This document shows positions 1-64,000 of a stretch of DNA of 64,000 nucleotides, one piece after another. Source of the DNA: Emcibacter nanhaiensis (GTDB taxonomy: Bacteria; Pseudomonadota; Alphaproteobacteria; Sphingomonadales; Emcibacteraceae). The notes under the pieces are model-generated. The model was not told the origin of the DNA, ran no database searches, and saw only the letters and a list, made by a program, of their open reading frames with translations. The translations under genes were made by a program, and so were the position numbers. Each line of letters begins with the position of its first letter. Position 1 is the first letter of the stretch. Location: the NCBI RefSeq assembly GCF_006385175.1, contig NZ_VFIY01000005.1, positions 379,501 through 443,500 on the forward strand, written 5' to 3'.

Positions 1-1401
1 GGCCATATGCCGGGACAGGCTCTGGGCGGTGTCGCCCTTTTGCACGGTAATCACCTTGATGCGCTTGGCCTTCACTTTGTCGGCTTCGGAAGCACTGAGC
101 TTGCGGAAGCTGTAGGCCATGGTCTTGAGGCCTGGTTCCAGCGCGGCGACATTATTCTGCGGCATGATCATCAGGAAGTGATAGGCCTGGGTGGCGGAAT
201 AGCGGATTGCCACCATGCGCACCAGCACCGGCTGGTTGCTGAGGGTGCCGGTGGTGGTGGCGGTCAGTCCGGCCATGCCGTTGATGGTCATGTCCTGCCA
301 GTTTTCCAGTGCGCCATTGTCGCTGATGCTTTTCCAGGCTTCATTCATATATTGCTGCAGGCTTTTGCCCTCGGCGCTGCCGCCGGCGAAGATAACGGCC
401 GCGCCTTCTGCGGCGCCGCTGCCCTGGGCGACGACGGCGGTGGAGCTGTTGCTCATTTTATAATTTTCCGGCACCTCGAAGGTGAACAGCATCTTGGGAT
501 GCCAGAAGATGCGGCCGCGGATCAGGCCCTGGTCCGGATTGTCGCCGTAAATCATGCCGTCGATGACGCTGAGATAGCGGTCGTGTCCCGAATCGCGGCT
601 GCCCTGGGCGATGCCGGTATCCCTGGCCAGTTGATAGGCGCGGCTGGCCCGGTCCTCGGTATTGGGGTGGGTCGAGAAAAATTCCGGCGTGCGTTCCGAC
701 CCGCTGCGGTTGGCGATCAGGTCGGCGAGGTCGCTTTCGGCCTTCAGGCTGTCCAGCATGTGGCCGGCGCCGTAAGGATCGATGCCGGCCCGGCTGGTGT
801 AGCGCACGCCGAGGCTGTCGGCCTGGTATTCCTGGTCGCGGCTGTAGCTCAACAGGTACAGCTGGGAGCCGTAGTTGACCAGGTTCGCCACTTCCTCGCT
901 GCCGGCCAGGACGCCGACCCCGGCGCCAAGAATATTGGCGAAGACCGACTGGTTGTAGCGTTTGGCGGTATGGCGGGCGGTGACATGGCCGATTTCATGA
1001 CCCAGCACGCTGGCCATTTCCGCCTCGGAATTGAACAAGGCGAGAATGCCGCGGGTCACATAGATATAGCCGCCGGGCAGGGCGAAGGCGTTGACGATCG
1101 GGCTGTCCAGCACGGTAAAGGTGAAGCCCAGTTCCGGCAGCTCGGACACCGCCGCCAGCCGGCCGCCGACCGTGGCCACATAGCCGCCGATATTCGGGTC
1201 GTCATAAACGCCGCCATGCTCCTTGATCACCGAGGGGTGGGCCTCGGCGCCCAGCGAAGCTTCCTGGCTCGGACTCATGAAGGGGGTGAATTCCCGCTGG
1301 CCGGTGGCCGGATTAAGGGTGGTACACCCCGCCAGAGAGACGATCATCAGACCGCCCACAAGCCATTTGCTGACAATTCCGGTGATTTTGTTCAATGCCA
1401 T
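1..1401 (-). CDS. M48 family metalloprotease, lipoprotein (3' end outside window)
   Basis: Zinc metallopeptidase of family M48, probably a periplasmic lipoprotein in envelope quality control, like BepA/LoiP. The ATG at 1401 opens a reading frame that stays open to base 1, so 467 residues are seen and the C-terminus is missing. The N-terminus is a lipoprotein signal with lipobox LAGC followed by TT. The zinc motif HEIGH lies at residues 135-139 (bases 985-999) and a downstream EYQAD supplies the expected third ligand. The visible C-terminal part ends in VQKGDTAQSLS, a LysM-like stretch common in this subfamily. It is the last gene of a minus-strand run with a thermonuclease-like gene 29 nt upstream and a thioesterase before that. 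The long plus-strand frame over it is a shadow. Confidence 0.9.
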   Translation of the reverse strand, partial: MALNKITGIVSKWLVGGLMIVSLAGCTTLNPATGQREFTPFMSPSQEASLGAEAHPSVIKEHGGVYDDPNIGGYVATVGGRLAAVSELPELGFTFTVLDSPIVNAFALPGGYIYVTRGILALFNSEAEMASVLGHEIGHVTARHTAKRYNQSVFANILGAGVGVLAGSEEVANLVNYGSQLYLLSYSRDQEYQADSLGVRYTSRAGIDPYGAGHMLDSLKAESDLADLIANRSGSERTPEFFSTHPNTEDRASRAYQLARDTGIAQGSRDSGHDRYLSVIDGMIYGDNPDQGLIRGRIFWHPKMLFTFEVPENYKMSNSSTAVVAQGSGAAEGAAVIFAGGSAEGKSLQQYMNEAWKSISDNGALENWQDMTINGMAGLTATTTGTLSNQPVLVRMVAIRYSATQAYHFLMIMPQNNVAALEPGLKTMAYSFRKLSASEADKVKAKRIKVITVQKGDTAQSLSRHMA

Positions 1402-1430
1402 GTTCTGTTACTCCCCTCATCGGCTGCTGA

Positions 1431-2225
1431 TCAGTCCGGCGCCGACCCGACAATCTGGACCTGTTCCGGATGGGTCAGCTGGATCATGGGGCCATTATAA
1501 TATTTAAGCCAGCCCCTGACATGAATTTTTTTACCGGGCAAATGGGACAGTTTGATGTCCGAGTCCAGGAACAGCCGCCGGGCCTTGCCCTCGACCACCA
1601 GGGTGAAGTCGGTGCGCCAGTCATCGCCGAAATTGATGAACACCCGGCCGCGTACGCTGGCCACATCCCTGACCACGCCTTCGACGATCTGGAAACTGTC
1701 GGTGAAGCGTCCCGCCTCCAGGTGATGCTTGATGGCGTAGTAGCTCAAGGCCCACATGCCGCGCCGGGCCTCTCGCGCGTCCCGCTCGATCGCCTGCATG
1801 TCGCGCACCAGCGCCCGGTTGTCGCGGAAGCTGTAAACCCGGGCCATGCCGCGGCGGAGCATTTTCCCCTGGACCCAGCTGCCGTCTTCCAGGAACAGAT
1901 GGGCCAGGGCCCGGCCATAGCGGTCGGTCTGCCGGCCGCCGTAGCGTAGCGAGACTTTCTTGCCGAGGGTCAGCTGCTCAAGTGCCTGCTTGGACTCTTT
2001 GGCGAAGGGCCATTCCTTGAAGCCGCTTCGGCCCAGCGGCAGTTTCGGCGCCTGCAGGCCGACGAGGCGCACCTGGCGGCCGTCCTCGAGCCGCAGCGTA
2101 TCGCCGTCGACCACCTCCGTGACCAGCAACGGTCCCTCCGGCGGAGACAGTCCACTAAAATCCGCCGCCCGGGCCAGGGCGGGCAGGACCAACAGCAGGA
2201 GGAAGGGAAGGAGGCGTTTCATCAT
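1431..2225 (-). CDS. thermonuclease-like (SNase domain) secreted protein
   Basis: 264-residue exported protein with a staphylococcal-nuclease-like OB fold. A signal peptide (MMKRLLPFLLLLVLPALARA) is followed by the typical strand VVDGDTLRLEDGRQVRLVGL and then YGRALAHLFLEDG, the usual SNase succession. The C-terminal ~90 residues form an additional domain ending in a GWLKYYNGPMIQLTHPEQ stretch that resembles the nucleic-acid-binding or OB parts of related proteins. The catalytic pattern is only partly recognisable, so nuclease activity is not assured. It sits 12 nt downstream of the thioesterase gene and 29 nt upstream of the M48 protease on the same strand, so the three are probably cotranscribed. 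Two adjacent ATGs (2225 and 2222) could start it and neither has a strong Shine-Dalgarno. Confidence 0.82.
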   Translation of the reverse strand: MMKRLLPFLLLLVLPALARAADFSGLSPPEGPLLVTEVVDGDTLRLEDGRQVRLVGLQAPKLPLGRSGFKEWPFAKESKQALEQLTLGKKVSLRYGGRQTDRYGRALAHLFLEDGSWVQGKMLRRGMARVYSFRDNRALVRDMQAIERDAREARRGMWALSYYAIKHHLEAGRFTDSFQIVEGVVRDVASVRGRVFINFGDDWRTDFTLVVEGKARRLFLDSDIKLSHLPGKKIHVRGWLKYYNGPMIQLTHPEQVQIVGSAPD

Positions 2226-2237
2226 GGGGGCCTGGGG

Positions 2238-2654
2238 CTATTGTTCGGCGGCCAGCATGGCCCGGGCTTTGGCGGCGATCTCTTCCGGGAAGGGAACGGC
2301 CTTGCGTTTGGTGCGGTCGAGATGGGCGCCGATCAGCTCGCTGGTGGCGACTTCCTGGCCGCTTTCCGCGTCATACATGACGTGCAGGAACTTGATGGTC
2401 TTGTTGTTGATCTCCAGCAGTTTTGATTTGATCACCAGCAGGCGGCCGACCATCACTTCCGCCTTGTAATGGGTGGTATTCTGCAGGGCGGCCATGCCCA
2501 TGCCGCTGCCTTGCACATAGTCCTGGGTGAGGCCGAGCGCGGAGACGAAATGCCAGGTCGCCTCGTCAAACTTGGCGGTATACCATTGCACATTCATATG
2601 GCCCATATGGTCCAGCTGGGTGGGATAGACAATGCCGCGATAGGTTTCGATCAT
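2238..2654 (-). CDS. hotdog-fold acyl-CoA thioesterase
   Basis: 138-residue single hotdog domain of the 4-hydroxybenzoyl-CoA thioesterase / YbgC type, expected to hydrolyse an acyl-CoA in the cytoplasm. The diagnostic N-terminal pattern DHMGHMNVQWYTAKFDEA is present; the Asp is the presumed catalytic residue, and the length is usual for the family. A late LIGAHLDRTKRKAVPFPEE stretch matches the last strand and tail of these enzymes. It is the first gene of the leftward run (thioesterase, SNase-like, M48 protease). The substrate cannot be told from sequence, and no acyl-CoA pathway gene adjoins it. Confidence 0.85.
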   Translation of the reverse strand: MIETYRGIVYPTQLDHMGHMNVQWYTAKFDEATWHFVSALGLTQDYVQGSGMGMAALQNTTHYKAEVMVGRLLVIKSKLLEINNKTIKFLHVMYDAESGQEVATSELIGAHLDRTKRKAVPFPEEIAAKARAMLAAEQ

Positions 2655-2781
2655 GAGTGTACTCGACTGGTTTATTGTGATTGTTTATGTGCCGGGGAGA
2701 CAGGATAGACCGGGAGACGGGGGAAATAAAGAAGTCTTCTTTCCGCCATGCTATGGAAGATATTGAATTAAGAGCTGAAAT

Positions 2782-3597
2782 TTATTTCAAAGGTTCAATA
2801 TGAGTTGGATTATCTGGATCGATTATACCCCAAGGCATCTTTTCATAATCCATGATAGGTCTTCCAAAAATACAAATATTCCCGTCTTCTTTCGTGGGCC
2901 AAAAGATACCAACCGGTGCAACATTTGCATGTTCATAGATTTTCACCATTTGGATTGGCCCACCTACACTAGGGAATCGATTGCTTCTGATTATGTCGCG
3001 TAGAATACAAAATGGCTCCATATTGAAGGAGCCCTTATCAATTTTATCCTTTGATTTTAACATCTCCACGAGCATGTCTTTTGCCTCTGCAACAGCATCT
3101 TCGTCTCCATTAAACGCGATTACCTTTTTAGAATTATCATTTTGTCCTTGCCAAGGAGTGGTGGGTCGAAATGTGAATTTATCAATATTGCTGTCGAAGT
3201 GCAGTTTCCAGATACGAAATTCTTTCATTTTCCATGAGTATCCACTTAGAACGAACACTGCCTCCGGGGGAGACGGTGAAATTTGTCCATGAGGAAGGTT
3301 GGAAATGAAACTTCTTGAATGATTGAAAAGTCTAACTAAGTGGCCTTTCAAGTCTGTAATATCCATTGCTCTGGATACAGCAGGTGGATAAAGGCGTATC
3401 CCGTCAATTGCTTGTTGTATAAATGGGTAAGCATCGTTGGTAATACCCGCAAATGAAATCACTGCATCACTTCTAGGGAGTTGAAAAATTTTTGGATTTC
3501 CATCCCAACTCTGTCCGCCTGAAAGTCTGCTATCTGAGATTACGATTAGTTCCCGTGTAGACTTCACCGTTCTAATCCAAGACATGCTTAAGGTCAT
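2782..3597 (-). CDS. Ntn-hydrolase-like protein (HslV/Anbu-like N-terminus), AT-rich island gene
   Basis: 271 residues, no annotated family recalled with certainty. The first ~60 residues closely follow the opening of proteasome-type Ntn hydrolases. Thr2 comes directly after the start Met, where processing would expose it as nucleophile. It is followed by a strand ending in ISDSR (compare ASDSR in Anbu and VDSR in proteasome beta subunits), then a Lys in PKIFQL (proteasome Lys33 equivalent), then ISFAGITNDAYPFIQ (compare FAGGTADAF in HslV). The start ATG has an AGGGTG ribosome site about 8 nt upstream, which supports Thr2. No signal peptide or membrane segment is seen. The gene is much more AT-rich than its neighbours and lies beside tRNA-Arg, which suggests transfer. 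No unfoldase partner (HslU-like ATPase) adjoins it. The fold is an inference from motif order and the substrate is unknown. Confidence 0.6.
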   Translation of the reverse strand: MTLSMSWIRTVKSTRELIVISDSRLSGGQSWDGNPKIFQLPRSDAVISFAGITNDAYPFIQQAIDGIRLYPPAVSRAMDITDLKGHLVRLFNHSRSFISNLPHGQISPSPPEAVFVLSGYSWKMKEFRIWKLHFDSNIDKFTFRPTTPWQGQNDNSKKVIAFNGDEDAVAEAKDMLVEMLKSKDKIDKGSFNMEPFCILRDIIRSNRFPSVGGPIQMVKIYEHANVAPVGIFWPTKEDGNICIFGRPIMDYEKMPWGIIDPDNPTHIEPLK

Positions 3598-3774
3598 GAC
3601 GTCACCCTAATTCACTGATCTCAATTTATAGTAGAGTAATATACATGCTATCTTGTTGCATAGCTAATTTGCGTTATCTTTGTCATTATGTGCCATGTCA
3701 GCCACTTAGAACTAGGGCACAATAAGGTTGACTTGAGAGGCGCTTTTCGGCATCACTGAACTCACTGAAACGAG

Positions 3775-3851
3775 GGTCCCGTAGCTCAGCAGGATAGAGC
3801 ACCAGATTCCTAATCTGGGGGTCACAGGTTCGAATCCTGTCGGGATCACCA
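3775..3851 (+). tRNA. tRNA-Arg (anticodon CCT)
   Basis: Full cloverleaf. The acceptor arm GGTCCCG (3775-3781) pairs with CGGGATC (3841-3847) with one G-U pair. The anticodon stem CCAGA/TCTGG flanks loop TTCCTAA with anticodon CCT at 3809-3811. The T-arm ACAGG-TTCGAAT-CCTGT is standard. The discriminator is A3848 and CCA is encoded at 3849-3851. It decodes AGG and is probably the only copy of this isoacceptor, a type often used as an integration site. A rho-independent terminator follows immediately. Confidence 0.97.
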
Positions 3852-3852
3852 A
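3833..3852 (+). repeat. att-like direct repeat, copy 1 (tRNA 3' end)
   Basis: Twenty bases starting AATCCTGTCGGG and ending in CACCAA cover the T-arm and acceptor 3' half of tRNA-Arg. An identical copy lies 138 bp downstream at 3971-3990. Duplication of a tRNA 3' end is the usual scar of site-specific integration. Confidence 0.8.
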
Positions 3853-3856
3853 AATC

Positions 3857-3886
3857 AAACCGGCCCTTTGCGGCCGGTTTTGTTTT
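3857..3886 (+). terminator. rho-independent terminator after tRNA-Arg
   Basis: Inverted repeat AAACCGGCC / GGCCGGTTT around a CTTTGC loop, followed by TGTTTTT. It starts six bases after the tRNA CCA end and is placed to terminate the tRNA transcript. Confidence 0.85.
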
Positions 3887-3970
3887 TGGTTCTGGCGCCG
3901 CCCGGATTTGGACCTTGTTCGTTCACGGAGCGTCAGCGGAGTAGACGAGGCAGTCGAGAGACTGACCGTC

Positions 3971-3990
3971 AATCCTGTCGGGATCACCAA
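3971..3990 (+). repeat. att-like direct repeat, copy 2
   Basis: Exact 20-base copy of the tRNA-Arg 3' end. The bases before it do not fold as a tRNA, so this is a fragment and not a second gene. The 118 bases between the copies hold the tRNA terminator and no credible gene. Confidence 0.8.
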
Positions 3991-3993
3991 TAA

Positions 3994-4022
3994 AAAAAGC
4001 CGGGAATTTAACCCGGCTTTTT
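3994..4022. terminator. bidirectional terminator
   Basis: AAAAAGCCGGG / CCCGGCTTTTT with loop AATTTAA. The A-run on one side and T-run on the other let it work in both directions. It lies just past the stop of the leftward acyltransferase gene and downstream of the tRNA/repeat unit. Confidence 0.85.
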
Positions 4023-4046
4023 ACTTTCTGGTCGGCGCTTTAAATT

Positions 4047-5231
4047 CTATTCCGCCAGTTGCGGCTGCGCGGATGCCCTCCGTTCCCGGGCCTTCATCGG
4101 CACCCCGAACAGCGGGCGCAATAAGGGGGTCCGCCGGATGACATATTCATGGAGCAGCAGGCAGCCGCCCGCGGTGACAGTCAGGATCACGAGAAATTCG
4201 CTCCAGACGCCAAGCCCCATCGGATCAACCATTACGCCCGCGAGCACGATCAGAGTCTGGTGCAGGATATACCAGGGGAACACCGCCTCGGTGCAATAGC
4301 TGAGTAGCTTCCCCGGCCGGTTGAGGTAAGTCTGTCCGGCGCCGAGGATCGCCATGATCGTCACCCAGGCATAAAGCGGGTACATGGCGCGGACGATATT
4401 CTCGATCCAGGTGATGCCGCCAAACCAGTTATCCCAGTTGGCCCACAGAAGGAACAGGCTGACCGCCAGGAGTACTGTTCCCACGGCCGCAATCCGCCAG
4501 GTCCGGGCGAGCACGTCCCAGAAAGTGCTGTTTTTGGCCAGCAGGAATCCGATCAGGAAATAACTGCCATAGCGGGCGTGTGCGCCCCAGTCGCCCCACA
4601 GGGCATAGGTCTGGGGGAAGGCGATATCTGTGGTGAAGCGGTAGGTGATGAACAGTGTCGCGGGCAGAATAAACAGCCGGCCCCCACCCATCAGAGCGCC
4701 GAACCAGGGCCGGTCCAGCACGTCCGCCAGTTTGCGCACTGCGGGCAGCAGCGGCAGCAGCAGCATGGTATAGGCCAGGAGATAGGCCACATACCAGAGA
4801 TGGTTCCAGGTCGGCACAATGATGGAGAAGTTGCCGTCAGCAGACAGGTAGCGTCCGTAAAATTCCAGATAACCGGGGGTGATTTCCCCTGTTGCCAGGA
4901 GCTGGAAATAGGATTGCGGCGTGACAATCACCAGTATCCCGAACAGCAGCGGGATGAATAAGCGGCCAAAGCGGCGGACGGCAAAGCGGGCGACCGAACC
5001 ATTCTTGTCAACGGCATAGCGCAAGGCGACGCCGGAAATCAGAAACAGCAGCGACATCCGGAACGCGCTGGAGAGCCACATGAAATGATCGAGCGTGTCA
5101 TTCATATGCACGCTTTTGACATGCCAGCCCTCGCTGTTGAAAAACATGCCGATGTGATAAAAAATAAGGATGCCAAAGGCGATTACCCTGATCCAGTCCA
5201 GATCATAACGCCGGGTTGAATTTCTGTCCAT
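4047..5231 (-). CDS. acyltransferase family 3 membrane protein
   Basis: 394-residue polytopic membrane protein of the acyltransferase-3 (OafA/OpgC-like) family, which moves acyl groups onto glycans or other envelope molecules. The family's opening is present: RRYDLDWIRVIAFGILIFYHIG, with the expected Arg and His in the first membrane segment. About ten hydrophobic segments follow, including FRMSLLFLISGVALRY. The ATG at 5231 was chosen because GGAG lies 6 nt upstream; the TTG at 5243 is a weaker option. It is divergent from a LytTR regulator gene, and three LytTR-type repeats lie in the shared promoter region, so the regulator probably controls it. The acceptor molecule is unknown. Confidence 0.85.
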   Translation of the reverse strand: MDRNSTRRYDLDWIRVIAFGILIFYHIGMFFNSEGWHVKSVHMNDTLDHFMWLSSAFRMSLLFLISGVALRYAVDKNGSVARFAVRRFGRLFIPLLFGILVIVTPQSYFQLLATGEITPGYLEFYGRYLSADGNFSIIVPTWNHLWYVAYLLAYTMLLLPLLPAVRKLADVLDRPWFGALMGGGRLFILPATLFITYRFTTDIAFPQTYALWGDWGAHARYGSYFLIGFLLAKNSTFWDVLARTWRIAAVGTVLLAVSLFLLWANWDNWFGGITWIENIVRAMYPLYAWVTIMAILGAGQTYLNRPGKLLSYCTEAVFPWYILHQTLIVLAGVMVDPMGLGVWSEFLVILTVTAGGCLLLHEYVIRRTPLLRPLFGVPMKARERRASAQPQLAE

Positions 5232-5323
5232 GTCAGTCTCCAATGCGGTTGCGGTTAGTGATCTGCACTGTGGCAGAGCAACTGGGGCCGGTGCACGCCT
5301 GATGGTGCCTGCGGCGTCTGTCA

Positions 5324-5338
5324 GGGACGAACGGTGAG
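5324..5338 (+). promoter_or_regulatory. LytTR-type operator repeat 1
   Basis: GGGACGAACGGTGAG. Its complement contains ACCGTTCGT, which fits the published LytTR consensus [TA][AC][CA]GTTN[AG][TG] at every position. First of three repeats in the divergent promoter region. Confidence 0.6.
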
Positions 5339-5354
5339 GCGGTTTTTTTGGCCA

Positions 5355-5369
5355 GGGATGAGCGGTGAG
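5355..5369 (+). promoter_or_regulatory. LytTR-type operator repeat 2
   Basis: GGGATGAGCGGTGAG, starting 31 bp after repeat 1, about three helical turns. The shared pattern of the three copies is GGGAYRARCGGTRAG. Confidence 0.6.
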
Positions 5370-5375
5370 TGGCTT

Positions 5376-5390
5376 GGGACAAGCGGTAAG
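5376..5390 (+). promoter_or_regulatory. LytTR-type operator repeat 3
   Basis: GGGACAAGCGGTAAG, starting 21 bp after repeat 2, about two helical turns, so all three copies would face the same side of the helix. Confidence 0.6.
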
Positions 5391-5414
5391 GTGCTGTTAT
5401 TTTATCGCTTTTAC

Positions 5415-6266
5415 ATGATTAAAGACTGGCGTATGCTGCGACTCATGGAAACTCTGCGGACATATTGGCAGGCGATGGTGCAGATGGCGCTGCGGGACCG
5501 TTTGCTGCATTTTCTCGCGGCGTTCACTTTCGGTATTACCGTTGTCAATATCATGACCTATATTTCGGATGCGCGAAGGCAAGGCGGCGAGCCGGACCTG
5601 CTGCGACCGGTCATTACCGAATTTTCCAGCGCCCTGGCGCTTGTACTTCTGCTGCCGGCGCTGTTTGTCTTTTTTGATCGCCTGCCCCTGACCCGAAAAG
5701 ACTGGGTCCGGCTCCTGCTCCCCTATTTTGCGGTCAGCGTTGCCTTTTCTTTGCTGCATGTGACCATGATGGTCCTGATGCGGAAACTGGCCTGGGTCGT
5801 CTTGTTTGACGGCACTTATGATTTTTTTTCCAATGGTCCGGGAGATATCCTTTACGAGTATCGCAAGGATCTGCTGAGCTTCCTGCTCTATGTGTCGGTG
5901 CACAAATTGCAGCGGCAGGTAAAGATGGCGGGAAAAGCCGGCCGGGAGAAAGCGCCTGTGGTCCTGAAAAGCGGGGCGACCACGATTCACCTCTATCCTG
6001 ACGATTTTCTCTATGCAAAAGCCGCCGGCAATTATGTGGACATTACCTCGGGGTCGGGCACACAGCTGGCCCGCATAACACTTTCTGACCTTGAAAACCT
6101 GCTGCAGGACAGCGGGGCCGACGTGGTGCGGATTCACCGCTCTGCTATCGTCAATCGCAGTTCCATCGTGGAAACCGCGCCGATTGCCGGCGGGGATATG
6201 AACGTGAAACTGAAGGGAGGCGAGATGTTGCGCGCCAGTCGCCGTTACAAGGAGCGTCTGCTGTAA
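5415..6266 (+). CDS. LytTR-domain transcriptional regulator with membrane-embedded N-terminus
   Basis: 283 residues from ATG 5415. The N-terminal ~160 residues hold about four hydrophobic segments (for example LLHFLAAFTFGITVVNIMTYI and ALALVLLLPALFVFF). The C-terminal ~100 residues are a LytTR DNA-binding domain with the family strands DDFLYAKAAGNYVDI, then LENLLQDSGADVVRIHRSAIVN and ASRRYKERLL. The protein has no receiver domain, so the membrane part probably senses the signal. ATGs at 5433 and 5445 are alternatives and none has a good ribosome site. An upstream GTG at 5334 is rejected because the operator repeats fall inside that extension. It is divergently paired with an acyltransferase-3 gene, a pairing often seen with such regulators. 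Confidence 0.85.
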   Translation: MIKDWRMLRLMETLRTYWQAMVQMALRDRLLHFLAAFTFGITVVNIMTYISDARRQGGEPDLLRPVITEFSSALALVLLLPALFVFFDRLPLTRKDWVRLLLPYFAVSVAFSLLHVTMMVLMRKLAWVVLFDGTYDFFSNGPGDILYEYRKDLLSFLLYVSVHKLQRQVKMAGKAGREKAPVVLKSGATTIHLYPDDFLYAKAAGNYVDITSGSGTQLARITLSDLENLLQDSGADVVRIHRSAIVNRSSIVETAPIAGGDMNVKLKGGEMLRASRRYKERLL

Positions 6267-6353
6267 AATATTTCCGGACAGTCCGCACAAAACATCTTTC
6301 GCAATGAGTGTTGTTGGCTATACTTCGCGGACAAGTAAAAGGGGTATCTTGCC

Positions 6354-6788
6354 ATGAAACATCAGATCAGCACCAGCATTGACATCAAGGCCCCGCCGGC
6401 CGAGGTCTGGAAGATCCTGACCGATTTTGACAGCTGGGGCGAATGGAATCCCTTCATTCCCAGGATCAGCGGCGATCAGGTCAAGGGCGGCAAGGTATCG
6501 GCCTCTATCCGCACCCCGGGCGGCAAGTCCATTTCCTTTACCGCGACAATCACCGACTATGAGGCGGAGAAAGTGCTCGAATGGTACGGCAGCCCGCCGA
6601 TTCCGGGGCTGTTTTCCGGCCGTCACTGGTATCGGCTCGAACCCATAGACGGCGGCACCCGTTTTTCCCAGGGAGAAAAATTCAACGGCCTGCTGATCCG
6701 GCTGTTGAAAAAGACCCTGGATACCACCGTGGTAGACGGCTTCCAGCAAATGAATGAAGCCCTGAAGACGCGCGCGGAAGGGAACTAA
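6354..6788 (+). CDS. SRPBCC family protein
   Basis: 144-residue START/Bet v1-like (SRPBCC, polyketide-cyclase-type) protein. Its opening is typical: ISTSIDIKAPPAEVWKILTDFDSWGEWNPFIP. An EWYGSPPIPGLFSGRHWYRLEP stretch and the long C-terminal helix DTTVVDGFQQMNEALK complete the helix-grip fold. Such proteins bind hydrophobic ligands and the ligand here is unknown. It has no membrane segment or signal, stands alone, and ends at a strong terminator shared with the convergent PEP-CTERM gene. Confidence 0.85.
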   Translation: MKHQISTSIDIKAPPAEVWKILTDFDSWGEWNPFIPRISGDQVKGGKVSASIRTPGGKSISFTATITDYEAEKVLEWYGSPPIPGLFSGRHWYRLEPIDGGTRFSQGEKFNGLLIRLLKKTLDTTVVDGFQQMNEALKTRAEGN

Positions 6789-6809
6789 AGGCTTCCTTAT
6801 CCCGTGAAA

Positions 6810-6837
6810 AAAAGCGGCCCCGTTCGGGACCGCTTTT
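6810..6837. terminator. bidirectional terminator between SRPBCC and PEP-CTERM genes
   Basis: AAAAGCGGCCCCG / CGGGACCGCTTTT around TT, with one mismatch, between convergent genes ending at 6788 and 6860. Confidence 0.85.
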
Positions 6838-6859
6838 CGAGTCTGGCGGTCCGGCAAAT

Positions 6860-7504
6860 TCAGCGACGGCGGCGGCGGGCCAGGCCGATGCCCGCGAGGC
6901 CGAGGCCGAGCAGGGCCAGCGTGGCGGGTTCGGGCAGCTCGTTCTGATTGATCACCAGATAGTCCAGGGAGAACCAGGAAGACGGTTCATTGGCCCGGAT
7001 TTCCAGATAATGGATGTCCTCGAAATTGAAAATATAGGTTTCCATGGTTTCGGTCAGCTCAAAGGCGCTGCTGGAGACAATTTCGTTGAGGTCCGCATCG
7101 TAGCCGAACAGCTGCAGGGTCTCGGCGCTCCAGAAATAGTCGACGCCCAGTCTGGCAAAGCGGCCGAGGGTGAAATCCGCCGGGCCCTTGAAGTCGATCC
7201 ACAGGCTCAGCGGCCCGCCCGCATTCCAGGCATAGGCGGTGCCGCTTACGTTGTACGGGGCCGCGGGTGCCGGCGGGTCGGCCACGGTCCCAATGGCCCA
7301 GCCGGGTGAGCCGTTGTAGAAGAGCGGGACGCCGGGTGTTTCGCCATAGGCCCATTCATAGCCGTAATAAGTGTCGCTGATCCCCAGGTCGGCGAAAGTG
7401 TCCATGACCTGATATTCTTCAAAATCGATGATCACGGCCCGGGCCGGGGCGGCGCCAAGGATGAGCAGAAAGGCGCCGATAAGGATACGGAATATTTTTG
7501 TCAT
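6860..7504 (-). CDS. PEP-CTERM sorting domain protein (paralogue 1)
   Basis: 214-residue exported surface or extracellular protein. It has an N-terminal signal peptide (LIGAFLLILGAAPARA) and a C-terminal PEP-CTERM tail: PEPATLALLGLG, a short hydrophobic span, then LARRRRR. An exosortase is expected to process this tail, but none is encoded in the window. The body begins VIIDFEEYQVMDTFADLGI and contains a jelly-roll-like region (LWIDFKGPADFTLGRF, YIFNFEDIHYLEIRAN). It is clearly homologous to the next gene, 70 nt away on the same strand, so the pair is a tandem duplication. Function is unknown; such proteins are often linked to exopolysaccharide or floc formation. Confidence 0.9.
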   Translation of the reverse strand: MTKIFRILIGAFLLILGAAPARAVIIDFEEYQVMDTFADLGISDTYYGYEWAYGETPGVPLFYNGSPGWAIGTVADPPAPAAPYNVSGTAYAWNAGGPLSLWIDFKGPADFTLGRFARLGVDYFWSAETLQLFGYDADLNEIVSSSAFELTETMETYIFNFEDIHYLEIRANEPSSWFSLDYLVINQNELPEPATLALLGLGLAGIGLARRRRR

Positions 7505-7574
7505 GGCAGGTTCTCCACAAGTTCCCTCAAGGCAAAAGGAAAGCGGCCCACTCAGCTGATCGCAGGAGCTGCTT

Positions 7575-8246
7575 TCAATTCTGTGATTCTGTTACGCTGC
7601 ACTGCCGGCGCCGGGCCAGGCCGACGCCGATGAGGCCGAGGCCGAGCAGGGCCAGGGCGGCGGGTTCGGAAACCTCGTTCTGATTGATCACCAGATAGTC
7701 AACGGCATAGAACCAGTCGGTGTCGTTGGCGCGGATTTCCAGAAACTGGATGTCCTCGAAATTGAAGATATGGGTTTCCAGGGTGTCAGTCAGGTCAAAG
7801 ACACTGCTGGAGACGATTTCATTCATGCCGGCGTCATAGCCGAACAGCTGCAGGGTGGTGGCGTTCCAGAGATAGTCGGGGCTCGCCTTGGCAAAGCGGC
7901 CGAGGGTGAAATCCACCAGGCCCTTGAAGTCGATCCACAGGCTTTGCGGGCCGCTGGCATTCCAGGCGTAGGCGGTGCCGCTGACGCCGGCCGGGGCCGG
8001 TAATCCCGTGATTGCGGGATCGGACAGGGTCGCCAGCGCCCAGCCGGTCGGGGCGTTGGCGAAATTGGCCACACCGGGGGAGGTGCCGAAGCCCCATTCA
8101 TAGCCGTAATAGCTGTCGCTGATCCCCAGGTTGTTGAAATTGTCCCGGACCTGATATTCTTCAAAATCGATGATCAGGGCCTGGGCTGTGGAAGCGCCAA
8201 GGCTGAGCAGCAGGGCGCCGACAAGGATGGCGATTTTTTTACTCAT
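7575..8246 (-). CDS. PEP-CTERM-like protein (paralogue 2)
   Basis: 223-residue paralogue of the preceding protein, aligning over its whole length (DFEEYQVRDNFNNLGISDSYYGYEWG, LWIDFKGLVDFTLGRFAK). It has a signal peptide (LVGALLLSLGASTAQA) and a sorting tail VSEPAALALLGLGLIGVGLARRRQ. The motif reads SEP instead of PEP, and eight residues (CSVTESQN) follow the basic cluster. Both departures may affect exosortase recognition. A sigma-54 promoter match lies upstream at 8284-8298, consistent with known RpoN-dependent control of PEP-CTERM genes. Paralogue 1 lacks its own match, so the two may share this promoter. Confidence 0.88.
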   Translation of the reverse strand: MSKKIAILVGALLLSLGASTAQALIIDFEEYQVRDNFNNLGISDSYYGYEWGFGTSPGVANFANAPTGWALATLSDPAITGLPAPAGVSGTAYAWNASGPQSLWIDFKGLVDFTLGRFAKASPDYLWNATTLQLFGYDAGMNEIVSSSVFDLTDTLETHIFNFEDIQFLEIRANDTDWFYAVDYLVINQNEVSEPAALALLGLGLIGVGLARRRQCSVTESQN

Positions 8247-8283
8247 AGCGAAATCCTCTCCATATTCTGCACTTCTTATGTAA

Positions 8284-8298
8284 GCAAATGCTGTGCCA
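8284..8298 (-). promoter_or_regulatory. sigma-54 (-24/-12) promoter for the PEP-CTERM pair
   Basis: Read on the minus strand the site is TGGCACAGCATTTGC, which fits TGGCAC-N5-TTGC exactly with correct -24 GG and -12 GC spacing. The start codon (8246) is 38 bp downstream, leaving room for a leader of about 25 nt. Confidence 0.75.
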
Positions 8299-8349
8299 GA
8301 ATCTAAGTGGCTGATAATAAGATGTTTTGTAAATATTAGGGTGAAATAA

Positions 8350-8386
8350 TGTAAAGAATTCCGACAAAGAGTCAGGAATCTTTACA
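8350..8386. repeat. imperfect inverted repeat / stem-loop
   Basis: Arms TGTAAAGAATTCC-GAC and GTC-AGGAATCTTTACA pair over about 15 bp with single-base bulges, closing on the loop AAAGA. No T-run follows, so it is not an obvious terminator. Confidence 0.55.
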
Positions 8387-8457
8387 ACATTCGCCACAAG
8401 GTTATTTCCTGTGGATGGACAAGAGCCTGGGACTTTCTACCTGTGGTAGATTTCCGC

Positions 8458-8485
8458 CGCGGCTTTTTGATGCAAAAAAGCCGCG
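8458..8485. repeat. perfect 11-bp hairpin
   Basis: CGCGGCTTTTT / AAAAAGCCGCG around a six-base loop. It lies between the two divergent promoters and its role is unclear. Confidence 0.6.
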
Positions 8486-8549
8486 ACGCAGATCGATTTT
8501 TCAATGATTTCGCCTGCAGAATTATGGTGATTTTGCGAACCCGCCATAC

Positions 8550-8562
8550 TGTTACGGTAACA
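8550..8562. promoter_or_regulatory. palindromic operator candidate
   Basis: TGTTAC-G-GTAACA, six-base perfect arms, 91 bp upstream of the beta-barrel gene start (8654). A related TGTAACA follows at about 8578. The regulator is unknown. Confidence 0.4.
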
Positions 8563-8653
8563 TCCGGAAAGCTTACTGTAACAATATTGTCATATTTCCG
8601 GCGGGCCCTACAAAGGAGGCACACATAAACCACAAAACCATGGGGATATCACT

Positions 8654-9310
8654 TTGAAAAATAATCACAAAAACCATCGTTTCACAGCCGTCACTATCCT
8701 TCCGCTGCTGCTGGCGGCTTCCCTGGCCACCGGGGCCCGGGCGGACGACGGCCGGGCGGACTCCTTTGCCTTTGTCGGCGGCAGCCTCGCCACCTTCAAA
8801 GACGACAGTTACGGCGACAACAGCCATTTCGGCTTCGGCGCCGATGCCCTGTACCTGAAAAAAGTCTGGGGCGGCCTGTCGCTCGGCGTCAATGCCAATG
8901 TCACCTTCGGACTGGAAAAGTCCAATGACCTCGCCTTCAATAACGGCACCCGGAACTTCAGCGGCGAGGCGAAGGAAACGCTCACCGTCTATACAGTGTC
9001 GCTGGTGCTGGGCGGCATTTCGGAATTTGACAGCGGCGGCCGGCTCGCCTATTTCGCAGGCCCCACCATCGGCGGCCGCTCCGGCGATTATGACGTGTCC
9101 TGGGAGCCTGATGCCGCCGCCGAAGGACTGACCAGCCACAGCTCGTCCGACAGCGACACCCTGTACGGCCTGACCGCCGGCGCCTATTACAAATTCCCGG
9201 GCTCGGGCTGGACTGTCGGCGTCAACGCCAGCGGCTATTTCGTCGCTGACGAATATGATGACTATGTCTTTTCCCACAGGCTCGGCCTGTCGGTGGGCTA
9301 CAGCTTCTAG
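8654..9310 (+). CDS. outer-membrane beta-barrel-like protein
   Basis: 218 residues with a signal peptide (LLLAASLATGARA, cut before DDGRADS). The mature part alternates short hydrophobic strands and turns (FAFVGGSLATF, LSLGVNANVTFG, TVYTVSLVLGG, LAYFAGPTIGG, TVGVNASGYF) and ends in a terminal aromatic strand LGLSVGYSF, the usual outer-membrane barrel signature. Roughly eight strands can be counted. It has no recognised family name here and no operon partner. The start has no strong ribosome site but fits the signal peptide. The function is unknown; it may be a small porin-like or surface protein. Confidence 0.72.
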   Translation: MKNNHKNHRFTAVTILPLLLAASLATGARADDGRADSFAFVGGSLATFKDDSYGDNSHFGFGADALYLKKVWGGLSLGVNANVTFGLEKSNDLAFNNGTRNFSGEAKETLTVYTVSLVLGGISEFDSGGRLAYFAGPTIGGRSGDYDVSWEPDAAAEGLTSHSSSDSDTLYGLTAGAYYKFPGSGWTVGVNASGYFVADEYDDYVFSHRLGLSVGYSF

Positions 9311-9462
9311 GCGCTCGCCGCGGCGTCCCGGCCCTGGTTGAGGAACATCAGGGTCAGGGCGCAGGGGCCGGGGCAAATCATGGGGGGCGGCGATGAAATA
9401 ACCTTTTGCTAACTTGCTCAAGCTAGACTCTCTGGAAACGTCCAGGAGATGAGGGAGTTAGA

Positions 9463-10050
9463 GTGGGGAAAATTCTCAAATTCCGCAGAAGAAGACCATT
9501 CGGTCTCGATGTCTTTGTTGCTGCCTCGGTTGGCCTTGTCGCCGGGGGCGTCATACATTTTTCGTTGCCTGTGAATGTTTGGGATCGAAGCACCGCAATC
9601 GTGATGCCTTTCAGTCAAAGCGATTTTGCCGGTGGGGAAACAATCTCCGGTCCGGCAGTTGTGATCGACGGCGACACTCTCAGCATTCACAGCCGCCGTA
9701 TTCGGCTTCAGGGGATTGATGCTCCGGAGTTAAGTCAGAATTGTGCCCGGAACGGAAACGCTTATTCCTGCGGCCATGAAGCCAAGCGTTATCTTGAAAG
9801 CCTGATTGCCGGGCGGCCGGTTACCTGCCACAGTGGCGAGCAAGATGAATACGGCCGCGCCGTGGCCAAATGTTTCGTCGGCGGGGGCACCGACCTCAAT
9901 GCCCGCATGGTGGAGCGTGGACAGGCTATCGCCTACCTTTATTTCTCCCGTGACTATGCTGCGGAACAATCCCGCGCCAAAGAGGCCGGGCGCGGCATCT
10001 GGAACGGGGAATTCCTCGAGCCCTATGAGTATCGCCAGCGGAGACGGTAA
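9463..10050 (+). CDS. membrane-anchored thermonuclease family protein
   Basis: 195 residues starting at GTG 9463 behind AGGAGATGAGGG. One transmembrane anchor near residues 15-33 (VFVAASVGLVAGGVIHFSL) precedes an SNase-like domain. The domain signature is VVIDGDTLSIHSRRIRLQGIDAPE, with Asp and Arg at expected active-site places, then DEYGRAVAKCFVGG and LNARMVERGQAIAY. The catalytic pattern is more complete here than in the 1431-2225 protein, so a periplasmic nuclease is likely. Three cysteines in the central part (NCARNGNAYSCGHEA, TCHSGE) may form disulfides. The AT-rich HNH endonuclease gene follows after 59 nt. Confidence 0.85.
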   Translation: MGKILKFRRRRPFGLDVFVAASVGLVAGGVIHFSLPVNVWDRSTAIVMPFSQSDFAGGETISGPAVVIDGDTLSIHSRRIRLQGIDAPELSQNCARNGNAYSCGHEAKRYLESLIAGRPVTCHSGEQDEYGRAVAKCFVGGGTDLNARMVERGQAIAYLYFSRDYAAEQSRAKEAGRGIWNGEFLEPYEYRQRRR

Positions 10051-10109
10051 GTTTTTGAGTGACAAAAATTGCTTTTTTGGGCACCCTTACAACCACAGGG
10101 GTTGTATTA

Positions 10110-11021
10110 ATGGTCAAGGCAATTTTAACACTAAAACCAGATTCTTCCTACAATGACAAAAGGGAGGAATGGTATCATTTCCCACAGACTTATCTAAATC
10201 AAATCCGGAACTCATTGGGTGACTGGTTCATATATTATGAGCCAAGACGATTATCTACGCATTTGAATAAGGCTGGCGGAAAACAGGCTTACTTTGCGGT
10301 AGGTAAGATTGCAGATATTAAAAGTGATCTGCACAATGAGGGCCATTACTACGCAAAGATAGAAAAATACCTGGATTTCGATCATATGGTTTCGTTCAAG
10401 GAAGGTGATTTTTATTATGAGGGCGGACTGGTAAAAGAGGATGGGAGTACTAATAAAGGTGCTTTTGGCCGAGCCGTACGTAATATAGAGGATCATGAGT
10501 ATGAAGCTATTTTGCGGGCCGGTTTTGAATTTTCCTTGATTGGTGAAGAAAAATACTACAGGCGTAATGCGGAACCAGTTCAAGAATTTGGAGAAGGTGA
10601 GCAACAGGAGTTTGAGCGCCCAATTGTTGAAAAATTGGTAGCTCGCCCGTTTAGAGATGACGCGTTTCGTTTTTCTGTAAGACATGCCTATAATGAAACC
10701 TGCGCAATGACAGGACTGAAAATTATTAATGGTGGGGGGCGTCCAGAAGTTCAAGCCGCGCATATTATGCCTGTGGCTGATAAGGGACCAGATTCCATCC
10801 GAAATGGCCTAGCTTTATCCGGTACCGTTCATTGGATGTTTGATAGGGGTCTTTTGTCGCTAGATGACGAATATAGAATACTGACAGCCGACGAGTATTT
10901 ACCTCCGCAAGTGAAGCATTTGTTGAACTCCTCTGGAAGAATAACCTTGCCGGAGAGATCTGAGTTTTTCCCTCATCCAAGATATTTGGAGTTTCATAGA
11001 AAAACATTTTTCAAGGGATAG
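10110..11021 (+). CDS. HNH endonuclease (restriction-like)
   Basis: 303 residues from ATG 10110. The N-terminal ~150 residues form the domain found in stand-alone HNH endonucleases (YHFPQTYLNQIRNSLGDWFIYYEPRR). The C-terminal HNH nuclease carries VRHAYNETCAMTG, then EVQAAHIMPVADKGPDSIRNG and HWMFDRGLLSLDDE, with the expected His, Asn and His residues. A GTG at 10059 gives 17 further residues that do not resemble the family start, so it was not used. The gene is markedly AT-rich compared with neighbours, suggesting horizontal transfer. No methylase or specificity subunit adjoins it, so it may be a lone restriction or homing-type nuclease. Confidence 0.82.
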   Translation: MVKAILTLKPDSSYNDKREEWYHFPQTYLNQIRNSLGDWFIYYEPRRLSTHLNKAGGKQAYFAVGKIADIKSDLHNEGHYYAKIEKYLDFDHMVSFKEGDFYYEGGLVKEDGSTNKGAFGRAVRNIEDHEYEAILRAGFEFSLIGEEKYYRRNAEPVQEFGEGEQQEFERPIVEKLVARPFRDDAFRFSVRHAYNETCAMTGLKIINGGGRPEVQAAHIMPVADKGPDSIRNGLALSGTVHWMFDRGLLSLDDEYRILTADEYLPPQVKHLLNSSGRITLPERSEFFPHPRYLEFHRKTFFKG

Positions 11022-11109
11022 TTCCCCCCAATTGACATCCCCGCGCCCGCGCCGTAGGCTTTTTTGATCTGAACGCCTGCAAAAAATAATAACCTCAGGG
11101 GATATCATC

Positions 11110-12513
11110 ATGCGCCTTGCCCGCCTGCTACCGGCCTTCATCGGCCTCATTTGTTTCACCTCCGGAACGGCCCTTGCCGCCGCGTCCGACTCCGACCATG
11201 CCCAAAAGACTTTCGAGATCTACAAGCATATTGTCGAGATCGACAGCTCGAAAACCAGCGGTGGCGCGCCGGCGGTGGCCCATTATCTGGCGGACCAGCT
11301 GCTGGCCGCCGGCTTCCCCAAAGAGGACGTGCAGGTGGTGATGACCGACGGCGTGCCGGCGCTGATCGCCCGCCTGCGCGGTGACAGCTTCAGCGGCAAA
11401 AAGCCGATCCTGATCCTCGGTCACATGGATGTGGTCGAGGCCAATCCCGCCGACTGGGAGCGCCCGCCCTTCACCCTGACCGAGGATGACACCCATTATT
11501 TTGGCCGCGGCTCCGAGGACGACAAGTTCGGCATCGCCCAGGCGACCGCCACCTTCATCCGCCTCAAAAAGGAAGGCTTTGTGCCGAACCGGGATATTTA
11601 CCTGGCCTTTTCCGGTGACGAGGAAACCGGCATGGTCAGCACGAAAATGCTGGCCGCCCATCCGGTGCTCTCGACCGCGGAATATGCGCTCAATACCGAT
11701 GCCGGCGGCGGCATGCTGGAGGCGGACGGCACGCCCGTCGCCTATGGGGTGCAGGCGGCGGAAAAGACCTATGCCACCTGGGAAGTGACCGCCACCAATC
11801 CCGGCGGCCACAGCTCGCGCCCGCGTCCGGATAACGCCATCTACGACCTGGCCGACGCCATCAGGAAAATCCAGGCCCATCGCTTTCCGGTGCGCTGGAG
11901 CGACATGACGCTCAATTATTTCCGCGAAACCGGCCAGAAGGTGGGCGGTGAACTGGGCGCGGCCATGATCGCCTTTGCCGATAATCCCGAGGATACGGCG
12001 GCCTCCGACCGGCTGTGGACGGAATCTTCCTATGTGGGCACCACCCGCACCACCTGCGTGGTGACCATGCTGCGCGGCGGCCATGCGGAAAACGCCCTGC
12101 CGCAGTCGGCGACCGCCACGGTCAACTGCCGCATTTTCCCCGGCGTCAAGGTGGCCGAGGTGGAGCAGGTGCTGAAAAAAGTGGTGGCCAATGACAAGCT
12201 GGAGTTCAAAATCCTCGGCGATGCGGACGCAAGCCCGATTTCCGAGCCCCGCGCCGACGTCATGGCGGCGGTGGCCAAAGCGGTGCATGCCCGCTACCCC
12301 GGCCTGAAGCTGATCCCCTATATGGAATCCGGCGGCACCGACGGCAAGCAGTTCCGCAAAAACGGCATCCCCACCTGGGGGGTCTCGAGCCTGTTTATGG
12401 ACCCGAACGAGATGTATGCCCACGGCCTCAACGAGCGGGTGACCAAAGCGGCCTTCACCGGCGCGCTTGATCACTGGAGCATTATTCTCAAGACCCTCGC
12501 TGGCGGGAAGTAA
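11110..12513 (+). CDS. M20/M25/M40 family exported metallopeptidase
   Basis: 467-residue zinc-dependent amidohydrolase/peptidase with a signal peptide (LLPAFIGLICFTSGTALAA), so probably periplasmic. The M20 order is clear: ILGHMDVVEANPADW with first zinc His and Asp, GRGSEDDKFG with the bridging Asp, SGDEETGM with the catalytic Glu pair, and YALNTDAGGG. A dimerisation domain with NPGGHSSRPRPDNAIY follows, then YMESGGTDGKQFRKNGIPTWG. Length suits the family. It is a single gene with its own terminator at 12534-12565. Probable substrates are small peptides or acyl-amino acids. Confidence 0.9.
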   Translation: MRLARLLPAFIGLICFTSGTALAAASDSDHAQKTFEIYKHIVEIDSSKTSGGAPAVAHYLADQLLAAGFPKEDVQVVMTDGVPALIARLRGDSFSGKKPILILGHMDVVEANPADWERPPFTLTEDDTHYFGRGSEDDKFGIAQATATFIRLKKEGFVPNRDIYLAFSGDEETGMVSTKMLAAHPVLSTAEYALNTDAGGGMLEADGTPVAYGVQAAEKTYATWEVTATNPGGHSSRPRPDNAIYDLADAIRKIQAHRFPVRWSDMTLNYFRETGQKVGGELGAAMIAFADNPEDTAASDRLWTESSYVGTTRTTCVVTMLRGGHAENALPQSATATVNCRIFPGVKVAEVEQVLKKVVANDKLEFKILGDADASPISEPRADVMAAVAKAVHARYPGLKLIPYMESGGTDGKQFRKNGIPTWGVSSLFMDPNEMYAHGLNERVTKAAFTGALDHWSIILKTLAGGK

Positions 12514-12533
12514 CTTCCCGGTTGCTCTTATGG

Positions 12534-12565
12534 ATCAGGAGTCCTATACAGGGCTCCTGATTTTC
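12534..12565 (+). terminator. rho-independent terminator after M20 peptidase
   Basis: ATCAGGAG / CTCCTGAT arms, with TCC/GG pairs inside, followed by TTTTC. Confidence 0.8.
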
Positions 12566-12585
12566 TTTGTGCAAAGGATACCGTC

Positions 12586-12921
12586 ATGAGCGAACTGCCG
12601 CCCTGCCCGAAATGTAACAGCCCCTATGCCTATGAGGACGGGGCGCTGCTGATCTGCCCGGAATGCGGCCATGAATGGAACCCGGCCCAGGCGGCCGAGG
12701 AAAATGTGGTGCGCGACAGCGTCGGCAATATCCTGTCCGACGGCGATACCGTGACCGTGATCAAGGACCTGAAAGTGAAGGGCTCCTCTTCCACGGTCAA
12801 GGTCGGCACCAAGGTCAAGAACATCCGCCTGGTCGAGGGCGATCATGACATCGACTGCAAGATCGACGGCATCGGCTCCATGGGCCTCAAGTCCGAGTTC
12901 GTGCGCAAGGTCCAGGACTGA
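12586..12921 (+). CDS. yjdM: zinc ribbon domain protein YjdM (PhnA)
   Basis: 111 residues, standard length for YjdM (formerly PhnA). The N-terminal zinc ribbon has two CxxC pairs (PPCPKCNS and [10 protein letters not shown]). The C-terminal SH3-like part reads [22 protein letters not shown], then [10 protein letters not shown] and [21 protein letters not shown], all highly conserved in the family. Despite its older name it is not a phosphonoacetate hydrolase and its role is unsettled. It is monocistronic. Confidence 0.95.
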
Positions 12922-13040
12922 AGTCGGCCTGATCACTATTTGATTGTGACAGCTTCGAAACGGGTGTAAATTGCGCCGGATAACGGTTTTGGCGCATCGC
13001 TGCCTGTGGGAAAGGGCGCCCTTCGGAGTGATGATTACCT

Positions 13041-13709
13041 GTGACCTCTTTGCCTCTTTCCCCGCGTCCCGGCCGCGGGAGTTCCCTCGAGGGCGGTGCT
13101 GATCAGCGCCTGTTCGAGCATATTGCCCGGGAGCTGGAGGACAAGGGCTATTGCCTCTATACCGGCGGCCTGTCCGACCAACTGGACTATATCCTGGCCG
13201 GGCAACTGCCCGAGTTTCCGGCCCGCGACTTTCGCCCGGCCCGCATCGGCCGCGAGAAGACCCGCCAGAAAAACACCAGCATCCGCCGCGACGAGATCAG
13301 CTGGATCACCGGTGAGCGCCCGGCCGGCCGGGCCTGGCTCGACTGGGCCGACGAGCTGCGGCTCTATCTCAACTGTCGCCTGTTCCTGGGCCTCACCAGC
13401 TTCGAAAGCCACTATGCCCGCTACGGCGAGGGCGATTTCTACCGCCGCCATCTTGACGCTTTCCCGGGCGAGGCCAACCGGGTCCTCTCCCTGGTCGCCT
13501 ATCTCAACCATGACTGGGCGCCGGGCGATGGTGGCGAGATCATCCTCTATCCGGACGCCGCCGCGCCGGTGGCGACGGCCCCGGCCTTCGGCACCCTGGC
13601 CATTTTCCTCGCTGAGGAAATGCCCCATGAGGTGCTGCCCTGCCGCACGGAACGGCTGTCCATCGCCGGCTGGTTCCGGGTCCGGCCGCTGGAAACGCCG
13701 CTCCTGTAG
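13041..13709 (+). CDS. 2OG-Fe(II) oxygenase (prolyl 4-hydroxylase type)
   Basis: 222 residues from GTG 13041. The Fe(II)/2-oxoglutarate jelly roll is recognised by HYARYGEGDFYRRHLDAF (the HxD metal pair), LVAYLNHDWAPGDGGEIILY, then MPHEVLPC with the distal His and ERLSIAGWFRVRP with the 2OG-binding Arg. It hydroxylates an unknown substrate, possibly a protein, in the cytoplasm. It is a single gene, and the next gene starts after about 270 nt. Confidence 0.88.
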   Translation: MTSLPLSPRPGRGSSLEGGADQRLFEHIARELEDKGYCLYTGGLSDQLDYILAGQLPEFPARDFRPARIGREKTRQKNTSIRRDEISWITGERPAGRAWLDWADELRLYLNCRLFLGLTSFESHYARYGEGDFYRRHLDAFPGEANRVLSLVAYLNHDWAPGDGGEIILYPDAAAPVATAPAFGTLAIFLAEEMPHEVLPCRTERLSIAGWFRVRPLETPLL

Positions 13710-13982
13710 CCGTCGGGCCGGGACAGCAGGTTCCTCCGGTCAAGAAATATTAGAATATCCCTGGCCTGCAAATATTAGGAAAAAATTAACCCTAAGCATG
13801 CTAGGCTGACCAGTCAGGGCTTGTCTGGGAGTAGCTGTGGGTGTATATGGGTAATCTTTGTAAATACCGAAAAGCAGTTAGCCGTTTGTATTTCAACGGT
13901 TTTCCGGATAATTTCTATCCATTGTGCACATGGACTGGCGCCTGCGAAGTTACAGGCCTTTCCCGGGGGGTCTATTCATAAG

Positions 13983-15926
13983 ATGACACTCGACTGGAAT
14001 ATTCTCGACAAGGAAAGCACCGTTCTTCTGGAGATTTTTGAGAACTCCGTTGATGCTTTTATTGCCCTGGACAAGGACCAGAAGATCACTCTTTTTAACA
14101 AGGGGGCCGAGGGTATTTTCGGCTATCGCAGCGAGGAAATCGTCGGGAAAAAGCTCGATGTCCTGCTGCCTGACGGTGTGGCCCGGATTCACCGGCGTCA
14201 TGTAAACGCCTTTAAAACAGAAAGCAACCCGTCCCGCATGATGGGAGATCGCAAGGTCTTTTATGGCAAGTCCAAGGGCGGTGGTTTGATTCCCCTGCAT
14301 ATTGCCATCCAGCATCACAACTCTGACCAGATACAATTTTCGGCGATCTGTCGGGATATTTCCCACAGGATGGACCGGGAAAGAAAGCTGTCCGAACAGA
14401 AATCAAAATTCGAGGCCCTGTTCAACAGCTCCAACCGGCTGATCTTCCTGATAGATGAAGAAGGCAGGGTTCGGGAAGCCAACAACACGGCCTTTGATAT
14501 TTTGGGCCCCGATCAGGATTGTTGCCTGGGAATGTACATCTGGGAATGCGCGTTCTGGAAGGATGATATTGACCGGGCCCGGCTCCGGCGGGAACTTGGC
14601 ACCCTGGAAGGGGGACGGTTTGGCAAATTGCAGGCAAAAATAGTCTCGCCGGACGGGAAAAAAATTTCTCTCGATATCAGCCTGAAGAAATTTTCCATCG
14701 ACGGCTATGACGAAAAACTCATCGTTCTTGAGGCGATGGATGTGACCAGGCTTGCGGAAACCAACGACGCACTGAGAAAAAGCGAACGCAGTCTGGCGCG
14801 GGCGCAGCAAATTTCTCACCTGGGAAGCTGGGAATGGGATATGGAGACGGACGACCTGTATTGGTCGGACGAAGCTTTTCGCATCTTCGGCCGGACACCC
14901 AACGCTTTCGGCGCGTCCTATCCTGCGTTCCTGGAAAGCATTCACCCGGAGGACAGGTCAAAGGTGGAAAAAGCCGTGGCCAATGCCGTCGAGTATTGCA
15001 AGCCTTACAATATCATTCATCGCATCCGCACGCCTGACGGTGAAGAAAAAATCGTTCATGAACTGGGAGAGGTCTTGCGGGACGAGATGGAAAAACCGTT
15101 ACGTATGACCGGTACGGTGCAGGATATTACGGAAAACTGGCACCGGGAAAAGGCCCTGTCCGAAGCCCATAGCAGGGCGGAAGCGGCCAACCGCGCCAAG
15201 TCCCAGTTCCTGGCCACCATGAGTCATGAACTGCGGACGCCGCTGAATGCTATTATCGGCTTCAGCAGCAGCATGAAGGACGGTATTTTCGGCGAGCTGG
15301 ACGCGAAATATAAGGAATATGTCGGCTATATAAAGGACAGCGGGGAACATCTGCTCTCCATCATCAATGATATTCTCGATCTCTCCCGCATTGAAGTGGG
15401 CACCATTGACCTTCGATCCGACTGGATCAGTCCATCACAGCTTCTGGACAAGAGCCTGAAATATATTTCGGAAAGAGCCCATAACAAATGCATCAAGCTG
15501 AGCGTCAACAGGGAAGAGGACCTTCCGGACGTTTATCTGGATGAACGCCACACCGGCCAAATCCTGATTAATCTGCTGACCAATTCGGTGAAATTTACCG
15601 ATCCCGGGGGAACGATTGAACTTGGGGCGCGGCGCAAAGGCAAAGAAATCGAAATGTTTGTCCGCGATACCGGTATTGGTATGAGCGAAGAGGATGTGAA
15701 GAAAGTTTTCCAGCCGTTTGTGCAGGCCGATATGAGTTATGCCCGCAACCATGAAGGGGTCGGTCTGGGACTTGCGATCGTCAAACAGCTGGCGGAACTG
15801 CAGGGCGGCCATGTGGAAATTGAAAGCGCCCCCGGTGAGGGGACCTGTGTCTCTGTTTCCTTCCCGATGGCGGCGGATCGGGAAGGTCTGCCGCAGACTG
15901 CAGAAATGCAGGATGCCGACCGATAA
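13983..15926 (+). CDS. PAS-domain sensor histidine kinase
   Basis: 647 residues from ATG 13983, cytosolic (no membrane segment). Domains in order: PAS 1 (about 10-120, AFIALDKDQKITLFNKGAEGIFGY), PAS 2 (about 145-250, LIFLIDEEGRVREANN), PAS 3 with PAC (about 280-385, HLGSWEWDMETDDLYWSDEAF), HisKA with FLATMSHELRTPLNAIIGFS, and HATPase with LLTNSVKFTD, DTGIGM and GVGLGLAIVKQL. There is no receiver domain and no response regulator nearby, so it is an orphan kinase. The 54 residues from an upstream GTG (13821) lack family character and were left out. A 9-bp hairpin follows the stop. Confidence 0.92.
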   Translation: MTLDWNILDKESTVLLEIFENSVDAFIALDKDQKITLFNKGAEGIFGYRSEEIVGKKLDVLLPDGVARIHRRHVNAFKTESNPSRMMGDRKVFYGKSKGGGLIPLHIAIQHHNSDQIQFSAICRDISHRMDRERKLSEQKSKFEALFNSSNRLIFLIDEEGRVREANNTAFDILGPDQDCCLGMYIWECAFWKDDIDRARLRRELGTLEGGRFGKLQAKIVSPDGKKISLDISLKKFSIDGYDEKLIVLEAMDVTRLAETNDALRKSERSLARAQQISHLGSWEWDMETDDLYWSDEAFRIFGRTPNAFGASYPAFLESIHPEDRSKVEKAVANAVEYCKPYNIIHRIRTPDGEEKIVHELGEVLRDEMEKPLRMTGTVQDITENWHREKALSEAHSRAEAANRAKSQFLATMSHELRTPLNAIIGFSSSMKDGIFGELDAKYKEYVGYIKDSGEHLLSIINDILDLSRIEVGTIDLRSDWISPSQLLDKSLKYISERAHNKCIKLSVNREEDLPDVYLDERHTGQILINLLTNSVKFTDPGGTIELGARRKGKEIEMFVRDTGIGMSEEDVKKVFQPFVQADMSYARNHEGVGLGLAIVKQLAELQGGHVEIESAPGEGTCVSVSFPMAADREGLPQTAEMQDADR

Positions 15927-15931
15927 GATCT

Positions 15932-15952
15932 ATTTCCCAGCCGCTGGGAAAT
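15932..15952. repeat. perfect inverted repeat after histidine kinase gene
   Basis: ATTTCCCAG-CCG-CTGGGAAAT, 9-bp arms, 6 nt after the stop codon. There is no T-run; it may stabilise or end the mRNA. Confidence 0.5.
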
Positions 15953-16134
15953 CTCTGAAATCCACATCCCCTCCAGGCAGTGATGGCATTTGCAGCTGTC
16001 GATTTTTTTCCTCTGTGCTGCAGATCACAGCATCTGGTTTCCCATCCCGCTAGAAATATGTCAGGAACCGAACGCCTGATGTGTTGAACAATAATTTCGT
16101 CCGGCGTTCTCTGGAACTTCTGGAGTGAGACTAG

Positions 16135-16434
16135 ATGAAAACCAAGAACAAGCAGGGCGGGCGACAGGAGCAGAAAGCGCTGGAAACAGCGTTCCGCCAT
16201 GCCGTCAGCTTTCGGGAAAGCCTGTCCGTCAGACCGCCGCGACCGACCTGTGACGCCGGCTTTCTGGATTTTGCCTTCGGCAAGGCCACACCGGAAGCCG
16301 GAGAGGGTGCAAAAATTTATGACGACACGGGAACAGGTGCTGCCGCAGGCAATATAGAGGTTGTTTATCCTGCCGCTGCAGGGTTAGACTGCTTTCAACC
16401 AGAAATTCAAGCCCGAATGCGGACAGAAGGGTAA
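16135..16434 (+). CDS. hypothetical protein
   Basis: 99-residue ORF of no recognised family, starting at ATG 16135 after CTGGAGTGAGACTAG (GGAG about 11 nt upstream). The sequence is polar with a basic start (MKTKNKQGGRQEQKALE), has no membrane segment and is low in motif content. It ends 3 nt before the next ORF, so the two may be cotranscribed. It could be spurious, and its reality rests on position and ribosome site only. Confidence 0.35.
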   Translation: MKTKNKQGGRQEQKALETAFRHAVSFRESLSVRPPRPTCDAGFLDFAFGKATPEAGEGAKIYDDTGTGAAAGNIEVVYPAAAGLDCFQPEIQARMRTEG

Positions 16435-16437
16435 ACC

Positions 16438-16755
16438 ATGGCTGATATCATCAAGCTCCCGGACAATTTGATCAGCAACGACGACCGTCAAAAGCTGGAA
16501 AGCTACGGCGCCCACGAGATTGCCCGCGGCCGGGCAACCCGTTTTCACTGGACCGAAAGTGAGCAGGGCGATCCCCTGTTTGAAATCTATCGCGGCGGCG
16601 CCGTGGAGGAACTTGTGCTGCAGATCGGCCGCCACCGGGAACAGGATGAATATTACGCCCTGGATCCGTCAGGCCAGGACCTCACGTCCGGCAGCCTGGA
16701 CCATGTTATGGCACAACTGGACCGGAAGCTGGCCTGGGACCATGGGGAATCCTGA
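16438..16755 (+). CDS. hypothetical small cytosolic protein
   Basis: 105 residues, no recognised domain. The composition is protein-like: an acidic and polar protein with a likely beta-rich centre (TRFHWTESEQGDPLFEIYRGGAVEE, then LVLQIGRHREQDEYYALD) and a C-terminal helix (SLDHVMAQLDRKLAWDH). No signal or membrane span is seen. It follows the preceding small ORF by 3 nt and precedes the CaCA exchanger gene by 36 nt. Confidence 0.65.
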   Translation: MADIIKLPDNLISNDDRQKLESYGAHEIARGRATRFHWTESEQGDPLFEIYRGGAVEELVLQIGRHREQDEYYALDPSGQDLTSGSLDHVMAQLDRKLAWDHGES

Positions 16756-16791
16756 GGCGATGAGGTAACTTAGTGGTGCGGGGCTGACAGG

Positions 16792-17850
16792 ATGGATCTT
16801 TCCAGCTTTTTTCATAGCCTGCCGATGGCGTTCAACCTGCTGTTGTTCTGCGCTTTTGCCACGGTGATCTGGTTTACCGGTACCCGCCTGTCCTATCTGG
16901 TGGACGCCCTGGCGGAGCAGACGAAAATCGCCCGCGCCCTGATGGGGCTCGGCGTGCTGGCGATCATCACCGAATTGCCGGAAATGGTCACCACGGTGAC
17001 GGCGGCGCTGGCCGGCAATGCCGAACTGGCGCTCAACAATATGTTCGGCGGCATCAGCATGCAGACCGCCATTCTGGCGGTGGCCGACATGTTTGTCGTC
17101 CATGCGGCGCTGACCACCTATCCCCGCAAGCCGACCCCGGTGATCGAGGGGCTGTTCCTGATCCTGATGCTGACGTTCTTGCTGCTGTTGTTTACTACCG
17201 GCGACACCGCCCTGCCGGGGGGCATCGGCCTGTCGGCTCTGCTGCTGGCGGGCCTGTATCTGTTGTCCATCTTCATCATCCAGAAATTCGTCACTGCGGA
17301 AGTGTGGAGCCCGGTCGACCTGCCCAACCCGGAGGAAGAGCAAGAAGGCGCTGAACGCAACAACCATTATGACCACAAGCCGTTGAGCAGCCTGTATGTT
17401 GCCATTCTGTTATCGGCGGTGTTTATCCTGGTCATCGGCGTCTTGCTGACCCACACCGCGGAGACGCTGGCGGATCAGACCGGTCTCGGCAGCAGCTTCA
17501 TCGGCGTCACCCTGCTGGCGGCGACCACCTCCCTGCCGGAGCTCAGCACCACCATCGCCGCCGTGCGCATCCGCGCCTATACTATGGCCATTTCCAATAT
17601 CCTGGGCAGCAACCTGATCATGGTATTCCTGATTCTGCCGGCGGACATTTTTTACCGGCCCGGCCCGATCCTCAATGAAATCGATTATTCCGCCGCGCTG
17701 GCCCTCGGCTCGGGAATCCTGGTGACGGCCATCTATTGCCTCGGCCTGTTGATCCGCCGCAAGGGGAAAATCTTCAAGATGGGTGTCGATTCGGCACTGG
17801 TGCTGCTGGTCTATCTCGCCAGTCTCGGGGTATTTTACTGGTTCAGATAG
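16792..17850 (+). CDS. CaCA-family cation exchanger (Na+/Ca2+ exchanger-like)
   Basis: 352-residue inner-membrane protein with about ten segments in two inverted halves. Each half has an alpha repeat: IITELPEMVTTVTAALAG with LALNNMFGG in the first, and AATTSLPELSTTIAAV with ISNILGSNLIMVF in the second. The paired Glu residues in LPE are the ion-binding acids of this superfamily. The first repeat has NNMFGG where GNVVGSN is usual, which may alter ion choice. A charged loop (about 175-195, NPEEEQEGAERNNHYDH) separates the halves. It probably exports Ca2+ or another cation using Na+ or H+. It converges on the APC permease with a 9-nt gap. Confidence 0.85.
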   Translation: MDLSSFFHSLPMAFNLLLFCAFATVIWFTGTRLSYLVDALAEQTKIARALMGLGVLAIITELPEMVTTVTAALAGNAELALNNMFGGISMQTAILAVADMFVVHAALTTYPRKPTPVIEGLFLILMLTFLLLLFTTGDTALPGGIGLSALLLAGLYLLSIFIIQKFVTAEVWSPVDLPNPEEEQEGAERNNHYDHKPLSSLYVAILLSAVFILVIGVLLTHTAETLADQTGLGSSFIGVTLLAATTSLPELSTTIAAVRIRAYTMAISNILGSNLIMVFLILPADIFYRPGPILNEIDYSAALALGSGILVTAIYCLGLLIRRKGKIFKMGVDSALVLLVYLASLGVFYWFR

Positions 17851-17859
17851 CCGTGGGCG

Positions 17860-19113
17860 TCAGAGCGGCAGGAATTCAACGAGCTTGAACAGCAACATTC
17901 CGCTGCAGCTTATGAAGCCGAGCAGCGGTACCCCCCACCAGGTGGTGAACACACCATCCGGCGCGGCTTTGCCGGTCCACTTCAGTTTCAGTAGGGAGGC
18001 ATTCACCGCGGCAAAGACAAACAGGATGACTGCGCTGGTGGTCTTGGCCAGGGTGGCGAGGTCCAGCACCAGCGAGAAAAACAGCACCAGCCCGATCACG
18101 AACAGGCTGGCCTCCAGCGGCGTGCGGGTGAAGCTGTTGACCCGGCGAAACACAGCGGGGGCTTCGTTGCCGTTGGCCATGCCGTGCAGGACCCGGGAAC
18201 TCATGATGATCTGCACCAGGATGCCGTTGATCGTGGCCAGGATGCTGATCGCGCCCAGCAGCCAGGGCGGCAGCATATGGTCCGACCAGGACGCAATGGT
18301 GGCGAGCGGCGTATTGCTCTGCGCCAACTCCTGTGGCGGCACGGTCAGGACCGCGGCCAGCGCCACCAGCACATACAGGGTCATGGACAGGAAGATGCAG
18401 ATCAGGATCGCCGCCGGCAGGGTGCGGCGCACGTCCTTCACTTCCTCGGCCACATTGACCATATCCTCAAATCCGATGAAGGTATAGAAAGCCAGGAAGG
18501 CGGCGCTGAATATGGAGCTCCAGATGGCGAGATCGCCGGCCCCTACTGGGGGCAGAAGCTCTCGCCAGCGGGTACCGATGGTGGCCAGCTCCTGGCGCGA
18601 CAGCACCACCACCAGCAGCAGGCCACCCACCTCGATCAGGGTGATGATCGCGACCAGCGAGACCGATTCCCGGATCCCCCAGCAGGCGATCAGCCCCAGC
18701 AGCAGGATAATCCCGGCCCGGAGCGGCAGGACCGGCAACTCAATGAAATCGACGATAAATCCTGCCGTCGCGTTGGCCAGTGTGGCGGAGGACACAATGC
18801 CGGTGAAAATGATCATCCAGCCGATCAGCATGGAGAAACGGCGTCTTGAGAAACCGGCGTCCACATAGCGGACTTCGCCGGCGCTGAGCGGGTAACGGCC
18901 GGCCATTTCAGCATAGGAGAAGGCGGTAATCAGGGCGATGGAGGCGGAGATCAGGAAGGCCACCGGCGCGTACAGGCCGGCGATGCCCGCGACCTTGCCG
19001 GTCATGGCGTAGATGCCGCCGCCGACGATGGTGCCGAGGCCGTAAAAGACCAGAAACGGCAGGTTGATACTGCGTCTGAGCCTACCGTTGCCGCCGTAAT
19101 TCGTTTGCCTCAT
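17860..19113 (-). CDS. APC superfamily amino acid permease
   Basis: 417-residue transporter from ATG 19113, which has GGGAG just upstream. About twelve membrane segments are present. The first contains the family motif LVFYGLGTIVGGGIYAMTGKVAGIAG, the helix-1 break for substrate binding. FYTFIGFEDMVNVAEEVKD matches helix 6 of APC permeases. It resembles the YhdG/cationic amino acid type by length and motif, but the substrate cannot be assigned. An extension to 19164 gives a basic non-family N-terminus and was not used. It is a single gene. Confidence 0.88.
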   Translation of the reverse strand: MRQTNYGGNGRLRRSINLPFLVFYGLGTIVGGGIYAMTGKVAGIAGLYAPVAFLISASIALITAFSYAEMAGRYPLSAGEVRYVDAGFSRRRFSMLIGWMIIFTGIVSSATLANATAGFIVDFIELPVLPLRAGIILLLGLIACWGIRESVSLVAIITLIEVGGLLLVVVLSRQELATIGTRWRELLPPVGAGDLAIWSSIFSAAFLAFYTFIGFEDMVNVAEEVKDVRRTLPAAILICIFLSMTLYVLVALAAVLTVPPQELAQSNTPLATIASWSDHMLPPWLLGAISILATINGILVQIIMSSRVLHGMANGNEAPAVFRRVNSFTRTPLEASLFVIGLVLFFSLVLDLATLAKTTSAVILFVFAAVNASLLKLKWTGKAAPDGVFTTWWGVPLLGFISCSGMLLFKLVEFLPL

Positions 19114-19269
19114 CGCTCCCTCCCTGCGTTTCCTTGGGGATATTTTACAGGGAAAAACATGCAAAGGCAGTTGTTTTTGACCCTAAAGTATGACGGGTTA
19201 ATGGTGGACAAGGCAGCTGGCGGTCTGGTCTACTCGGGGGAACAGTTTTTGAGCTAGACGAGACACAAA

Positions 19270-20931
19270 ATGAGACCCAAGGGCAAGGGACTTTATGATT
19301 CCCTGTATTTTGACTATCCGACCTTTCCGTTCCGGCGGCCGCCGGAACTGGACGGGCAGAAACTCGGTCACCCGGTGGCAATTGTCGGTGCCGGGCCGGT
19401 CGGCCTCACCGCGGCGCTGGAGCTGGCCCGGCGCGGTATCCGCTCGGTGGTGCTGGACGACAAGGACACGCTCAATGACGGCAGCCGGGCGATCTGTATC
19501 TCCCGCAACAGCTTTGAGACCCTGCAGCAGCTGGGGGTGGTGGCGCCGTTTCTGGACAAGAGCCTGGGCTGGACCCACGGCCAGTGTTTCTACAGGGACA
19601 AGATGATTTACCGGCTGGAAATGCCTCATTCCGAAGATGAACGGTTCAAGCCCATGTATAATATCCAGCAGCAATATATCGAGCAGTTTCTGGTCGATAA
19701 GGCGGCCGACTACCCCGGTCTGATCGACCTGCGCTGGCAAAGCCGGGTCACCGCGCTCGAGCGGAAGGAGACAGGTGTACGCCTGACCGTGGAGACACCG
19801 GAGGGCGACTACGAACTCGCGGCAGACTGGCTCCTGGCGGCGGACGGGGCCCGCAGCACGATCCGCAAGATGTGCGGCCTGTCGCTCCAGGGCAAAAACC
19901 TGGAAGGCAACTATGTCATTGCCGACGTGCAGATGAACCATGATTTCCCCACCGAACGGCGCTCTTTTTTCCGGTCTTCCGCCAACCCGGACGCCACCAT
20001 CCTGATCCACAAACAGCCGGACAATATCTGGCGCATCGACTACCAACTGCAGGAAGGGGAGAGCGCCGAGGAGGCGGTCCGCGAGGAAAATATCCGCACC
20101 AGGGTGCAGGCGATCCTCGACATGGTCGGCCACACCGGCGACTGGCAGCTGGAATGGTGGAGCATCTATACCGCCAATACCCTGTGCCTGGATGATTATC
20201 GCCACGGCCGGGTGATGTTCATCGGCGATTCCGGCCATATTGTGCCGATCTTCGGGGTCAGGGGCCTGAACAACGGGTTTGCCGATGCGGTCAATGCGGC
20301 CTGGAAACTGGCCTATGTGCTGAAAGGAGCCGCGCCGGAGGCGTTGCTCGACAGCTATACACCGGAGCGACGCGGCGCGACCCTGGATGTGTTTGCCAAT
20401 GCGGGCAAAAGTGCCCGCTTCATGACGCCGCCGACGCCGGGTTATGCGCTGATGCGCGAAGCGGTCTTGTCACTGGCAGTCAATAACGACTTCACCAAAC
20501 GTTTTGCCGACCCGCGCCAGGTGCAGCCCTACACCTATGCGGAAAGCCCGCTGACCAGTTTTCCAGAGCGGGATGCGGCGTTTGACGCGGGACCGTCCGC
20601 CGGGGCTCCGGCCGTGAACCAGCGGCTGGGCGCGGATGATTACCTGCTCGATCACCTGGGACGGGGTTTCAGCGGTTTTTATTTTTCCGAAGACGGCAAT
20701 GTGCCGGGCGACATTGAAAAACTGTTCGGTGAACTGCAGGCGGATGGTGACGCCTTTACCCCTGTGGTTCTTGGCCGTGCCGATCATGCAGGTATATTTG
20801 CCGCCTATGGCGCCGGGACCGGGAGCTTCTATCTGATCCGGCCGGATCGCCACATTGCCGCCCGCTGGAAAAAGATTGTCCCCGGGGAGGTGCGGGACGC
20901 CGTGCACATTGCGCTGGGAGAAAGCAAATGA
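19270..20931 (+). CDS. FAD-dependent aromatic monooxygenase (MhpA-like)
   Basis: 553-residue class A flavoprotein hydroxylase. Rossmann motif AIVGAGPVGLTAALELARRG is at residues about 37-57, the DG motif is LLAADGARSTIRKMCGL, and the second FAD motif is GRVMFIGDSGHIVPIFGVRGLNNGFADAVNAAWKL. A C-terminal thioredoxin-like part follows, as in MhpA-type enzymes. It should hydroxylate a phenolic substrate using NAD(P)H and O2. Its stop overlaps the start of a DUF2783 gene by 4 nt, a pairing known for this subfamily. No ring-cleavage gene is adjacent. The GDSGH variant replaces the more usual GDAAH. Confidence 0.88.
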   Translation: MRPKGKGLYDSLYFDYPTFPFRRPPELDGQKLGHPVAIVGAGPVGLTAALELARRGIRSVVLDDKDTLNDGSRAICISRNSFETLQQLGVVAPFLDKSLGWTHGQCFYRDKMIYRLEMPHSEDERFKPMYNIQQQYIEQFLVDKAADYPGLIDLRWQSRVTALERKETGVRLTVETPEGDYELAADWLLAADGARSTIRKMCGLSLQGKNLEGNYVIADVQMNHDFPTERRSFFRSSANPDATILIHKQPDNIWRIDYQLQEGESAEEAVREENIRTRVQAILDMVGHTGDWQLEWWSIYTANTLCLDDYRHGRVMFIGDSGHIVPIFGVRGLNNGFADAVNAAWKLAYVLKGAAPEALLDSYTPERRGATLDVFANAGKSARFMTPPTPGYALMREAVLSLAVNNDFTKRFADPRQVQPYTYAESPLTSFPERDAAFDAGPSAGAPAVNQRLGADDYLLDHLGRGFSGFYFSEDGNVPGDIEKLFGELQADGDAFTPVVLGRADHAGIFAAYGAGTGSFYLIRPDRHIAARWKKIVPGEVRDAVHIALGESK

Positions 20932-21119
20932 CGGATATGGCGTTCGAAGATCTGGAAAAGACCTATGACCGGCTGGCGGAGGTGCTCGATGAAGTGGGGG
21001 AAGAGAAACACGCCCTGCTGCTGGCCAAGCTGGTGATGATCCTGGCCCACAAGATCGGCGATCCGGAAGAGGTCGAGCAGGCCCTCCTGAATGCCCGGGA
21101 GGGCCTGCTCGACGGTTGA
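20928..21119 (+). CDS. DUF2783 family small protein
   Basis: 63-residue helical protein (FEDLEKTYDRLAEVLDEV, then HALLLAKLVMILAHKIGD) of the DUF2783 family. Its ATG overlaps the monooxygenase stop as ATGA, implying translational coupling. Family members sit with MhpA-like flavin monooxygenases and may act as a partner subunit. It has no signal or membrane span. Confidence 0.82.
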   Translation: MTDMAFEDLEKTYDRLAEVLDEVGEEKHALLLAKLVMILAHKIGDPEEVEQALLNAREGLLDG

Positions 21120-21123
21120 AAAA

Positions 21124-22494
21124 CTAGCCTGCCATCGCCTGCAGGATGGTCTGTGCCGGCGCATGGCTCGGCAGGTTGTGGTGTTCCGAACTCAGCTTGT
21201 CGAGAATTTCCATCACTTTCTGTGACGCGGCGTCGGCTTCATGGACCGCCTCGACGGCGCCGTCAATGTCTCCCCGGTTGAACAGCCGGGTGGCGCGGAT
21301 CCCGGCCTCGTGCACGGCCCGGTGCGGTTCCTTCAGCGCGGCCCATTGCGGCAGGGAGGTCAGTCCCGGGTCATTCTGCTGGTCATACCATTTGCCAAGC
21401 CGGCAGCTGTGGTGGTCGGACAGTTCGTCGGCGTTGAGTGAGATGCGCCCGGCCAGCATCTGTGACAGTTTGCGCATCCAGATCATATGGTCGGATTTGG
21501 CCGCACAGACTGTGGCGCGCTTGCCTCCCCTTTCAATGAGATCGTTAACCCCATCAAGGATCGGCGCCTCGGTCGCTTCCAGGACATCAATGACCTGGTT
21601 GATTTTTTTAACGTTGGCGGCGCTCATGACGGCAATGGTCTGGGCGCCCCTGGCGACATTCTGGGTATCGGAGATCTGTTGTTCCAGGATGCCGTTGATT
21701 TTGGCAATGCGGCTGCTGACCACATGGACTTTATCGGAAATGCGGGTCATTTCCCCGGCAGAAGCATCGATGATTTCCTTGCCCTGGGAGGCTTTCTCGT
21801 TTCCTTCGTTCATGGCGGAAACAATGGCGGCCATTTCACTGCGCAGGTTTTCGATGCGGTTGCGAATGGTTTCGGTCGCTTCCGCAGTCTGGCTGGCCAG
21901 GTTTTTCACTTCGTTGGCCACTACGGCGAACCCTTTTCCGGCCTCGCCGGCGCGGGCGGCCTCGATGGTGGCATTGAGCGCCAGCAGGTTGGTCTGTTTG
22001 GCGATATCCTCGATATCCTTGACGATCTTGCCAATGTCCTCGGAGGCCAGAGAGAGGTCGTTGACCTTGCCGGCGGCATGCTCCACGGAGTCGGCAATTT
22101 CACCCATGGCGCCCTGGGCTTTCTGGGCAGCATCAAGGCTGGCGGTCGCGCATTCCGAAACGCTGGCGATCTCCTGGGCGGCATCGCTGGTGTTTCGGTA
22201 GATTTCGTCGACAGAATGGGTCAGGCTGTCAACGGCGCCGGCGATGGAGTGAGACTGGGAGTCAACTTCCTTGATATCCCGCATCATTTCGGCGACACCG
22301 GCAACGCCCTGGTTGGCCGTCACAGACATCTGAACCGTCCGGTTCAGGTTTTTGCGAACCCTCTGCAGGTTGCTGTCGGCAATGGATTTGATGAGATTTG
22401 AGATCGGGCAGATTCCTGCGGGAACGTCTTCAAATTTCCCCTCCAGGATCAGGGTGAGAGACTGTTCGATGGCCTCCCGGTTATTATTATGCAT
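21124..22494 (-). CDS. cytosolic methyl-accepting chemotaxis protein with CZB domain
   Basis: 456 residues with no membrane segment or periplasmic domain. An N-terminal ~70-residue helical part leads into the MCP signalling domain, whose tip reads [32 protein letters not shown]. The C-terminal ~120 residues are a chemoreceptor zinc-binding (CZB) domain with the signature [11 protein letters not shown] plus upstream and downstream His residues ([18 protein letters not shown]). CZB domains bind zinc and can respond to oxidants such as hypochlorous acid. No che or motility genes are in the window. It converges on the DUF2783 gene with a 4-nt gap. Confidence 0.92.
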
Positions 22495-23013
22495 TATACT
22501 TTTCCGTACACACGTTGGTTCAAACTCGGTAGGGGAAATCTATTTTTCCAAAGTCAAAATTTGGTTAATCAATCTCAAAAAATAGGAAGAATTTTCGAAA
22601 AATCTTATTTTTACCACTTTTGAATGTGAAGCCTGTTACTCGGGAAGATACAGCTGGCGACACCTGTCGCTGAAACGTTTGTTTAAAAAGGTTGCATATT
22701 CCTGATTATTTATGTAGAAATTTCCGGACGGCGGAGCATAATTTTTATAAAATCACCCTAAAAAGGCATAATCTTCTAAATTTCTTTGTATTATAGAATA
22801 ATGTTTCTATTTTCATGCGGAACGGTATGCGAAAATGCAAGGACATTTCGCGGCTTTTGCGCGTATCCTCCCCTCTGGCGGGAGGTTGCCCAGTCAATAA
22901 GGCAGTAAAAAAATAATATTTATCCCTTTTTCGGCGATTGCATCCAGTCCTGTGATTGCCGCCAGTAAAGTGAGATGGACTGGAACAAGACAAAATCGGA
23001 GGAAACAAAGACC
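22495..23013. other. 519-nt divergent AT-rich intergenic region
   Basis: Between the chemoreceptor and the TonB receptor. It contains a PsrA-like sequence GAAACGTTTGTTTA at 22672-22685 and a hairpin CCTCCC / GGGAGG at about 22868-22887. Several AT-rich stretches could hold promoters. No credible gene is seen. Confidence 0.5.
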
Positions 23014-25404
23014 ATGAAACTTAGCAGAAAAATTCTGACTCTTGCGGGTACTGCTGTTGCAGGCACCCTGCTGGCCAATGCTGCAGCAGTGGCCGAAGAA
23101 AATGACGAAATGGTGCTGGAAGAAATCACCGTGACCGCGACAAAAAGGGCGTCCACAATCCAGGACGTGCCCTTTTCCATCAACGCCCTGACCGGCGCCG
23201 ATATCCAGCGTACCGGGTCCCAGAACCTTGAAGACGTTGCCCGCAATGTGGCCGGCCTGATGATCCAGAACCTCGGCCCGGGCCAGAGCCAGGTGGCGAT
23301 CCGCGGCGTTTCCGCCGGCCAGATCGTCCGCGACCAGCCGGGTGTGAAAGAGCAGGTGGGGGTTTATCTTGATGAATCCGTCATCTCCCTGTCCCTGTTT
23401 ACACCGGATATCGACCTCTATGACCTGAACCGGGTGGAAGTTCTGCGTGGTCCGCAGGGCACCCTGTTTGGTTCCGGTTCTGTTGGCGGCACCATCCGCT
23501 ATATCACCAGCCAGCCGGACCTGGATGGTTTCGAAGGCACCGCGGAAGGTGAACTGAATGTGATCGACGGCGGCGGTGTTGGCGGCCATATCAAGGGTAT
23601 GGTCAATGCCCCGATTGCTGACAAAGCGGCCCTGCGTATCGTCGGTTATCATACCGAATACGGCGGCTTTATTGATGCTCTGCGCGAAGATGGCAGCGTT
23701 GACGAGAATGTGAACAGCGGCAACCGCACCGGCGGCCGTATCGCCCTGCGTTTTGAACCCAGTGATACCTGGTCCATTACGCCGCGTGTGATCTACCAGA
23801 AAATTGACATGGACGGCTTTAACCGCCAGGAAGTTTTCAACCTCTATGCCAATCCCTTCACCACAACCCGCACGCCGGTAACTTTTGACGAGCGCCAGCA
23901 GTTCCTGCTGCTCCGCGAAGCCTTTGAAGATGAAACCTTCATTGCCGATGCGGTTATTGAAGGCAGCTTTGACGGCTTTGATGTGACGTCTGTTTCCAGC
24001 TACACAGACCGTGACATCCTGGTCAGCCGCGACGCCAGCGCCCTGACCGGCAGTGTGTCTGTTGATCTCGGCTATCCGGATGCAGCCGTTCTGCTGCCGT
24101 CCAACCTGCGCGACACCACCAAGGTGGAACAGTTCACCCAGGAAATCCGCCTGAGTTCCAACGGCGATGGTCCGCTGCAGTGGGTGGTTGGCGGCTTCTA
24201 CGCCAAAACCGATCGCGGCTATGAGCAGTTCCTGCCGACACCGGGCTATGACGCCTACACGGACGCCGTTCTTGGGGCCGGGACTGCTGCGGCGACTTCT
24301 GCCGGCGTTGGTCCTGCGGATTCACCCTATTATTCAACACTTGACTATACCCTGGAGCAGGTGGCGCTCTTCGGTGAAGCCACTTACGACGTTACCGACC
24401 GGCTGCAGCTGACTGTCGGCGGTCGTTATTATGACTATAACGAAGACCGGACGGCGACCATTGTCGGCCTGTTCGGCAGTGGCATTATCGGTCAGATGGA
24501 TGACACATCCTCTGACGGCTTCTCCCCGCGGTTCCTGGCCAGCTATGATGTCAGCGAAGAGGTGACCCTGAACGCCCAGGTCTCCAAAGGGTTCCGTCTT
24601 GGCGGGGTGAACGATCCGCTGAACACACCGCTTTGTTCCGCAGAGGACCTGGCGATCTTTGGTGATTTCCAGGATTATGGCGATGAAACAACCTGGAACT
24701 ATGAAGCCGGCGTAAAGGTCAAAACGGACAAGATGTCCCTGAACGCGGCCGCCTTCTACACCAAGATCAACGACCTGCAGGTCACGCTGGATGCCGGATC
24801 CTGTTCTTCCAGGATTTCCTTCAACGTGCCTGATGCCCACACCATGGGCCTGGAAGGTGAGTTCAAGTTCCAGCCGACCGAAGGCCTGGACCTGTCCATT
24901 GCCACCAGCATTCTGGAATCCCAGTTTGACTCAACCGTGGTTGATGGCACCGGTACGGTTCTCGGCGGCGTGCGTGACGGTAACCGCTTGGCCTCCACTC
25001 CGGAATTCAACCTGGCGGCAACGGCAACCTATTACTTCCCGCTTGAAATGGTTGATGCTGGTGCGGAAGGCTATGTATCAGCCACCTTCCAGCATCGCGG
25101 CAGCATCTATACCCAGCCGTCCGACCAGGAGCCGGGAGCCGGTACCTTCGTCTCCGGCCTGCCGTTTGGCGGTGCGACAGGTACAGATGCAACAGTTCTG
25201 GATCTGGAGCTGGACAGCTATGAGACTGTCAACCTGAGCGCCGGTGTTATCCTGGAAAGCTGGGAGCTGGTGGCTTACGTCAACAACCTGCTGGACGAAA
25301 ATGCCAACCTGTCCTTCGACCGCGAGCGCGGTGGACGTGCCCGCCTTGGCTTCCGTACCAACCAGCCGCGGACCTTCGGTCTGACCGCCCGGGCCCGCTT
25401 CTGA
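23014..25404 (+). CDS. TonB-dependent outer-membrane receptor
   Basis: 796 residues from ATG 23014 behind GGAGGAA. A signal peptide (LTLAGTAVAGTLLANAAAVA) precedes the TonB-box-like region VLEEITVTATKRAS. The plug domain follows (QDVPFSINALTGADIQRTG, then VEVLRGPQGTLFGSGSVGGTIRYIT), then a 22-strand barrel ending in RTFGLTARARF with terminal Phe. The EITVTATKR plug type is common in alphaproteobacterial receptors for vitamin B12, carbohydrates, siderophores or unknown small ligands, and the ligand is not assignable. A strong terminator follows. It is monocistronic, with codons matching highly expressed genes (few rare codons). Confidence 0.92.
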   Translation: MKLSRKILTLAGTAVAGTLLANAAAVAEENDEMVLEEITVTATKRASTIQDVPFSINALTGADIQRTGSQNLEDVARNVAGLMIQNLGPGQSQVAIRGVSAGQIVRDQPGVKEQVGVYLDESVISLSLFTPDIDLYDLNRVEVLRGPQGTLFGSGSVGGTIRYITSQPDLDGFEGTAEGELNVIDGGGVGGHIKGMVNAPIADKAALRIVGYHTEYGGFIDALREDGSVDENVNSGNRTGGRIALRFEPSDTWSITPRVIYQKIDMDGFNRQEVFNLYANPFTTTRTPVTFDERQQFLLLREAFEDETFIADAVIEGSFDGFDVTSVSSYTDRDILVSRDASALTGSVSVDLGYPDAAVLLPSNLRDTTKVEQFTQEIRLSSNGDGPLQWVVGGFYAKTDRGYEQFLPTPGYDAYTDAVLGAGTAAATSAGVGPADSPYYSTLDYTLEQVALFGEATYDVTDRLQLTVGGRYYDYNEDRTATIVGLFGSGIIGQMDDTSSDGFSPRFLASYDVSEEVTLNAQVSKGFRLGGVNDPLNTPLCSAEDLAIFGDFQDYGDETTWNYEAGVKVKTDKMSLNAAAFYTKINDLQVTLDAGSCSSRISFNVPDAHTMGLEGEFKFQPTEGLDLSIATSILESQFDSTVVDGTGTVLGGVRDGNRLASTPEFNLAATATYYFPLEMVDAGAEGYVSATFQHRGSIYTQPSDQEPGAGTFVSGLPFGGATGTDATVLDLELDSYETVNLSAGVILESWELVAYVNNLLDENANLSFDRERGGRARLGFRTNQPRTFGLTARARF

Positions 25405-25434
25405 TCCCGGACATAAATTGGGTTTAAGCTATCT

Positions 25435-25467
25435 GGAGATGCGGCACTGTCGCATCTCCTTTCTTTT
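25435..25467 (+). terminator. terminator after TonB receptor gene
   Basis: GGAGATGCG / CGCATCTCC perfect 9-bp arms followed by TTTCTTTT, 30 nt after the stop. The convergent ATPase gene ends at 25481. Confidence 0.88.
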
Positions 25468-25480
25468 GTACGCCGGTCGA

Positions 25481-28387
25481 TCACTCCCGGCGGTATATCA
25501 GCTTGAAGATCTCGTTGAGCAGGATCAGTCCCAGCGCCATTCCCAAAAGTTCGAACCAGGTTGCCGGGGAGACCGGACCAATGTCCAGAATCTGCTGCGC
25601 CAGCGGAATATGCATGGCCGTGGTGTGCAGGGCCTGGGTGGCGAACACGGCGCCGATCACCCACCAGTTGGCGGAAAAGGGGATGCGAAACACCGAGCGG
25701 GTCTCGCTGCGGGCATTGAACACATGCGCGTTTTCAAACATGATCATTACCAGCAGGGTCAGGTTGCGGGCGTCAAATTCCGTAAGGCCGAGATGGGTGA
25801 GGCTGAACCAGAATACACCGCAGGCGGCCGCACCGATATAGAGGCCGTGGACGGTGATCTGCCGAATCATGCGCCGGTTGAAGATGCCTTCACTGGCCGG
25901 ACGTGGCGGCCGTGACATCAGGCCGGGCTCGCCCTTTTCAATGGCCAGCGCCACATCCTGGATGCCATTGGATACCAGGTTCAGCCACAGCAGCTGTATC
26001 GCGGTCAGCGGCAGCGGCAGTCCCATGGCCAGACTGAGCAGAACCAGGACGATCTCGCCGAGGCCGGTGGTAATCAGCAGATAAATCAACTTGCGCACAT
26101 TGCTGTAGGCGACGCGGCCTTCCTCGATGCCGTCGACGATGGAGGCGAAATTGTCGTCGGTGATGATCAGGTCGGCGGCATTGCGGGCCATGTCGGTACC
26201 GCCTTTGCCCATGGCGACACCGATATTGGCGTCCTTGAGGGCGGGGGCGTCGTTGACCCCGTCGCCGGTCACCGCGACGAAATGTCCTTCCGCCATGGCG
26301 GCCTGGATGATCTGCCGCTTCTGCAGCGGCTCCACCCGGGCGAAGACCCGGGCTTCCCTGACTTTGGCGCGGAGTGCTTCCGGATTTTCCGCCAGGGCAG
26401 CGATTTCCCGGCCGGTTACAACTTCGGAAATGTCGGAAGCAAGCCCAATTTCCCGGCAGATGGCCAAGGCAGTGGCCGGATGGTCGCCGGTGATCATGCA
26501 GACTTTCACCCCGGCTTCCTTGCAGCGGGCGACGGCGGCGGGGACCTCCGGCCGGACCGGATCGATCAGGCCGACCAAGCCGATAAATTCCAGGTCCCTG
26601 AGGAAGGTTTCATCGGTATATTGCACTTCACCTCCGGCCAGCGCCAGCACCCGGTAGCCGTCAGCGGCCATGCGCTCCGCTTCAGCGAGCCAGCCCGAGG
26701 TGTCGCCGCGGCACAGCGGGGCCAGGGCTTCCGGCGCTCCCTTGACGGCGGCCAGGGTGCGATCATGGAACTTGTGAAAACTGGCGGCATAACGGCGGCG
26801 GGCGTCAAACGGGATCAGGCTCAGGGAAGCGAAGTGATGAAGCAGCTTTTTCTGCCGGACCCCGACAGTCCGGGCGAAATGGATGAAGGCGATATCGACA
26901 CTGTCGCCGGCCAGTTCGTCGCCGTCGTCGCTGGTTTCATTGCACAGGGCGGCGACGGCGCCGGCGCGCCAGAGTGCAATTCGGGCTCTTGGCGAAAGGG
27001 GCTTTTCACCAAGGGTGAATTGTTCGCCGTCGGCCAGTCTCACGGCCTGCACAACCAGTTTGTTCTGGGTCATGGTGCCGGTCTTGTCGCTGAAGATCAT
27101 GCTGCAGGCGCCGAGTCCTTCGGCGGCGGGCATTTGCCGGACAATGACATTTTTCCGGGCCATCCTGTGCATGCCGGCGGCCAGCGCGACAGTCACCGCC
27201 ACGGGCAGACCTTCGGGCACCGCCGCCACGGCCAGCGCCACCACCAGCATGAAGATGGAGACCGCGGAATGGCCTTGCAGATAAAGATAAATGCTCAGGA
27301 CCGCCATCAGGACGACGGTGAACAGCATCAGCCGGTTGGAGAATCTTTCCATGCGCAGGATCAGGGGCGGCCGGGAGACATCTTCGGTGCTGAGTGCTTC
27401 GGCGATATTGCCGAGCGCCGTCTGCATGCCGGTTGAAACGACGACGGCCATGCCGCTGCCGGCTTCCAGCTCACTGCCGGCGTGCAGCATATTCTCCCGG
27501 TCGGCCAGCACCAGGTCGGCGGGGAGGTCACGGGCAACCTTCTTGTGGACCGGCGTGGATTCCCCGGTCAGCAGGGATTCATTGGCGGTCAGCTCCCGTC
27601 CCTCCAGAATCCTGAGGTCGGCGGCGATCTTCTGTCCCGCCTCCAGCTTGACGATATCACCCGGGACCAGTTCGGTGCTGTCGACAGCCTGCCAGTGCCC
27701 GTCGCGGTGCACCTGGACCATGGTGCGCATGAACTTCTGCAAGGCCCGGGCGCTTTTTTCCGCCCGCCATTCCTGGAAGGTGCCGACTACCGCGTTGAAG
27801 GCCAGTACGCCGAAAATAAAATAGGAATCCACCCGTTCGCCGATCAGCCAGGCCAGGACGGCGGCGATCAGCAGCAGATAGATCAGGGGGTTGAGGAACT
27901 GGTTGAGGACAATCTGCCAGAGTTTTTTTTCTTTTCCTTCCGGCAGCCGGTTGGCGCCCCATTTTGCACGCAATACAGCAACCTGCTGTCCGGAAAGGCC
28001 GCCCTCATCGGTCTGGAGAAAAGCCAGCACTTCCTGTTCACTGATGCAGTGCCAAGACGGGGTGGGGGGCGCATCGGCCGAAGGGGTAATGAGTTCCATG
28101 GGGCGGGAGGTCGCAAAATCCTGGGTTGAAATTAGCTGGCTGAATGTCCTTTTGATGTAATCCCGGTAAAACAGGACCTGTCGGGGCAGTATCCGGGAAT
28201 CGTTCGACACTCTGGACATTACGATTCCATCTTCTGGCAAGGTTGTAAAGAGGTCAGCCGGTCCCTCAAGGTCGATCTCTTCCTTTGGCGGGTAGGCCTC
28301 GGCGATAGCCTGCATTTTTTCCAGGGACATTTTCCGCCATACCAGCGCGCCCCTGGCGTTGAGCTTTTTGCTCTCGGCATCCGCCAT
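25481..28387 (-). CDS. P-type cation-transporting ATPase (P2 type) with unusual N-terminal extension
   Basis: 968 residues from ATG 28387. The ATPase core starts near residue 105 and holds the P2 landmarks: TGEST in the actuator domain, PEGLPVAVTVALAAGMHRM in helix 4, phosphorylation motif SDKTGTMTQNKL, MITGDHPATA and VTGDGVNDAPALKDANIGVAMG. Helix 6 has LLWLNLVSNGIQDVALAIEKG. About ten membrane segments fit a Ca2+-type or related monovalent/divalent cation pump. The first ~95 residues have no recognised domain yet keep coding-like codon use. An internal ATG at 28099 would give a usual-length 872-residue pump, and a TTG at 28411 would add eight residues. It converges with the TonB receptor and is divergent from the peroxiredoxin operon. 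Confidence 0.88.
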   Translation of the reverse strand: MADAESKKLNARGALVWRKMSLEKMQAIAEAYPPKEEIDLEGPADLFTTLPEDGIVMSRVSNDSRILPRQVLFYRDYIKRTFSQLISTQDFATSRPMELITPSADAPPTPSWHCISEQEVLAFLQTDEGGLSGQQVAVLRAKWGANRLPEGKEKKLWQIVLNQFLNPLIYLLLIAAVLAWLIGERVDSYFIFGVLAFNAVVGTFQEWRAEKSARALQKFMRTMVQVHRDGHWQAVDSTELVPGDIVKLEAGQKIAADLRILEGRELTANESLLTGESTPVHKKVARDLPADLVLADRENMLHAGSELEAGSGMAVVVSTGMQTALGNIAEALSTEDVSRPPLILRMERFSNRLMLFTVVLMAVLSIYLYLQGHSAVSIFMLVVALAVAAVPEGLPVAVTVALAAGMHRMARKNVIVRQMPAAEGLGACSMIFSDKTGTMTQNKLVVQAVRLADGEQFTLGEKPLSPRARIALWRAGAVAALCNETSDDGDELAGDSVDIAFIHFARTVGVRQKKLLHHFASLSLIPFDARRRYAASFHKFHDRTLAAVKGAPEALAPLCRGDTSGWLAEAERMAADGYRVLALAGGEVQYTDETFLRDLEFIGLVGLIDPVRPEVPAAVARCKEAGVKVCMITGDHPATALAICREIGLASDISEVVTGREIAALAENPEALRAKVREARVFARVEPLQKRQIIQAAMAEGHFVAVTGDGVNDAPALKDANIGVAMGKGGTDMARNAADLIITDDNFASIVDGIEEGRVAYSNVRKLIYLLITTGLGEIVLVLLSLAMGLPLPLTAIQLLWLNLVSNGIQDVALAIEKGEPGLMSRPPRPASEGIFNRRMIRQITVHGLYIGAAACGVFWFSLTHLGLTEFDARNLTLLVMIMFENAHVFNARSETRSVFRIPFSANWWVIGAVFATQALHTTAMHIPLAQQILDIGPVSPATWFELLGMALGLILLNEIFKLIYRRE

Positions 28388-28445
28388 GTGGCGAAAATCC
28401 GCCGTGCTCAACAGAACTGAACAATAAATCCTTCCCTATTTTGAG

Positions 28446-28475
28446 CCTGCCACAGCGTACTGTGGCGGGTTTTTT
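28446..28475 (+). terminator. terminator-like hairpin upstream of the peroxiredoxin operon
   Basis: CCTGCCACAG-CGTA-CTGTGGCGGG followed by six T. It lies in a divergent intergenic region, upstream of the likely promoter, so it may insulate the operon from antisense readthrough or act as an attenuator. Confidence 0.6.
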
Positions 28476-28518
28476 GTGATATTTTTGTTATTTTTTTATT
28501 TTATACTTTACAATTATG

Positions 28519-28535
28519 TATAATGTAATATATTA
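28519..28535 (+). promoter_or_regulatory. -10 element and AT palindrome (candidate ArsR operator)
   Basis: TATAAT (28519-28524) is followed directly by the perfect palindrome TAATATATTA (28526-28535), 38 nt before the start of the first peroxiredoxin gene. AT-rich palindromes overlapping the promoter are typical binding sites for BigR-like ArsR repressors, and such a repressor is the second gene of this operon. Confidence 0.5.
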
Positions 28536-28572
28536 ACAAAATATGAACTGAAACAAACAAGTGAGCGCCGCC

Positions 28573-29247
28573 ATGAGTGAGACTTATTCTGGAGAAGAAA
28601 ACCAGCCGGCCGTAAGACAATATTTGCGCATTGGCGAGCGGGCTCCCGCCTTCACGGCGCGCACGACAATGGGCGTCAAGTCTCTGGATGACTACCGTGG
28701 GAAGTGGCTGTTGCTGTTTTCCCACCCGGCGGATTTTACGCCGGTTTGTACGTCGGAGTTTATCGCCTTTGAAAATGCCGCGAAAGAATTTCGCCGGCGC
28801 GATTGCGAGCTGCTGGGCCTTTCCGTTGACAGCATTTATGCCCATCTGGCCTGGATCCAGAATATCGAGGACAAGTTCGGCGTGACGATCAGCTTTCCCA
28901 TTATCGAGGATTTGTCCATGATCATTGCCGAGGCTTATGGAATGATCAACGAAAATTCCACCAGCACGGCGGCGATACGTTCAGCATTTTTTATCGATCC
29001 CGACGGGATTGTTCAGGCAATGGTCCACTATCCCATGAATGTGGGGCGGTCAGTGGATGAATTACTCAGGGTGCTGTCGGCGTTGCAGGCAACGGCGGCG
29101 GAAGGGTTGGCCGCCCCCGAAGGCTGGAAGCCGGGCGATCGCCTGCTCAAGGCGCCGCCGATCACACTGGAAACCATGAAGCAGAGGCTGTCTTCCGGCC
29201 AAAGTAGTGTAACAAAAGACTGGTATTATTCAGAGGCAACGGAATGA
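28573..29247 (+). CDS. peroxiredoxin (Prx6/1-Cys type), first copy
   Basis: 224 residues from ATG 28573 (GTG 28561 is an alternative). An AhpC/TSA thioredoxin fold reduces H2O2, organic peroxides or peroxynitrite in the cytosol. The peroxidatic cysteine is Cys59 in SHPADFTPVCTSEF, and the Arg partner is in the later AIRSAFFIDPDG region. Only one other Cys (RRDCELLG) is present and it is not in the usual resolving position, fitting the 1-Cys/Prx6 class. It is the first gene of the sulfur-stress operon and overlaps the ArsR gene by 4 nt. It is homologous to the fourth gene (30630-31283). Confidence 0.9.
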   Translation: MSETYSGEENQPAVRQYLRIGERAPAFTARTTMGVKSLDDYRGKWLLLFSHPADFTPVCTSEFIAFENAAKEFRRRDCELLGLSVDSIYAHLAWIQNIEDKFGVTISFPIIEDLSMIIAEAYGMINENSTSTAAIRSAFFIDPDGIVQAMVHYPMNVGRSVDELLRVLSALQATAAEGLAAPEGWKPGDRLLKAPPITLETMKQRLSSGQSSVTKDWYYSEATE

Positions 29248-29699
29248 GTGAAACCCAGGCCCTTGAAAAACTGCGCGACCGCGCTGATGAAATTTCAGCA
29301 CTGCTGAAGGTGCTGTCTCACCCCAACCGGCTCCTGATTGCCTGTGAGCTGATGGAAGGAGAACGTTCAGTGAGCGAGATCGAGCAGAACACCGGCGTCA
29401 AGCAACCGGGCCTGTCCCGGGAACTGGCCCGGCTCAGGGAGCAGGGGCTGGTGAGTACCACCCGGGAGTCCAAGGCGGTTTTTTACCGGCTGGCGGATGA
29501 GCGGTTGAGCGATCTTGTGTCGGCACTCTGTGTGAGCTGCGCCGAGGGAAAATGCATCCCGCCGGCCTTTGAGCAAACCTATAAAGCATCACAGGCTGCG
29601 AAAAAAAATGCCGCTGAATTTGCGTCGGTTGGCAGAAAGGCGCCGGCACGGCGAAGTGGACGGCTGAGGATCAATCCGGATCCCTACCGGAAAGACTGA
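29244..29699 (+). CDS. ArsR-family repressor, BigR/SqrR-like
   Basis: 151-residue winged helix-turn-helix regulator: LSHPNRLLIACELMEGERSVSEIE, then GVKQPGLSRELARLREQGLVSTTRESKAVFYRL. Cys34 and the later Cys96/Cys99 correspond roughly to the reactive pair of BigR and SqrR, which form a polysulfide bridge with persulfide and then release DNA; the spacing is a few residues shorter here (62 or 65 against 66). A third downstream Cys (GKC104) is present. The ~35 C-terminal residues are Lys/Arg-rich (KKNAAEF, RKAPARRSGR). It probably represses its own operon at the AT palindrome near 28526. Sulfide or persulfide as inducer is an inference from cysteine positions and neighbours. Confidence 0.82.
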   Translation: MSETQALEKLRDRADEISALLKVLSHPNRLLIACELMEGERSVSEIEQNTGVKQPGLSRELARLREQGLVSTTRESKAVFYRLADERLSDLVSALCVSCAEGKCIPPAFEQTYKASQAAKKNAAEFASVGRKAPARRSGRLRINPDPYRKD

Positions 29700-29736
29700 A
29701 AAGCAGGCTCCGACAGGGCTGCAAGGAGAAATAACC

Positions 29737-30600
29737 ATGAAACCAGATGTAAAAGCTTTTTTTGATGAATATACCTTTACGGTGAGTTATGTGGTGAGCG
29801 ATCCGACCACGTCAAAATGCGCTATTGTCGATTCCGTGCTGGATTACAATCCCAATTCCTCCCGGACCAACACCGAGTCCGCCGACCGGATCATCGAATA
29901 TGTCCGCGAAAAGGGTTTCGAGGTGGAATGGATCCTGGAGACCCATGTCCATGCCGACCACCTGTCTGCGGCGCCTTACCTGAAAGAGAAGGTTGGCGGC
30001 AAACTGGCCATCGGTTCTCATATCCTGATTGTACAGGAAACTTTCGGAAAAATATTCAATGCCGGCACTGAATTTGAGCGCGACGGCAGCCAGTTTGATG
30101 TATTATTCGAAGATGGTGCCACCTTCCGGATCGGCAACCTGACGGCTGTTGCGGTCCATACCCCGGGTCATACCCCGGCCTGTATGACCTACGTTGTCGG
30201 CGATGCCGCCTTTGTCGGTGACACCTTGTTTATGCCCGATTACGGCACGGCCCGGGCTGATTTCCCGGGCGGCGATGCCCGGACCCTGTACCGGTCCATT
30301 CAGAAGATTTTTGCCCTGCCGGACGAGACCCGTCTGTTCATGTGCCATGATTACAAGGCGCCGGGGCGTGACGAATATATCTGGGAAACCACGGTGGCCG
30401 AGGAAAAGGCTGCCAACGTTCATGTGCATGAAGGCATCAGCGAAGATGAATTTGTGGAGATGCGCACTGAACGGGACAAGACCCTGGATATGCCGCGACT
30501 GATCCTGCAGTCCGTGCAGGTCAATATGCGGGCCGGTGAACTGCCGCCGGCAGAAGACAATGGAGTGCAGTATCTCAAGTTACCCGTAAACGCTCTTTGA
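29737..30600 (+). CDS. MBL-fold persulfide dioxygenase-like protein (ETHE1/Blh type)
   Basis: 287 residues. The metal motif is ETHVHADHLSAAPYL (HxHxDH), followed by HTPGHTPACMTYVVGD with the metal His, FVGDTLFMPDYGTARADFPGG with the bridging Asp, and FMCHDYKAPGRDEYIWETTVAEEKAAN. The CHDYxxxGRdexxWETTVxEEkxxN tail is characteristic of Blh/ETHE1-like persulfide dioxygenases, which oxidise glutathione persulfide to sulfite using Fe(II) and O2. Its place next to a BigR-like repressor and a DUF442 gene supports sulfide detoxification. In Blh proteins DUF442 and MBL are fused, whereas here they are separate genes. No signal peptide is seen. Confidence 0.88.
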   Translation: MKPDVKAFFDEYTFTVSYVVSDPTTSKCAIVDSVLDYNPNSSRTNTESADRIIEYVREKGFEVEWILETHVHADHLSAAPYLKEKVGGKLAIGSHILIVQETFGKIFNAGTEFERDGSQFDVLFEDGATFRIGNLTAVAVHTPGHTPACMTYVVGDAAFVGDTLFMPDYGTARADFPGGDARTLYRSIQKIFALPDETRLFMCHDYKAPGRDEYIWETTVAEEKAANVHVHEGISEDEFVEMRTERDKTLDMPRLILQSVQVNMRAGELPPAEDNGVQYLKLPVNAL

Positions 30601-30629
30601 CCCGATTTAACACTGAAAGGAAAATTATC

Positions 30630-31283
30630 ATGGAAGAGACTCAGCAAACTTTCCGTCCGGCCATGCCGGAACTGAACAAACCGGCGCCGCAATTTGACGC
30701 CAAAACCACCCACGGTCAAAAGAAACTGGATGACTACAAGGGGCGCTGGCTGATTCTGTTTTCACATCCGGCCGACTTTACCCCGGTCTGTACCACGGAA
30801 TTCATGGGCTTTGCCCAGCGCTATGACAAGTTCCAGTCCCTGAACTGCGATCTGCTTGGCCTGTCCATCGACAGTAACTTTGCCCATATCGCCTGGGTGC
30901 GGAACATCAAGGAAAAATTCGGCGTCGACATTCCGTTCCCGATTATCGAGGACCTGTCCATGAATGTGGCCAATGCCTACGGCATGATCCAGCCGGGTGC
31001 GAGCGATACCTCTGCGGTGCGGGCGACCTTCTTCATTGATCCCGAAGGCAAGCTGCGGGCCATGGTTTATTATCCCATGAGCAACGGCCGCTCCATCGAC
31101 GAATTTGTCCGCCTGCTGGAAGCCCTGCAGACTGCAGACGAAAATGGTGTCGCCACACCGGAAAACTGGAAACCGGGTGAAAAGGTCATCGTGCCGCCGC
31201 CGGCGACAGCAGAAGCTGCTGAAGCCCGCTCCGGTGAAGGTTACGAGTATACCGACTGGTATTTCAGCAAGAAAGACCTCTAA
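30630..31283 (+). CDS. peroxiredoxin (Prx6/1-Cys type), second copy
   Basis: 217 residues from ATG 30630, chosen for the AAAGGAA ribosome site; a TTG at 30597 was rejected. The peroxidatic cysteine sits in SHPADFTPVCTTEF; the only other Cys (LNCDLLGLS) is in the same place as in the first copy. The two copies share most of their sequence (WIQNIEDKFGV/WVRNIKEKFGV, FPIIEDLSM), so this is an in-operon duplication. Peroxiredoxins protect against peroxides, and some also reduce persulfides, which would fit this operon. A 10-bp-arm hairpin follows before the next gene. Confidence 0.9.
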   Translation: MEETQQTFRPAMPELNKPAPQFDAKTTHGQKKLDDYKGRWLILFSHPADFTPVCTTEFMGFAQRYDKFQSLNCDLLGLSIDSNFAHIAWVRNIKEKFGVDIPFPIIEDLSMNVANAYGMIQPGASDTSAVRATFFIDPEGKLRAMVYYPMSNGRSIDEFVRLLEALQTADENGVATPENWKPGEKVIVPPPATAEAAEARSGEGYEYTDWYFSKKDL

Positions 31284-31297
31284 TCCACTATCATTCC

Positions 31298-31323
31298 GGC
31301 AGGAAGGTCACGGCCTTCCTGCC
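31298..31323. repeat. strong intra-operon hairpin
   Basis: GGCAGGAAGG / CCTTCCTGCC, perfect 10-bp arms around TCACGG, between the second peroxiredoxin and DUF442 genes. No U-run follows (AACAATT), so it is more likely an mRNA-processing or stability element than a full terminator. Confidence 0.6.
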
Positions 31324-31360
31324 AACAATTCCGACAATTATATGAAATCAGAGAACAGCC

Positions 31361-31801
31361 ATGACCATCAGAAAACTGAATGACCAGGTAGCGGTCAGCC
31401 CCCAGCTTACCGTCAAGGATATCGAAAAAGCTGCTGCCGAAGGCTACAAGACCGTCATCAACAATCGCCCCGATAAAGAAGGGTTGATGCAGCCGTCGTC
31501 CGACGACCTCAAGGCCGTAGCGGAAAAGCACGGGATGGCCTATTATCACATTCCGGTGACGCCGGGCCAGTTTACCGATGAACAGGTGGAAGAGTTTGGC
31601 AAGGCAGTCGAGGGCTGCAACGGGCCGGTGCTGGCCTTTTGCAAGTCCGGGACCCGGGCGGCCTGCCTGTGGGCGCTTCACGAGGCGGCGGAACAGAATC
31701 CCGACACTGTTCTCAATGCCTGTAACAGCGCCGGTTACGATCTTTCCGGGCTGGCACCGCGTCTTCATGCCCGTGCCGAAGCCGCCCGCAAGGGCCAGTA
31801 A
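31361..31801 (+). CDS. DUF442 / TIGR01244 family phosphatase-like sulfur protein
   Basis: 146 residues with the dual-specificity-phosphatase-like fold of DUF442. The P-loop-type motif is FCKSGTRA, with Cys94 and Arg99 (CX4R). The family start (LNDQVAVSPQLTVKDIEKAAAEGYKTVINNRPDKE) and YYHIPVTPGQFTDEQVEEF are present. In Blh proteins this domain is fused to a persulfide dioxygenase and may act as a sulfurtransferase that feeds glutathione persulfide to it. Here it is a free-standing partner two genes downstream of the MBL gene. Confidence 0.88.
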   Translation: MTIRKLNDQVAVSPQLTVKDIEKAAAEGYKTVINNRPDKEGLMQPSSDDLKAVAEKHGMAYYHIPVTPGQFTDEQVEEFGKAVEGCNGPVLAFCKSGTRAACLWALHEAAEQNPDTVLNACNSAGYDLSGLAPRLHARAEAARKGQ

Positions 31802-31832
31802 TAACCTTTTTTAACAATTCGGGACGAAGATC

Positions 31833-33626
31833 ATGTCAGGCCTGAGCCGATATTTCCCGGTGCTGGACTGGGGCCGCGAATATAGCCGCGGCCTGCTGAT
31901 TGATGACGTGGTGGCGGCAGTGATCGTCACCATCATGCTGATCCCCCAGTCCCTGGCCTATGCATTGCTGGCAGGTCTGCCGCCGGAAGTGGGGCTTTAT
32001 GCCAGTATCCTGCCGCTGGTGGCCTATGCCCTGTTCGGCACCAGCCGGGCGCTGGCCGTTGGGCCGGTGGCGGTGGTCTCGCTGATGACTGCGACGGCGG
32101 TGGGGCGGATTGCCCAGACCGGCTCACCCGAATATCTGACCGCGGCCCTGACCCTGGCCTTCCTGTCGGGCCTGTTCCTGATCCTCATGGGTCTGTTCCG
32201 GGCCGGGTTCCTCGCCAATTTCCTCAGTCATCCGGTGATCTCCGGCTTCATTACCGCCTCGGGCCTGATTATCGCCGCAAGCCAGCTCAAACATATTTTC
32301 GGCATTTCGGCATCCGGCCACAACCTGCTGGAAATTATTGTCTCCCTGATTGAACATCTTAAAGAACTCAATCCCTATACGGTGGCCGTCGGCGTGACGG
32401 CGACTCTGTTCCTGTTCTGGGTGCGTAAGGGCCTGAAGCCGTTACTGGTCCGTTTCGGTCTCGGCGAACGCTTTGCCGATATCCTGGCCAAGGCCGGGCC
32501 GATTGGCGCGGTGGCGCTGTCGATCCTGGTGGTACTGGCCTTCGGGCTCGGCGAGAAGGGGGTTTCCATTGTCGGCGATATTCCCACCGGCCTGCCTCCG
32601 CTGACCCTGCCGGTCTTTGACATGGATCTGTGGAGCAGCCTGATCGGTTCCGCCGTGCTGATCAGCATTATCGGTTTTGTCGAATCCGTGTCCGTGGCCC
32701 AGACCCTGGCGGCCAAACGGCGCCAGCGCATTGATGCCGACCAGGAACTGATCGGCCTCGGCGCCGCCAATATGGCTTCGGGTCTGTCCGGCGGTTATCC
32801 GGTCACCGGCGGCTTCGCCCGTTCGGTGGTCAATTTCGATGCCGGTGCCCGGACCCCGGCGGCCGGCGCCTATACCGCAGTCGGCATCTGTCTCGCCGCC
32901 CTGTTCCTGACTCCGCTGCTGTTTCACCTGCCCAAGGCGACGCTGGCCGCCACCATCATCGTCGCGGTGCTATCGCTGGTCGATTTCCGCCTGCTGGCCC
33001 AGACCTGGCGCTATTCCAAAAGCGATTTCCTGGCCATGCTGGCGACCATCCTCGGCACCCTGGGGCTTGGGGTGGAGATCGGCGTCATCCTCGGCGTCGG
33101 CCTGTCGATCCTGTTGTTCCTGTATCGCACCAGCCGGCCCCACTGCGCCATTGTCGGCCAAGTGCCAGGTACCGAGCATTTCCGCAATGTCAACCGCCAC
33201 CAGGTCCTGACCAGCAAGGAGCTGGTCACGCTACGGATTGACGAAAGCCTCTATTTCGCCAACGCCCGGTTTCTCGAAGACCGCATTTACGAACTGGTCG
33301 CCAAACAGCCGGAAATCCGCCATGTGGTGCTCATGTGCCCGGCGGTCAATGATGTTGACGCCAGTGCGCTGGAAAGCCTGGAGGCGATCAATCACCTGCT
33401 CAAGGACGCCGGTGTGAAATTCCATCTTTCCGAAGTCAAGGGCCCGGTCATGGATCGTCTCAAGCGATCCCATTTTCTTGATGACCTGACCGGCGAAGTA
33501 TTCCTCAGCCAGTTCGATGCGATGCATGCTCTGGCGCCGGAGCTGGCCGAAATGGCAGCCCGGTCCCTGAAGAACAGGGAAAATGAAGCAACCCGGCAAC
33601 GAAGCGGGTTTGATCCGTCAATTTAA
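31833..33626 (+). CDS. SulP family anion transporter with STAS domain
   Basis: 597-residue inner-membrane transporter. The first helix region has the SulP signature MLIPQSLAYALLAGLPPEVGLYAS. About 12-14 segments follow, with LVGAVALSI-type helices and SGGYPVTGGFARSVVNFDAGARTP near residue 320. A C-terminal STAS domain (about 455-565, ESLYFANARFLEDRIYELV, then HVVLMCPAVNDVDASALESLE) completes the protein. Family members carry sulfate, bicarbonate or other anions. In this operon it may move sulfite or sulfate generated by persulfide oxidation, or other sulfur oxyanions; that is an inference from position. It starts 31 nt after the DUF442 gene. Confidence 0.9.
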   Translation: MSGLSRYFPVLDWGREYSRGLLIDDVVAAVIVTIMLIPQSLAYALLAGLPPEVGLYASILPLVAYALFGTSRALAVGPVAVVSLMTATAVGRIAQTGSPEYLTAALTLAFLSGLFLILMGLFRAGFLANFLSHPVISGFITASGLIIAASQLKHIFGISASGHNLLEIIVSLIEHLKELNPYTVAVGVTATLFLFWVRKGLKPLLVRFGLGERFADILAKAGPIGAVALSILVVLAFGLGEKGVSIVGDIPTGLPPLTLPVFDMDLWSSLIGSAVLISIIGFVESVSVAQTLAAKRRQRIDADQELIGLGAANMASGLSGGYPVTGGFARSVVNFDAGARTPAAGAYTAVGICLAALFLTPLLFHLPKATLAATIIVAVLSLVDFRLLAQTWRYSKSDFLAMLATILGTLGLGVEIGVILGVGLSILLFLYRTSRPHCAIVGQVPGTEHFRNVNRHQVLTSKELVTLRIDESLYFANARFLEDRIYELVAKQPEIRHVVLMCPAVNDVDASALESLEAINHLLKDAGVKFHLSEVKGPVMDRLKRSHFLDDLTGEVFLSQFDAMHALAPELAEMAARSLKNRENEATRQRSGFDPSI

Positions 33627-33684
33627 CTTACGCCAGATCCCTGTAGAGACTGACGTAAACCAAGTAATCGACAGGGTATGAAAA

Positions 33685-35115
33685 ATGACAGAATTATTTG
33701 ATGCCACGATGCTCGCACGGGTGCAGTTTGCCTTCACCGTTGCGTTTCATATCGTGTTCCCCGCCTTTACCATCGGGCTCGCCAGTTACCTGGCCGTGCT
33801 GGAAGGGTTGTGGTTGTACACCGGGCGGGACGCCTACATCCGCCTGTTCCGCTACTGGATGAAAATTTTCGCCGTCGTCTTCGGCATGGGTGTCGTGTCC
33901 GGCATCGTCATGAGTTACCAGTTCGGCACCAACTGGAGCGTCTTCTCCGACAAGGCCGGATCGGTGATCGGCCCGCTCCTGGGCTACGAGGTGCTGTCCG
34001 CTTTCTTCCTCGAAGCCGGCTTCCTCGGCATCATGCTGTTCGGCATGAACCGGGTCGGCAAGAAGCTGCATTTTACGGCCACCCTGGTGGTGGCGGCAGG
34101 CACGCTGTTCTCCGCTTTCTGGATCCTGTCGGTCAACAGCTGGATGCAGACCCCGACCGGCTATGCCCTCAACGAGGCCGGACAATATATCCCGGCCGAC
34201 TGGTTCGAGATCGTCTTCAATCCCTCTTTCCCCTACCGGCTGGTGCATATGGTGCTGGCCGCCTATCTGACCACGGCCTTTGTGGTCGGCGCGGTCGGGG
34301 CCTGGCACCTGCTCAAGGACAAGACCCGGGAGACGCCGAAAATCATGCTGTCCATGGCCATGTGGATGGCGGTCATTGTCGCCCCACTGCAGATCCTGGC
34401 CGGTGACATGCACGGGCTTAACACCCTGGAACATCAGCCGGCCAAGGTGGCGGCCATGGAAGGCCACTTTGAGTCCTATGACGGCGCGCCGCTGATCCTG
34501 TTCGGCTGGCCCGACATGGAGGAAGAGGAAACCAAATATGCAGTCGAGATCCCCAAGCTCGGCAGCATGATCCTGACCCATGACTGGGACGGTCATATCA
34601 AGGGGCTCAAGGAATGGGCGCCGGAAGACCGGCCCTTTGTGCCGATTGTGTTCTGGTCGTTCCGGGTAATGGTCGGGCTCGGTTTTCTGATGGCTTTTAC
34701 CGGCCTGGTGGGCCTGGTGCTGCGCCTGCGCGGCAAACTCTATGACTGTCCGCTGTTCCATCGCCTGGCGGTGCTGATGGGGCCGACCGGCTTCATCTGT
34801 GTGCTGGCGGGCTGGATCGTCACCGAAGTGGGGCGCCAGCCCTGGACCATTTACGGTCTGCTGCGGACCGGGGATTCGGTCTCGCCGGTCGACCTGCCGG
34901 CGGTCTCCACGTCGCTGGCCCAGTTCGCAGTGGTTTATTTCATCGTGTTTGGCTTCGGCGTCTACTATCTGTTCCGCATGTTCGCCAAACTGCCGAAAGG
35001 CGACGAGCCGCAGCCGGTGGATCGCAGTCCGATCCGGGCGGCGGGGACAACCCCGGCCATGGCGGTTAATCCGGACGCCATGATCAAGGACAAGAAACCG
35101 GAAGGAGGCAAATAA
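33685..35115 (+). CDS. cydA: cytochrome bd ubiquinol oxidase subunit I (CIO type)
   Basis: 476 residues, nine membrane segments expected. Haem ligand His lies in FTVAFHIVFPAFTIGLASYL near the start, the CIO-type wording instead of the E. coli CydA wording. Other family blocks are MKIFAVVFGMGVVSGIVMSYQFGTNWS, LHFTATLVVAAGTLFSAFWI, and WIVTEVGRQPWTIYGLLRT. The Q-loop region is short, also CIO-like. It reduces O2 with ubiquinol without pumping protons and is insensitive to cyanide and sulfide. It follows the SulP gene by 58 nt; an inverted repeat (TTACGCCAG and CTGACGTAA) in that gap could be a leader element. It overlaps cydB by one base. Confidence 0.95.
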   Translation: MTELFDATMLARVQFAFTVAFHIVFPAFTIGLASYLAVLEGLWLYTGRDAYIRLFRYWMKIFAVVFGMGVVSGIVMSYQFGTNWSVFSDKAGSVIGPLLGYEVLSAFFLEAGFLGIMLFGMNRVGKKLHFTATLVVAAGTLFSAFWILSVNSWMQTPTGYALNEAGQYIPADWFEIVFNPSFPYRLVHMVLAAYLTTAFVVGAVGAWHLLKDKTRETPKIMLSMAMWMAVIVAPLQILAGDMHGLNTLEHQPAKVAAMEGHFESYDGAPLILFGWPDMEEEETKYAVEIPKLGSMILTHDWDGHIKGLKEWAPEDRPFVPIVFWSFRVMVGLGFLMAFTGLVGLVLRLRGKLYDCPLFHRLAVLMGPTGFICVLAGWIVTEVGRQPWTIYGLLRTGDSVSPVDLPAVSTSLAQFAVVYFIVFGFGVYYLFRMFAKLPKGDEPQPVDRSPIRAAGTTPAMAVNPDAMIKDKKPEGGK

Positions 35116-36113
35116 TGTTGGATCTGGCATTTATCTGGGCCATGCTTCTGGCCGTCGCTATCCTGGTCTATGTGATCCTGGATGGCTTTGATCTTGGCGT
35201 CGGCATCCTGTTCCCCTTCCTCAACAAGGGCAAGGAGCGGGACGTTGCCATGAGCAGTATCGCCCCGGTCTGGGACGGCAACGAAACCTGGCTGGTGCTG
35301 GGCGGCGGCGGCCTGTTTGCCGCCTTCCCGCTGGCCTACGCCGTGCTGATGCCGGCTTTTTACACACCGATCATCATCATGTTGCTGGGGCTGATTTTCC
35401 GCGGCGTCGCCTTTGAGTTCCGTTGGCGTGATCCCGCGCACCAGAAAGCCTGGGACTATAGTTTTGCCCTCGGCTCCGTGGGGGCGGCCCTGTGCCAGGG
35501 CATCATCCTCGGCGCCTTCATCCAGGGCATTGCCGTGGAGGACCGGGCCTATGCCGGCGGCTGGTTTGACTGGATTACCCCGTTCAGCCTCGTGACCGGG
35601 GTGGCGCTGGTGATCGGTTACGCGCTGCTTGGCGCCTGCTGGCTGATCCTCAAGTCTGAAGACGGTCTGCAGGACAAGGTCTATCGTTTTGCCTTGCCGC
35701 TGGCGCTCGGCATGCTGCTGTTTATCGCCGCCGTCAGCCTGTGGACGCCGATGCTGTCCGAGGAAATCTCCGGCCGCTGGTTCCGCTGGCCCAATATCGC
35801 CATCCTGTGGCCGGTGCCGGTGCTGGTGGCGGGGCTTGGCCTGTTGCTGCTGTGGAGCATCCGCACCCGGCGGGAGAAACTTCCCTTTCCGCTGGCGCTG
35901 GGCCTGTTCCTGCTGTCCTACATCGGGCTCGGCATCAGCCTCTATCCCTATGTGGTGCCACGTCAGATTACATTGTGGGAGGCGGCCGCCGATCACTCCA
36001 GTCTGGCCTTCATGCTGGCCGGGGCGGTAATCCTGCTGCCGCTGATCCTGGCCTATACCGGTTACGCCTACTGGGTGTTCCGTGGCAAGGCCAGCGAGGA
36101 GGATCATTACTGA
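35115..36113 (+). CDS. cydB: cytochrome bd ubiquinol oxidase subunit II
   Basis: 332 residues, the usual CydB length, about eight membrane segments. Typical sequence at the start is ILDGFDLGVGILFPFLNKGKERDV, followed by VWDGNETWLVLGGGGLFAAFPLAY and LIFRGVAFEFRWR. The last segment leads into YTGYAYWVFRGKA. It pairs with CydA, stabilising the haem subunit in the inner membrane. The start overlaps the cydA stop as TAATG, and the stop overlaps the DUF2474 start as TGATG, so the three are translationally coupled. Confidence 0.95.
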   Translation: MLDLAFIWAMLLAVAILVYVILDGFDLGVGILFPFLNKGKERDVAMSSIAPVWDGNETWLVLGGGGLFAAFPLAYAVLMPAFYTPIIIMLLGLIFRGVAFEFRWRDPAHQKAWDYSFALGSVGAALCQGIILGAFIQGIAVEDRAYAGGWFDWITPFSLVTGVALVIGYALLGACWLILKSEDGLQDKVYRFALPLALGMLLFIAAVSLWTPMLSEEISGRWFRWPNIAILWPVPVLVAGLGLLLLWSIRTRREKLPFPLALGLFLLSYIGLGISLYPYVVPRQITLWEAAADHSSLAFMLAGAVILLPLILAYTGYAYWVFRGKASEEDHY

Positions 36114-36259
36114 TGGCAGGCAGTGACGATGCCAATGACAATGGCGGACCTGAGCCCGGAACCGGACGCAAACTGCTTTGGTTTGTCGGGCTCTGGCTGG
36201 CCGGGGTGATGGTGCTCGGCATCATTGCCTACGGCATCCGCCTGTTCATCGGCACTTGA
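36113..36259 (+). CDS. DUF2474-type cytochrome bd accessory peptide
   Basis: 48-residue single-span membrane peptide. A charged start (MAGSDDANDNGGPEPGTGRK) precedes one hydrophobic helix (LLWFVGLWLAGVMVLGIIAYG), ending IRLFIGT. Small proteins of this kind (DUF2474, functionally like CydX) follow cydB in CIO-type operons and help assemble or stabilise the oxidase. ATG 36113 overlaps the cydB stop. It is too short for many gene finders. Confidence 0.85.
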   Translation: MAGSDDANDNGGPEPGTGRKLLWFVGLWLAGVMVLGIIAYGIRLFIGT

Positions 36260-36270
36260 ACTTGCGGCCT

Positions 36271-37185
36271 TCAGGCGTTCAGGGTTTCTTTCAGCCAGGC
36301 GGCTGAGCGGGACAGGGCGTCAGCTCCCTTGTCGACACCGAACATGCCGTAAAACCCGTGAATCATGCCGTCATAGCGCCAGCATTCCACCTTCCCACCT
36401 GCCTCGCGCAGGCGGGCGGCATAGGCTTCGCCGTCATCCCGCAGCGGATCATACTGGGCGGTGATGACCAGGGCCGGGGGGAGGTCCGTGAGGTCCTCCG
36501 TCAGGCCGACCGCGAAAAGGGGGTGGGTTCGGTAGCTTTCGTCGGGAAGATAATGGTCCATGAACCAGTCCATGGCGGCAATGGTCAGCATATAGCCCTC
36601 AGCATTTTCCACATGCGACGGCAGCAGCGGGTCATGATACAGCGTCACCGGGTAAATCAGCAGTTGCGCCGCCAGGTTGAGGTCGTTACGGGTCCGGACT
36701 GTTGTCACGGCGGACAGGTTGCCGCCGGCGCTGTCGCCGCCGATGGCGATACGGTCCGCATCAATGCCCAGCTCGTCTGCATGTTCGAACACCCAGGTGG
36801 TGGCGGCCACGGCATCATCCGGCGCGGCCGGAAACTTGTACTCCGGCGCCAGGCGGTAATCGACCGAGATCACCACACAGTCGGCTTCCAGCGCCAGGTT
36901 GCGGCAGATCGCGTCATAGTCGTCGAGGCTGCCGATCACCCAGCCGCCGCCATGGATAAAGACCAGGGCCGGCATCTTGTCACCGGCGCGGGGATAATAG
37001 AAGCGCACCGGGATGTCGCCGCCCGGGCCGGGGATGGTTCTGTCCTCGATATGATGGACAGCCGGCTTGGGCGCCTGGGGAAAAGACGCCTGGCGGGCGA
37101 TGTCCACCGGCAGGGTATGGATCGGGGGGAGCTTTGCCATTTCGTCGAGCAAAGCCTGAACCTGGGGATCAACGGGCGTGGTCAT
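36271..37185 (-). CDS. alpha/beta hydrolase, hormone-sensitive-lipase-type esterase
   Basis: 304-residue cytosolic esterase. The HSL oxyanion motif is FIHGGGWVIGSLDDYD, and the nucleophile elbow is GGDSAGGNLSAV with the catalytic Ser near residue 153. A later Asp (ALVITAQYDPLRDDGEAYA) and His (DGMIHGFYGM) complete the triad. Strand and length fit group IV bacterial esterases, which prefer short acyl esters. It converges on the DUF2474 gene with an 11-nt gap and is a single gene. Confidence 0.9.
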   Translation of the reverse strand: MTTPVDPQVQALLDEMAKLPPIHTLPVDIARQASFPQAPKPAVHHIEDRTIPGPGGDIPVRFYYPRAGDKMPALVFIHGGGWVIGSLDDYDAICRNLALEADCVVISVDYRLAPEYKFPAAPDDAVAATTWVFEHADELGIDADRIAIGGDSAGGNLSAVTTVRTRNDLNLAAQLLIYPVTLYHDPLLPSHVENAEGYMLTIAAMDWFMDHYLPDESYRTHPLFAVGLTEDLTDLPPALVITAQYDPLRDDGEAYAARLREAGGKVECWRYDGMIHGFYGMFGVDKGADALSRSAAWLKETLNA

Positions 37186-37402
37186 TTAAGCGTCCTTTTT
37201 CTGGTTGCGCCTGTGCAGCATAAAACGGTCAGTATCGCAAACAAAATCATTTTATAATGCATATCCGGTTTCACTACCAAATGCTTTTGCTGTCGGGGGC
37301 CGGACAAGGTTCTGCGGCGGCGCAATTTGGCTTGCCGGACAGAGGACTTGACGCTACCCTTAGCCGTTGGTTCAGGATTTTATACAATTTCGGAGCAGGC
37401 CG

Positions 37403-38326
37403 ATGGCGCGACAGGCGGAAGAGATTTTCAGGGGGGTGTTCCCGGCGGTGACCACCCAGTTCGACGAACAGCATAATGTGGACCTGACGGCCACGCAGCA
37501 GGTGATTGATGGCTTGGTGCACGACGGGGTGCACGGGCTGGTGCTGATGGGCACGGTCGGGGAAAACAACTCGCTCCGCACGGAAGAAAAAATCTCCCTG
37601 CTGGAAGCAGCGAAGGACGTGGTTGCCGGCCGGGTGCCGATCCTGTCCGGGGTATCACACTTTACGACCGAGGAGGCGCAGGACTATGTCCGGGCGGCCG
37701 AGCGCATCGGCATTGACGGCCTGATGGTGCTGCCGGCCATGGTCTATGTGCCGGACCAGGCCGAGCTGGAACAGCATTTCCGGCTGGTGGCCTCGGCCAC
37801 CGGCCTGCCGATCATGCTCTATAACAACCCGGCGTCCTATCGGGTCAGTATTTCCGTCGAGACCCTGGAACGGCTCGCGGATGTGGACAATATCGTCTGC
37901 ATCAAGGAATCGGCTGAGGACACCCGCCGCTTCACCGACCTGATCAATGCCTGCGGTGAGCGCTTCATCGTCTTTGCCGGACTTGACGACATGGCCTTTG
38001 AGGGGCTGGTGCTGGGGGCCAAGGGCTGGGTCTCCGGCCTGACCAATGCCTTCCCGCGCGAAAGCGTTGCCCTTTACGAGCTTTTGCAGCGCGGGGAAAT
38101 CGACAAGGCGCAGGCGCTGTACCGCTGGTTCATGCCGCTGCTGCATTTCGATTCCAAACCCAAGCTGGTGCAATATATCAAGCTGGTGGAGCAGGTGATG
38201 GAGCGGGGCTCGGAGCGGGTGCGCCTGCCGCGCATGATCCTGAGCGGCGCGGAGCGGGAGGACCTGATTTCCACGGTTCGTGAGGCAGAGGCAACCCGGC
38301 CCGACCTGGATAGTTTACTGGGATAG
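37403..38326 (+). CDS. lhpC: DapA-family lyase, probable 1-pyrroline-4-hydroxy-2-carboxylate deaminase
   Basis: 307 residues from ATG 37403, with GGAG 9 nt upstream; an earlier start at 37367 was rejected. DHDPS/NAL (beta/alpha)8 barrel: FRGVFPAVTTQFDEQHNVD, then GVHGLVLMGTVGENNSL, LPIMLYNNPASYRVSIS with the active-site Tyr, and IVCIKESAEDTRRF with the Schiff-base Lys. The adjacent downstream gene is a hydroxyproline epimerase, so the likely reaction is deamination of 1-pyrroline-4-hydroxy-2-carboxylate to alpha-ketoglutarate semialdehyde. That specific assignment depends on context. The two genes are 4 nt apart. No D-hydroxyproline dehydrogenase is found here. Confidence 0.72.
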   Translation: MARQAEEIFRGVFPAVTTQFDEQHNVDLTATQQVIDGLVHDGVHGLVLMGTVGENNSLRTEEKISLLEAAKDVVAGRVPILSGVSHFTTEEAQDYVRAAERIGIDGLMVLPAMVYVPDQAELEQHFRLVASATGLPIMLYNNPASYRVSISVETLERLADVDNIVCIKESAEDTRRFTDLINACGERFIVFAGLDDMAFEGLVLGAKGWVSGLTNAFPRESVALYELLQRGEIDKAQALYRWFMPLLHFDSKPKLVQYIKLVEQVMERGSERVRLPRMILSGAEREDLISTVREAEATRPDLDSLLG

Positions 38327-38330
38327 CGCC

Positions 38331-39338
38331 ATGCCCGAAACACCGCATGTCTTTTTCTGTATCGACGGCCATACCTGCGGCAATCCGGTCCGCCTGGTGG
38401 CCGGCGGGGCGCCGCTGCTCAGGGGAAAGACCCTGGCCGACAAGCGCGTGGAGTTTATCGAACAGCATGACTGGATCCGCCAGTCGCTGATGTTCGAGCC
38501 GCGCGGCCACGACATGATGTCCGGCGGCTTCTTTTATCCGCCGTCTGATCCCGAGGCCGATATGGGCATCCTGTTCATGGAAACCAGCGGTTGCCTGCCC
38601 ATGTGCGGCCACGGTACCATCGGCATGGTCACCATGGGGCTGGAAAACGGCCTGCTGCATCCGTGCGAGGAAGGCCGGTTGACACTGGAAACCCCGGCCG
38701 GACTGGTGCAGGCAGAGTATGTGCGCGAGGGCGAGCGGGTCACCGAAGTGCGGCTCTATAACATCGACAGCTTTCTATATGCCGAGGGGGTAGAGGTCGA
38801 TTGTCCAAAGCTCGGTCCCCTGAAAGTGGATATTTCCTACGGCGGCAATTTCTACGCCATCATCGATCCCCAGGAAAACTATCCGGGGCTGGAACATTTT
38901 ACCGCCACGCAACTGGTGGGGCTGAGCCCGGAACTGCGGCGTCTTTTGCAGGAAAAAATCACCCCGGTTCATCCGCTCGACGACCGCATCCGCGGCGTCA
39001 GCCATCTAATGTGGACCGGGACGCCACAAACGAAAGGCGCCGATGGCCGCAATGCGGTCTTTTACGGCGACAAGGCCATCGACCGCTCGCCCTGCGGTAC
39101 CGGCACCAGCGCCCGGCTGGCCCAGCTTGCGGCCAAAGGCAAACTGAAACCGGGCGACGACTATGTCCATGAAAGCATCATCGGTTCCTGCTTCCGCGGC
39201 CGGGTGGAACATGCGACCAAGGTGGGCGATTTTGACGCCATCCGGCCCAGTTTTGCCGGCTGGGCGCGGCAGACCGGGCTCAACACCATCACCGTGGATG
39301 AGGATGATCCCTTCTGGCGTGGCTTCCGGGTGGTCTGA
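38331..39338 (+). CDS. lhpA: 4-hydroxyproline 2-epimerase (proline racemase family)
   Basis: 335 residues from ATG 38331. The family motif FFCIDGHTCGNPVRLVAGGAP opens the protein. Both catalytic cysteines of the epimerase/racemase class are present: one in LPMCGHGTIG and one in DRSPCGTGTSARLAQL; dehydratase members of the family have Thr in place of one. RSPCGTGTS plus the hydroxyproline-type LRGKTLADKRVEF stretch favour 4-hydroxyproline over proline. It converts trans-4-hydroxy-L-proline to cis-4-hydroxy-D-proline, feeding a path that includes the lhpC-like gene just upstream. Confidence 0.85.
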   Translation: MPETPHVFFCIDGHTCGNPVRLVAGGAPLLRGKTLADKRVEFIEQHDWIRQSLMFEPRGHDMMSGGFFYPPSDPEADMGILFMETSGCLPMCGHGTIGMVTMGLENGLLHPCEEGRLTLETPAGLVQAEYVREGERVTEVRLYNIDSFLYAEGVEVDCPKLGPLKVDISYGGNFYAIIDPQENYPGLEHFTATQLVGLSPELRRLLQEKITPVHPLDDRIRGVSHLMWTGTPQTKGADGRNAVFYGDKAIDRSPCGTGTSARLAQLAAKGKLKPGDDYVHESIIGSCFRGRVEHATKVGDFDAIRPSFAGWARQTGLNTITVDEDDPFWRGFRVV

Positions 39339-39375
39339 GGCGAGAACAGCGGTGGTGTGTGATTTCCCTTTGATT

Positions 39376-39389
39376 GAAACGTTCGTTTG
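39376..39389. promoter_or_regulatory. PsrA-type operator candidate
   Basis: GAAAC-GTTC-GTTTG fits the reported PsrA motif (G/C)AAAC-N2-4-GTTT(G/C). It lies 87 bp upstream of the acyl-CoA dehydrogenase start. PsrA is a TetR-family repressor of fatty acid degradation genes released by long-chain acyl-CoA, so the site suits these two genes. No psrA gene is in the window. Confidence 0.5.
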
Positions 39390-39476
39390 AATATACTTCC
39401 CGCCAGGAGATATTTTTGAACTCCGGCGCGGCCCATAAGAGGCGGCCCGGAGAGCGGTCCTGGGAAAGGGAGATTG

Positions 39477-41279
39477 ATGTCGTTTTTATTTGATCACATG
39501 CGGGAGGTTAACTTCCAGCTTCACAATGTGCTGGAAAGTGAACAGGCTTTCTCCGGCGGTGTTTTTGCCGACTATACGCCGGAGACCATGAGCGCCTTTC
39601 TGGAGACGGCCCGGGCCGTTGCCGAGGACCATTACCTGCCGCATTATCAGACCGGGGACCAGCAGGAGCCGGCCTTTGACGGCGAAAAGGTCCACCTGCT
39701 GCCGGAACTGGCGGACGCCTGGCGGGCCTTCGCCGACGCGGGGTTCCTGTCCGCCCATCATGATGCGGAGCACGGCGGGATGCATATGCCGCAGACCCTG
39801 AACAGTGCCTGCATGTCCTTCTTTTACGGCGCCAATATTTCTTTCTCCGGGTACAGCCTGCTGACCATCGGCGCCGGCAACCTGATCCGCAGTTTCGGCA
39901 CCGAAGACCAGATCGCCCGCTTCCTCGCGCCCATGACCGACGGCCGCTTTGCCGGCACCATGGCGCTGACCGAGCCCGGGCAGGGATCGGCTTTGTCGGA
40001 TATCAAAACGACCGCTGAACTCCAGCCAGACGGCAGCTATCGCCTTAAGGGGCATAAAATGTTCATCTCCGGCGGCGACCAGTCCATCACCGAAAATATC
40101 GTGCATATGGTGCTGGCCCGGATCAAGGGCGCGCCGGAAGGGGTCAAGGGCATCTCCCTGTTTATCTGTCCCAAGGTGCGGGTGGGTGAGGATGGCTCGT
40201 TGGGGGATCGTAACGATGTTGCCCTGGCCGGTCTGCTGCATAAAATGGGTTATCGCCATACGACCTCCACGGTGCTGAATTTCGGCGAGAATGACAATTG
40301 CGAGGCCTTTCTGGTCGGCGAGCCCAACCGCGGCCTCAGCTATATGTTCCAGATGATGAACGAGGCCCGGATCAATGTCGGTCTCGGCGCGGTCATGCTC
40401 GGCCTGGCCGGCTATCACTACAGCCTCAACTACGCCCGCGAGCGGCAGCAAGGCCGCCTGCCGTCCTGCAAGGACCCGCTGAGCCCGCAGGTGCCGCTGG
40501 TTGCGCACCCGGATATCCGAAGGCTGCTGCTGGCGCAAAAGGCCTATGGCGAAGGGGCTTTGGCCCTGGCCCTCTACGCCAGCCAGCAGGTGGACCGTAT
40601 TGAACTGGCCGACGACGGGGCCGAGAAGAAACGCCTGCTCGGCCTGTTGGACCTGCTGACCCCGGTGGTGAAAAGCTATCCGTCAGAATATGGACTCGAG
40701 GCCAACAAGATGGCGATCCAGGTGCTCGGCGGCTCGGGCTATATCCGCGAATATCCGGTCGAGCAATATTACCGGGACAACCGCCTCAACCCGATTCATG
40801 AGGGCACCGAAGGCATCCAGGGGCTGGACCTGCTGGGCCGCAAGGTGGTGATCGACGGCGGCGCCTCCCTCAAATTGCTGCTGGAGTGTATTGCCGAAGA
40901 TGTGCGGCTGGCATCTGAAGACGTGGTCGGGGAGGAAATCACCATCCCGGTGGCGGAAAGCCTTGACCTGGTCGGGCGGGTGACCCGCACCCTGACCGGA
41001 AAAATGGCCGAGGATGTGGACCTGGCGCTGGCCAACGCCACCCTGTATCTGGATTTCATGGGCCGGGTGATCATCGCCTGGATGTGGCTGCGCCAGGCCC
41101 GGGCCGCCAAGCTCGCCCTGAACGAGGAGCCGGAAGGAAACCAGGCGGATTATTACCAGGGCAAGCTGCAGGCCGCCCGCTATTTCATGGGCCGGGAACT
41201 TACCCGCACCAAAGAGCAGGCGAATATACTGATGGGATTTGAGTCCAGCGCCTTTGAGATGCAGGACAGCTGGTTTTAG
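39477..41279 (+). CDS. acyl-CoA dehydrogenase (long 600-residue type)
   Basis: 600 residues from ATG 39477 (GGGAG upstream); TTG 39474 rejected. FAD-dependent alpha,beta-dehydrogenation of acyl-CoA. Family blocks include MALTEPGQGSALSDIKT, LKGHKMFISGGDQSITENIVHMVLARI, and INVGLGAVMLGLAGYHYSLNYARERQQGRLP. The catalytic Glu region reads NPIHEGTEGIQGLDLLGRKV. The C-terminal ~130 residues are the extra domain of this subclass, seen in AidB-like and DmdC-like enzymes. The next gene (31 nt) is an acyl-CoA ligase, so the pair activates and oxidises an acid. 3-Methylmercaptopropionate (DMSP) use is possible by analogy with DmdB/DmdC but not shown. Confidence 0.9.
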   Translation: MSFLFDHMREVNFQLHNVLESEQAFSGGVFADYTPETMSAFLETARAVAEDHYLPHYQTGDQQEPAFDGEKVHLLPELADAWRAFADAGFLSAHHDAEHGGMHMPQTLNSACMSFFYGANISFSGYSLLTIGAGNLIRSFGTEDQIARFLAPMTDGRFAGTMALTEPGQGSALSDIKTTAELQPDGSYRLKGHKMFISGGDQSITENIVHMVLARIKGAPEGVKGISLFICPKVRVGEDGSLGDRNDVALAGLLHKMGYRHTTSTVLNFGENDNCEAFLVGEPNRGLSYMFQMMNEARINVGLGAVMLGLAGYHYSLNYARERQQGRLPSCKDPLSPQVPLVAHPDIRRLLLAQKAYGEGALALALYASQQVDRIELADDGAEKKRLLGLLDLLTPVVKSYPSEYGLEANKMAIQVLGGSGYIREYPVEQYYRDNRLNPIHEGTEGIQGLDLLGRKVVIDGGASLKLLLECIAEDVRLASEDVVGEEITIPVAESLDLVGRVTRTLTGKMAEDVDLALANATLYLDFMGRVIIAWMWLRQARAAKLALNEEPEGNQADYYQGKLQAARYFMGRELTRTKEQANILMGFESSAFEMQDSWF

Positions 41280-41310
41280 GGTACAATATACAAAAATAAA
41301 GGGAGACATC

Positions 41311-42945
41311 ATGGCCTCGATGCAATCGGCACCGATCAATCTTGTGGAAATCCTGATCCATGCCGCCACCTACCACGGCGAAGCGGAAATCGTCTCGCGC
41401 CTGGCCGAGGACGGCAGCATACACCGGGAAAATTACGGGCAATGCCTGGCACGGACAGAAAAGCTGGCGGCAGCGCTGGCCCGGCTCGGTGTCCGGGAGG
41501 GCGACCGTATCGCCACCCTGGCCTGGAACGGCTATCGCCATATCGAAAGCTGGTTCGCCATTTCCGGCAAGGGCGCCATCTGCCACACCCTGAACCCGCG
41601 CCTGTTTGCCGAGCAATTGATCTATATTATCAACCACGCCGAAGACCGCATGATCCTGACCGACGTCACCTTCGTGCCGCTGCTGGAAAAGCTGCAGGAG
41701 CATCTGCCGACGGTGGAAAAATACATTGTCATGACCGACCGGGCGCATATGCCGGACACCAGCCTGCACGGCGCGCTCTGTTATGAGGATCTGCTGGCGG
41801 CCGAGGACAGGGGGTACCAGTGGCCGTCCTTCCCGGAGGAGACGCCGTCCTCACTTTGTTACACATCCGGAACGACAGGCAATCCCAAAGGCGTGCTCTA
41901 TACCCATCGCTCCAACCTGCTGCATGCGGCCTGCGGCAACAGCCCGGACGGCTTCGGCCAGGCGGCGGAGAGCGCCATCCTGATCATTGTGCCCATGTTT
42001 CACGCCAACGCCTGGGGCCTGACCTTTGCCGCGCCCATGGTCGGGGCAAAGATGATCCTGCCCGGGGCCGGCATGGACGGGGCCAGCATCCATGAACTGA
42101 TCCGCGCCGAGGGTGCCACCTGCTCGGCGGCGGTGCCGACCATCTGGAACGGGCTGCTCGACTATCTCGATAAAAGCGGCCAGGACCTGGCCACTATTAA
42201 AAGTTTGATTGTCGGCGGCTCGGCCGCGCCGCGCTATATGATTCAGCTGCTGGACCAGAAATATGGCGTCGAAGTCAACCATGCCTGGGGCATGACCGAG
42301 ATGAGCCCGCTCGGCACCGTCAATCGGGACCTGCCGTTCATGAAGGGGCTCAAGGACCGGGATTACGAGGCCTGGCTTGACCTCAAATGCAAGCAGGGCC
42401 GCCCGCCGTTCGGCGTGAAAATGAAAATCGTCGATGATGACGACAATGAGCTGCCGTGGGACGGCACCACCTTCGGGCGGCTGCTGGTCAAGGGGCCGTG
42501 GATTGTGGAAAGCTATTACAAGCAGGCGGAAAAGGCGGTCGATGCGGACGGCTGGTTCGATACCGGCGATGTGGCCACCATCGACGCGCATGGCTTCATG
42601 CAGATCACCGACCGGGCCAAGGATGTGATCAAGTCCGGCGGCGAATGGATCAGCTCGGTGGACCTGGAGAATATCGTCATGGGCCATGACGCGGTGGCGC
42701 TCGCCGCCGTGATCGGCATGTCCCATCCCAAGTGGGAGGAACGGCCGCTGCTGGTGGTGCAGCTGAAACAAGGGGCCGAGGCAAGCCGGGAAGAGCTGCT
42801 CGGCTATCTCGAGGGCAAGGTCGCCAAATGGTGGATTCCCGACGATGTGCAGTTTGTCGAGGACATCCCGCTCACTGCCACCGGCAAGATCAGCAAGCTG
42901 GGCCTGAGGGAAACGTTCAAAGATTATAAATTTCCCGAGATCTGA
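41311..42945 (+). CDS. AMP-dependent acyl-CoA ligase (DmdB-like)
   Basis: 544 residues from ATG 41311, with GGGAG 6 nt upstream; an extension from 41239 overlaps the previous gene and was rejected. ANL superfamily: AMP/phosphate motif [21 protein letters not shown], then [48 protein letters not shown], and a final catalytic Lys in [15 protein letters not shown]. It forms acyl-CoA from a medium or long-chain acid, or methylmercaptopropionate, and ATP. It is cotranscribed with the upstream dehydrogenase and followed by a terminator. Confidence 0.92.
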
Positions 42946-42948
42946 GAA

Positions 42949-42970
42949 AAGTGCCCCATCCGGGGCACTT
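42949..42970. terminator. bidirectional terminator-type hairpin
   Basis: AAGTGCCCC / GGGGCACTT perfect 9-bp arms around ATCC between the convergent ligase (ends 42945) and siderophore receptor (ends 42978). The poly-T tract is weak. Confidence 0.75.
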
Positions 42971-42977
42971 CTCAATG

Positions 42978-45080
42978 TTAGAAATCGATCCGTGCCGACA
43001 AAGAGATTTTCAGCGGTTCGGCGGGGTAAATCTTATAGTCGTTGCTGCCGCCGGTATAATAGACCTTGTTGGTCAGGTTGGCGATATTGACGGCATATTT
43101 CATGCGGTTTCGTTCGTAATATAGCGCCGCATCGACAACCGTATATTCAGGCAGGAGCACTCGTTTTCTGCTTTCTTCATCGGTAAAGCGGTCAGATTCA
43201 TACCGCACGCCGAGGCTGGCTCCCAGCAGGCCACCCAACACTTCCCGGGGATAGTTGTAACGCATCCACAGGAAGGCGCTGTGCGCTGGGGCAAAGGCTG
43301 GTACGTTGTTGAGCGCATCCTCGTTGAAGGTTTCAGCCACTTCCGCATCTACATAAGTGTACCCGCCCTGAAACTGCAGGGTATCCGTCGCCTGATACTG
43401 CAGATTGACTTCAATGCCATTGCTGGTGATTTTGCCCACAAGTTCGTTATAGTCGCCGTTGTTTTCCACCACATTTTCCTTGCTGATATCAAACCAGGCG
43501 GCATTCAGGTTCAGCCGGCCGTCAAGGGCGGCGAGCTTAACGCCAGCCTCGAACTGCTCGCCCTGTTCCGGGTCCAGCTGGTCGCCATGCTGGTCATAGG
43601 TGGCCACGGTCTGTGGGTTGAAGGACTGGGCGTAGGAGGCATAGAGTGACAGCCTGTCGTTGACCCGATAGACAATGCCGCCATTAAAGTTTGTGCTTGA
43701 GGTATTTGTTTCGTCTTCGCCGGTATCGTCGTTGTCGAGATAATAATATTCGTAATCACCTTCCTGATAGTCAAACCGTACACCGGCGACAAGAGTCAGA
43801 TGCTCGTTTATTGTGAAGCGGTCGAACAAATAGGCGCCAACGTTATAAAGGTTCCACTTGCGGAAGTTGCCCGGGTCGTCTTCCAGGATCTGGCCTGTAT
43901 AGACCGGATCATAGATATCCACGTTGGCGCCCCGGGTATCAAAGGCAAGCCGGTCATACTGGCGATATTCATAACCGCCGTTCACCCCGGCCAGGATATT
44001 CTGTTCGATGGCGCCGTCGATATGATAGTTCACATTGGCGTCAAAGAAATGATATTTGCGGTTGTTATATTGGTTCCGGTTACGCCGGCGCAACGTATTG
44101 TCCGGGCGCACCGCATTGCTCTCATAGAGATCCCGTTCATCTTCATGGAAAACGCTACGCCATCTGAAAGAGGCGGTGAGATTGTCGCTTGCCTGATGTT
44201 CCAGGCTGAGGGAGAAGGCATAGCCTTTATCATTATCGCTGTCGCCCGGTTCCTGATAATAGGTCTCGATGGGCGCAATGGTGGAGAGATCCTGATTCAG
44301 GACAAACAGGCCGTCGTCACCGCTGCGGTCTTCTTTGGTATATTCAAACTGCAGATCAAGACGGGTCTTGTCACTCAATTGGAACGCCAGGCTCGGATAG
44401 AAGTAGAGGGTGTCTTCCTCCACATAATTTCGGAAGCTGTCTTCGGTTTCACCGCCCGCCACCAGCCGGTACATGATCGTGCCGTCGTCATTGAGCGGGC
44501 CGGTCAGGTCAATTGATCCCTCCAGGCCGCCCTCGTTCTGGTCTATGAAATGCTGGTAGGTCACATCAACGGAACGATAGGTTTCGGCCTGCGGTTTCTT
44601 GGTGACGATATTGAGCATCCCGCCCGGATCCATCCAGCCGTAAAGCACGGAAGCCGGACCTTTGAGGACTTCCACCCGCTCGATATTGGCCGTGACCGGG
44701 GAGCCGAAGCGGGAAACCAGTCCCGGCAGGCCGTCCACCTGGATATTCTGCAGATCGGCGGACAGGCCGCGGATGGTGAAAGAGTTGGCGTTGGTGCCGG
44801 ACCGGGAAAAACCGGAAATATAACCATAGGCGTCTTCCAGGGTGTTGGCTTTCAGGTCTTCCAGCATGGTGGCGTTAAGTACACTCAGACTGAAAGGCGT
44901 TTCCAGATCGTCCGCTTCCATCTTCATGGCCGTTTTGCGGGCCTTTTCGAAATAGGACTGTTGTTTGCCGACAACGATAATCTCCTCGAGACTGTCGTCG
45001 TCTTGTTGTGCCAGGGCAGGGGGTGTGCAGGCGCCGACAGTTATCAGGGCGGCCAGGGCTGTGGTAGTCCGGATACTCAT
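42978..45080 (-). CDS. TonB-dependent siderophore receptor
   Basis: 700 residues from ATG 45080, which has GGAGGA upstream; a 50-residue upstream extension to 45230 crosses the promoter and was rejected. A signal peptide (ALAALITVGACTPPALA) precedes TonB-box-like EEIIVVG. The plug has the siderophore-receptor wording DAYGYISGFSRSGTNANSFTIRG, then VEVLKGPASVLYGWMDPGGMLNIVTKKPQ. The barrel ends in LKISLSARIDF with terminal Phe. It imports a ferric siderophore with TonB energy. A Fur-like box lies 57-75 bp upstream, which supports iron control. No siderophore synthesis or ABC import genes are adjacent. Confidence 0.93.
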   Translation of the reverse strand: MSIRTTTALAALITVGACTPPALAQQDDDSLEEIIVVGKQQSYFEKARKTAMKMEADDLETPFSLSVLNATMLEDLKANTLEDAYGYISGFSRSGTNANSFTIRGLSADLQNIQVDGLPGLVSRFGSPVTANIERVEVLKGPASVLYGWMDPGGMLNIVTKKPQAETYRSVDVTYQHFIDQNEGGLEGSIDLTGPLNDDGTIMYRLVAGGETEDSFRNYVEEDTLYFYPSLAFQLSDKTRLDLQFEYTKEDRSGDDGLFVLNQDLSTIAPIETYYQEPGDSDNDKGYAFSLSLEHQASDNLTASFRWRSVFHEDERDLYESNAVRPDNTLRRRNRNQYNNRKYHFFDANVNYHIDGAIEQNILAGVNGGYEYRQYDRLAFDTRGANVDIYDPVYTGQILEDDPGNFRKWNLYNVGAYLFDRFTINEHLTLVAGVRFDYQEGDYEYYYLDNDDTGEDETNTSSTNFNGGIVYRVNDRLSLYASYAQSFNPQTVATYDQHGDQLDPEQGEQFEAGVKLAALDGRLNLNAAWFDISKENVVENNGDYNELVGKITSNGIEVNLQYQATDTLQFQGGYTYVDAEVAETFNEDALNNVPAFAPAHSAFLWMRYNYPREVLGGLLGASLGVRYESDRFTDEESRKRVLLPEYTVVDAALYYERNRMKYAVNIANLTNKVYYTGGSNDYKIYPAEPLKISLSARIDF

Positions 45081-45136
45081 TTTATTCCTCCAGGTTACTT
45101 GTACGTAGACTGGAGGGACCATAGAATTGAATTTAT

Positions 45137-45155
45137 AATAATGCAAATCATTATT
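45137..45155. promoter_or_regulatory. Fur box
   Basis: AATAATGCAAATCATTATT matches the 19-bp Fur consensus GATAATGATAATCATTATC at 15 positions. It lies between the siderophore receptor start (45080) and the divergent SYLF gene (45251). Confidence 0.7.
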
Positions 45156-45250
45156 AATATTAATAAATCGGAAGCTGCTAAAACTGTCTGGAAATAGCCT
45201 TATTTTACCGCTAGATAATATAGAAACCAAAAGAGGAAGGGATATATGTA

Positions 45251-45823
45251 ATGTTCAGAAAAAGCTTTTTGATTCTCTGTGCGATGATGGTGCCGCTGTT
45301 GGCATCCGTACCCGCCCAGGCCAAATCCAAAGACGAAAAGCGCCAGGAAATCCTGGAAATGAAGGACGAAGTGCTGGCCAAGCTCTATAAAAGCAACCCG
45401 GAAACCAAGTCCATGATCAAGGAAGCCGAGGGCTATGCGGTCTTCAACTCGGGCGGGGTCAATGTGATCCTCTTTTCCGCCGGCTCCGGCACCGGCGTCG
45501 CCCATGACAACAAGTCGGGCCAGAATATCTATATGAAAATGGCCACCGGCGGGGTCGGCATCGGCCTCGGCGTCAAGGATTACCGCACGGTGATGATTTT
45601 CCACAAGCGCTCTTCCTTCGATAATTTCGTCGACAAGGGCTGGGACTTCTCCGGCCAGGCCGATGCGGCGGCCAAGGTCTCTGACGAAGGCGGGGCGGCG
45701 AGCGGCGCCGATACCGTTGTGTCCGGCGTCAGTGTCTACCAGATGACTGAAAACGGTCTCGCGTTGCAGGCGACCCTGCAGGGCACCAAATACTGGAAAA
45801 ACGGCAAGCTGAACAAGGACTAG
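45251..45823 (+). CDS. SYLF (Ysc84-like) lipid-binding domain protein
   Basis: 190 residues with a signal peptide (LILCAMMVPLLASVPAQA). The body is a SYLF domain: EAEGYAVFNSGGVNVILFSAGSGTG, then VGIGLGVKDYRTVMIFHKRSSFDNFVDKGWDFSGQADAAAKV. SYLF domains bind phosphoinositides or membrane lipids in eukaryotes; the bacterial secreted forms are of unknown function. It is divergent from the Fur-box-controlled receptor, so it might be affected by the same box. A terminator follows. Confidence 0.88.
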   Translation: MFRKSFLILCAMMVPLLASVPAQAKSKDEKRQEILEMKDEVLAKLYKSNPETKSMIKEAEGYAVFNSGGVNVILFSAGSGTGVAHDNKSGQNIYMKMATGGVGIGLGVKDYRTVMIFHKRSSFDNFVDKGWDFSGQADAAAKVSDEGGAASGADTVVSGVSVYQMTENGLALQATLQGTKYWKNGKLNKD

Positions 45824-45845
45824 CTTCGGCATCAGAATTCAAACC

Positions 45846-45875
45846 AAAGGCCCGCAAATTTAGCGGGCCTTTTTT
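45846..45875 (+). terminator. terminator after SYLF gene
   Basis: AAAGGCCCGC / GCGGGCCTTT around AAATTTA, ending in a T-run. Its T-run runs straight into the ECF41 promoter -35 element. Confidence 0.88.
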
Positions 45876-45901
45876 GTCACAGACGGCCATCCCCATTCGT
45901 C
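45875..45901 (+). promoter_or_regulatory. ECF41 promoter
   Basis: TGTCACA (45875-45881), 16-nt spacer, CGTC (45898-45901), exactly the -35/-10 consensus reported for ECF41 sigma factors. It lies 35 nt before the ATG of the carboxymuconolactone decarboxylase-like gene, whose downstream partner encodes an ECF41 factor, so autoregulation is expected. Confidence 0.85.
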
Positions 45902-45936
45902 ATCTCTTCAGACGACTTAACTCACAGAGGAGAAAA

Positions 45937-46371
45937 ATGATGACCATGACGACGGCTATCCCCTATGAAAACCATATTCCCGATGTGCTGCAGGCATTGC
46001 AGCAGGTGGAAGTAACCATGGCGGAGCATGGCCTTGATCCGCTGCTGGTGCATCTGGTCAAGCTCCGTGCCTCCCAGATCAACAGCTGCGGTTTTTGTGT
46101 GAAAATGCATATCCGCGAGGCCCGCGCCGACGGCGAAACGGACGAGCGTCTGGAACGGCTTGTGGTCTGGCGCCATGTGGACGATTATAGTGAGCGGGAG
46201 CGGGCGGCACTCAAATGGACCGAGGCGCTGACCACCCTGAAGGAGGACACCGACTACGGCGCGCTCAGGGCGGAACTGAAGGCGCTTTTTTCCGAGGCGG
46301 AAATATCGGTTTTGACCTCCACCATCATGATGATTAATCTGTGGAACCGGATGAAGGCCTCGCAACATTGA
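45937..46371 (+). CDS. carboxymuconolactone decarboxylase-like (AhpD-like) protein
   Basis: 144 residues from ATG 45937, with AGAGGAG upstream. It is an all-alpha CMD/AhpD fold. The redox motif is SCGFCVKMHIREA (CxxC with His), followed by ERLERLVVWRHVDDYSERERAALKWTEAL. It could act as an alkylhydroperoxidase-type thiol oxidoreductase. Proteins of this type are the usual partners of ECF41 sigma factors, and the sigma gene follows after 2 nt. An extension to 45874 would include the promoter, so it was rejected. Confidence 0.88.
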   Translation: MMTMTTAIPYENHIPDVLQALQQVEVTMAEHGLDPLLVHLVKLRASQINSCGFCVKMHIREARADGETDERLERLVVWRHVDDYSERERAALKWTEALTTLKEDTDYGALRAELKALFSEAEISVLTSTIMMINLWNRMKASQH

Positions 46372-46373
46372 CC

Positions 46374-47273
46374 ATGACCGATACCGACCTGTTGACGGAT
46401 TTTGAAACGGCCCGTCCCCGGCTCAGGGGGCTGGCCTACCGCCTGCTGGGCTCGCTCAGTGATGCCGAGGATGCCGTGCAGGAGTGTTTCCTGAAATGGC
46501 AGGCGGCGGACCGGACGGCGATCGACAATCCTGCCGCATGGCTCACCACGGTCTGTACCCGCCACTGCCTGGACGTTTTGAAATCGGCGCAGCGCAGCCG
46601 GGTCGATTATGTCGGGCCGTGGCTGCCGGAACCGCTCGCCGGGACCGAGGAGGGCGACCCGGAACAGCAGGTGGCGCTGGCCTCCTCGCTGTCGCTGGCC
46701 TTTCTCACCCTGCTGGAACGGCTGACACCAAAGGAACGGGCCGCCTATCTGCTCAGGGAAATTTTCGATCAGGACTATGCCGAGGTGGCGGAGATTATTG
46801 GCGCGACGGAACCCAACTGCCGCAAGCTGGTGTCCCGGGCGCGGGACTATGTGAAAGGAGAGCGTCCGCGGGCGGTGGTGCCTGTCGAGCGGCAGCAGTC
46901 CCTGCTGGAGAGTTTTCTCGGCGCGCTCGGCTCCGGTGATACGGACCGGCTCAGCAGCCTGCTCAGCGAAGACATCCGGCTCACGACCGACGGCGGCGGC
47001 AAGGCCCACGCCATTCGCGAGCCGCTGTTCGGCGTTGAGCGGATCGTGCATTTCTTCCGGGTAATCTTTATCAACAATGCCGGTCAGGGCCGGATTGAAA
47101 TGTCCCTGCTCAACGGCGCCCCGGCGCTGATTGTCGAACTGGACGGGATGGTGGTCACCGCCCTGTCGTTCGACTGGGACGACGACGGCCGCATCCGGGA
47201 AATCCTGATCATGCGCAACCCGGATAAATTGGAGCGGTTGCAGGGTATTTATCAGTCAGTAGGCGTACTATAA
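46374..47273 (+). CDS. ECF41-type RNA polymerase sigma factor (SigJ-like)
   Basis: 299 residues from ATG 46374, 2 nt after the previous stop. Sigma2 (LRGLAYRLLGSLSDAEDAVQECFLKW) and sigma4 (LTPKERAAYLLREIFDQDYAEVAEII) are followed by a SnoaL-like C-terminal domain in place of a separate anti-sigma factor. ECF41 landmark motifs are present: WLPEPL in the linker, DGGGKA in the middle of the extension, and NPDKL near the end. The C-terminal domain both inhibits and is needed for activity. It recognises a promoter like that at 45875-45901. The cognate signal is unknown. Confidence 0.92.
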   Translation: MTDTDLLTDFETARPRLRGLAYRLLGSLSDAEDAVQECFLKWQAADRTAIDNPAAWLTTVCTRHCLDVLKSAQRSRVDYVGPWLPEPLAGTEEGDPEQQVALASSLSLAFLTLLERLTPKERAAYLLREIFDQDYAEVAEIIGATEPNCRKLVSRARDYVKGERPRAVVPVERQQSLLESFLGALGSGDTDRLSSLLSEDIRLTTDGGGKAHAIREPLFGVERIVHFFRVIFINNAGQGRIEMSLLNGAPALIVELDGMVVTALSFDWDDDGRIREILIMRNPDKLERLQGIYQSVGVL

Positions 47274-47285
47274 TGAAGGAGTATT

Positions 47286-48071
47286 TTATCCAGCGATAAG
47301 GTCTCGAAGAAATTTAAATATTCTACAAAATAGTGCTGCAAATACTTGGCCAGTTAAACCAAAAATCATACATATTGATGCAACAATCCAAACGTCTTTA
47401 ATCCAGAGACCCGAAAGGATTACAACAACGGCTGACAAAAGGAGCGCTACTATTATTGAACTGGTTACTGAAACACCGAAAAGCGGCTTCATTACAAGAT
47501 AGGGAACTAAATTCTGCTTGAGACGAATGCCCTTGCTAGGCGTGCTGATGAATACTTCTGGAGGATTGTCATCATTAGGGTTTGTGCATAGGTAGGAGAA
47601 TTTCAGCCTTTTCCCGCGATTAAAAACACCAAGCTCATATTCCCTTGAATGATAATACTCATCTATTTGTTGTTGGTTCGGTTCGTGATCTTTAGGTATA
47701 TGTAATCTTTCTTCGTAATGTTCTTCTTTGGGTATTACATAGGGTTCATCAACAACCACAGCACTTTCATTCAAAAGAAGTGTGTTGTCTCCAGAATAGA
47801 TTTTGAATTTAATATTTTCAAAATCTTTCGAAGTTCCATTTTCCACTACAAAGTTGGTTATATATAAATTTCTGACATTATTATCTTGCCAGGTTACTCT
47901 AACTGAGCCGAAGGTTTTATCATCAGTGGAAACACCAATGTTGTTTGTTTCCACAATATATTTGAGTACCGATGTTTTGTTAGAAATATTACCGAAGAGC
48001 CATTGGATTCCAGAACCGATTAGTCCACCTACAACTAGGTAAATTATATTTTGAAGACTAAAATCTTCCAT
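47286..48071 (-). CDS. hypothetical membrane protein, AT-rich island gene
   Basis: 261 residues of unrecognised family. One membrane segment at the N-terminus (about 9-26, IIYLVVGGLIGSGIQWLF), a soluble beta-rich middle (SVRVTWQDNNVRNLYITNFVVEN, then KFKIYSGDNTLLLNES), and two segments near the C-terminus (about 203-245, ending in VFAALFCRIFKFL). The middle could be an immunoglobulin-like or sensor domain held at the membrane. It is strikingly AT-rich against its flanks, suggesting transfer. It is a single gene with no partner in its short flanks. Confidence 0.6.
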   Translation of the reverse strand: MEDFSLQNIIYLVVGGLIGSGIQWLFGNISNKTSVLKYIVETNNIGVSTDDKTFGSVRVTWQDNNVRNLYITNFVVENGTSKDFENIKFKIYSGDNTLLLNESAVVVDEPYVIPKEEHYEERLHIPKDHEPNQQQIDEYYHSREYELGVFNRGKRLKFSYLCTNPNDDNPPEVFISTPSKGIRLKQNLVPYLVMKPLFGVSVTSSIIVALLLSAVVVILSGLWIKDVWIVASICMIFGLTGQVFAALFCRIFKFLRDLIAG

Positions 48072-48159
48072 CGTTCCCCCTTAAAATGATGATATGCTCA
48101 AGGCATTTTAGCAGAAAAGAACTTGAGTGCTACTGTTAGAAGCAAATTCAAATATCAAT

Positions 48160-49614
48160 TCAACTCGAGCAGCTAATCTCCAGCTTGCGGCCCCACTCCG
48201 GCGGTTCGGCGGCGTAGTCTTCATGCTCAGGCTGCTCGTCATAGGGCTTTGACAGGATCTCGATCAGTTTTTCCACTTCCGAGGCGTCGCCGGCCTCGGC
48301 TTTCTCGATGGCCTGCTGGGCCAGGTAATTGCGCAGGATATATTTGGGGTTGGCTTTCTTCATCGCCGCCTGCCGGTCTTCGTCGATGGAATTTTCCTGC
48401 ACCAGACGGGCTTTGTAAGCCGTGACCCAGTCGCGGAACTGGACCTGCTGCTGCTTCGGCACATAGAGCGCCGTTTCATCGTCCTCCTGCCGGAAATCGG
48501 CGAGCCTGCGGAAGAAGATGCTGTAGTCGATCGCATGCTGGTGCAACAGCGCCAGCAGGTCGCCCATCAGCTGGCGGTCCTGGGGCATCATCACCTTGAG
48601 GCCGAGCTTCTTGTTCATCAGCCGGTCATAGTCCTCGAAAAAGCGGGTCTGGTAGACCTCCAGCAGCTGCTCGGTCAGCTCGCCACTGAGCAGGTCCTTC
48701 ATCGCATAAGCCAGGGCGCGCAGGTTCCAGAAGCCGATGCTCGGCTGCTGGTTAAAGGCATAGCGGCCCCACTCGTCGGAATGGTTGCAGATATAGTCCG
48801 GGTTGAAAGCCTCCATGAACCCATAGGGGCCATAGTCAAAGGTCTCGCCCAGCACCGACATATTGTCGGTGTTCATCACCCCATGGGCGAAGCCGTAAGC
48901 CTGCCAGTGGGCGATCATGCTGCCGGTCAGCTCCGCCATCCGGAGCAGCAGGGCGTCATATGGTTGTTCCGCCTCCGAAACGTCAGGGAAATGGGTCGCG
49001 ATCACATAGTCGGCGAGTTGCTTGAGCGCCTCCGGCCGCTTGGTATGGGCGAAATATTCAAATGAGCCGAAGCGGACGTGGGAGCGGGCGAGCCGCACCA
49101 GCAGCGCGGCATTCTCGAGCGTCTCCCGCTGTACCGGTTCCGAGCTTTCCAGCACACAAAGCGCCCGGGTGGTCGGGATGCCGAGGTGATGGAGCGCCTC
49201 ACTGGCGAGATATTCGCGGATGCAGCTCCGCAGCACCGCCCGGCCGTCGCCGAAGCGGCTAAACGGCGTCTTGCCCGAACCCTTGGTGTGGATGTCCCAC
49301 AGTTCGCCTGCTTTGTTCCTGACCTGGCCCAGCAGGATGCCGCGGCCGTCGCCGAGCTGGGCGCTGTAGCCGCCGAACTGATGCCCGGCATAGACCATGG
49401 ACAGCGGCTGGGCCTGCTCCGGTACTTCATGGCCTGCGAAGATATTGACGGCCTCGGCCGAACCCAGCCAGTCGGGATGCAGGTCAAGCAGTTGTGCCGC
49501 CTCCCGGCTGAAGGTGACCATGCGCGCATCCGGCAGCGGCCGGGCCCGCATCGGCGCAAAGAAGGGCTCCCCCAGCTCCGCAAAGCGGTTGTCAAAACTG
49601 AGGGAGTCGATCAT
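48160..49614 (-). CDS. selO: protein adenylyltransferase SelO (YdiU)
   Basis: 484-residue pseudokinase-fold enzyme that transfers AMP from ATP to Ser/Thr/Tyr residues of proteins, linked to redox stress. Family blocks are YAGHQFGGYSAQLGDGRGILLGQV, DIHTKGSGKTPFSRFGDGRAVLRS, REYLASEALHHLGIPTTRAL, and HGVMNTDNMSVLGETFDYGPYGF. The C-terminus ends KLEISCSS, where eukaryotic SelO has selenocysteine; the cysteine is the bacterial equivalent. It starts 2 nt after the trhO stop, suggesting cotranscription. Its length is normal. Confidence 0.95.
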   Translation of the reverse strand: MIDSLSFDNRFAELGEPFFAPMRARPLPDARMVTFSREAAQLLDLHPDWLGSAEAVNIFAGHEVPEQAQPLSMVYAGHQFGGYSAQLGDGRGILLGQVRNKAGELWDIHTKGSGKTPFSRFGDGRAVLRSCIREYLASEALHHLGIPTTRALCVLESSEPVQRETLENAALLVRLARSHVRFGSFEYFAHTKRPEALKQLADYVIATHFPDVSEAEQPYDALLLRMAELTGSMIAHWQAYGFAHGVMNTDNMSVLGETFDYGPYGFMEAFNPDYICNHSDEWGRYAFNQQPSIGFWNLRALAYAMKDLLSGELTEQLLEVYQTRFFEDYDRLMNKKLGLKVMMPQDRQLMGDLLALLHQHAIDYSIFFRRLADFRQEDDETALYVPKQQQVQFRDWVTAYKARLVQENSIDEDRQAAMKKANPKYILRNYLAQQAIEKAEAGDASEVEKLIEILSKPYDEQPEHEDYAAEPPEWGRKLEISCSS

Positions 49615-49616
49615 GC

Positions 49617-50624
49617 TCAGGCCTCCACGTGTTCGGCGGAGTGGTGGTCGTGCTGCTTCTGCTCTTCCTTGAAGCGGCGTTTTTCTTCCCGGCGCTGGGC
49701 GATGATGTCCGAGACTTCGCCGCCGATATGCTCGCCGCCTTTTTCCCGGGCCAGTTCGATCTGCCGTTCGCGCTCCTGATAGCGGCGCAACTGTTCGGCA
49801 GATTTTTCATCGTGGCAGTGATGGCAGCTCACGCCCTTTTCGTAATGGGGATGCTGTTTGTCCTCTTCGGTGATCGGCATGCGGCAGGCATAGCACTGGT
49901 CGTAAATGCCCGGCTCCAGATTGTGTTTGACCGCGACCCGGCTGTCAAACACGAAACATTCGCCTTCCCACAGGCTGTCTTCTTCCGGCACTTCCTCGAG
50001 ATATTTCAGAATCCCGCCTTCCAGGTGATAGACTTCGTTGAAGCCCTGCTCCTTGAGGTAGGCGGTGGATTTCTCGCAGCGGATGCCGCCGGTGCAGAAC
50101 ATGGCCACCTTCTTGTCTTTGTCACCTGAAAGGTTCTCTTGCACATAGGCCGGGAACTCGCGGAAGGTGTCGGTTTCCGGGTTGAGGGCGCCCTTGAAGG
50201 TGCCGATGCCTACCTCGTAATCGTTGCGGGTGTCGACCAGGATCACGTCCGGATCGCTAATCAGCGCATTCCAGTCCTGCGGCTTCACATAGGTGCCGAC
50301 GATATGGTTGGGGTCGATCCCCTCCACGCCCATGGTGACGATTTCCTTCTTCAGCTTCACCTTGGTGCGGTAGAAGGGCATCTCGTCGGTATAGCTTTCC
50401 TTGGTGACAATATTCTTGAAGCGCGGATCGGCGCGCAGATAGTTGTGCAAATTTTCAATGGCTTTGGGCGTGCCGGCGACGGTGCCGTTGATGCCTTCGC
50501 GGGCCAGCAGCAATGTGCCCTTGATGCCCTGGTCCTGGAGGAAATTGAGAAGGGGCTCACGCATCTCTTTATAATCGTCGAGCGTGACAAAATGATAGAG
50601 TGCCGTAACGACAATCTGTGACAT
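49617..50624 (-). CDS. trhO: tRNA uridine(34) hydroxylase TrhO (rhodanese-like)
   Basis: 335 residues from ATG 50624; a longer start at 50672 was rejected. An N-terminal acylphosphatase-like domain (about 20-110, with [14 protein letters not shown]) precedes a rhodanese domain with the catalytic loop [23 protein letters not shown] zinc-binding C-terminal part follows ([19 protein letters not shown]). TrhO hydroxylates U34 of certain tRNAs to ho5U using O2. The C-terminal tail is charged and His-rich ([12 protein letters not shown]). It precedes selO in a two-gene unit. Confidence 0.94.
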
Positions 50625-50724
50625 GATACTGTTCCTTTTGTTGCGGGCCGGAGCGTAAATCCGGAGCACCAATTCAGGAGCCTTATATAACAGCGGAACA
50701 GGGCGAGTTCAAGCCGGGTGCGAC

Positions 50725-51834
50725 TTACAGGCCGGCGGTCTGCTGCGGGATCTGCTCGGGGATCCAGCGCAGCTCATATTGCACCAGGTAGCCGTCATGG
50801 TCGGAGAGCGGTTCGCCGTCGATAATCTCGTCAAAGATCAGCTCGACCCGGACCGGCCGCAAGTGGGCATGGCGGCCGCTGTCAAAGGCCTGCAGGTCGT
50901 TGCTGTCGAGCCAGGGTGTCGCGCTTTTCACGTCCAGCCGCAGTTCGCAGCCGCTGGCGGCCTCCAGGCAATATTCCCGGCTGAACTGCTGCGCCGGGCG
51001 CGGACTGCTGTGACGCTTGAGCTGCTCCACCAGCTCCGGCAGGCCTTTGAGGTTGAAGTCACCGGCCACGATCAGCGGATTGTCGCTGTCGGAGTTCTGT
51101 TCGATCAGGCGGCGCATGCCGCCGAGCTGCAGCTTCTGTGCGGCGCTGGTGCGGGAATAGTCGACTCCCGAGGACGGCCCCTTGGAATTCATATGGGTGT
51201 TGACCACTTCGAGCGGGAACGGCACCCCGGGGATGCGGACCCAGGCCATCATCACCCCCTTGTTGGCGAGGCAGTCCCAGCCGGCGCAATCCCGGCGCGG
51301 GAAGGCGGCTTTGTGGGCCCCGACAATGGGAAAGTCGCTGAGGATATAGAGGCCGCTGTTCATGACCTTGCCCCAGGTCTCGCCGCGCCAGTTGCGAAGG
51401 TCGTCGAGAAAGTCTGCCGAAGCGTCCGGCGAGGCGCCTTCGACCACATCGTCCGCCCGCGGGCCGGCTATATAATTCCGGTAGCCGCCGGCCTGGATGA
51501 TGTCGCGGCTTTCGTCCATGAAGGCCTCCTGCAGCAGCACCAGATCCGGGGCGCGGCCCTGGCTGCGAAGCTGGGCGAATTTGTCGGCGATCATGGCCAG
51601 CCGTTTCGCCCGGCCGCTTTTGATCGGCCAGGGCAGGCCGGCGATATTGTAAATCAGCACGCTGAAGCTGATTTTGTGCTCGCCGGTGTCGGGATCAATT
51701 TCGACAGCGGGAGTTTTTGTGGCGGCACTTTGCGGCAGGGGCGGCTGGCCCGTCATCGAGGTATTGGCCCCCGACGACCAGCCCAGACTTAATACGCCCA
51801 CGAAAAACAGCACTTTGAGACGCGGCATCTTCAT
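50725..51834 (-). CDS. endonuclease/exonuclease/phosphatase family protein, exported
   Basis: 369 residues from ATG 51834 (51828 also possible). The N-terminus is a signal peptide (LKVLFFVGVLSLGWSSGANTS). The EEP (DNase I/sphingomyelinase) fold shows FSVLIYNIAGLPWP, then LVLLQEAFMDESRDII with the metal Glu, VVNTHMNSKG, LIVAGDFNLKG with the Asp-x-Asn, and LSDHDGYLVQYEL with the catalytic Asp-His. Substrate could be nucleic acid or a phospholipid; a secreted sphingomyelinase-like or nuclease role cannot be separated by sequence. It is a single gene. Confidence 0.88.
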   Translation of the reverse strand: MKMPRLKVLFFVGVLSLGWSSGANTSMTGQPPLPQSAATKTPAVEIDPDTGEHKISFSVLIYNIAGLPWPIKSGRAKRLAMIADKFAQLRSQGRAPDLVLLQEAFMDESRDIIQAGGYRNYIAGPRADDVVEGASPDASADFLDDLRNWRGETWGKVMNSGLYILSDFPIVGAHKAAFPRRDCAGWDCLANKGVMMAWVRIPGVPFPLEVVNTHMNSKGPSSGVDYSRTSAAQKLQLGGMRRLIEQNSDSDNPLIVAGDFNLKGLPELVEQLKRHSSPRPAQQFSREYCLEAASGCELRLDVKSATPWLDSNDLQAFDSGRHAHLRPVRVELIFDEIIDGEPLSDHDGYLVQYELRWIPEQIPQQTAGL

Positions 51835-51964
51835 CCGTAATCCCCTGTGAAACGGCACAAGATAAGTTCCGTTTACGGGGCGCGACTCAGCCTGTCAACG
51901 ACGCAGGACTCCTGTCACGGAAGAATAATTTTTCCGAAGTATTCCCGTTACTTAAGGGTCACAA

Positions 51965-52858
51965 TTATGCAAAACTTTCCGCGAAATAATCGCTCAGGAA
52001 GTCGATCAGGGTGCGCACTTTGGTCGACATCAGTTTTTTGTGCGGATAGAGCACATAGATGTGAAAACCGGGTTCCTGGAAATTTTCCAGCAGCGGCACC
52101 AGCCGTCCGTCGGCAAGCCCCCGACCGGCGATGAAGCGGGGCAGCAGAACCACACCCTGGCCATTGATGGCCGCCTCGCAGAGAAAGTCGCCGTTGTCCG
52201 AGGTCAGGGAGCCATGGATCTGAATATGGATTTTTTTGTCATTGCGGTAAAAGTCCCATCCCTTGGAGCGGTTGGGACTGGTAAAGGTCAGACAGTTATG
52301 CCTGAGCAGATCTTCGGGCTGTTCGGGTGCCCCGTGTCGGGCGATATAATCCGGGCTGGCGCAGGCGACCCTGTGGCTCGACGCGATCTGCCGGGCCATC
52401 AGGTTGGAATCCGGCAACTTGCTCGACACCCTGATCGCCAGGTCGAATCCTTCCGCGGCAATATCGACAAAACGGTTTGAAAAGGAGGTGTTCAGGGTTA
52501 CACGCGGATATTTTTCCAGATAGGCGCTGAGTGCCGGCCCCAGGTGACTGGCGAAGCTCAGCGGGGCCGCCAGCCGGATATCACCGATCGGCGTCTGGGT
52601 TTTGCGGCGCAGGCTTTCTTCTGTCTCTTCCAGCTCGTTGAGCAGCTTCTGGACCTGTTCCAGATACTGATAGCCGGCTTCGGTCAGGCTGACATTGCGG
52701 GTGGTGCGGTTGAGCAGCCGGGTGCCGAGATCATCCTCCAGGTCCTTGACCCGTTTGCTGACCACGGAATTGGCCAGATTGAGCCGTCGCGCCGCTTCGG
52801 CGAAGCTCCCGGTCTGGCCCACAACGGCAAAGGTTTTGATATTGGATAATTTGTCCAT
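51965..52858 (-). CDS. LysR-family transcriptional regulator
   Basis: 297 residues, typical length. N-terminal winged HTH: LSNIKTFAVVGQTGSFAEAARRLNLANSVVSKRVKDLEDDLG, with LLNRTTRNVSLTEAG. The C-terminal periplasmic-binding-like effector domain follows (TPIGDIRLAAPLSFASHLGPALSAYL). It belongs to the CrgA/DsdC-like group by wording. It is divergent from the pirin gene, with 97 AT-rich bases between, so it probably controls the pirin and flavin reductase genes. The effector is unknown. Confidence 0.92.
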   Translation of the reverse strand: MDKLSNIKTFAVVGQTGSFAEAARRLNLANSVVSKRVKDLEDDLGTRLLNRTTRNVSLTEAGYQYLEQVQKLLNELEETEESLRRKTQTPIGDIRLAAPLSFASHLGPALSAYLEKYPRVTLNTSFSNRFVDIAAEGFDLAIRVSSKLPDSNLMARQIASSHRVACASPDYIARHGAPEQPEDLLRHNCLTFTSPNRSKGWDFYRNDKKIHIQIHGSLTSDNGDFLCEAAINGQGVVLLPRFIAGRGLADGRLVPLLENFQEPGFHIYVLYPHKKLMSTKVRTLIDFLSDYFAESFA

Positions 52859-52955
52859 TTATATAAAAAATAGAATAATGAAGTTCCTAAAAGGGATATT
52901 ATCATAAATATAAGAAAAATATATTCTTTTGTCCCGAAATATAGAGAGGTTCGCA

Positions 52956-53657
52956 ATGATCCTGAAAAGGGACAGAAATGATCGGGGCCTGACGACAGGA
53001 AGCTGGCTGACCAGCAAACACAGCTTTTCCTTCGGCCGTTACCACGACCCGGGCAATATGGGCTTCGGGCCATTGCGGGTGATCAACGAGGACTGGATCA
53101 GGCCGGGCACCGGTTTCGGGACCCATGGTCACGAAAATATGGAAATCATTACCTGGGTCCTCGAGGGCGTGGTGTCCCATCGGGACAGCATGGGCAACGA
53201 GGTGTCCATCGGACCGGGGGAAATTCAGCTGATGAGTGCGGGGCGCGGCGTCCGGCACAGCGAATATAACGCCTCAGACGACACTGAACTGCATCTCCTG
53301 CAGATCTGGATCATGCCCAACCAGGTGAACGGCGAACCAGGCTATCAGCAGCGACAATTTGCCGATGGGGAATTCCATAACAGTTTTCACCTGCTGGCCG
53401 CGCCGGAGGGAGAGGAGCAAAGCCTGTCCCTCAAGCAGGACGCGCGCATTTTTGCCGGGCGGTTTGATCCTGACGTTCATCATGTCCGGGAGTTGAATCC
53501 GGACCGGAGATACTGGTTGCAGGTGGCCCGGGGCGAACTGGAACTGAACGGGCAGAAAGGAATGGCCGGTGACGGCTTTGCCCTTGAAGAAGAGCATGGC
53601 CTGGAGCTTGCCGCCCTGACGGCAACCGAGCTGCTCTTGTTTGAATTGCCAAAATAA
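52956..53657 (+). CDS. pirin family protein
   Basis: 233 residues from ATG 52956, behind AGAGAGG; an extension to 52929 was rejected. Bicupin with the pirin motif FGTHGHENMEIITWVLEGVVSHRDSMGN, where the His and Glu residues bind iron, then IQLMSAGRGVRHSEYN. Pirins can act as quercetin 2,3-dioxygenases or redox-responsive cofactors. It is followed 12 nt later by an NADPH-dependent FMN reductase gene, and is divergent from a LysR gene, a frequent arrangement for stress-response genes. Confidence 0.94.
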   Translation: MILKRDRNDRGLTTGSWLTSKHSFSFGRYHDPGNMGFGPLRVINEDWIRPGTGFGTHGHENMEIITWVLEGVVSHRDSMGNEVSIGPGEIQLMSAGRGVRHSEYNASDDTELHLLQIWIMPNQVNGEPGYQQRQFADGEFHNSFHLLAAPEGEEQSLSLKQDARIFAGRFDPDVHHVRELNPDRRYWLQVARGELELNGQKGMAGDGFALEEEHGLELAALTATELLLFELPK

Positions 53658-53669
53658 AGGAGGAATAAA

Positions 53670-54245
53670 ATGTCCAAAGAAGTGAAGATTCTGGCCTTTG
53701 CCGGAAGCATGAGAAAGGCGTCATTCAACAAGTCCATGGTCAAGGCTGCCGCTGCCGGGGCCGAAGAAGCCGGGGCGGAAGTCACCTATATTGATCTGCG
53801 CAATTACCCGTTGCCGCTCTATAACGGTGATCTTGAAGCGGCAGAAGGCCTGCCCTGCGGAGCGCGGAAACTCAAGCAATTGTTCGATGGGCATGACGGG
53901 TTGCTGATTGCTTCTCCGGAATATAACAGCAGTTACTCCGCTGTGCTGAAAAATGCCCTCGACTGGATCTCCCGCCCGGCGGATCATAACGAACCGATGC
54001 TCAACTCCTTTGTTGGCAAGCAGGCGGTGCTGATGGCGACATCGCCGGGCGCCCTGGGTGGCCTGCGCGGTCTCTATGCCCTGCGTGAGCTGCTGATGAA
54101 TATGATGGTACAGGTTCACCCCAATATGATGGCGCTGCCCAGCGCCATGGAGGAATTTGACGAGGACGGCAGTTTCACCAACCTGGACAGGGAACAGTCG
54201 GTGCGGGAACTCGGCGCGCTGCTGGTCGAGAGTCTGTCCCGCTGA
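53670..54245 (+). CDS. NADPH-dependent FMN reductase family protein
   Basis: 191-residue flavodoxin-like reductase. FMN phosphate loop: LAFAGSMRKASFNKSMVKAA; the second loop is LLIASPEYNSSYSAVLKNALDW. Length and motifs match the NAD(P)H-dependent FMN reductase/quinone reductase family (azoreductase, chromate reductase-type). It follows the pirin gene by 12 nt and ends at a strong terminator. Confidence 0.93.
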   Translation: MSKEVKILAFAGSMRKASFNKSMVKAAAAGAEEAGAEVTYIDLRNYPLPLYNGDLEAAEGLPCGARKLKQLFDGHDGLLIASPEYNSSYSAVLKNALDWISRPADHNEPMLNSFVGKQAVLMATSPGALGGLRGLYALRELLMNMMVQVHPNMMALPSAMEEFDEDGSFTNLDREQSVRELGALLVESLSR

Positions 54246-54270
54246 CAGCCGGATATTTTATCCTTCCTTG

Positions 54271-54297
54271 AAAAGCAGGTCGCCGGGGCCTGCTTTT
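54271..54297 (+). terminator. terminator after FMN reductase gene
   Basis: AAAAGCAGG / CCTGCTTTT followed by further T residues, 26 nt after the stop. Confidence 0.85.
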
Positions 54298-54362
54298 TTG
54301 TTTTTTCAGAGACATTTACCTTTCTTCAACATCGAAGCTGTATGAGGGAAGGGAAAATAAAG

Positions 54363-54376
54363 TTGCCTGCAGGCAA
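54363..54376. promoter_or_regulatory. palindrome in cysD upstream region
   Basis: TTGCCTGCAGGCAA, a perfect 14-bp palindrome, 207 bp before the cysD start. Possible regulator site. Confidence 0.4.
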
Positions 54377-54399
54377 TGTTATTAAAACATAAAAAAAGT

Positions 54400-54418
54400 G
54401 TATATTAAAATAATATAC
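54400..54418. promoter_or_regulatory. AT-rich inverted repeat in cysD upstream region
   Basis: GTATATTA-AAA-TAATATAC, perfect 8-bp arms, 165 bp before the cysD start. Possible regulator binding or promoter element. Confidence 0.4.
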
Positions 54419-54582
54419 ATATTTTTTTTATAAAAATAGGTTATTAGGCGTTGTCATTTCAGGGCAATGGGGCTATCTAGGGGATAGATTTTACAAAGAT
54501 GAGAACTGTCTGATAAACGGAAGCAGATTGGCACGGGGGCAGTTAGCAATCCCCGGAAACGGATGGAAGAAGAGAGTCTGGA

Positions 54583-55482
54583 ATGGATTTAACCCACTTA
54601 CAGCGGCTTGAAGCCGAAAGTATTCATATCATGCGGGAGGTCGCGGCCGAGTGCCAGAATCCGGTGATGCTCTATTCAATCGGCAAGGATTCGGCTGTCA
54701 TGCTGCATCTGGCCATGAAAGCCTTTTATCCCTCCATCCCGCCGTTCCCGATCCTGCATGTGGACACCACCTGGAAATTCCGGGAGATGATCGAATTTCG
54801 TGACAAGCGCGCCGCCGAACTGGGGCTGGACCTGCTGATCCACATTAACCAAGAGGGGGTCGACCAGGGCATCGGGCCGTTTACCCACGGTTCTGCAGTG
54901 CATACTGACGTGATGAAAACCCAGGCCCTGAAACAGGCGCTGGACAAATATAAATTCGACGCCGCTTTTGGCGGCGCCCGCCGGGACGAGGAAAAAAGCC
55001 GGGCCAAGGAACGGATATTCTCTTTCCGCTCCGCCCAGCACCGCTGGGACCCGAAAAACCAGCGTCCGGAATTGTGGAACCTGTATAACAGCCGCATCAA
55101 CAAGGGCGAAAGCATCCGCGTGTTCCCCCTGAGCAACTGGACCGAGCTGGATATCTGGCAGTATATCTACCAGGAAAATATCCCCATCGTGCCGCTCTAC
55201 TTCGCCAAGGAACGCCCTGTGGTGGAACGGGACGGCATGCTGGTGATGGTGGATGATGACCGGATGCCGCTGGAACCGGGTGAAGTGCCAATGATGAAGA
55301 AGGTGCGGTTCCGCACCCTGGGCTGCTATCCGCTGACCGGCGCGATTGAGTCAGATGCGGACACCCTGCCGGCGATTATCCAGGAAATGCTGCTGACCAG
55401 AACCTCCGAACGCCAGGGCCGGGCTATCGACAAGGATGCCAATGCGTCCATGGAGCAGAAAAAACAGGAGGGGTATTTCTAA
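54583..55482 (+). CDS. cysD: sulfate adenylyltransferase subunit 2 (CysD)
   Basis: 299 residues, standard CysD length. The PP-loop is [18 protein letters not shown]; other family blocks are [42 protein letters not shown] and [25 protein letters not shown]. It forms adenosine 5'-phosphosulfate from sulfate and ATP with the GTPase CysN, in the cytosol, for cysteine synthesis. Its stop overlaps the cysNC start by one base (TAATG). Confidence 0.97.
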
Positions 55483-57386
55483 TGGCACATCAGTCTGACC
55501 TTATTTCCGAAGATATCCTCGAATATCTGAAAAGCCAGGAAAACAAAAGCCTCCTGCGGTTCATTACCTGCGGCAGCGTTGACGACGGCAAAAGCACCCT
55601 GATCGGCCGCCTGCTGTATGATTCCAAGCTGATTTTCGAAGACCAGCTCTCGAGCCTGGAATCCGACAGTAAAAAAGTCGGCACCCAGGGCGGCGATATG
55701 GATTTCGCCCTTCTGGTCGACGGTCTGGCCGCCGAGCGCGAACAGGGCATCACCATCGACGTGGCCTATCGCTTTTTCTCCACCGACAAGCGCAAGTTCA
55801 TCGTCGCCGACACGCCGGGGCATGAGCAATATACCCGCAACATGGCGACCGGCGCCTCCAACGCCGACCTGGCCATTATCCTGATTGACGCCCGCAAGGG
55901 GATCCTGACCCAGACCCGCCGGCACAGCTATATCGTGTCGCTGCTGGGCATCAAGCATGTATTGCTGGCCGTCAACAAGATGGACCTGATGGACTATGAC
56001 CAGAAGGTATTTGAGGAAATTGAAACCGATTACCGCGCCTTTGCGAAGGACATCGGTCTCACCGATATCACCTGTGTGCCGATTTCGGCCCTGAAAGGGG
56101 ACAATATCCTGGAGCGCGGCGACAATCTTGACTGGTATGACGGCCCGACCCTGATGGAAGTTCTGGAGACGGTGGACGTGACGACGGACGAGAAATCGGC
56201 GCCGTTCCGGTTTCCGGTCCAGTGGGTGAACCGTCCGGACCTGGATTTCCGCGGCTTTTCCGGCACCATCGTCAGCGGCACCGTGCGGCAAGGCGATGAA
56301 ATTGTTGTCCTGCCGTCGGCCAAGACCAGCCGCATCAAGTGCATCGTCGCCATGGGCGGAGACCTGGACGAAGCCATCGCCGGGCAGGCGGTGACCCTGG
56401 TGCTGGAGGACGAGATTGATATCTCCCGCGGGGATGTGATCTGCCGCAAGGAAAACCGGGCCGAACTGACCGACCAGTTCATGGCCCATGTTTTGTGGAT
56501 GGACGAGGAACACCTGCTGCCTGGCCGTCCCTACCTGGTCAAGATCGGTTCGAAAATGGTGCCGGGTATGATCACTGACCTGAAGTACAAGGTCAACGTG
56601 AACAGCCTGGAGCATGAAGCCGGCAAAGCCCTGGAACTGAATGAAGTCGGGGTCTGTAACCTGTCCCTGTCCGACCAGATTCCCTATGACCACTATGCCG
56701 ATATCCGGGAAACCGGCGCCTTTATCATCATCAACCGGCTGAACAACAATACGGTCGGGGTCGGCATGATCGACCACGGCCTGCGCCGGGCGGAGAATAT
56801 CCACTGGCAGGCGCTGGACGTGGACAAAACCTCCCGGGCGGGCCAGAAGAGCCAGAAACCGGCGGTGCTGTGGTTCACCGGTTATTCCGGTTCCGGGAAG
56901 TCCACCGTGGCCAACGCGCTGGAGAAGAAGCTCTTCGGCCGCGGCAACCATACCTATGTTTTGGATGGTGACAATGTTCGTCATGGCCTGAACAAGGACC
57001 TGGGCTTCACGGATGTGGACCGGGTGGAAAACATCCGCCGGGTGGCCGAAACCTCCAAACTGATGGTGGATGCAGGCCTGATTACCCTGGTCTCCTTCAT
57101 TTCCCCGTTCCGCTCCGAACGCCGCATGGCCCGGGAGCTGATGGATGACGGAGAATTCATCGAGATCTTCGTCAATACGCCGCTCGAAGTGTGTGAGCAG
57201 CGCGATCCGAAAGGCCTGTATAAGAAGGCCCGTGCAGGTGAAATCAAGAACTTCACCGGTTTCGACAGTCCCTATGAAGAACCGGACGATGCCGAACTGA
57301 ACATTGATACTACAGATCTGCAGCCGGACCAGGCCGCTGACCGTATTATTGATTACCTGGAAGAAAAGGGCTATCTCGCTTCATAA
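55482..57386 (+). CDS. cysNC: CysN-CysC fusion: sulfate adenylyltransferase subunit 1 / APS kinase
   Basis: 634 residues. The GTPase half (about 1-440) has GSVDDGKSTLIGRLLYD, DTPGHEQYTRNMATGASNADL and NKMDLMDYD, with elongation-factor-like beta-barrels after it. The kinase half (about 460-634) has the P-loop GYSGSGKSTVANALEKKL, DGDNVRHGLNKDLGF, and FISPFRSERRMAR. The GTPase drives APS formation with CysD and the kinase phosphorylates APS to PAPS. CysNC fusions are common in alphaproteobacteria. It ends at a terminator. Reduction genes (cysH/cysI) are not in the window. Confidence 0.97.
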   Translation: MAHQSDLISEDILEYLKSQENKSLLRFITCGSVDDGKSTLIGRLLYDSKLIFEDQLSSLESDSKKVGTQGGDMDFALLVDGLAAEREQGITIDVAYRFFSTDKRKFIVADTPGHEQYTRNMATGASNADLAIILIDARKGILTQTRRHSYIVSLLGIKHVLLAVNKMDLMDYDQKVFEEIETDYRAFAKDIGLTDITCVPISALKGDNILERGDNLDWYDGPTLMEVLETVDVTTDEKSAPFRFPVQWVNRPDLDFRGFSGTIVSGTVRQGDEIVVLPSAKTSRIKCIVAMGGDLDEAIAGQAVTLVLEDEIDISRGDVICRKENRAELTDQFMAHVLWMDEEHLLPGRPYLVKIGSKMVPGMITDLKYKVNVNSLEHEAGKALELNEVGVCNLSLSDQIPYDHYADIRETGAFIIINRLNNNTVGVGMIDHGLRRAENIHWQALDVDKTSRAGQKSQKPAVLWFTGYSGSGKSTVANALEKKLFGRGNHTYVLDGDNVRHGLNKDLGFTDVDRVENIRRVAETSKLMVDAGLITLVSFISPFRSERRMARELMDDGEFIEIFVNTPLEVCEQRDPKGLYKKARAGEIKNFTGFDSPYEEPDDAELNIDTTDLQPDQAADRIIDYLEEKGYLAS

Positions 57387-57409
57387 GCGGGAGGCCCGTG
57401 AAATTCTTA

Positions 57410-57439
57410 AAAGCCGGTTCTTCGGGGCCGGCTTTTTTA
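57410..57439. terminator. terminator between cysNC and hybrid kinase genes
   Basis: AAAAGCCGG / CCGGCTTTT with loop TTCTTCGGGG and a further T-run, serving the plus-strand cys operon. The convergent kinase gene ends at 57453. Confidence 0.85.
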
Positions 57440-57452
57440 TGTCGCCCCGGTT

Positions 57453-59693
57453 TTATGTCACTTGGGTTTTCCCAGCCAGGATATCGGAGATAATAGCAAT
57501 CGCCTCTTTCAGGTTGATGGGCTTGACGATATAGGCGTTGGCTCCTGCCTGGATATATCTTGTTTCCGCATCACTCATGGCATTCGCTGTCAGGGCAATG
57601 ATCGGGACATCGCGGAAGGGCGCTTCCGAGGCGCGGATCCAGCGGATGGCTTCTTCCCCGGTCATGACCGGCATCTGAATATCCATCAGGACAAGGTCGA
57701 AGGCCTGCCGCTCGAGTGCATTAATTGCTTCCTGGCCGTTTTCCACAATGGTGACGTCCAGATTGAGAACTTTCAGGGCCTCGCGGATAATCTGCTGGTT
57801 GATCAGATTGTCCTCTGCCACCAGGACCTTCCGGTTGTCTGCCGTCGATTGTAGGGGGGTATCGCGCAAAGGCTCCGGTTCAGCCCCAATCTCGGCGTCA
57901 ATGGCAACGGCACTTTTGTCAAGCGGTAGCGTGAACCAGAACTCGGCCCCCTTGTCGGGCTCGCTTTTGACACCGATTTCACCGCCCATCATTTCCGCCA
58001 GGCTCTTGCAGATGGGAAGGCCAAGGCCGGTGCCGCCATACTGGCGCACGCTTGTGCCGTCGACCTGCCGGAACCGCTCGAAAATGGCCTCCTGCTGATC
58101 AGGGGGGATGCCGGGGCCGGTATCACGGACGCGGAAGTGCAGTGATCCGTCGTCGAGCAGTGAAAGCTGCAGGGATATGGTGCCGGCGTCAGTGAATTTG
58201 ACCGCATTACCCAACAGATTGACCAGCATCTGCTTGATCCGGACGGGATCACCCACATAAGTCAAATCGCAGTCCTTCGGAACGTCGACCACAGTCTTGA
58301 GGCTCTTTGACATGGCCTGGTAAGAAATGGTGTCCATGGATTCCTTGATCACTGTGAGGACATTGAAATCGGACATTTTCAGCTTCATCTGTCCGGACTC
58401 AATCCTCGACAGGTCCAGTATGTCATTGATAATGGCCAGCAGGGAGCGGCCGGAAGACATGATGGTGTGAGCATATTCCCGTTGCCGGGAATCAAGTTTG
58501 GTCTGTTCCAGAAGCTGGCACATACCGAGTACGCCATTGAGCGGCGTACGGATTTCATGGCTCATATTGGCCAGAAATTCTGACTTGAGGCGGTTGGCTT
58601 TTTCTGCAGAATCCTTGGCATCCGCCATATCCTTCATGGCGCGGCGCAATTTGAGAGTGGTCTTTTTCAACTCATTGGTGCGGTTCCGTACCGTTGCCTC
58701 AATGGCAATCCTTTTGTTCATCTGCTGTACAATGAACAGCGACAACAGACCGCCTATGACAAAAACAATCAGCGCGCCCAGCTCTGCCTGCTTTGCAGGG
58801 AAGCCGGCTTCCGCCGACCTGGTGACGGTCACTATCCAGGATTTCTCCGCAACAGGAAATCTATACTGGTAAAAAAAACGGTCGGGGTCGTCACTGACCT
58901 GGGTGGCAAAGTCCCCGTCGCTGGCCAGCGAGGCGGAGGTTGTGATGTCAACGTCCAGCTCTTTGAAGATGTGGCCCGCATCGAATACCTTATAGGTCGT
59001 GATGTTCTGGTCGACGATCAATGCGACGATGATCCCCCGTACATTCCCTTTCCCGGCGTGAGCTGCATCCGCGTCCTGAAAGATGGGCACGAAACAATAG
59101 GCCGCTTTCTTGAGTCCGGGCTGCCCGGGCACAAAGCTGGCGCTGGCCGTGATTTTCCCGGTTTCTATACTATGCTCTATGGCAGCTCTATAGTCCGGTA
59201 CCGCGAAAAAATCGAAGCCGAGGAAAAGAGGCTTCCCGAAACGGACCGCCTGCAGGTCGACGGGGAAATAAAACGGCTGTTCCTGGCGCGGAGAGGGCGC
59301 GACGTCATCTGTCTTCGAATGGATATAGGGGGCCTGCGCGCCCCGGTCTGCAAGCGTTCTTTCAAATTGTTTTCGGTCTGTCGCTTCGATCTTCGGAAGC
59401 CACGCAAACAGGGAGATGGCGCGATGGCGTTCGAGAATATCACGGGTGAAATCAGTAAATTCCTGTGGCTCGACAGCGACGTCGCGACGATAATGTTCCT
59501 GCAGGAGATACATTGATTCAAGGTTTTCCCGGATACGCTGCTCGAGCCTGTAGGACAGGCTCGCCGCCAGGGTGTTAAATTCGGCATGGACGTTTCCCAG
59601 GGTATTCTGCTGGATTGTTCTGTAGGTTGCCAGGGATAATCCTGTCGTCAGCGCAAGAGAAAACAGCAAAGTTATCAGCGTATTTTTCTTCAT
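57453..59693 (-). CDS. CHASE-domain hybrid sensor histidine kinase
   Basis: 746 residues. Membrane segment 1 (about 6-24) precedes a periplasmic CHASE domain (about 40-280, with FAWLPKIEATDRKQFERTL and LFLGFDFFAVPDYRAAIEHSI), then membrane segment 2 (about 305-325, GALIVFVIGGLLSLFIVQQM). A coiled coil leads to HisKA with FLANMSHEIRTPLNGVLGM. HATPase has LLGNAVKFTD, DTGPGIP and GTGLGLPICKSL. A C-terminal receiver domain (about 625-740) has LVAEDNLINQQIIR and phospho-acceptor LVLMDIQMPVMTGEEAI. No output regulator adjoins, so signalling to another protein is expected. CHASE ligands are small molecules, and this one is unknown. Confidence 0.94.
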   Translation of the reverse strand: MKKNTLITLLFSLALTTGLSLATYRTIQQNTLGNVHAEFNTLAASLSYRLEQRIRENLESMYLLQEHYRRDVAVEPQEFTDFTRDILERHRAISLFAWLPKIEATDRKQFERTLADRGAQAPYIHSKTDDVAPSPRQEQPFYFPVDLQAVRFGKPLFLGFDFFAVPDYRAAIEHSIETGKITASASFVPGQPGLKKAAYCFVPIFQDADAAHAGKGNVRGIIVALIVDQNITTYKVFDAGHIFKELDVDITTSASLASDGDFATQVSDDPDRFFYQYRFPVAEKSWIVTVTRSAEAGFPAKQAELGALIVFVIGGLLSLFIVQQMNKRIAIEATVRNRTNELKKTTLKLRRAMKDMADAKDSAEKANRLKSEFLANMSHEIRTPLNGVLGMCQLLEQTKLDSRQREYAHTIMSSGRSLLAIINDILDLSRIESGQMKLKMSDFNVLTVIKESMDTISYQAMSKSLKTVVDVPKDCDLTYVGDPVRIKQMLVNLLGNAVKFTDAGTISLQLSLLDDGSLHFRVRDTGPGIPPDQQEAIFERFRQVDGTSVRQYGGTGLGLPICKSLAEMMGGEIGVKSEPDKGAEFWFTLPLDKSAVAIDAEIGAEPEPLRDTPLQSTADNRKVLVAEDNLINQQIIREALKVLNLDVTIVENGQEAINALERQAFDLVLMDIQMPVMTGEEAIRWIRASEAPFRDVPIIALTANAMSDAETRYIQAGANAYIVKPINLKEAIAIISDILAGKTQVT

Positions 59694-59895
59694 TGATCCC
59701 GGAGAATGACCTTGTTTTATTTAGTTATAGGGCCATTCTAGCATTGCCGCATAATCATAAACAGAAAAAACCACCATATGTTGCATTCTGCAGCAGAGGT
59801 TGTCGCCGGGGTATCAGTTTTTCAAATATTCGACTTTTACGCGGCGGGGCAAACAGCTATAACGGGCGGGAGTAGAATGAAAAAATAGGTAATGG

Positions 59896-60390
59896 ATGAT
59901 GGAAAAAGCACTTGCCGGCGCCATGAGGCGCTATGCTTCCTCGGTTTCTGTGGTGTCCTGCAGGGACAGGGATGGAAACTGTTATGCGGTTACGGCGACG
60001 GCGGTTTCTTCCGTCTCTTTCGATCCCCCTTCCATGCTTGTCTGTCTGAACAGGAAGACAGCGCTGGCGGATGTTCTGGTCAAAGTGGAAGAGTTCGCCA
60101 TAAATTTTTTGAACAGCAACCAGGTTGCCGTTTCCAATGACTGTGCCGGCGGCCGGAAGGCCGGGGAAAGGGTGGAAGCGGAGAACTGGAATATGGAGGG
60201 TGACGGCACGCCGACCCTCAAAGGCGCACAGGCGGTGATCCTGTGCCGGCGGACCGAAAACCATACCTACGGCAGCCATGAGATCTTTATCGGTGACGTG
60301 GTCGATGTCGAAATCGAAGAAAAGGTCGATCCGCTGATTTATCTAAATGGTCAATATGGAACATTTTCTCCGTTCCCCGCGGCAGAATGA
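59896..60390 (+). CDS. flavin reductase family protein
   Basis: 164 residues (ATG 59896 or 59899). Split-barrel FMN-binding domain: RYASSVSVVSCRDRDGNCYAVTATAVSSVSFDPPSMLVCLNR, the classic flavin reductase opening, then EEFAINFLNSNQ and HEIFIGDVVDVEI. It supplies reduced FMN or FAD to a monooxygenase, or may itself reduce substrates. It overlaps the downstream GST reading frame region by a few bases only if an early start is used; with the chosen GST start the gap is 32 nt. Confidence 0.93.
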   Translation: MMEKALAGAMRRYASSVSVVSCRDRDGNCYAVTATAVSSVSFDPPSMLVCLNRKTALADVLVKVEEFAINFLNSNQVAVSNDCAGGRKAGERVEAENWNMEGDGTPTLKGAQAVILCRRTENHTYGSHEIFIGDVVDVEIEEKVDPLIYLNGQYGTFSPFPAAE

Positions 60391-60422
60391 GGCCCGGGCG
60401 GCGGTCAACAAGGGAGGAAGAA

Positions 60423-61016
60423 ATGATTACTCTATACGGCAGCAAGCAATCCCGCGCAGCACTAAACATATGGACTGCGGCCGAGCTCGGCATTGAACTG
60501 GATCTCAAGGCCTATGATCCCCGGAGCGAAGGGACCCAGAGCGAGGAATATCGCAAGCTCAATCCCACAGGCAAGGTGCCGACCCTGGTGGACGGCGACT
60601 TTGTGCTGACGGAATCCGTGGCCATCAGCTATTATCTGGCCCGCAAGTATGGCGGCGGCAAACTGCTCGGCAAAACGCCCGAGGAAGAAGCGGACATCCT
60701 GCGCTGGTGCTTCTTCGGCATGACGGAAATCGACGCTTTTGCCTTCCAGCTGATGTTGGAGACCAAATTCCGTCCTGGTGAGGCAAACGAGGCCTTTTGC
60801 GAGGAATGCAAATATCATATAACCAACGCCCTGAATGTGCTGGAAGAAGCCCTGAAAGGCCGGGAATGGCTGGTGGGCGACGAAATTACCATGGCGGATC
60901 TGGTTGGTATCCGGTGCGCCGGTTTTACCCTTTATGTTGGTATGTCTCTGGACAACTGGCCCAATGTGGCGGCCTGGGTGAAAAAGGGCGCTGAACGGCC
61001 CGCATACCCCAGATAA
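60423..61016 (+). CDS. glutathione S-transferase family protein
   Basis: 197 residues from ATG 60423, with GGGAGGAA just upstream. The N-terminal thioredoxin-like domain (1-75) has ITLYGSKQSRAALNIWTAAEL, NPTGKVPTLVDGDFVLTESVAISYYLARKYG with the cis-Pro and Glu-Ser glutathione contacts. The C-terminal helical domain has EWLVGDEITMADLVGIRC, the N-capping box. It conjugates or reduces substrates with glutathione. It follows the flavin reductase on the same strand, perhaps in a detoxification pair. Confidence 0.9.
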   Translation: MITLYGSKQSRAALNIWTAAELGIELDLKAYDPRSEGTQSEEYRKLNPTGKVPTLVDGDFVLTESVAISYYLARKYGGGKLLGKTPEEEADILRWCFFGMTEIDAFAFQLMLETKFRPGEANEAFCEECKYHITNALNVLEEALKGREWLVGDEITMADLVGIRCAGFTLYVGMSLDNWPNVAAWVKKGAERPAYPR

Positions 61017-61058
61017 CGTCCGCTGAAGGGCGGGGCAGGGATGTTTGCCGCGAAATGG

Positions 61059-61079
61059 CCTTGAATTCATGCTTCAAGG
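61059..61079. promoter_or_regulatory. inverted repeat upstream of desaturase
   Basis: CCTTGAA-TTCATGC-TTCAAGG, perfect 7-bp arms, 57 bp before the desaturase ATG. A TetR-type repressor site is possible; alternatively it is a weak terminator of the GST gene, although no T-run follows. Confidence 0.4.
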
Positions 61080-61135
61080 AACGATATGAGTGAGCATATT
61101 TTAGTGTGATGAATGAGTTAGGAAAAATTTCTGCT

Positions 61136-62191
61136 ATGTCCGGCATTAAAAGAGCCGAAAACTTCCCCCTCAGGGAAGTGCGGGGACTTGTGACCGACCT
61201 GATGCAGCCCAAGCCCTGGATCTACTGGCCGGATTTCCTGGTCAGCGTCTGCCTCGGCTGGGCGTCCCTGGCCGCGGCCGTGATGCAGCCCTATGCCGGC
61301 TGGCAGTTCTGGGTGGCTTTTGTGGTGTCCGCGCTGGCGCTCTACCGGGCCGCCATCTTCACCCACGAAATCGTGCATTTGAAACGCGGCACATTCAAAC
61401 TGTTCCGCGCGGTATGGAACATGCTGGCGGGTTTTCCGCTCCTGATCCCCTCCTTTACCTACATGGGGGTGCACAGCGATCACCATAAACCCAATGTCTA
61501 TGGTACAAAGGAGGATGGGGAATATCTGCCCTTCGGCGCCCAGCCGCCATGGAAGAATGTTATCTTTGTTCTGCTGTCCTTTTTCCTGCCGGCGCTTTTC
61601 CTGGTCCGCTTTCTCGTCCTCACCCCTGTCAGCTGGCTTATTCCGCCGCTGAACCGCAAGCTGTGGGAAAGCATGTCGTCTATGACCATTGACCTGGCCT
61701 ACAAGCGGCCGCCGCCGACCAAAATGGATGGGGACTACTGGCGCCTGCAGGAAGTCTGCGCCAGCCTCTATGCCATCGCTGCCGTCGCGCTGATGATCGG
61801 CGGCATTATGCCGTGGAAAGTATTGATTGTCTGGTACGGCGTGACCAGTGTGATTTTCCTGATGAACAGCTTCCGTACCCTTGGTGCCCATGCCTATCGT
61901 AATCCGGGGGACGAGACAATGACCGTGGCCGAACAGTTCCTGGACAGCGTTGATGTACCGGGCGGCGTGATCTCCGCCCTGTGGGCACCGGTCGGGCTCA
62001 GGTTCCATGCCACGCACCACCTGTTTCCGCAGATGCCCTATCATGCGCTGGGCACGGCTCACAGGCGGCTGGCGGCCCATCCGGAGATCGGCCCCCATTT
62101 CATCCAGGCCTCCCGCCCCACCTTGTGGCATGCGCTGAAAACCCTGTGGGCGGATGCGGCGGAAAGCCAGAAGTCGCCTAAAGGTAGCTGA
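61136..62191 (+). CDS. fatty acid desaturase
   Basis: 351 residues from ATG 61136, with TTAGGAAAA 13 nt upstream; ATG 61109 and GTG 61106 would add nine and ten residues. Membrane diiron desaturase with the His boxes HEIVH (about residue 79), HSDHHKP and HATHHLFPQMP. Four to five membrane segments are seen (for example FWVAFVVSALALYRAAIF and VIFVLLSFFLPALFLVRFLV). It introduces a double bond into an acyl chain of lipids or acyl-CoA. Its 3' end overlaps the convergent DUF1624 gene by 14 nt. An inverted repeat in its promoter suggests regulation. Confidence 0.92.
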   Translation: MSGIKRAENFPLREVRGLVTDLMQPKPWIYWPDFLVSVCLGWASLAAAVMQPYAGWQFWVAFVVSALALYRAAIFTHEIVHLKRGTFKLFRAVWNMLAGFPLLIPSFTYMGVHSDHHKPNVYGTKEDGEYLPFGAQPPWKNVIFVLLSFFLPALFLVRFLVLTPVSWLIPPLNRKLWESMSSMTIDLAYKRPPPTKMDGDYWRLQEVCASLYAIAAVALMIGGIMPWKVLIVWYGVTSVIFLMNSFRTLGAHAYRNPGDETMTVAEQFLDSVDVPGGVISALWAPVGLRFHATHHLFPQMPYHALGTAHRRLAAHPEIGPHFIQASRPTLWHALKTLWADAAESQKSPKGS

Positions 62192-63380
62192 GCCACCATT
62201 GTTTGTGGGCCTTGCGATAGTCGGAGAACCATTTGCAGGGCCAATAGAGCAATATGCAGACGATGGCCCAGGCCAGGTAGGCTTTCCACAGCACCGGCTG
62301 GAAGCCCTCCGGCCAGCTACTGGGCATGAAGAAGAGCACGCCTGACTTGCCATAGGCCACCTGATACCAGATGGCTGATCCGATGTGCAGGAACAGGATA
62401 TGCAGAATATAAAACAGGAACGGGGTCTTGCCGTAAACGCCCAGCACCGTCCCCACTTTGCCGGTGCATTTTTCCAGCAAAGGCAGCAACAACAGGGCCG
62501 GCCCGAGGGTCATGCAAAGATATAGCAGGGACGGCGGATATTTTTCCACATTCAGGAATGACAGGGCTGTATAGAAGTCCCCTCTTGCCTGTTCGGCCCA
62601 GGGGTAGGGATTGCCGTAGATGTTGAACCCGCGCAGCACCAGGAACAGGCCGATAGCGGCAAGGCCATAGGTGATCAGCTTCTTGTTGCGAACGGCTGGC
62701 TCCGCTTTGAAGATCGGCGCCATGACATATCCCAGGGCCATGACGGCGAACCAGGGGATCAGCGGATAGACGAAGAAAAACGGCCCGATCGGCCCGCCGC
62801 CCTGGGTGGGGTGGAAGGCCGGAACATGCAGGATGGTCCACAGCCATCCCAGCGTACCGAAGTCGGCCGGGGCGATCGGGTCTAGCAGGTTATGGCCGAA
62901 GATGACAACCAGGCTGATCACGGCGATCACCGCGCGCGGCAGGAAGATCAGGCCGGCAAGGATGATCATGGACATGCCGATGGCCCAGATCACCTGCATG
63001 GTGAACCCCAGATAGGTGAACAGCCAGAGATAGGTGATCACGAATATTTCGATGAAGATGAGCCAGAATCCACGGCTCAGGAGAAAGAGCGCCAGATCCT
63101 GCTTGCCGGCATTGCGGGCATCGGCATAGAGCCAGGCGCTGACCCCGGACAGAAAAACAAAGGTCGGGGCGCAAAAATGGGTGATCCAGCGGGTGAAGAA
63201 ATAAAAGCCCGTTGTCGCGGTAGGGTCTTCCGGCGCGAATAGAGTAGGTGAATAGAAATCGCGGGCGTGATCCAGCGCCATAATGATCATGACGATGCCG
63301 CGCAGGATATCGATGCTGATGATGCGGTTGCGGTGGGCCGGTGAAACAGCGGTAGCGGCCGCAGCAGCGGTCTCTGACAT
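62178..63380 (-). CDS. DUF1624 / heparan-alpha-glucosaminide N-acetyltransferase-like membrane protein
   Basis: 400-residue multi-span membrane protein. The N-terminal motif RIISIDILRGIVMIIMALDHARDFYSP contains the conserved Arg, Asp and His of the DUF1624/HGSNAT catalytic domain. About ten segments follow, including FCAPTFVFLSGVSAWLYADA and FFVYPLIPWFAVMALGYVMAPIF. It may transfer acyl groups across the membrane, but the substrate in bacteria is unknown. It converges on the desaturase gene and overlaps it by 14 nt. It is a single gene. Confidence 0.85.
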   Translation of the reverse strand: MSETAAAAATAVSPAHRNRIISIDILRGIVMIIMALDHARDFYSPTLFAPEDPTATTGFYFFTRWITHFCAPTFVFLSGVSAWLYADARNAGKQDLALFLLSRGFWLIFIEIFVITYLWLFTYLGFTMQVIWAIGMSMIILAGLIFLPRAVIAVISLVVIFGHNLLDPIAPADFGTLGWLWTILHVPAFHPTQGGGPIGPFFFVYPLIPWFAVMALGYVMAPIFKAEPAVRNKKLITYGLAAIGLFLVLRGFNIYGNPYPWAEQARGDFYTALSFLNVEKYPPSLLYLCMTLGPALLLLPLLEKCTGKVGTVLGVYGKTPFLFYILHILFLHIGSAIWYQVAYGKSGVLFFMPSSWPEGFQPVLWKAYLAWAIVCILLYWPCKWFSDYRKAHKQWWLSYL

Positions 63381-63472
63381 TTTCTTCCCCTTTTCAGATA
63401 TATTTTTATTCGTTTTAGAATAACACTATACCCTAATGGAGTAGACAAATAAATCATCGTTCCTTCGACGGT

Positions 63473-64000
63473 TTATTCCCGGTTTGCCCCCGGCACCCAT
63501 TTGACGTCGCCGGCGCCGTTGTTGTTCAGGCGCCGGCTCAGGACAAACAGATGGTCGGACAGACGGTTCAGGTACCTGATGACCTCGGCATTGACCTGTT
63601 CGGTTTCCGCCAGGCGGGCCGCCAGCCGTTCGGCGCGCCGGGTTACAGTCCGGGCCTGGTGCAGGAAGGCCGAGGCGGGCGAGCCGCCGGGCAGGACGAA
63701 ACTGTCCAGCGGTGGAATTTCCGCATTCATCAGGTCAATCTCCTGTTCCAGTCGTTCCACCTGTCCCGCAGTGATGCGCAAAGGCTCCCACTGGTAGTCT
63801 TCGGCGAACGGCAAAGCCAGGTCGGCCCCGGCATCAAACAGGTCGTTCTGGATGCGGCCCAGCATGTCATCTTCCATGCCTGATGTATGCAGCCGGACCA
63901 AGCCGATGGCCGCATTGGCCTCATCAACCGTGCCATAGGCCTCGATACGCAAGTCGTGTTTGGGCAGGCGCTCTCCGTTGGCCAGCGACGTTTGTCCCTT
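63473..64000 (-). CDS. PduO-type cob(I)yrinic acid a,c-diamide adenosyltransferase (5' end outside window)
   Basis: Reading frame open to base 64000, so the start is missing; 175 residues are visible. It transfers an adenosyl group from ATP to cobalamin to give adenosylcobalamin. Family blocks near the window edge are KGQTSLANGERLPKHDLRIEAYGTVDEANAAIG, then IQNDLFDAGADLALP, DSFVLPGGSPASAFLHQARTVTRRAERLAARL, and VIRYLNRLSDHLFVLSRRLN with the substrate-binding Arg and Asp. A TTG at 63952 would give a false internal start, as the family begins earlier. Confidence 0.92.
   Translation of the reverse strand, partial: KGQTSLANGERLPKHDLRIEAYGTVDEANAAIGLVRLHTSGMEDDMLGRIQNDLFDAGADLALPFAEDYQWEPLRITAGQVERLEQEIDLMNAEIPPLDSFVLPGGSPASAFLHQARTVTRRAERLAARLAETEQVNAEVIRYLNRLSDHLFVLSRRLNNNGAGDVKWVPGANRE

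Follow-up and report, generated by a model that had tools for sequence, protein, structure and literature searches.

We analysed a 64,000-nucleotide stretch of DNA from Emcibacter nanhaiensis (the window), in which a minus-strand open reading frame (ORF) opening with ATG encodes a 271-residue protein with the N terminus MTLSMSWIRTVKSTRELIVISDSRLSGGQSWDGNPKIFQLPRSDAVISFAGITNDAYPF. The gene is poor in GC (40.5%, versus 57.3% for the window), and its stop side is adjoined by a thioesterase-like and then by a nuclease-like ORF, both named from our reading of their sequences. An initial annotation had tentatively taken the ORF for a proteasome-type Ntn hydrolase, pointing to a Thr codon directly after the start and to SDSR, PKIF, and FAGITNDA motifs downstream of it; the codons are as described, and their positions and conservation are given in Table 1. 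The ORF is a genuine gene, a chance reading frame being ruled out by the existence of a conserved family and by a dN well below dS.

Table 1. Features of the proteasome-like gene and its predicted active site (positions in the window)
Feature	Position	Strand	Remarks
Proteasome-like Ntn hydrolase gene	2782..3597	-	271 aa, stop codon included
AGGG, ribosome-binding-like motif	3605..3608	-	7 nt before ATG; consensus only
Thr2 codon, predicted nucleophile (Thr1 once Met is removed)	3592..3594	-	Thr in 23/24 members; model residue 2 lies opposite residue 1 of 20S beta chains
Asp22 codon (SDSR), counterpart of Asp17	3532..3534	-	24/24 members; pairs with HslV Asp17
Lys36 codon (PKIF), counterpart of Lys33	3490..3492	-	24/24 members; pairs with HslV Lys33
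Gly51 codon (FAGITNDA), counterpart of oxyanion-hole Gly47	3445..3447	-	24/24 members; aligned with the Gly of HslV FAG

Beyond the start of the gene lies a plus-strand tRNA-Arg(CCT) gene (3775 to 3851), and it had been suggested that the two belong together as an island beside a tRNA. However, the gene is located on the 5′ side of the tRNA, whereas tRNA-targeting islands sit on the 3′ side. The 3′ end of the tRNA (3833 to 3859) is repeated 138 bp downstream, at 3971 to 3997, with agreement at 24 of 27 bases, and judging by its sequence this repeat resembles the scar of a tRNA-integrated element. Since the gene lies outside the repeat, we rejected the idea that it had integrated at the tRNA 3′ end; the proposed link is unsupported, and the adjacency is probably incidental. 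No empty site was identifiable at the tRNA, where the compared relatives differ in gene order. In three relatives (G007, G008, and G010), fragments of the same tRNA-Arg(CCT) are found 1.7 to 6 kb from the tRNA. The region also contains a second AT-rich lone gene (10059 to 11021, with about 42% GC nearby), which by eye encodes an HNH-type endonuclease, and two ORFs (1431 to 2225 and 9463 to 10050) that by eye are thermonuclease-like (SNase type).

As a single query, the protein found no match in NCBIfam or PHROG, and its Pfam matches were all subthreshold: Proteasome reached an E value of 0.015, below the cutoff, and PilY2 (17.1 bits, also below the cutoff) was judged to be a chance match, as was Cas5g in PADLOC (16.4 bits). 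By tblastn, eight records of a plasmid collection (from Agrobacterium, Klebsiella, Rhodococcus, Rhizobium, and Lactiplantibacillus, together with a chromosome-sized E. coli record) matched the window protein at 28 to 60% identity. Single-protein queries of genome contigs and of viral contigs returned nothing, but alignment-based queries of both did, adding four IMG/VR contigs and twelve genome contigs (alpha-, beta-, and gammaproteobacteria, Desulfobacterota, Cyanobacteria, and Verrucomicrobia), as well as further genomes; the annotated phage records searched held no family match. The gene is therefore not the orphan it had been supposed to be but one of a family with 24 aligned members, spread over Proteobacteria, Desulfobacterota, Cyanobacteria, Verrucomicrobia, Actinomycetota, Bacillota, and prophages. 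It is nevertheless rare: among 99 relatives only the host itself has it, and within the phylum it was found in 5 of 398 genomes.

The residues expected of a threonine hydrolase are retained across this family, and the objection that homologues might lack the Thr, Asp, or Lys does not apply. Thirteen positions are invariant in all 24 members (D22, S23, L25, K36, G51, G119, D165, P195, G213, Q216, G245, R246, and E252), and the sole exception to the M1-T2 start, L036, has no intact in-frame 5′ end. We also considered a start at Met5 with Ser6 as the nucleophile, which would give the proteasome's spacing of 16 to Asp22, and rejected it, since most members have Ala at position 6 and the M1-T2 start is conserved. 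As judged from the sequences of the L002/L030 pair (dN/dS of about 0.08), the family is under purifying selection; in the remaining pairs dS is saturated, and dN ranges from 0.13 to 0.34.

An AlphaFold2 model built on a 16-sequence alignment (pLDDT 89.1, pTM 0.89) was matched by Foldseek to more than 1,000 PDB chains at an E value of <0.001, and all among the matches listed are proteasome subunits. VIA-align superposed the model on the human 20S proteasome with a Z score of 18.8 (rmsd 2.8, 188 residues) and on Anbu with a Z score of 18.1, and its alignments to chains of 1pma, 6bdf, and 1j2q begin with residue 2 of the model opposite residue 1 of the chain; identity in the 20S structural alignments is 12 to 17%. 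At the profile level, hhalign aligned the family with HslV over 68 columns (probability 92.7, E value 4.3e-7); Asp22 falls opposite Asp17, and Lys36, beyond a gap of two residues, falls opposite Lys33. The structure search set beforehand as the test of the initial annotation thus returned proteasome subunits, with residue 2 opposite Thr1, and an unrelated fold is ruled out; taken together, Foldseek, VIA-align, and hhalign support a proteasome-type Ntn hydrolase with a Thr2/Asp/Lys site. From the model, the proteasome-like fold and the placement in this family are very probably correct. The model has helices at residues 53 to 68, 80 to 95, 166 to 182, and 194 to 205, a longer S1-S2 hairpin, modest extra loops, and a C-terminal strand extension (strands 241 to 243, 258 to 260, and 263 to 268).

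The genome of the host (98.7% complete) contains two PF00227 genes. One, of 188 amino acids, reads as HslV (GTTILSIRKGNKVVIAGDG), and the other, of 264 amino acids, reads as Anbu (MTYCVGLFLEEGLVMLADTRTNAG); no 20S alpha-subunit gene was found by PF00227. The host thus has three proteasome-like genes, the one in the window being distinct from these two. With HslV it shares the fold and an Asp/Lys/Gly block aligned by profile, but it is about 90 residues longer, the alignment is limited to the columns given above, no HslU-type neighbor was noted at the gene, and an HslV-like gene is encoded separately. The full-length HslV family model gave no NCBIfam match to the window protein, and TIGR03692 (HslV) was matched by only one of six members, at an E value of 0.063. 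With Anbu it shares the fold, the MT start, and a D-x-R motif that follows S2 in the host's Anbu-like protein; however, hhalign against five Anbu-like sequences gave a probability of only 2.6, and the long C-terminal helix H5 is absent, the C terminus of the model consisting of strands. The 20S beta subunits are the best structural matches of the model, but the window protein, unlike them, has no propeptide.

Fuchs, Alva and Lupas (2021, PMC8665760) described 22 new proteasome-like clusters and reported for them no AAA+ partner and no informative genomic context; the present family, earlier suggested to be a new branch, may be one of these clusters. These clusters, especially PMI-4, AAH, and DAH, resemble the present family in being stand-alone proteins with Thr1/Asp17/Lys33/Gly47 and without an AAA+ partner, and some, namely, AAH and PPH, are spread by phages (PMC8665760). 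PPH proteins are only about 140 amino acids long (PMC8665760). By reported phyla, and compared by description rather than by sequence, PMI-4 fits best as the nearest published candidate; it carries long insertions at the pore loop and at H3/H4 (PMC8665760), whereas our model, again compared by description, has only modest loops there.

The gene travels alone as mobile accessory cargo. Mutual identity is 59 to 78% among the members from Synechococcus, Desulfatitalea, a Verrucomicrobiia metagenome-assembled genome (MAG), Comamonas, Sinimarinibacterium, and a Klebsiella plasmid, and such identity across phyla suggests horizontal transfer. Locus L101 holds the gene as a single cassette within an integron-like array with about 20 repeats of about 120 nt, and attC-like sequences that end in GGCGTTATG and GGCGTTAGC flank the gene on both sides; the array is large and holds duplicated cassettes and many unannotated small ORFs. 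Other members reside on plasmids, some of them conjugative, in islands with defense-type neighbors, or near integrase genes, and some occupy chromosomal settings without an obvious mobile element. By eye, the gene in a Rhodobacteraceae MAG (L028, 5500 to 6900) lies inside a ribosomal-protein operon, with secY, adk, and uL15-like genes on one side and uS8- and uS14-like genes on the other, an unusual place for an insertion, which may be real or a product of assembly.

In two prophage loci (L024 and L026), the gene sits between gp10-like and tail-terminator-like genes, named by reading. The flanking proteins of the two loci are 80% and 71% identical, whereas the family members between them diverge strongly, with 59% and 33 to 34% identity to the window protein. 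When 80 related prophage loci were scanned, 71 slots could be measured; they range from 5 to 2770 bp, have a mean GC content of 57% against 66% for the prophage loci, and are occupied by ORFs that fall into 77 clusters, some of these ORFs probably being antisense readings. Some of the 42 occupants scanned contain defense or candidate defense domains, but transporters of cations, chromate, or sulfate are represented too, and metabolic genes are also part of the cargo. This slot is a prophage cargo hotspot. It recalls the P2 and P4 prophage hotspots of antiviral systems (PMC9122126) in being a small variable slot between two conserved phage genes, an analogy of setting and not of protein, but it lies between tail genes in another prophage group and houses metal and anion transporters besides defense candidates. 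Across L130 to L209, almost every phage carries a different gene set in the slot, with many genes unannotated, so that this hotspot is a possible source of new defense genes.

Several copies are decaying. The gene is present at ≥99% identity in 126 of 5,426 E. coli genomes; the copy that we read is interrupted by an in-frame stop codon following residue 191, and annotation elsewhere gives the same shortened 576-bp ORF. This E. coli copy (L004, 8001 to 8840, and L010, 15001 to 15840) is located beside a tyrosine recombinase gene and ypjA. In Rhizobium phaseoli, several stops interrupt the copy toward its end, and the Klebsiella copy (L006) is split into two ORFs. Decay in these three hosts fits a dispensable accessory gene.

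A role as mobile or defense cargo had been hinted at earlier, and the genomic context (prophage, plasmid, integron, and defense-type neighbors chosen by eye) is in keeping with it. Near the family gene lie a GajA/GajB-like pair of the Gabija type (L002), LeoA/LeoBC-type GTPases (L005), and a TPR-CHAT protein (L007); in L104, AbiEi/AbiEii are found close upstream, with a CBASS-type cyclase and a 2TM effector several kilobases away, and in L039, a NucC-like nuclease and AbiTii are encoded downstream. These neighbors were picked by eye as informative looking, with no matched background, and do not amount to a statistical test. The absence of an adjacent ATPase partner, also remarked on earlier, extends to the family: no AAA+ unfoldase was seen as a recurrent neighbor across the loci inspected.

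We propose that the product, a small protein of the cytosol, is a threonine Ntn hydrolase belonging to the proteasome-like family. Methionine aminopeptidase would remove Met1 and expose the Thr as nucleophile, so that a propeptide would be unneeded, and Asp22, Lys36, and Gly51 would complete the active site. The enzyme, acting singly or after assembling itself into a ring, would need no dedicated AAA+ unfoldase, and its targets would be unfolded proteins or proteins that it recognizes specifically. Its role would be that of horizontally mobile accessory cargo and not of a housekeeping enzyme, the likeliest benefit being protection of the host cell or of a resident prophage from phages or other mobile elements through cleavage of an invader or host protein. 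For the window protein, we thus infer catalytic activity, the quaternary state, the substrate, and the role in defense, and the statement as a whole, that of an unfoldase-free, one-gene threonine protease carried as mobile cargo and protective against phages or mobile elements, is one that we hold tentatively, as somewhat short of an even bet. Its sharper form, a one-gene antiphage or antiplasmid system in which the proteasome-type threonine protease is itself the effector and has been disseminated among bacterial phyla on prophages, plasmids, and integrons, is possible but doubtful. The proposed explanation as a whole draws support from the conservation of T2, D22, K36, and G51, the model and its superposition, the HslV profile alignment, selection, patchiness, single-gene carriage, and the defense-type neighbors; against it, the prophage slot also holds transporters and metabolic genes, and no known defense model was matched beyond the chance-level Cas5g.

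Clearance of unfolded or damaged proteins has been proposed for proteasome-like homologues without an AAA+ partner (PMC8665760), and the fold and triad of the window protein do match those of proteolytic subunits; the gene might accordingly encode an unfoldase-free quality-control protease, in the manner of an uncapped 20S proteasome or of the role proposed for BPH, that horizontal transfer merely carries along. We consider this unlikely: the gene is rare and patchily distributed, has decayed in some hosts, and is carried as single cargo, all of which suggests that its benefit is conditional and not of the housekeeping kind, and HslV-like and Anbu-like genes are already present in the host. 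The same prophages, conjugative plasmids, and nearby integrase genes that mark the gene as mobile would also suit a protease in the service of the element, cleaving a host defense or regulatory protein or blocking superinfection. Yet the gene also occurs as an integron cassette and in the chromosomal settings noted above, and the tail-gene slot normally houses varied accessory cargo, making such service distinctly unlikely. Finally, the N-terminal Thr could serve a specific protein ligase or amidase instead of a general protease. Monomeric connectase sets a precedent for a ligase among proteasome-like proteins, and in the model the hairpin, loops, and strand extension could restrict the active site; however, helices H1 and H2, which connectase lacks, are predicted to be present (the first two helices given above), and no recurrent substrate or acceptor gene was seen beside the family, so that we regard this possibility as improbable.

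Beyond the 20S proteasome, HslV, and connectase, most proteasome-like proteins are without an assigned function, and our literature search found no papers linking such proteins to phage defense. The integron cassette and the prophage slot show that the present gene forms a functional unit that is carried by itself, and defense genes are among its neighbors, which makes the family a concrete and testable lead. Should the protein prove to be phage protective, it would apparently be, according to that search, the first proteasome-type protease to act alone in bacterial immunity. If it is not protective, it would still be a compact, unfoldase-free Ntn hydrolase that is useful for understanding the origins of the proteasome.
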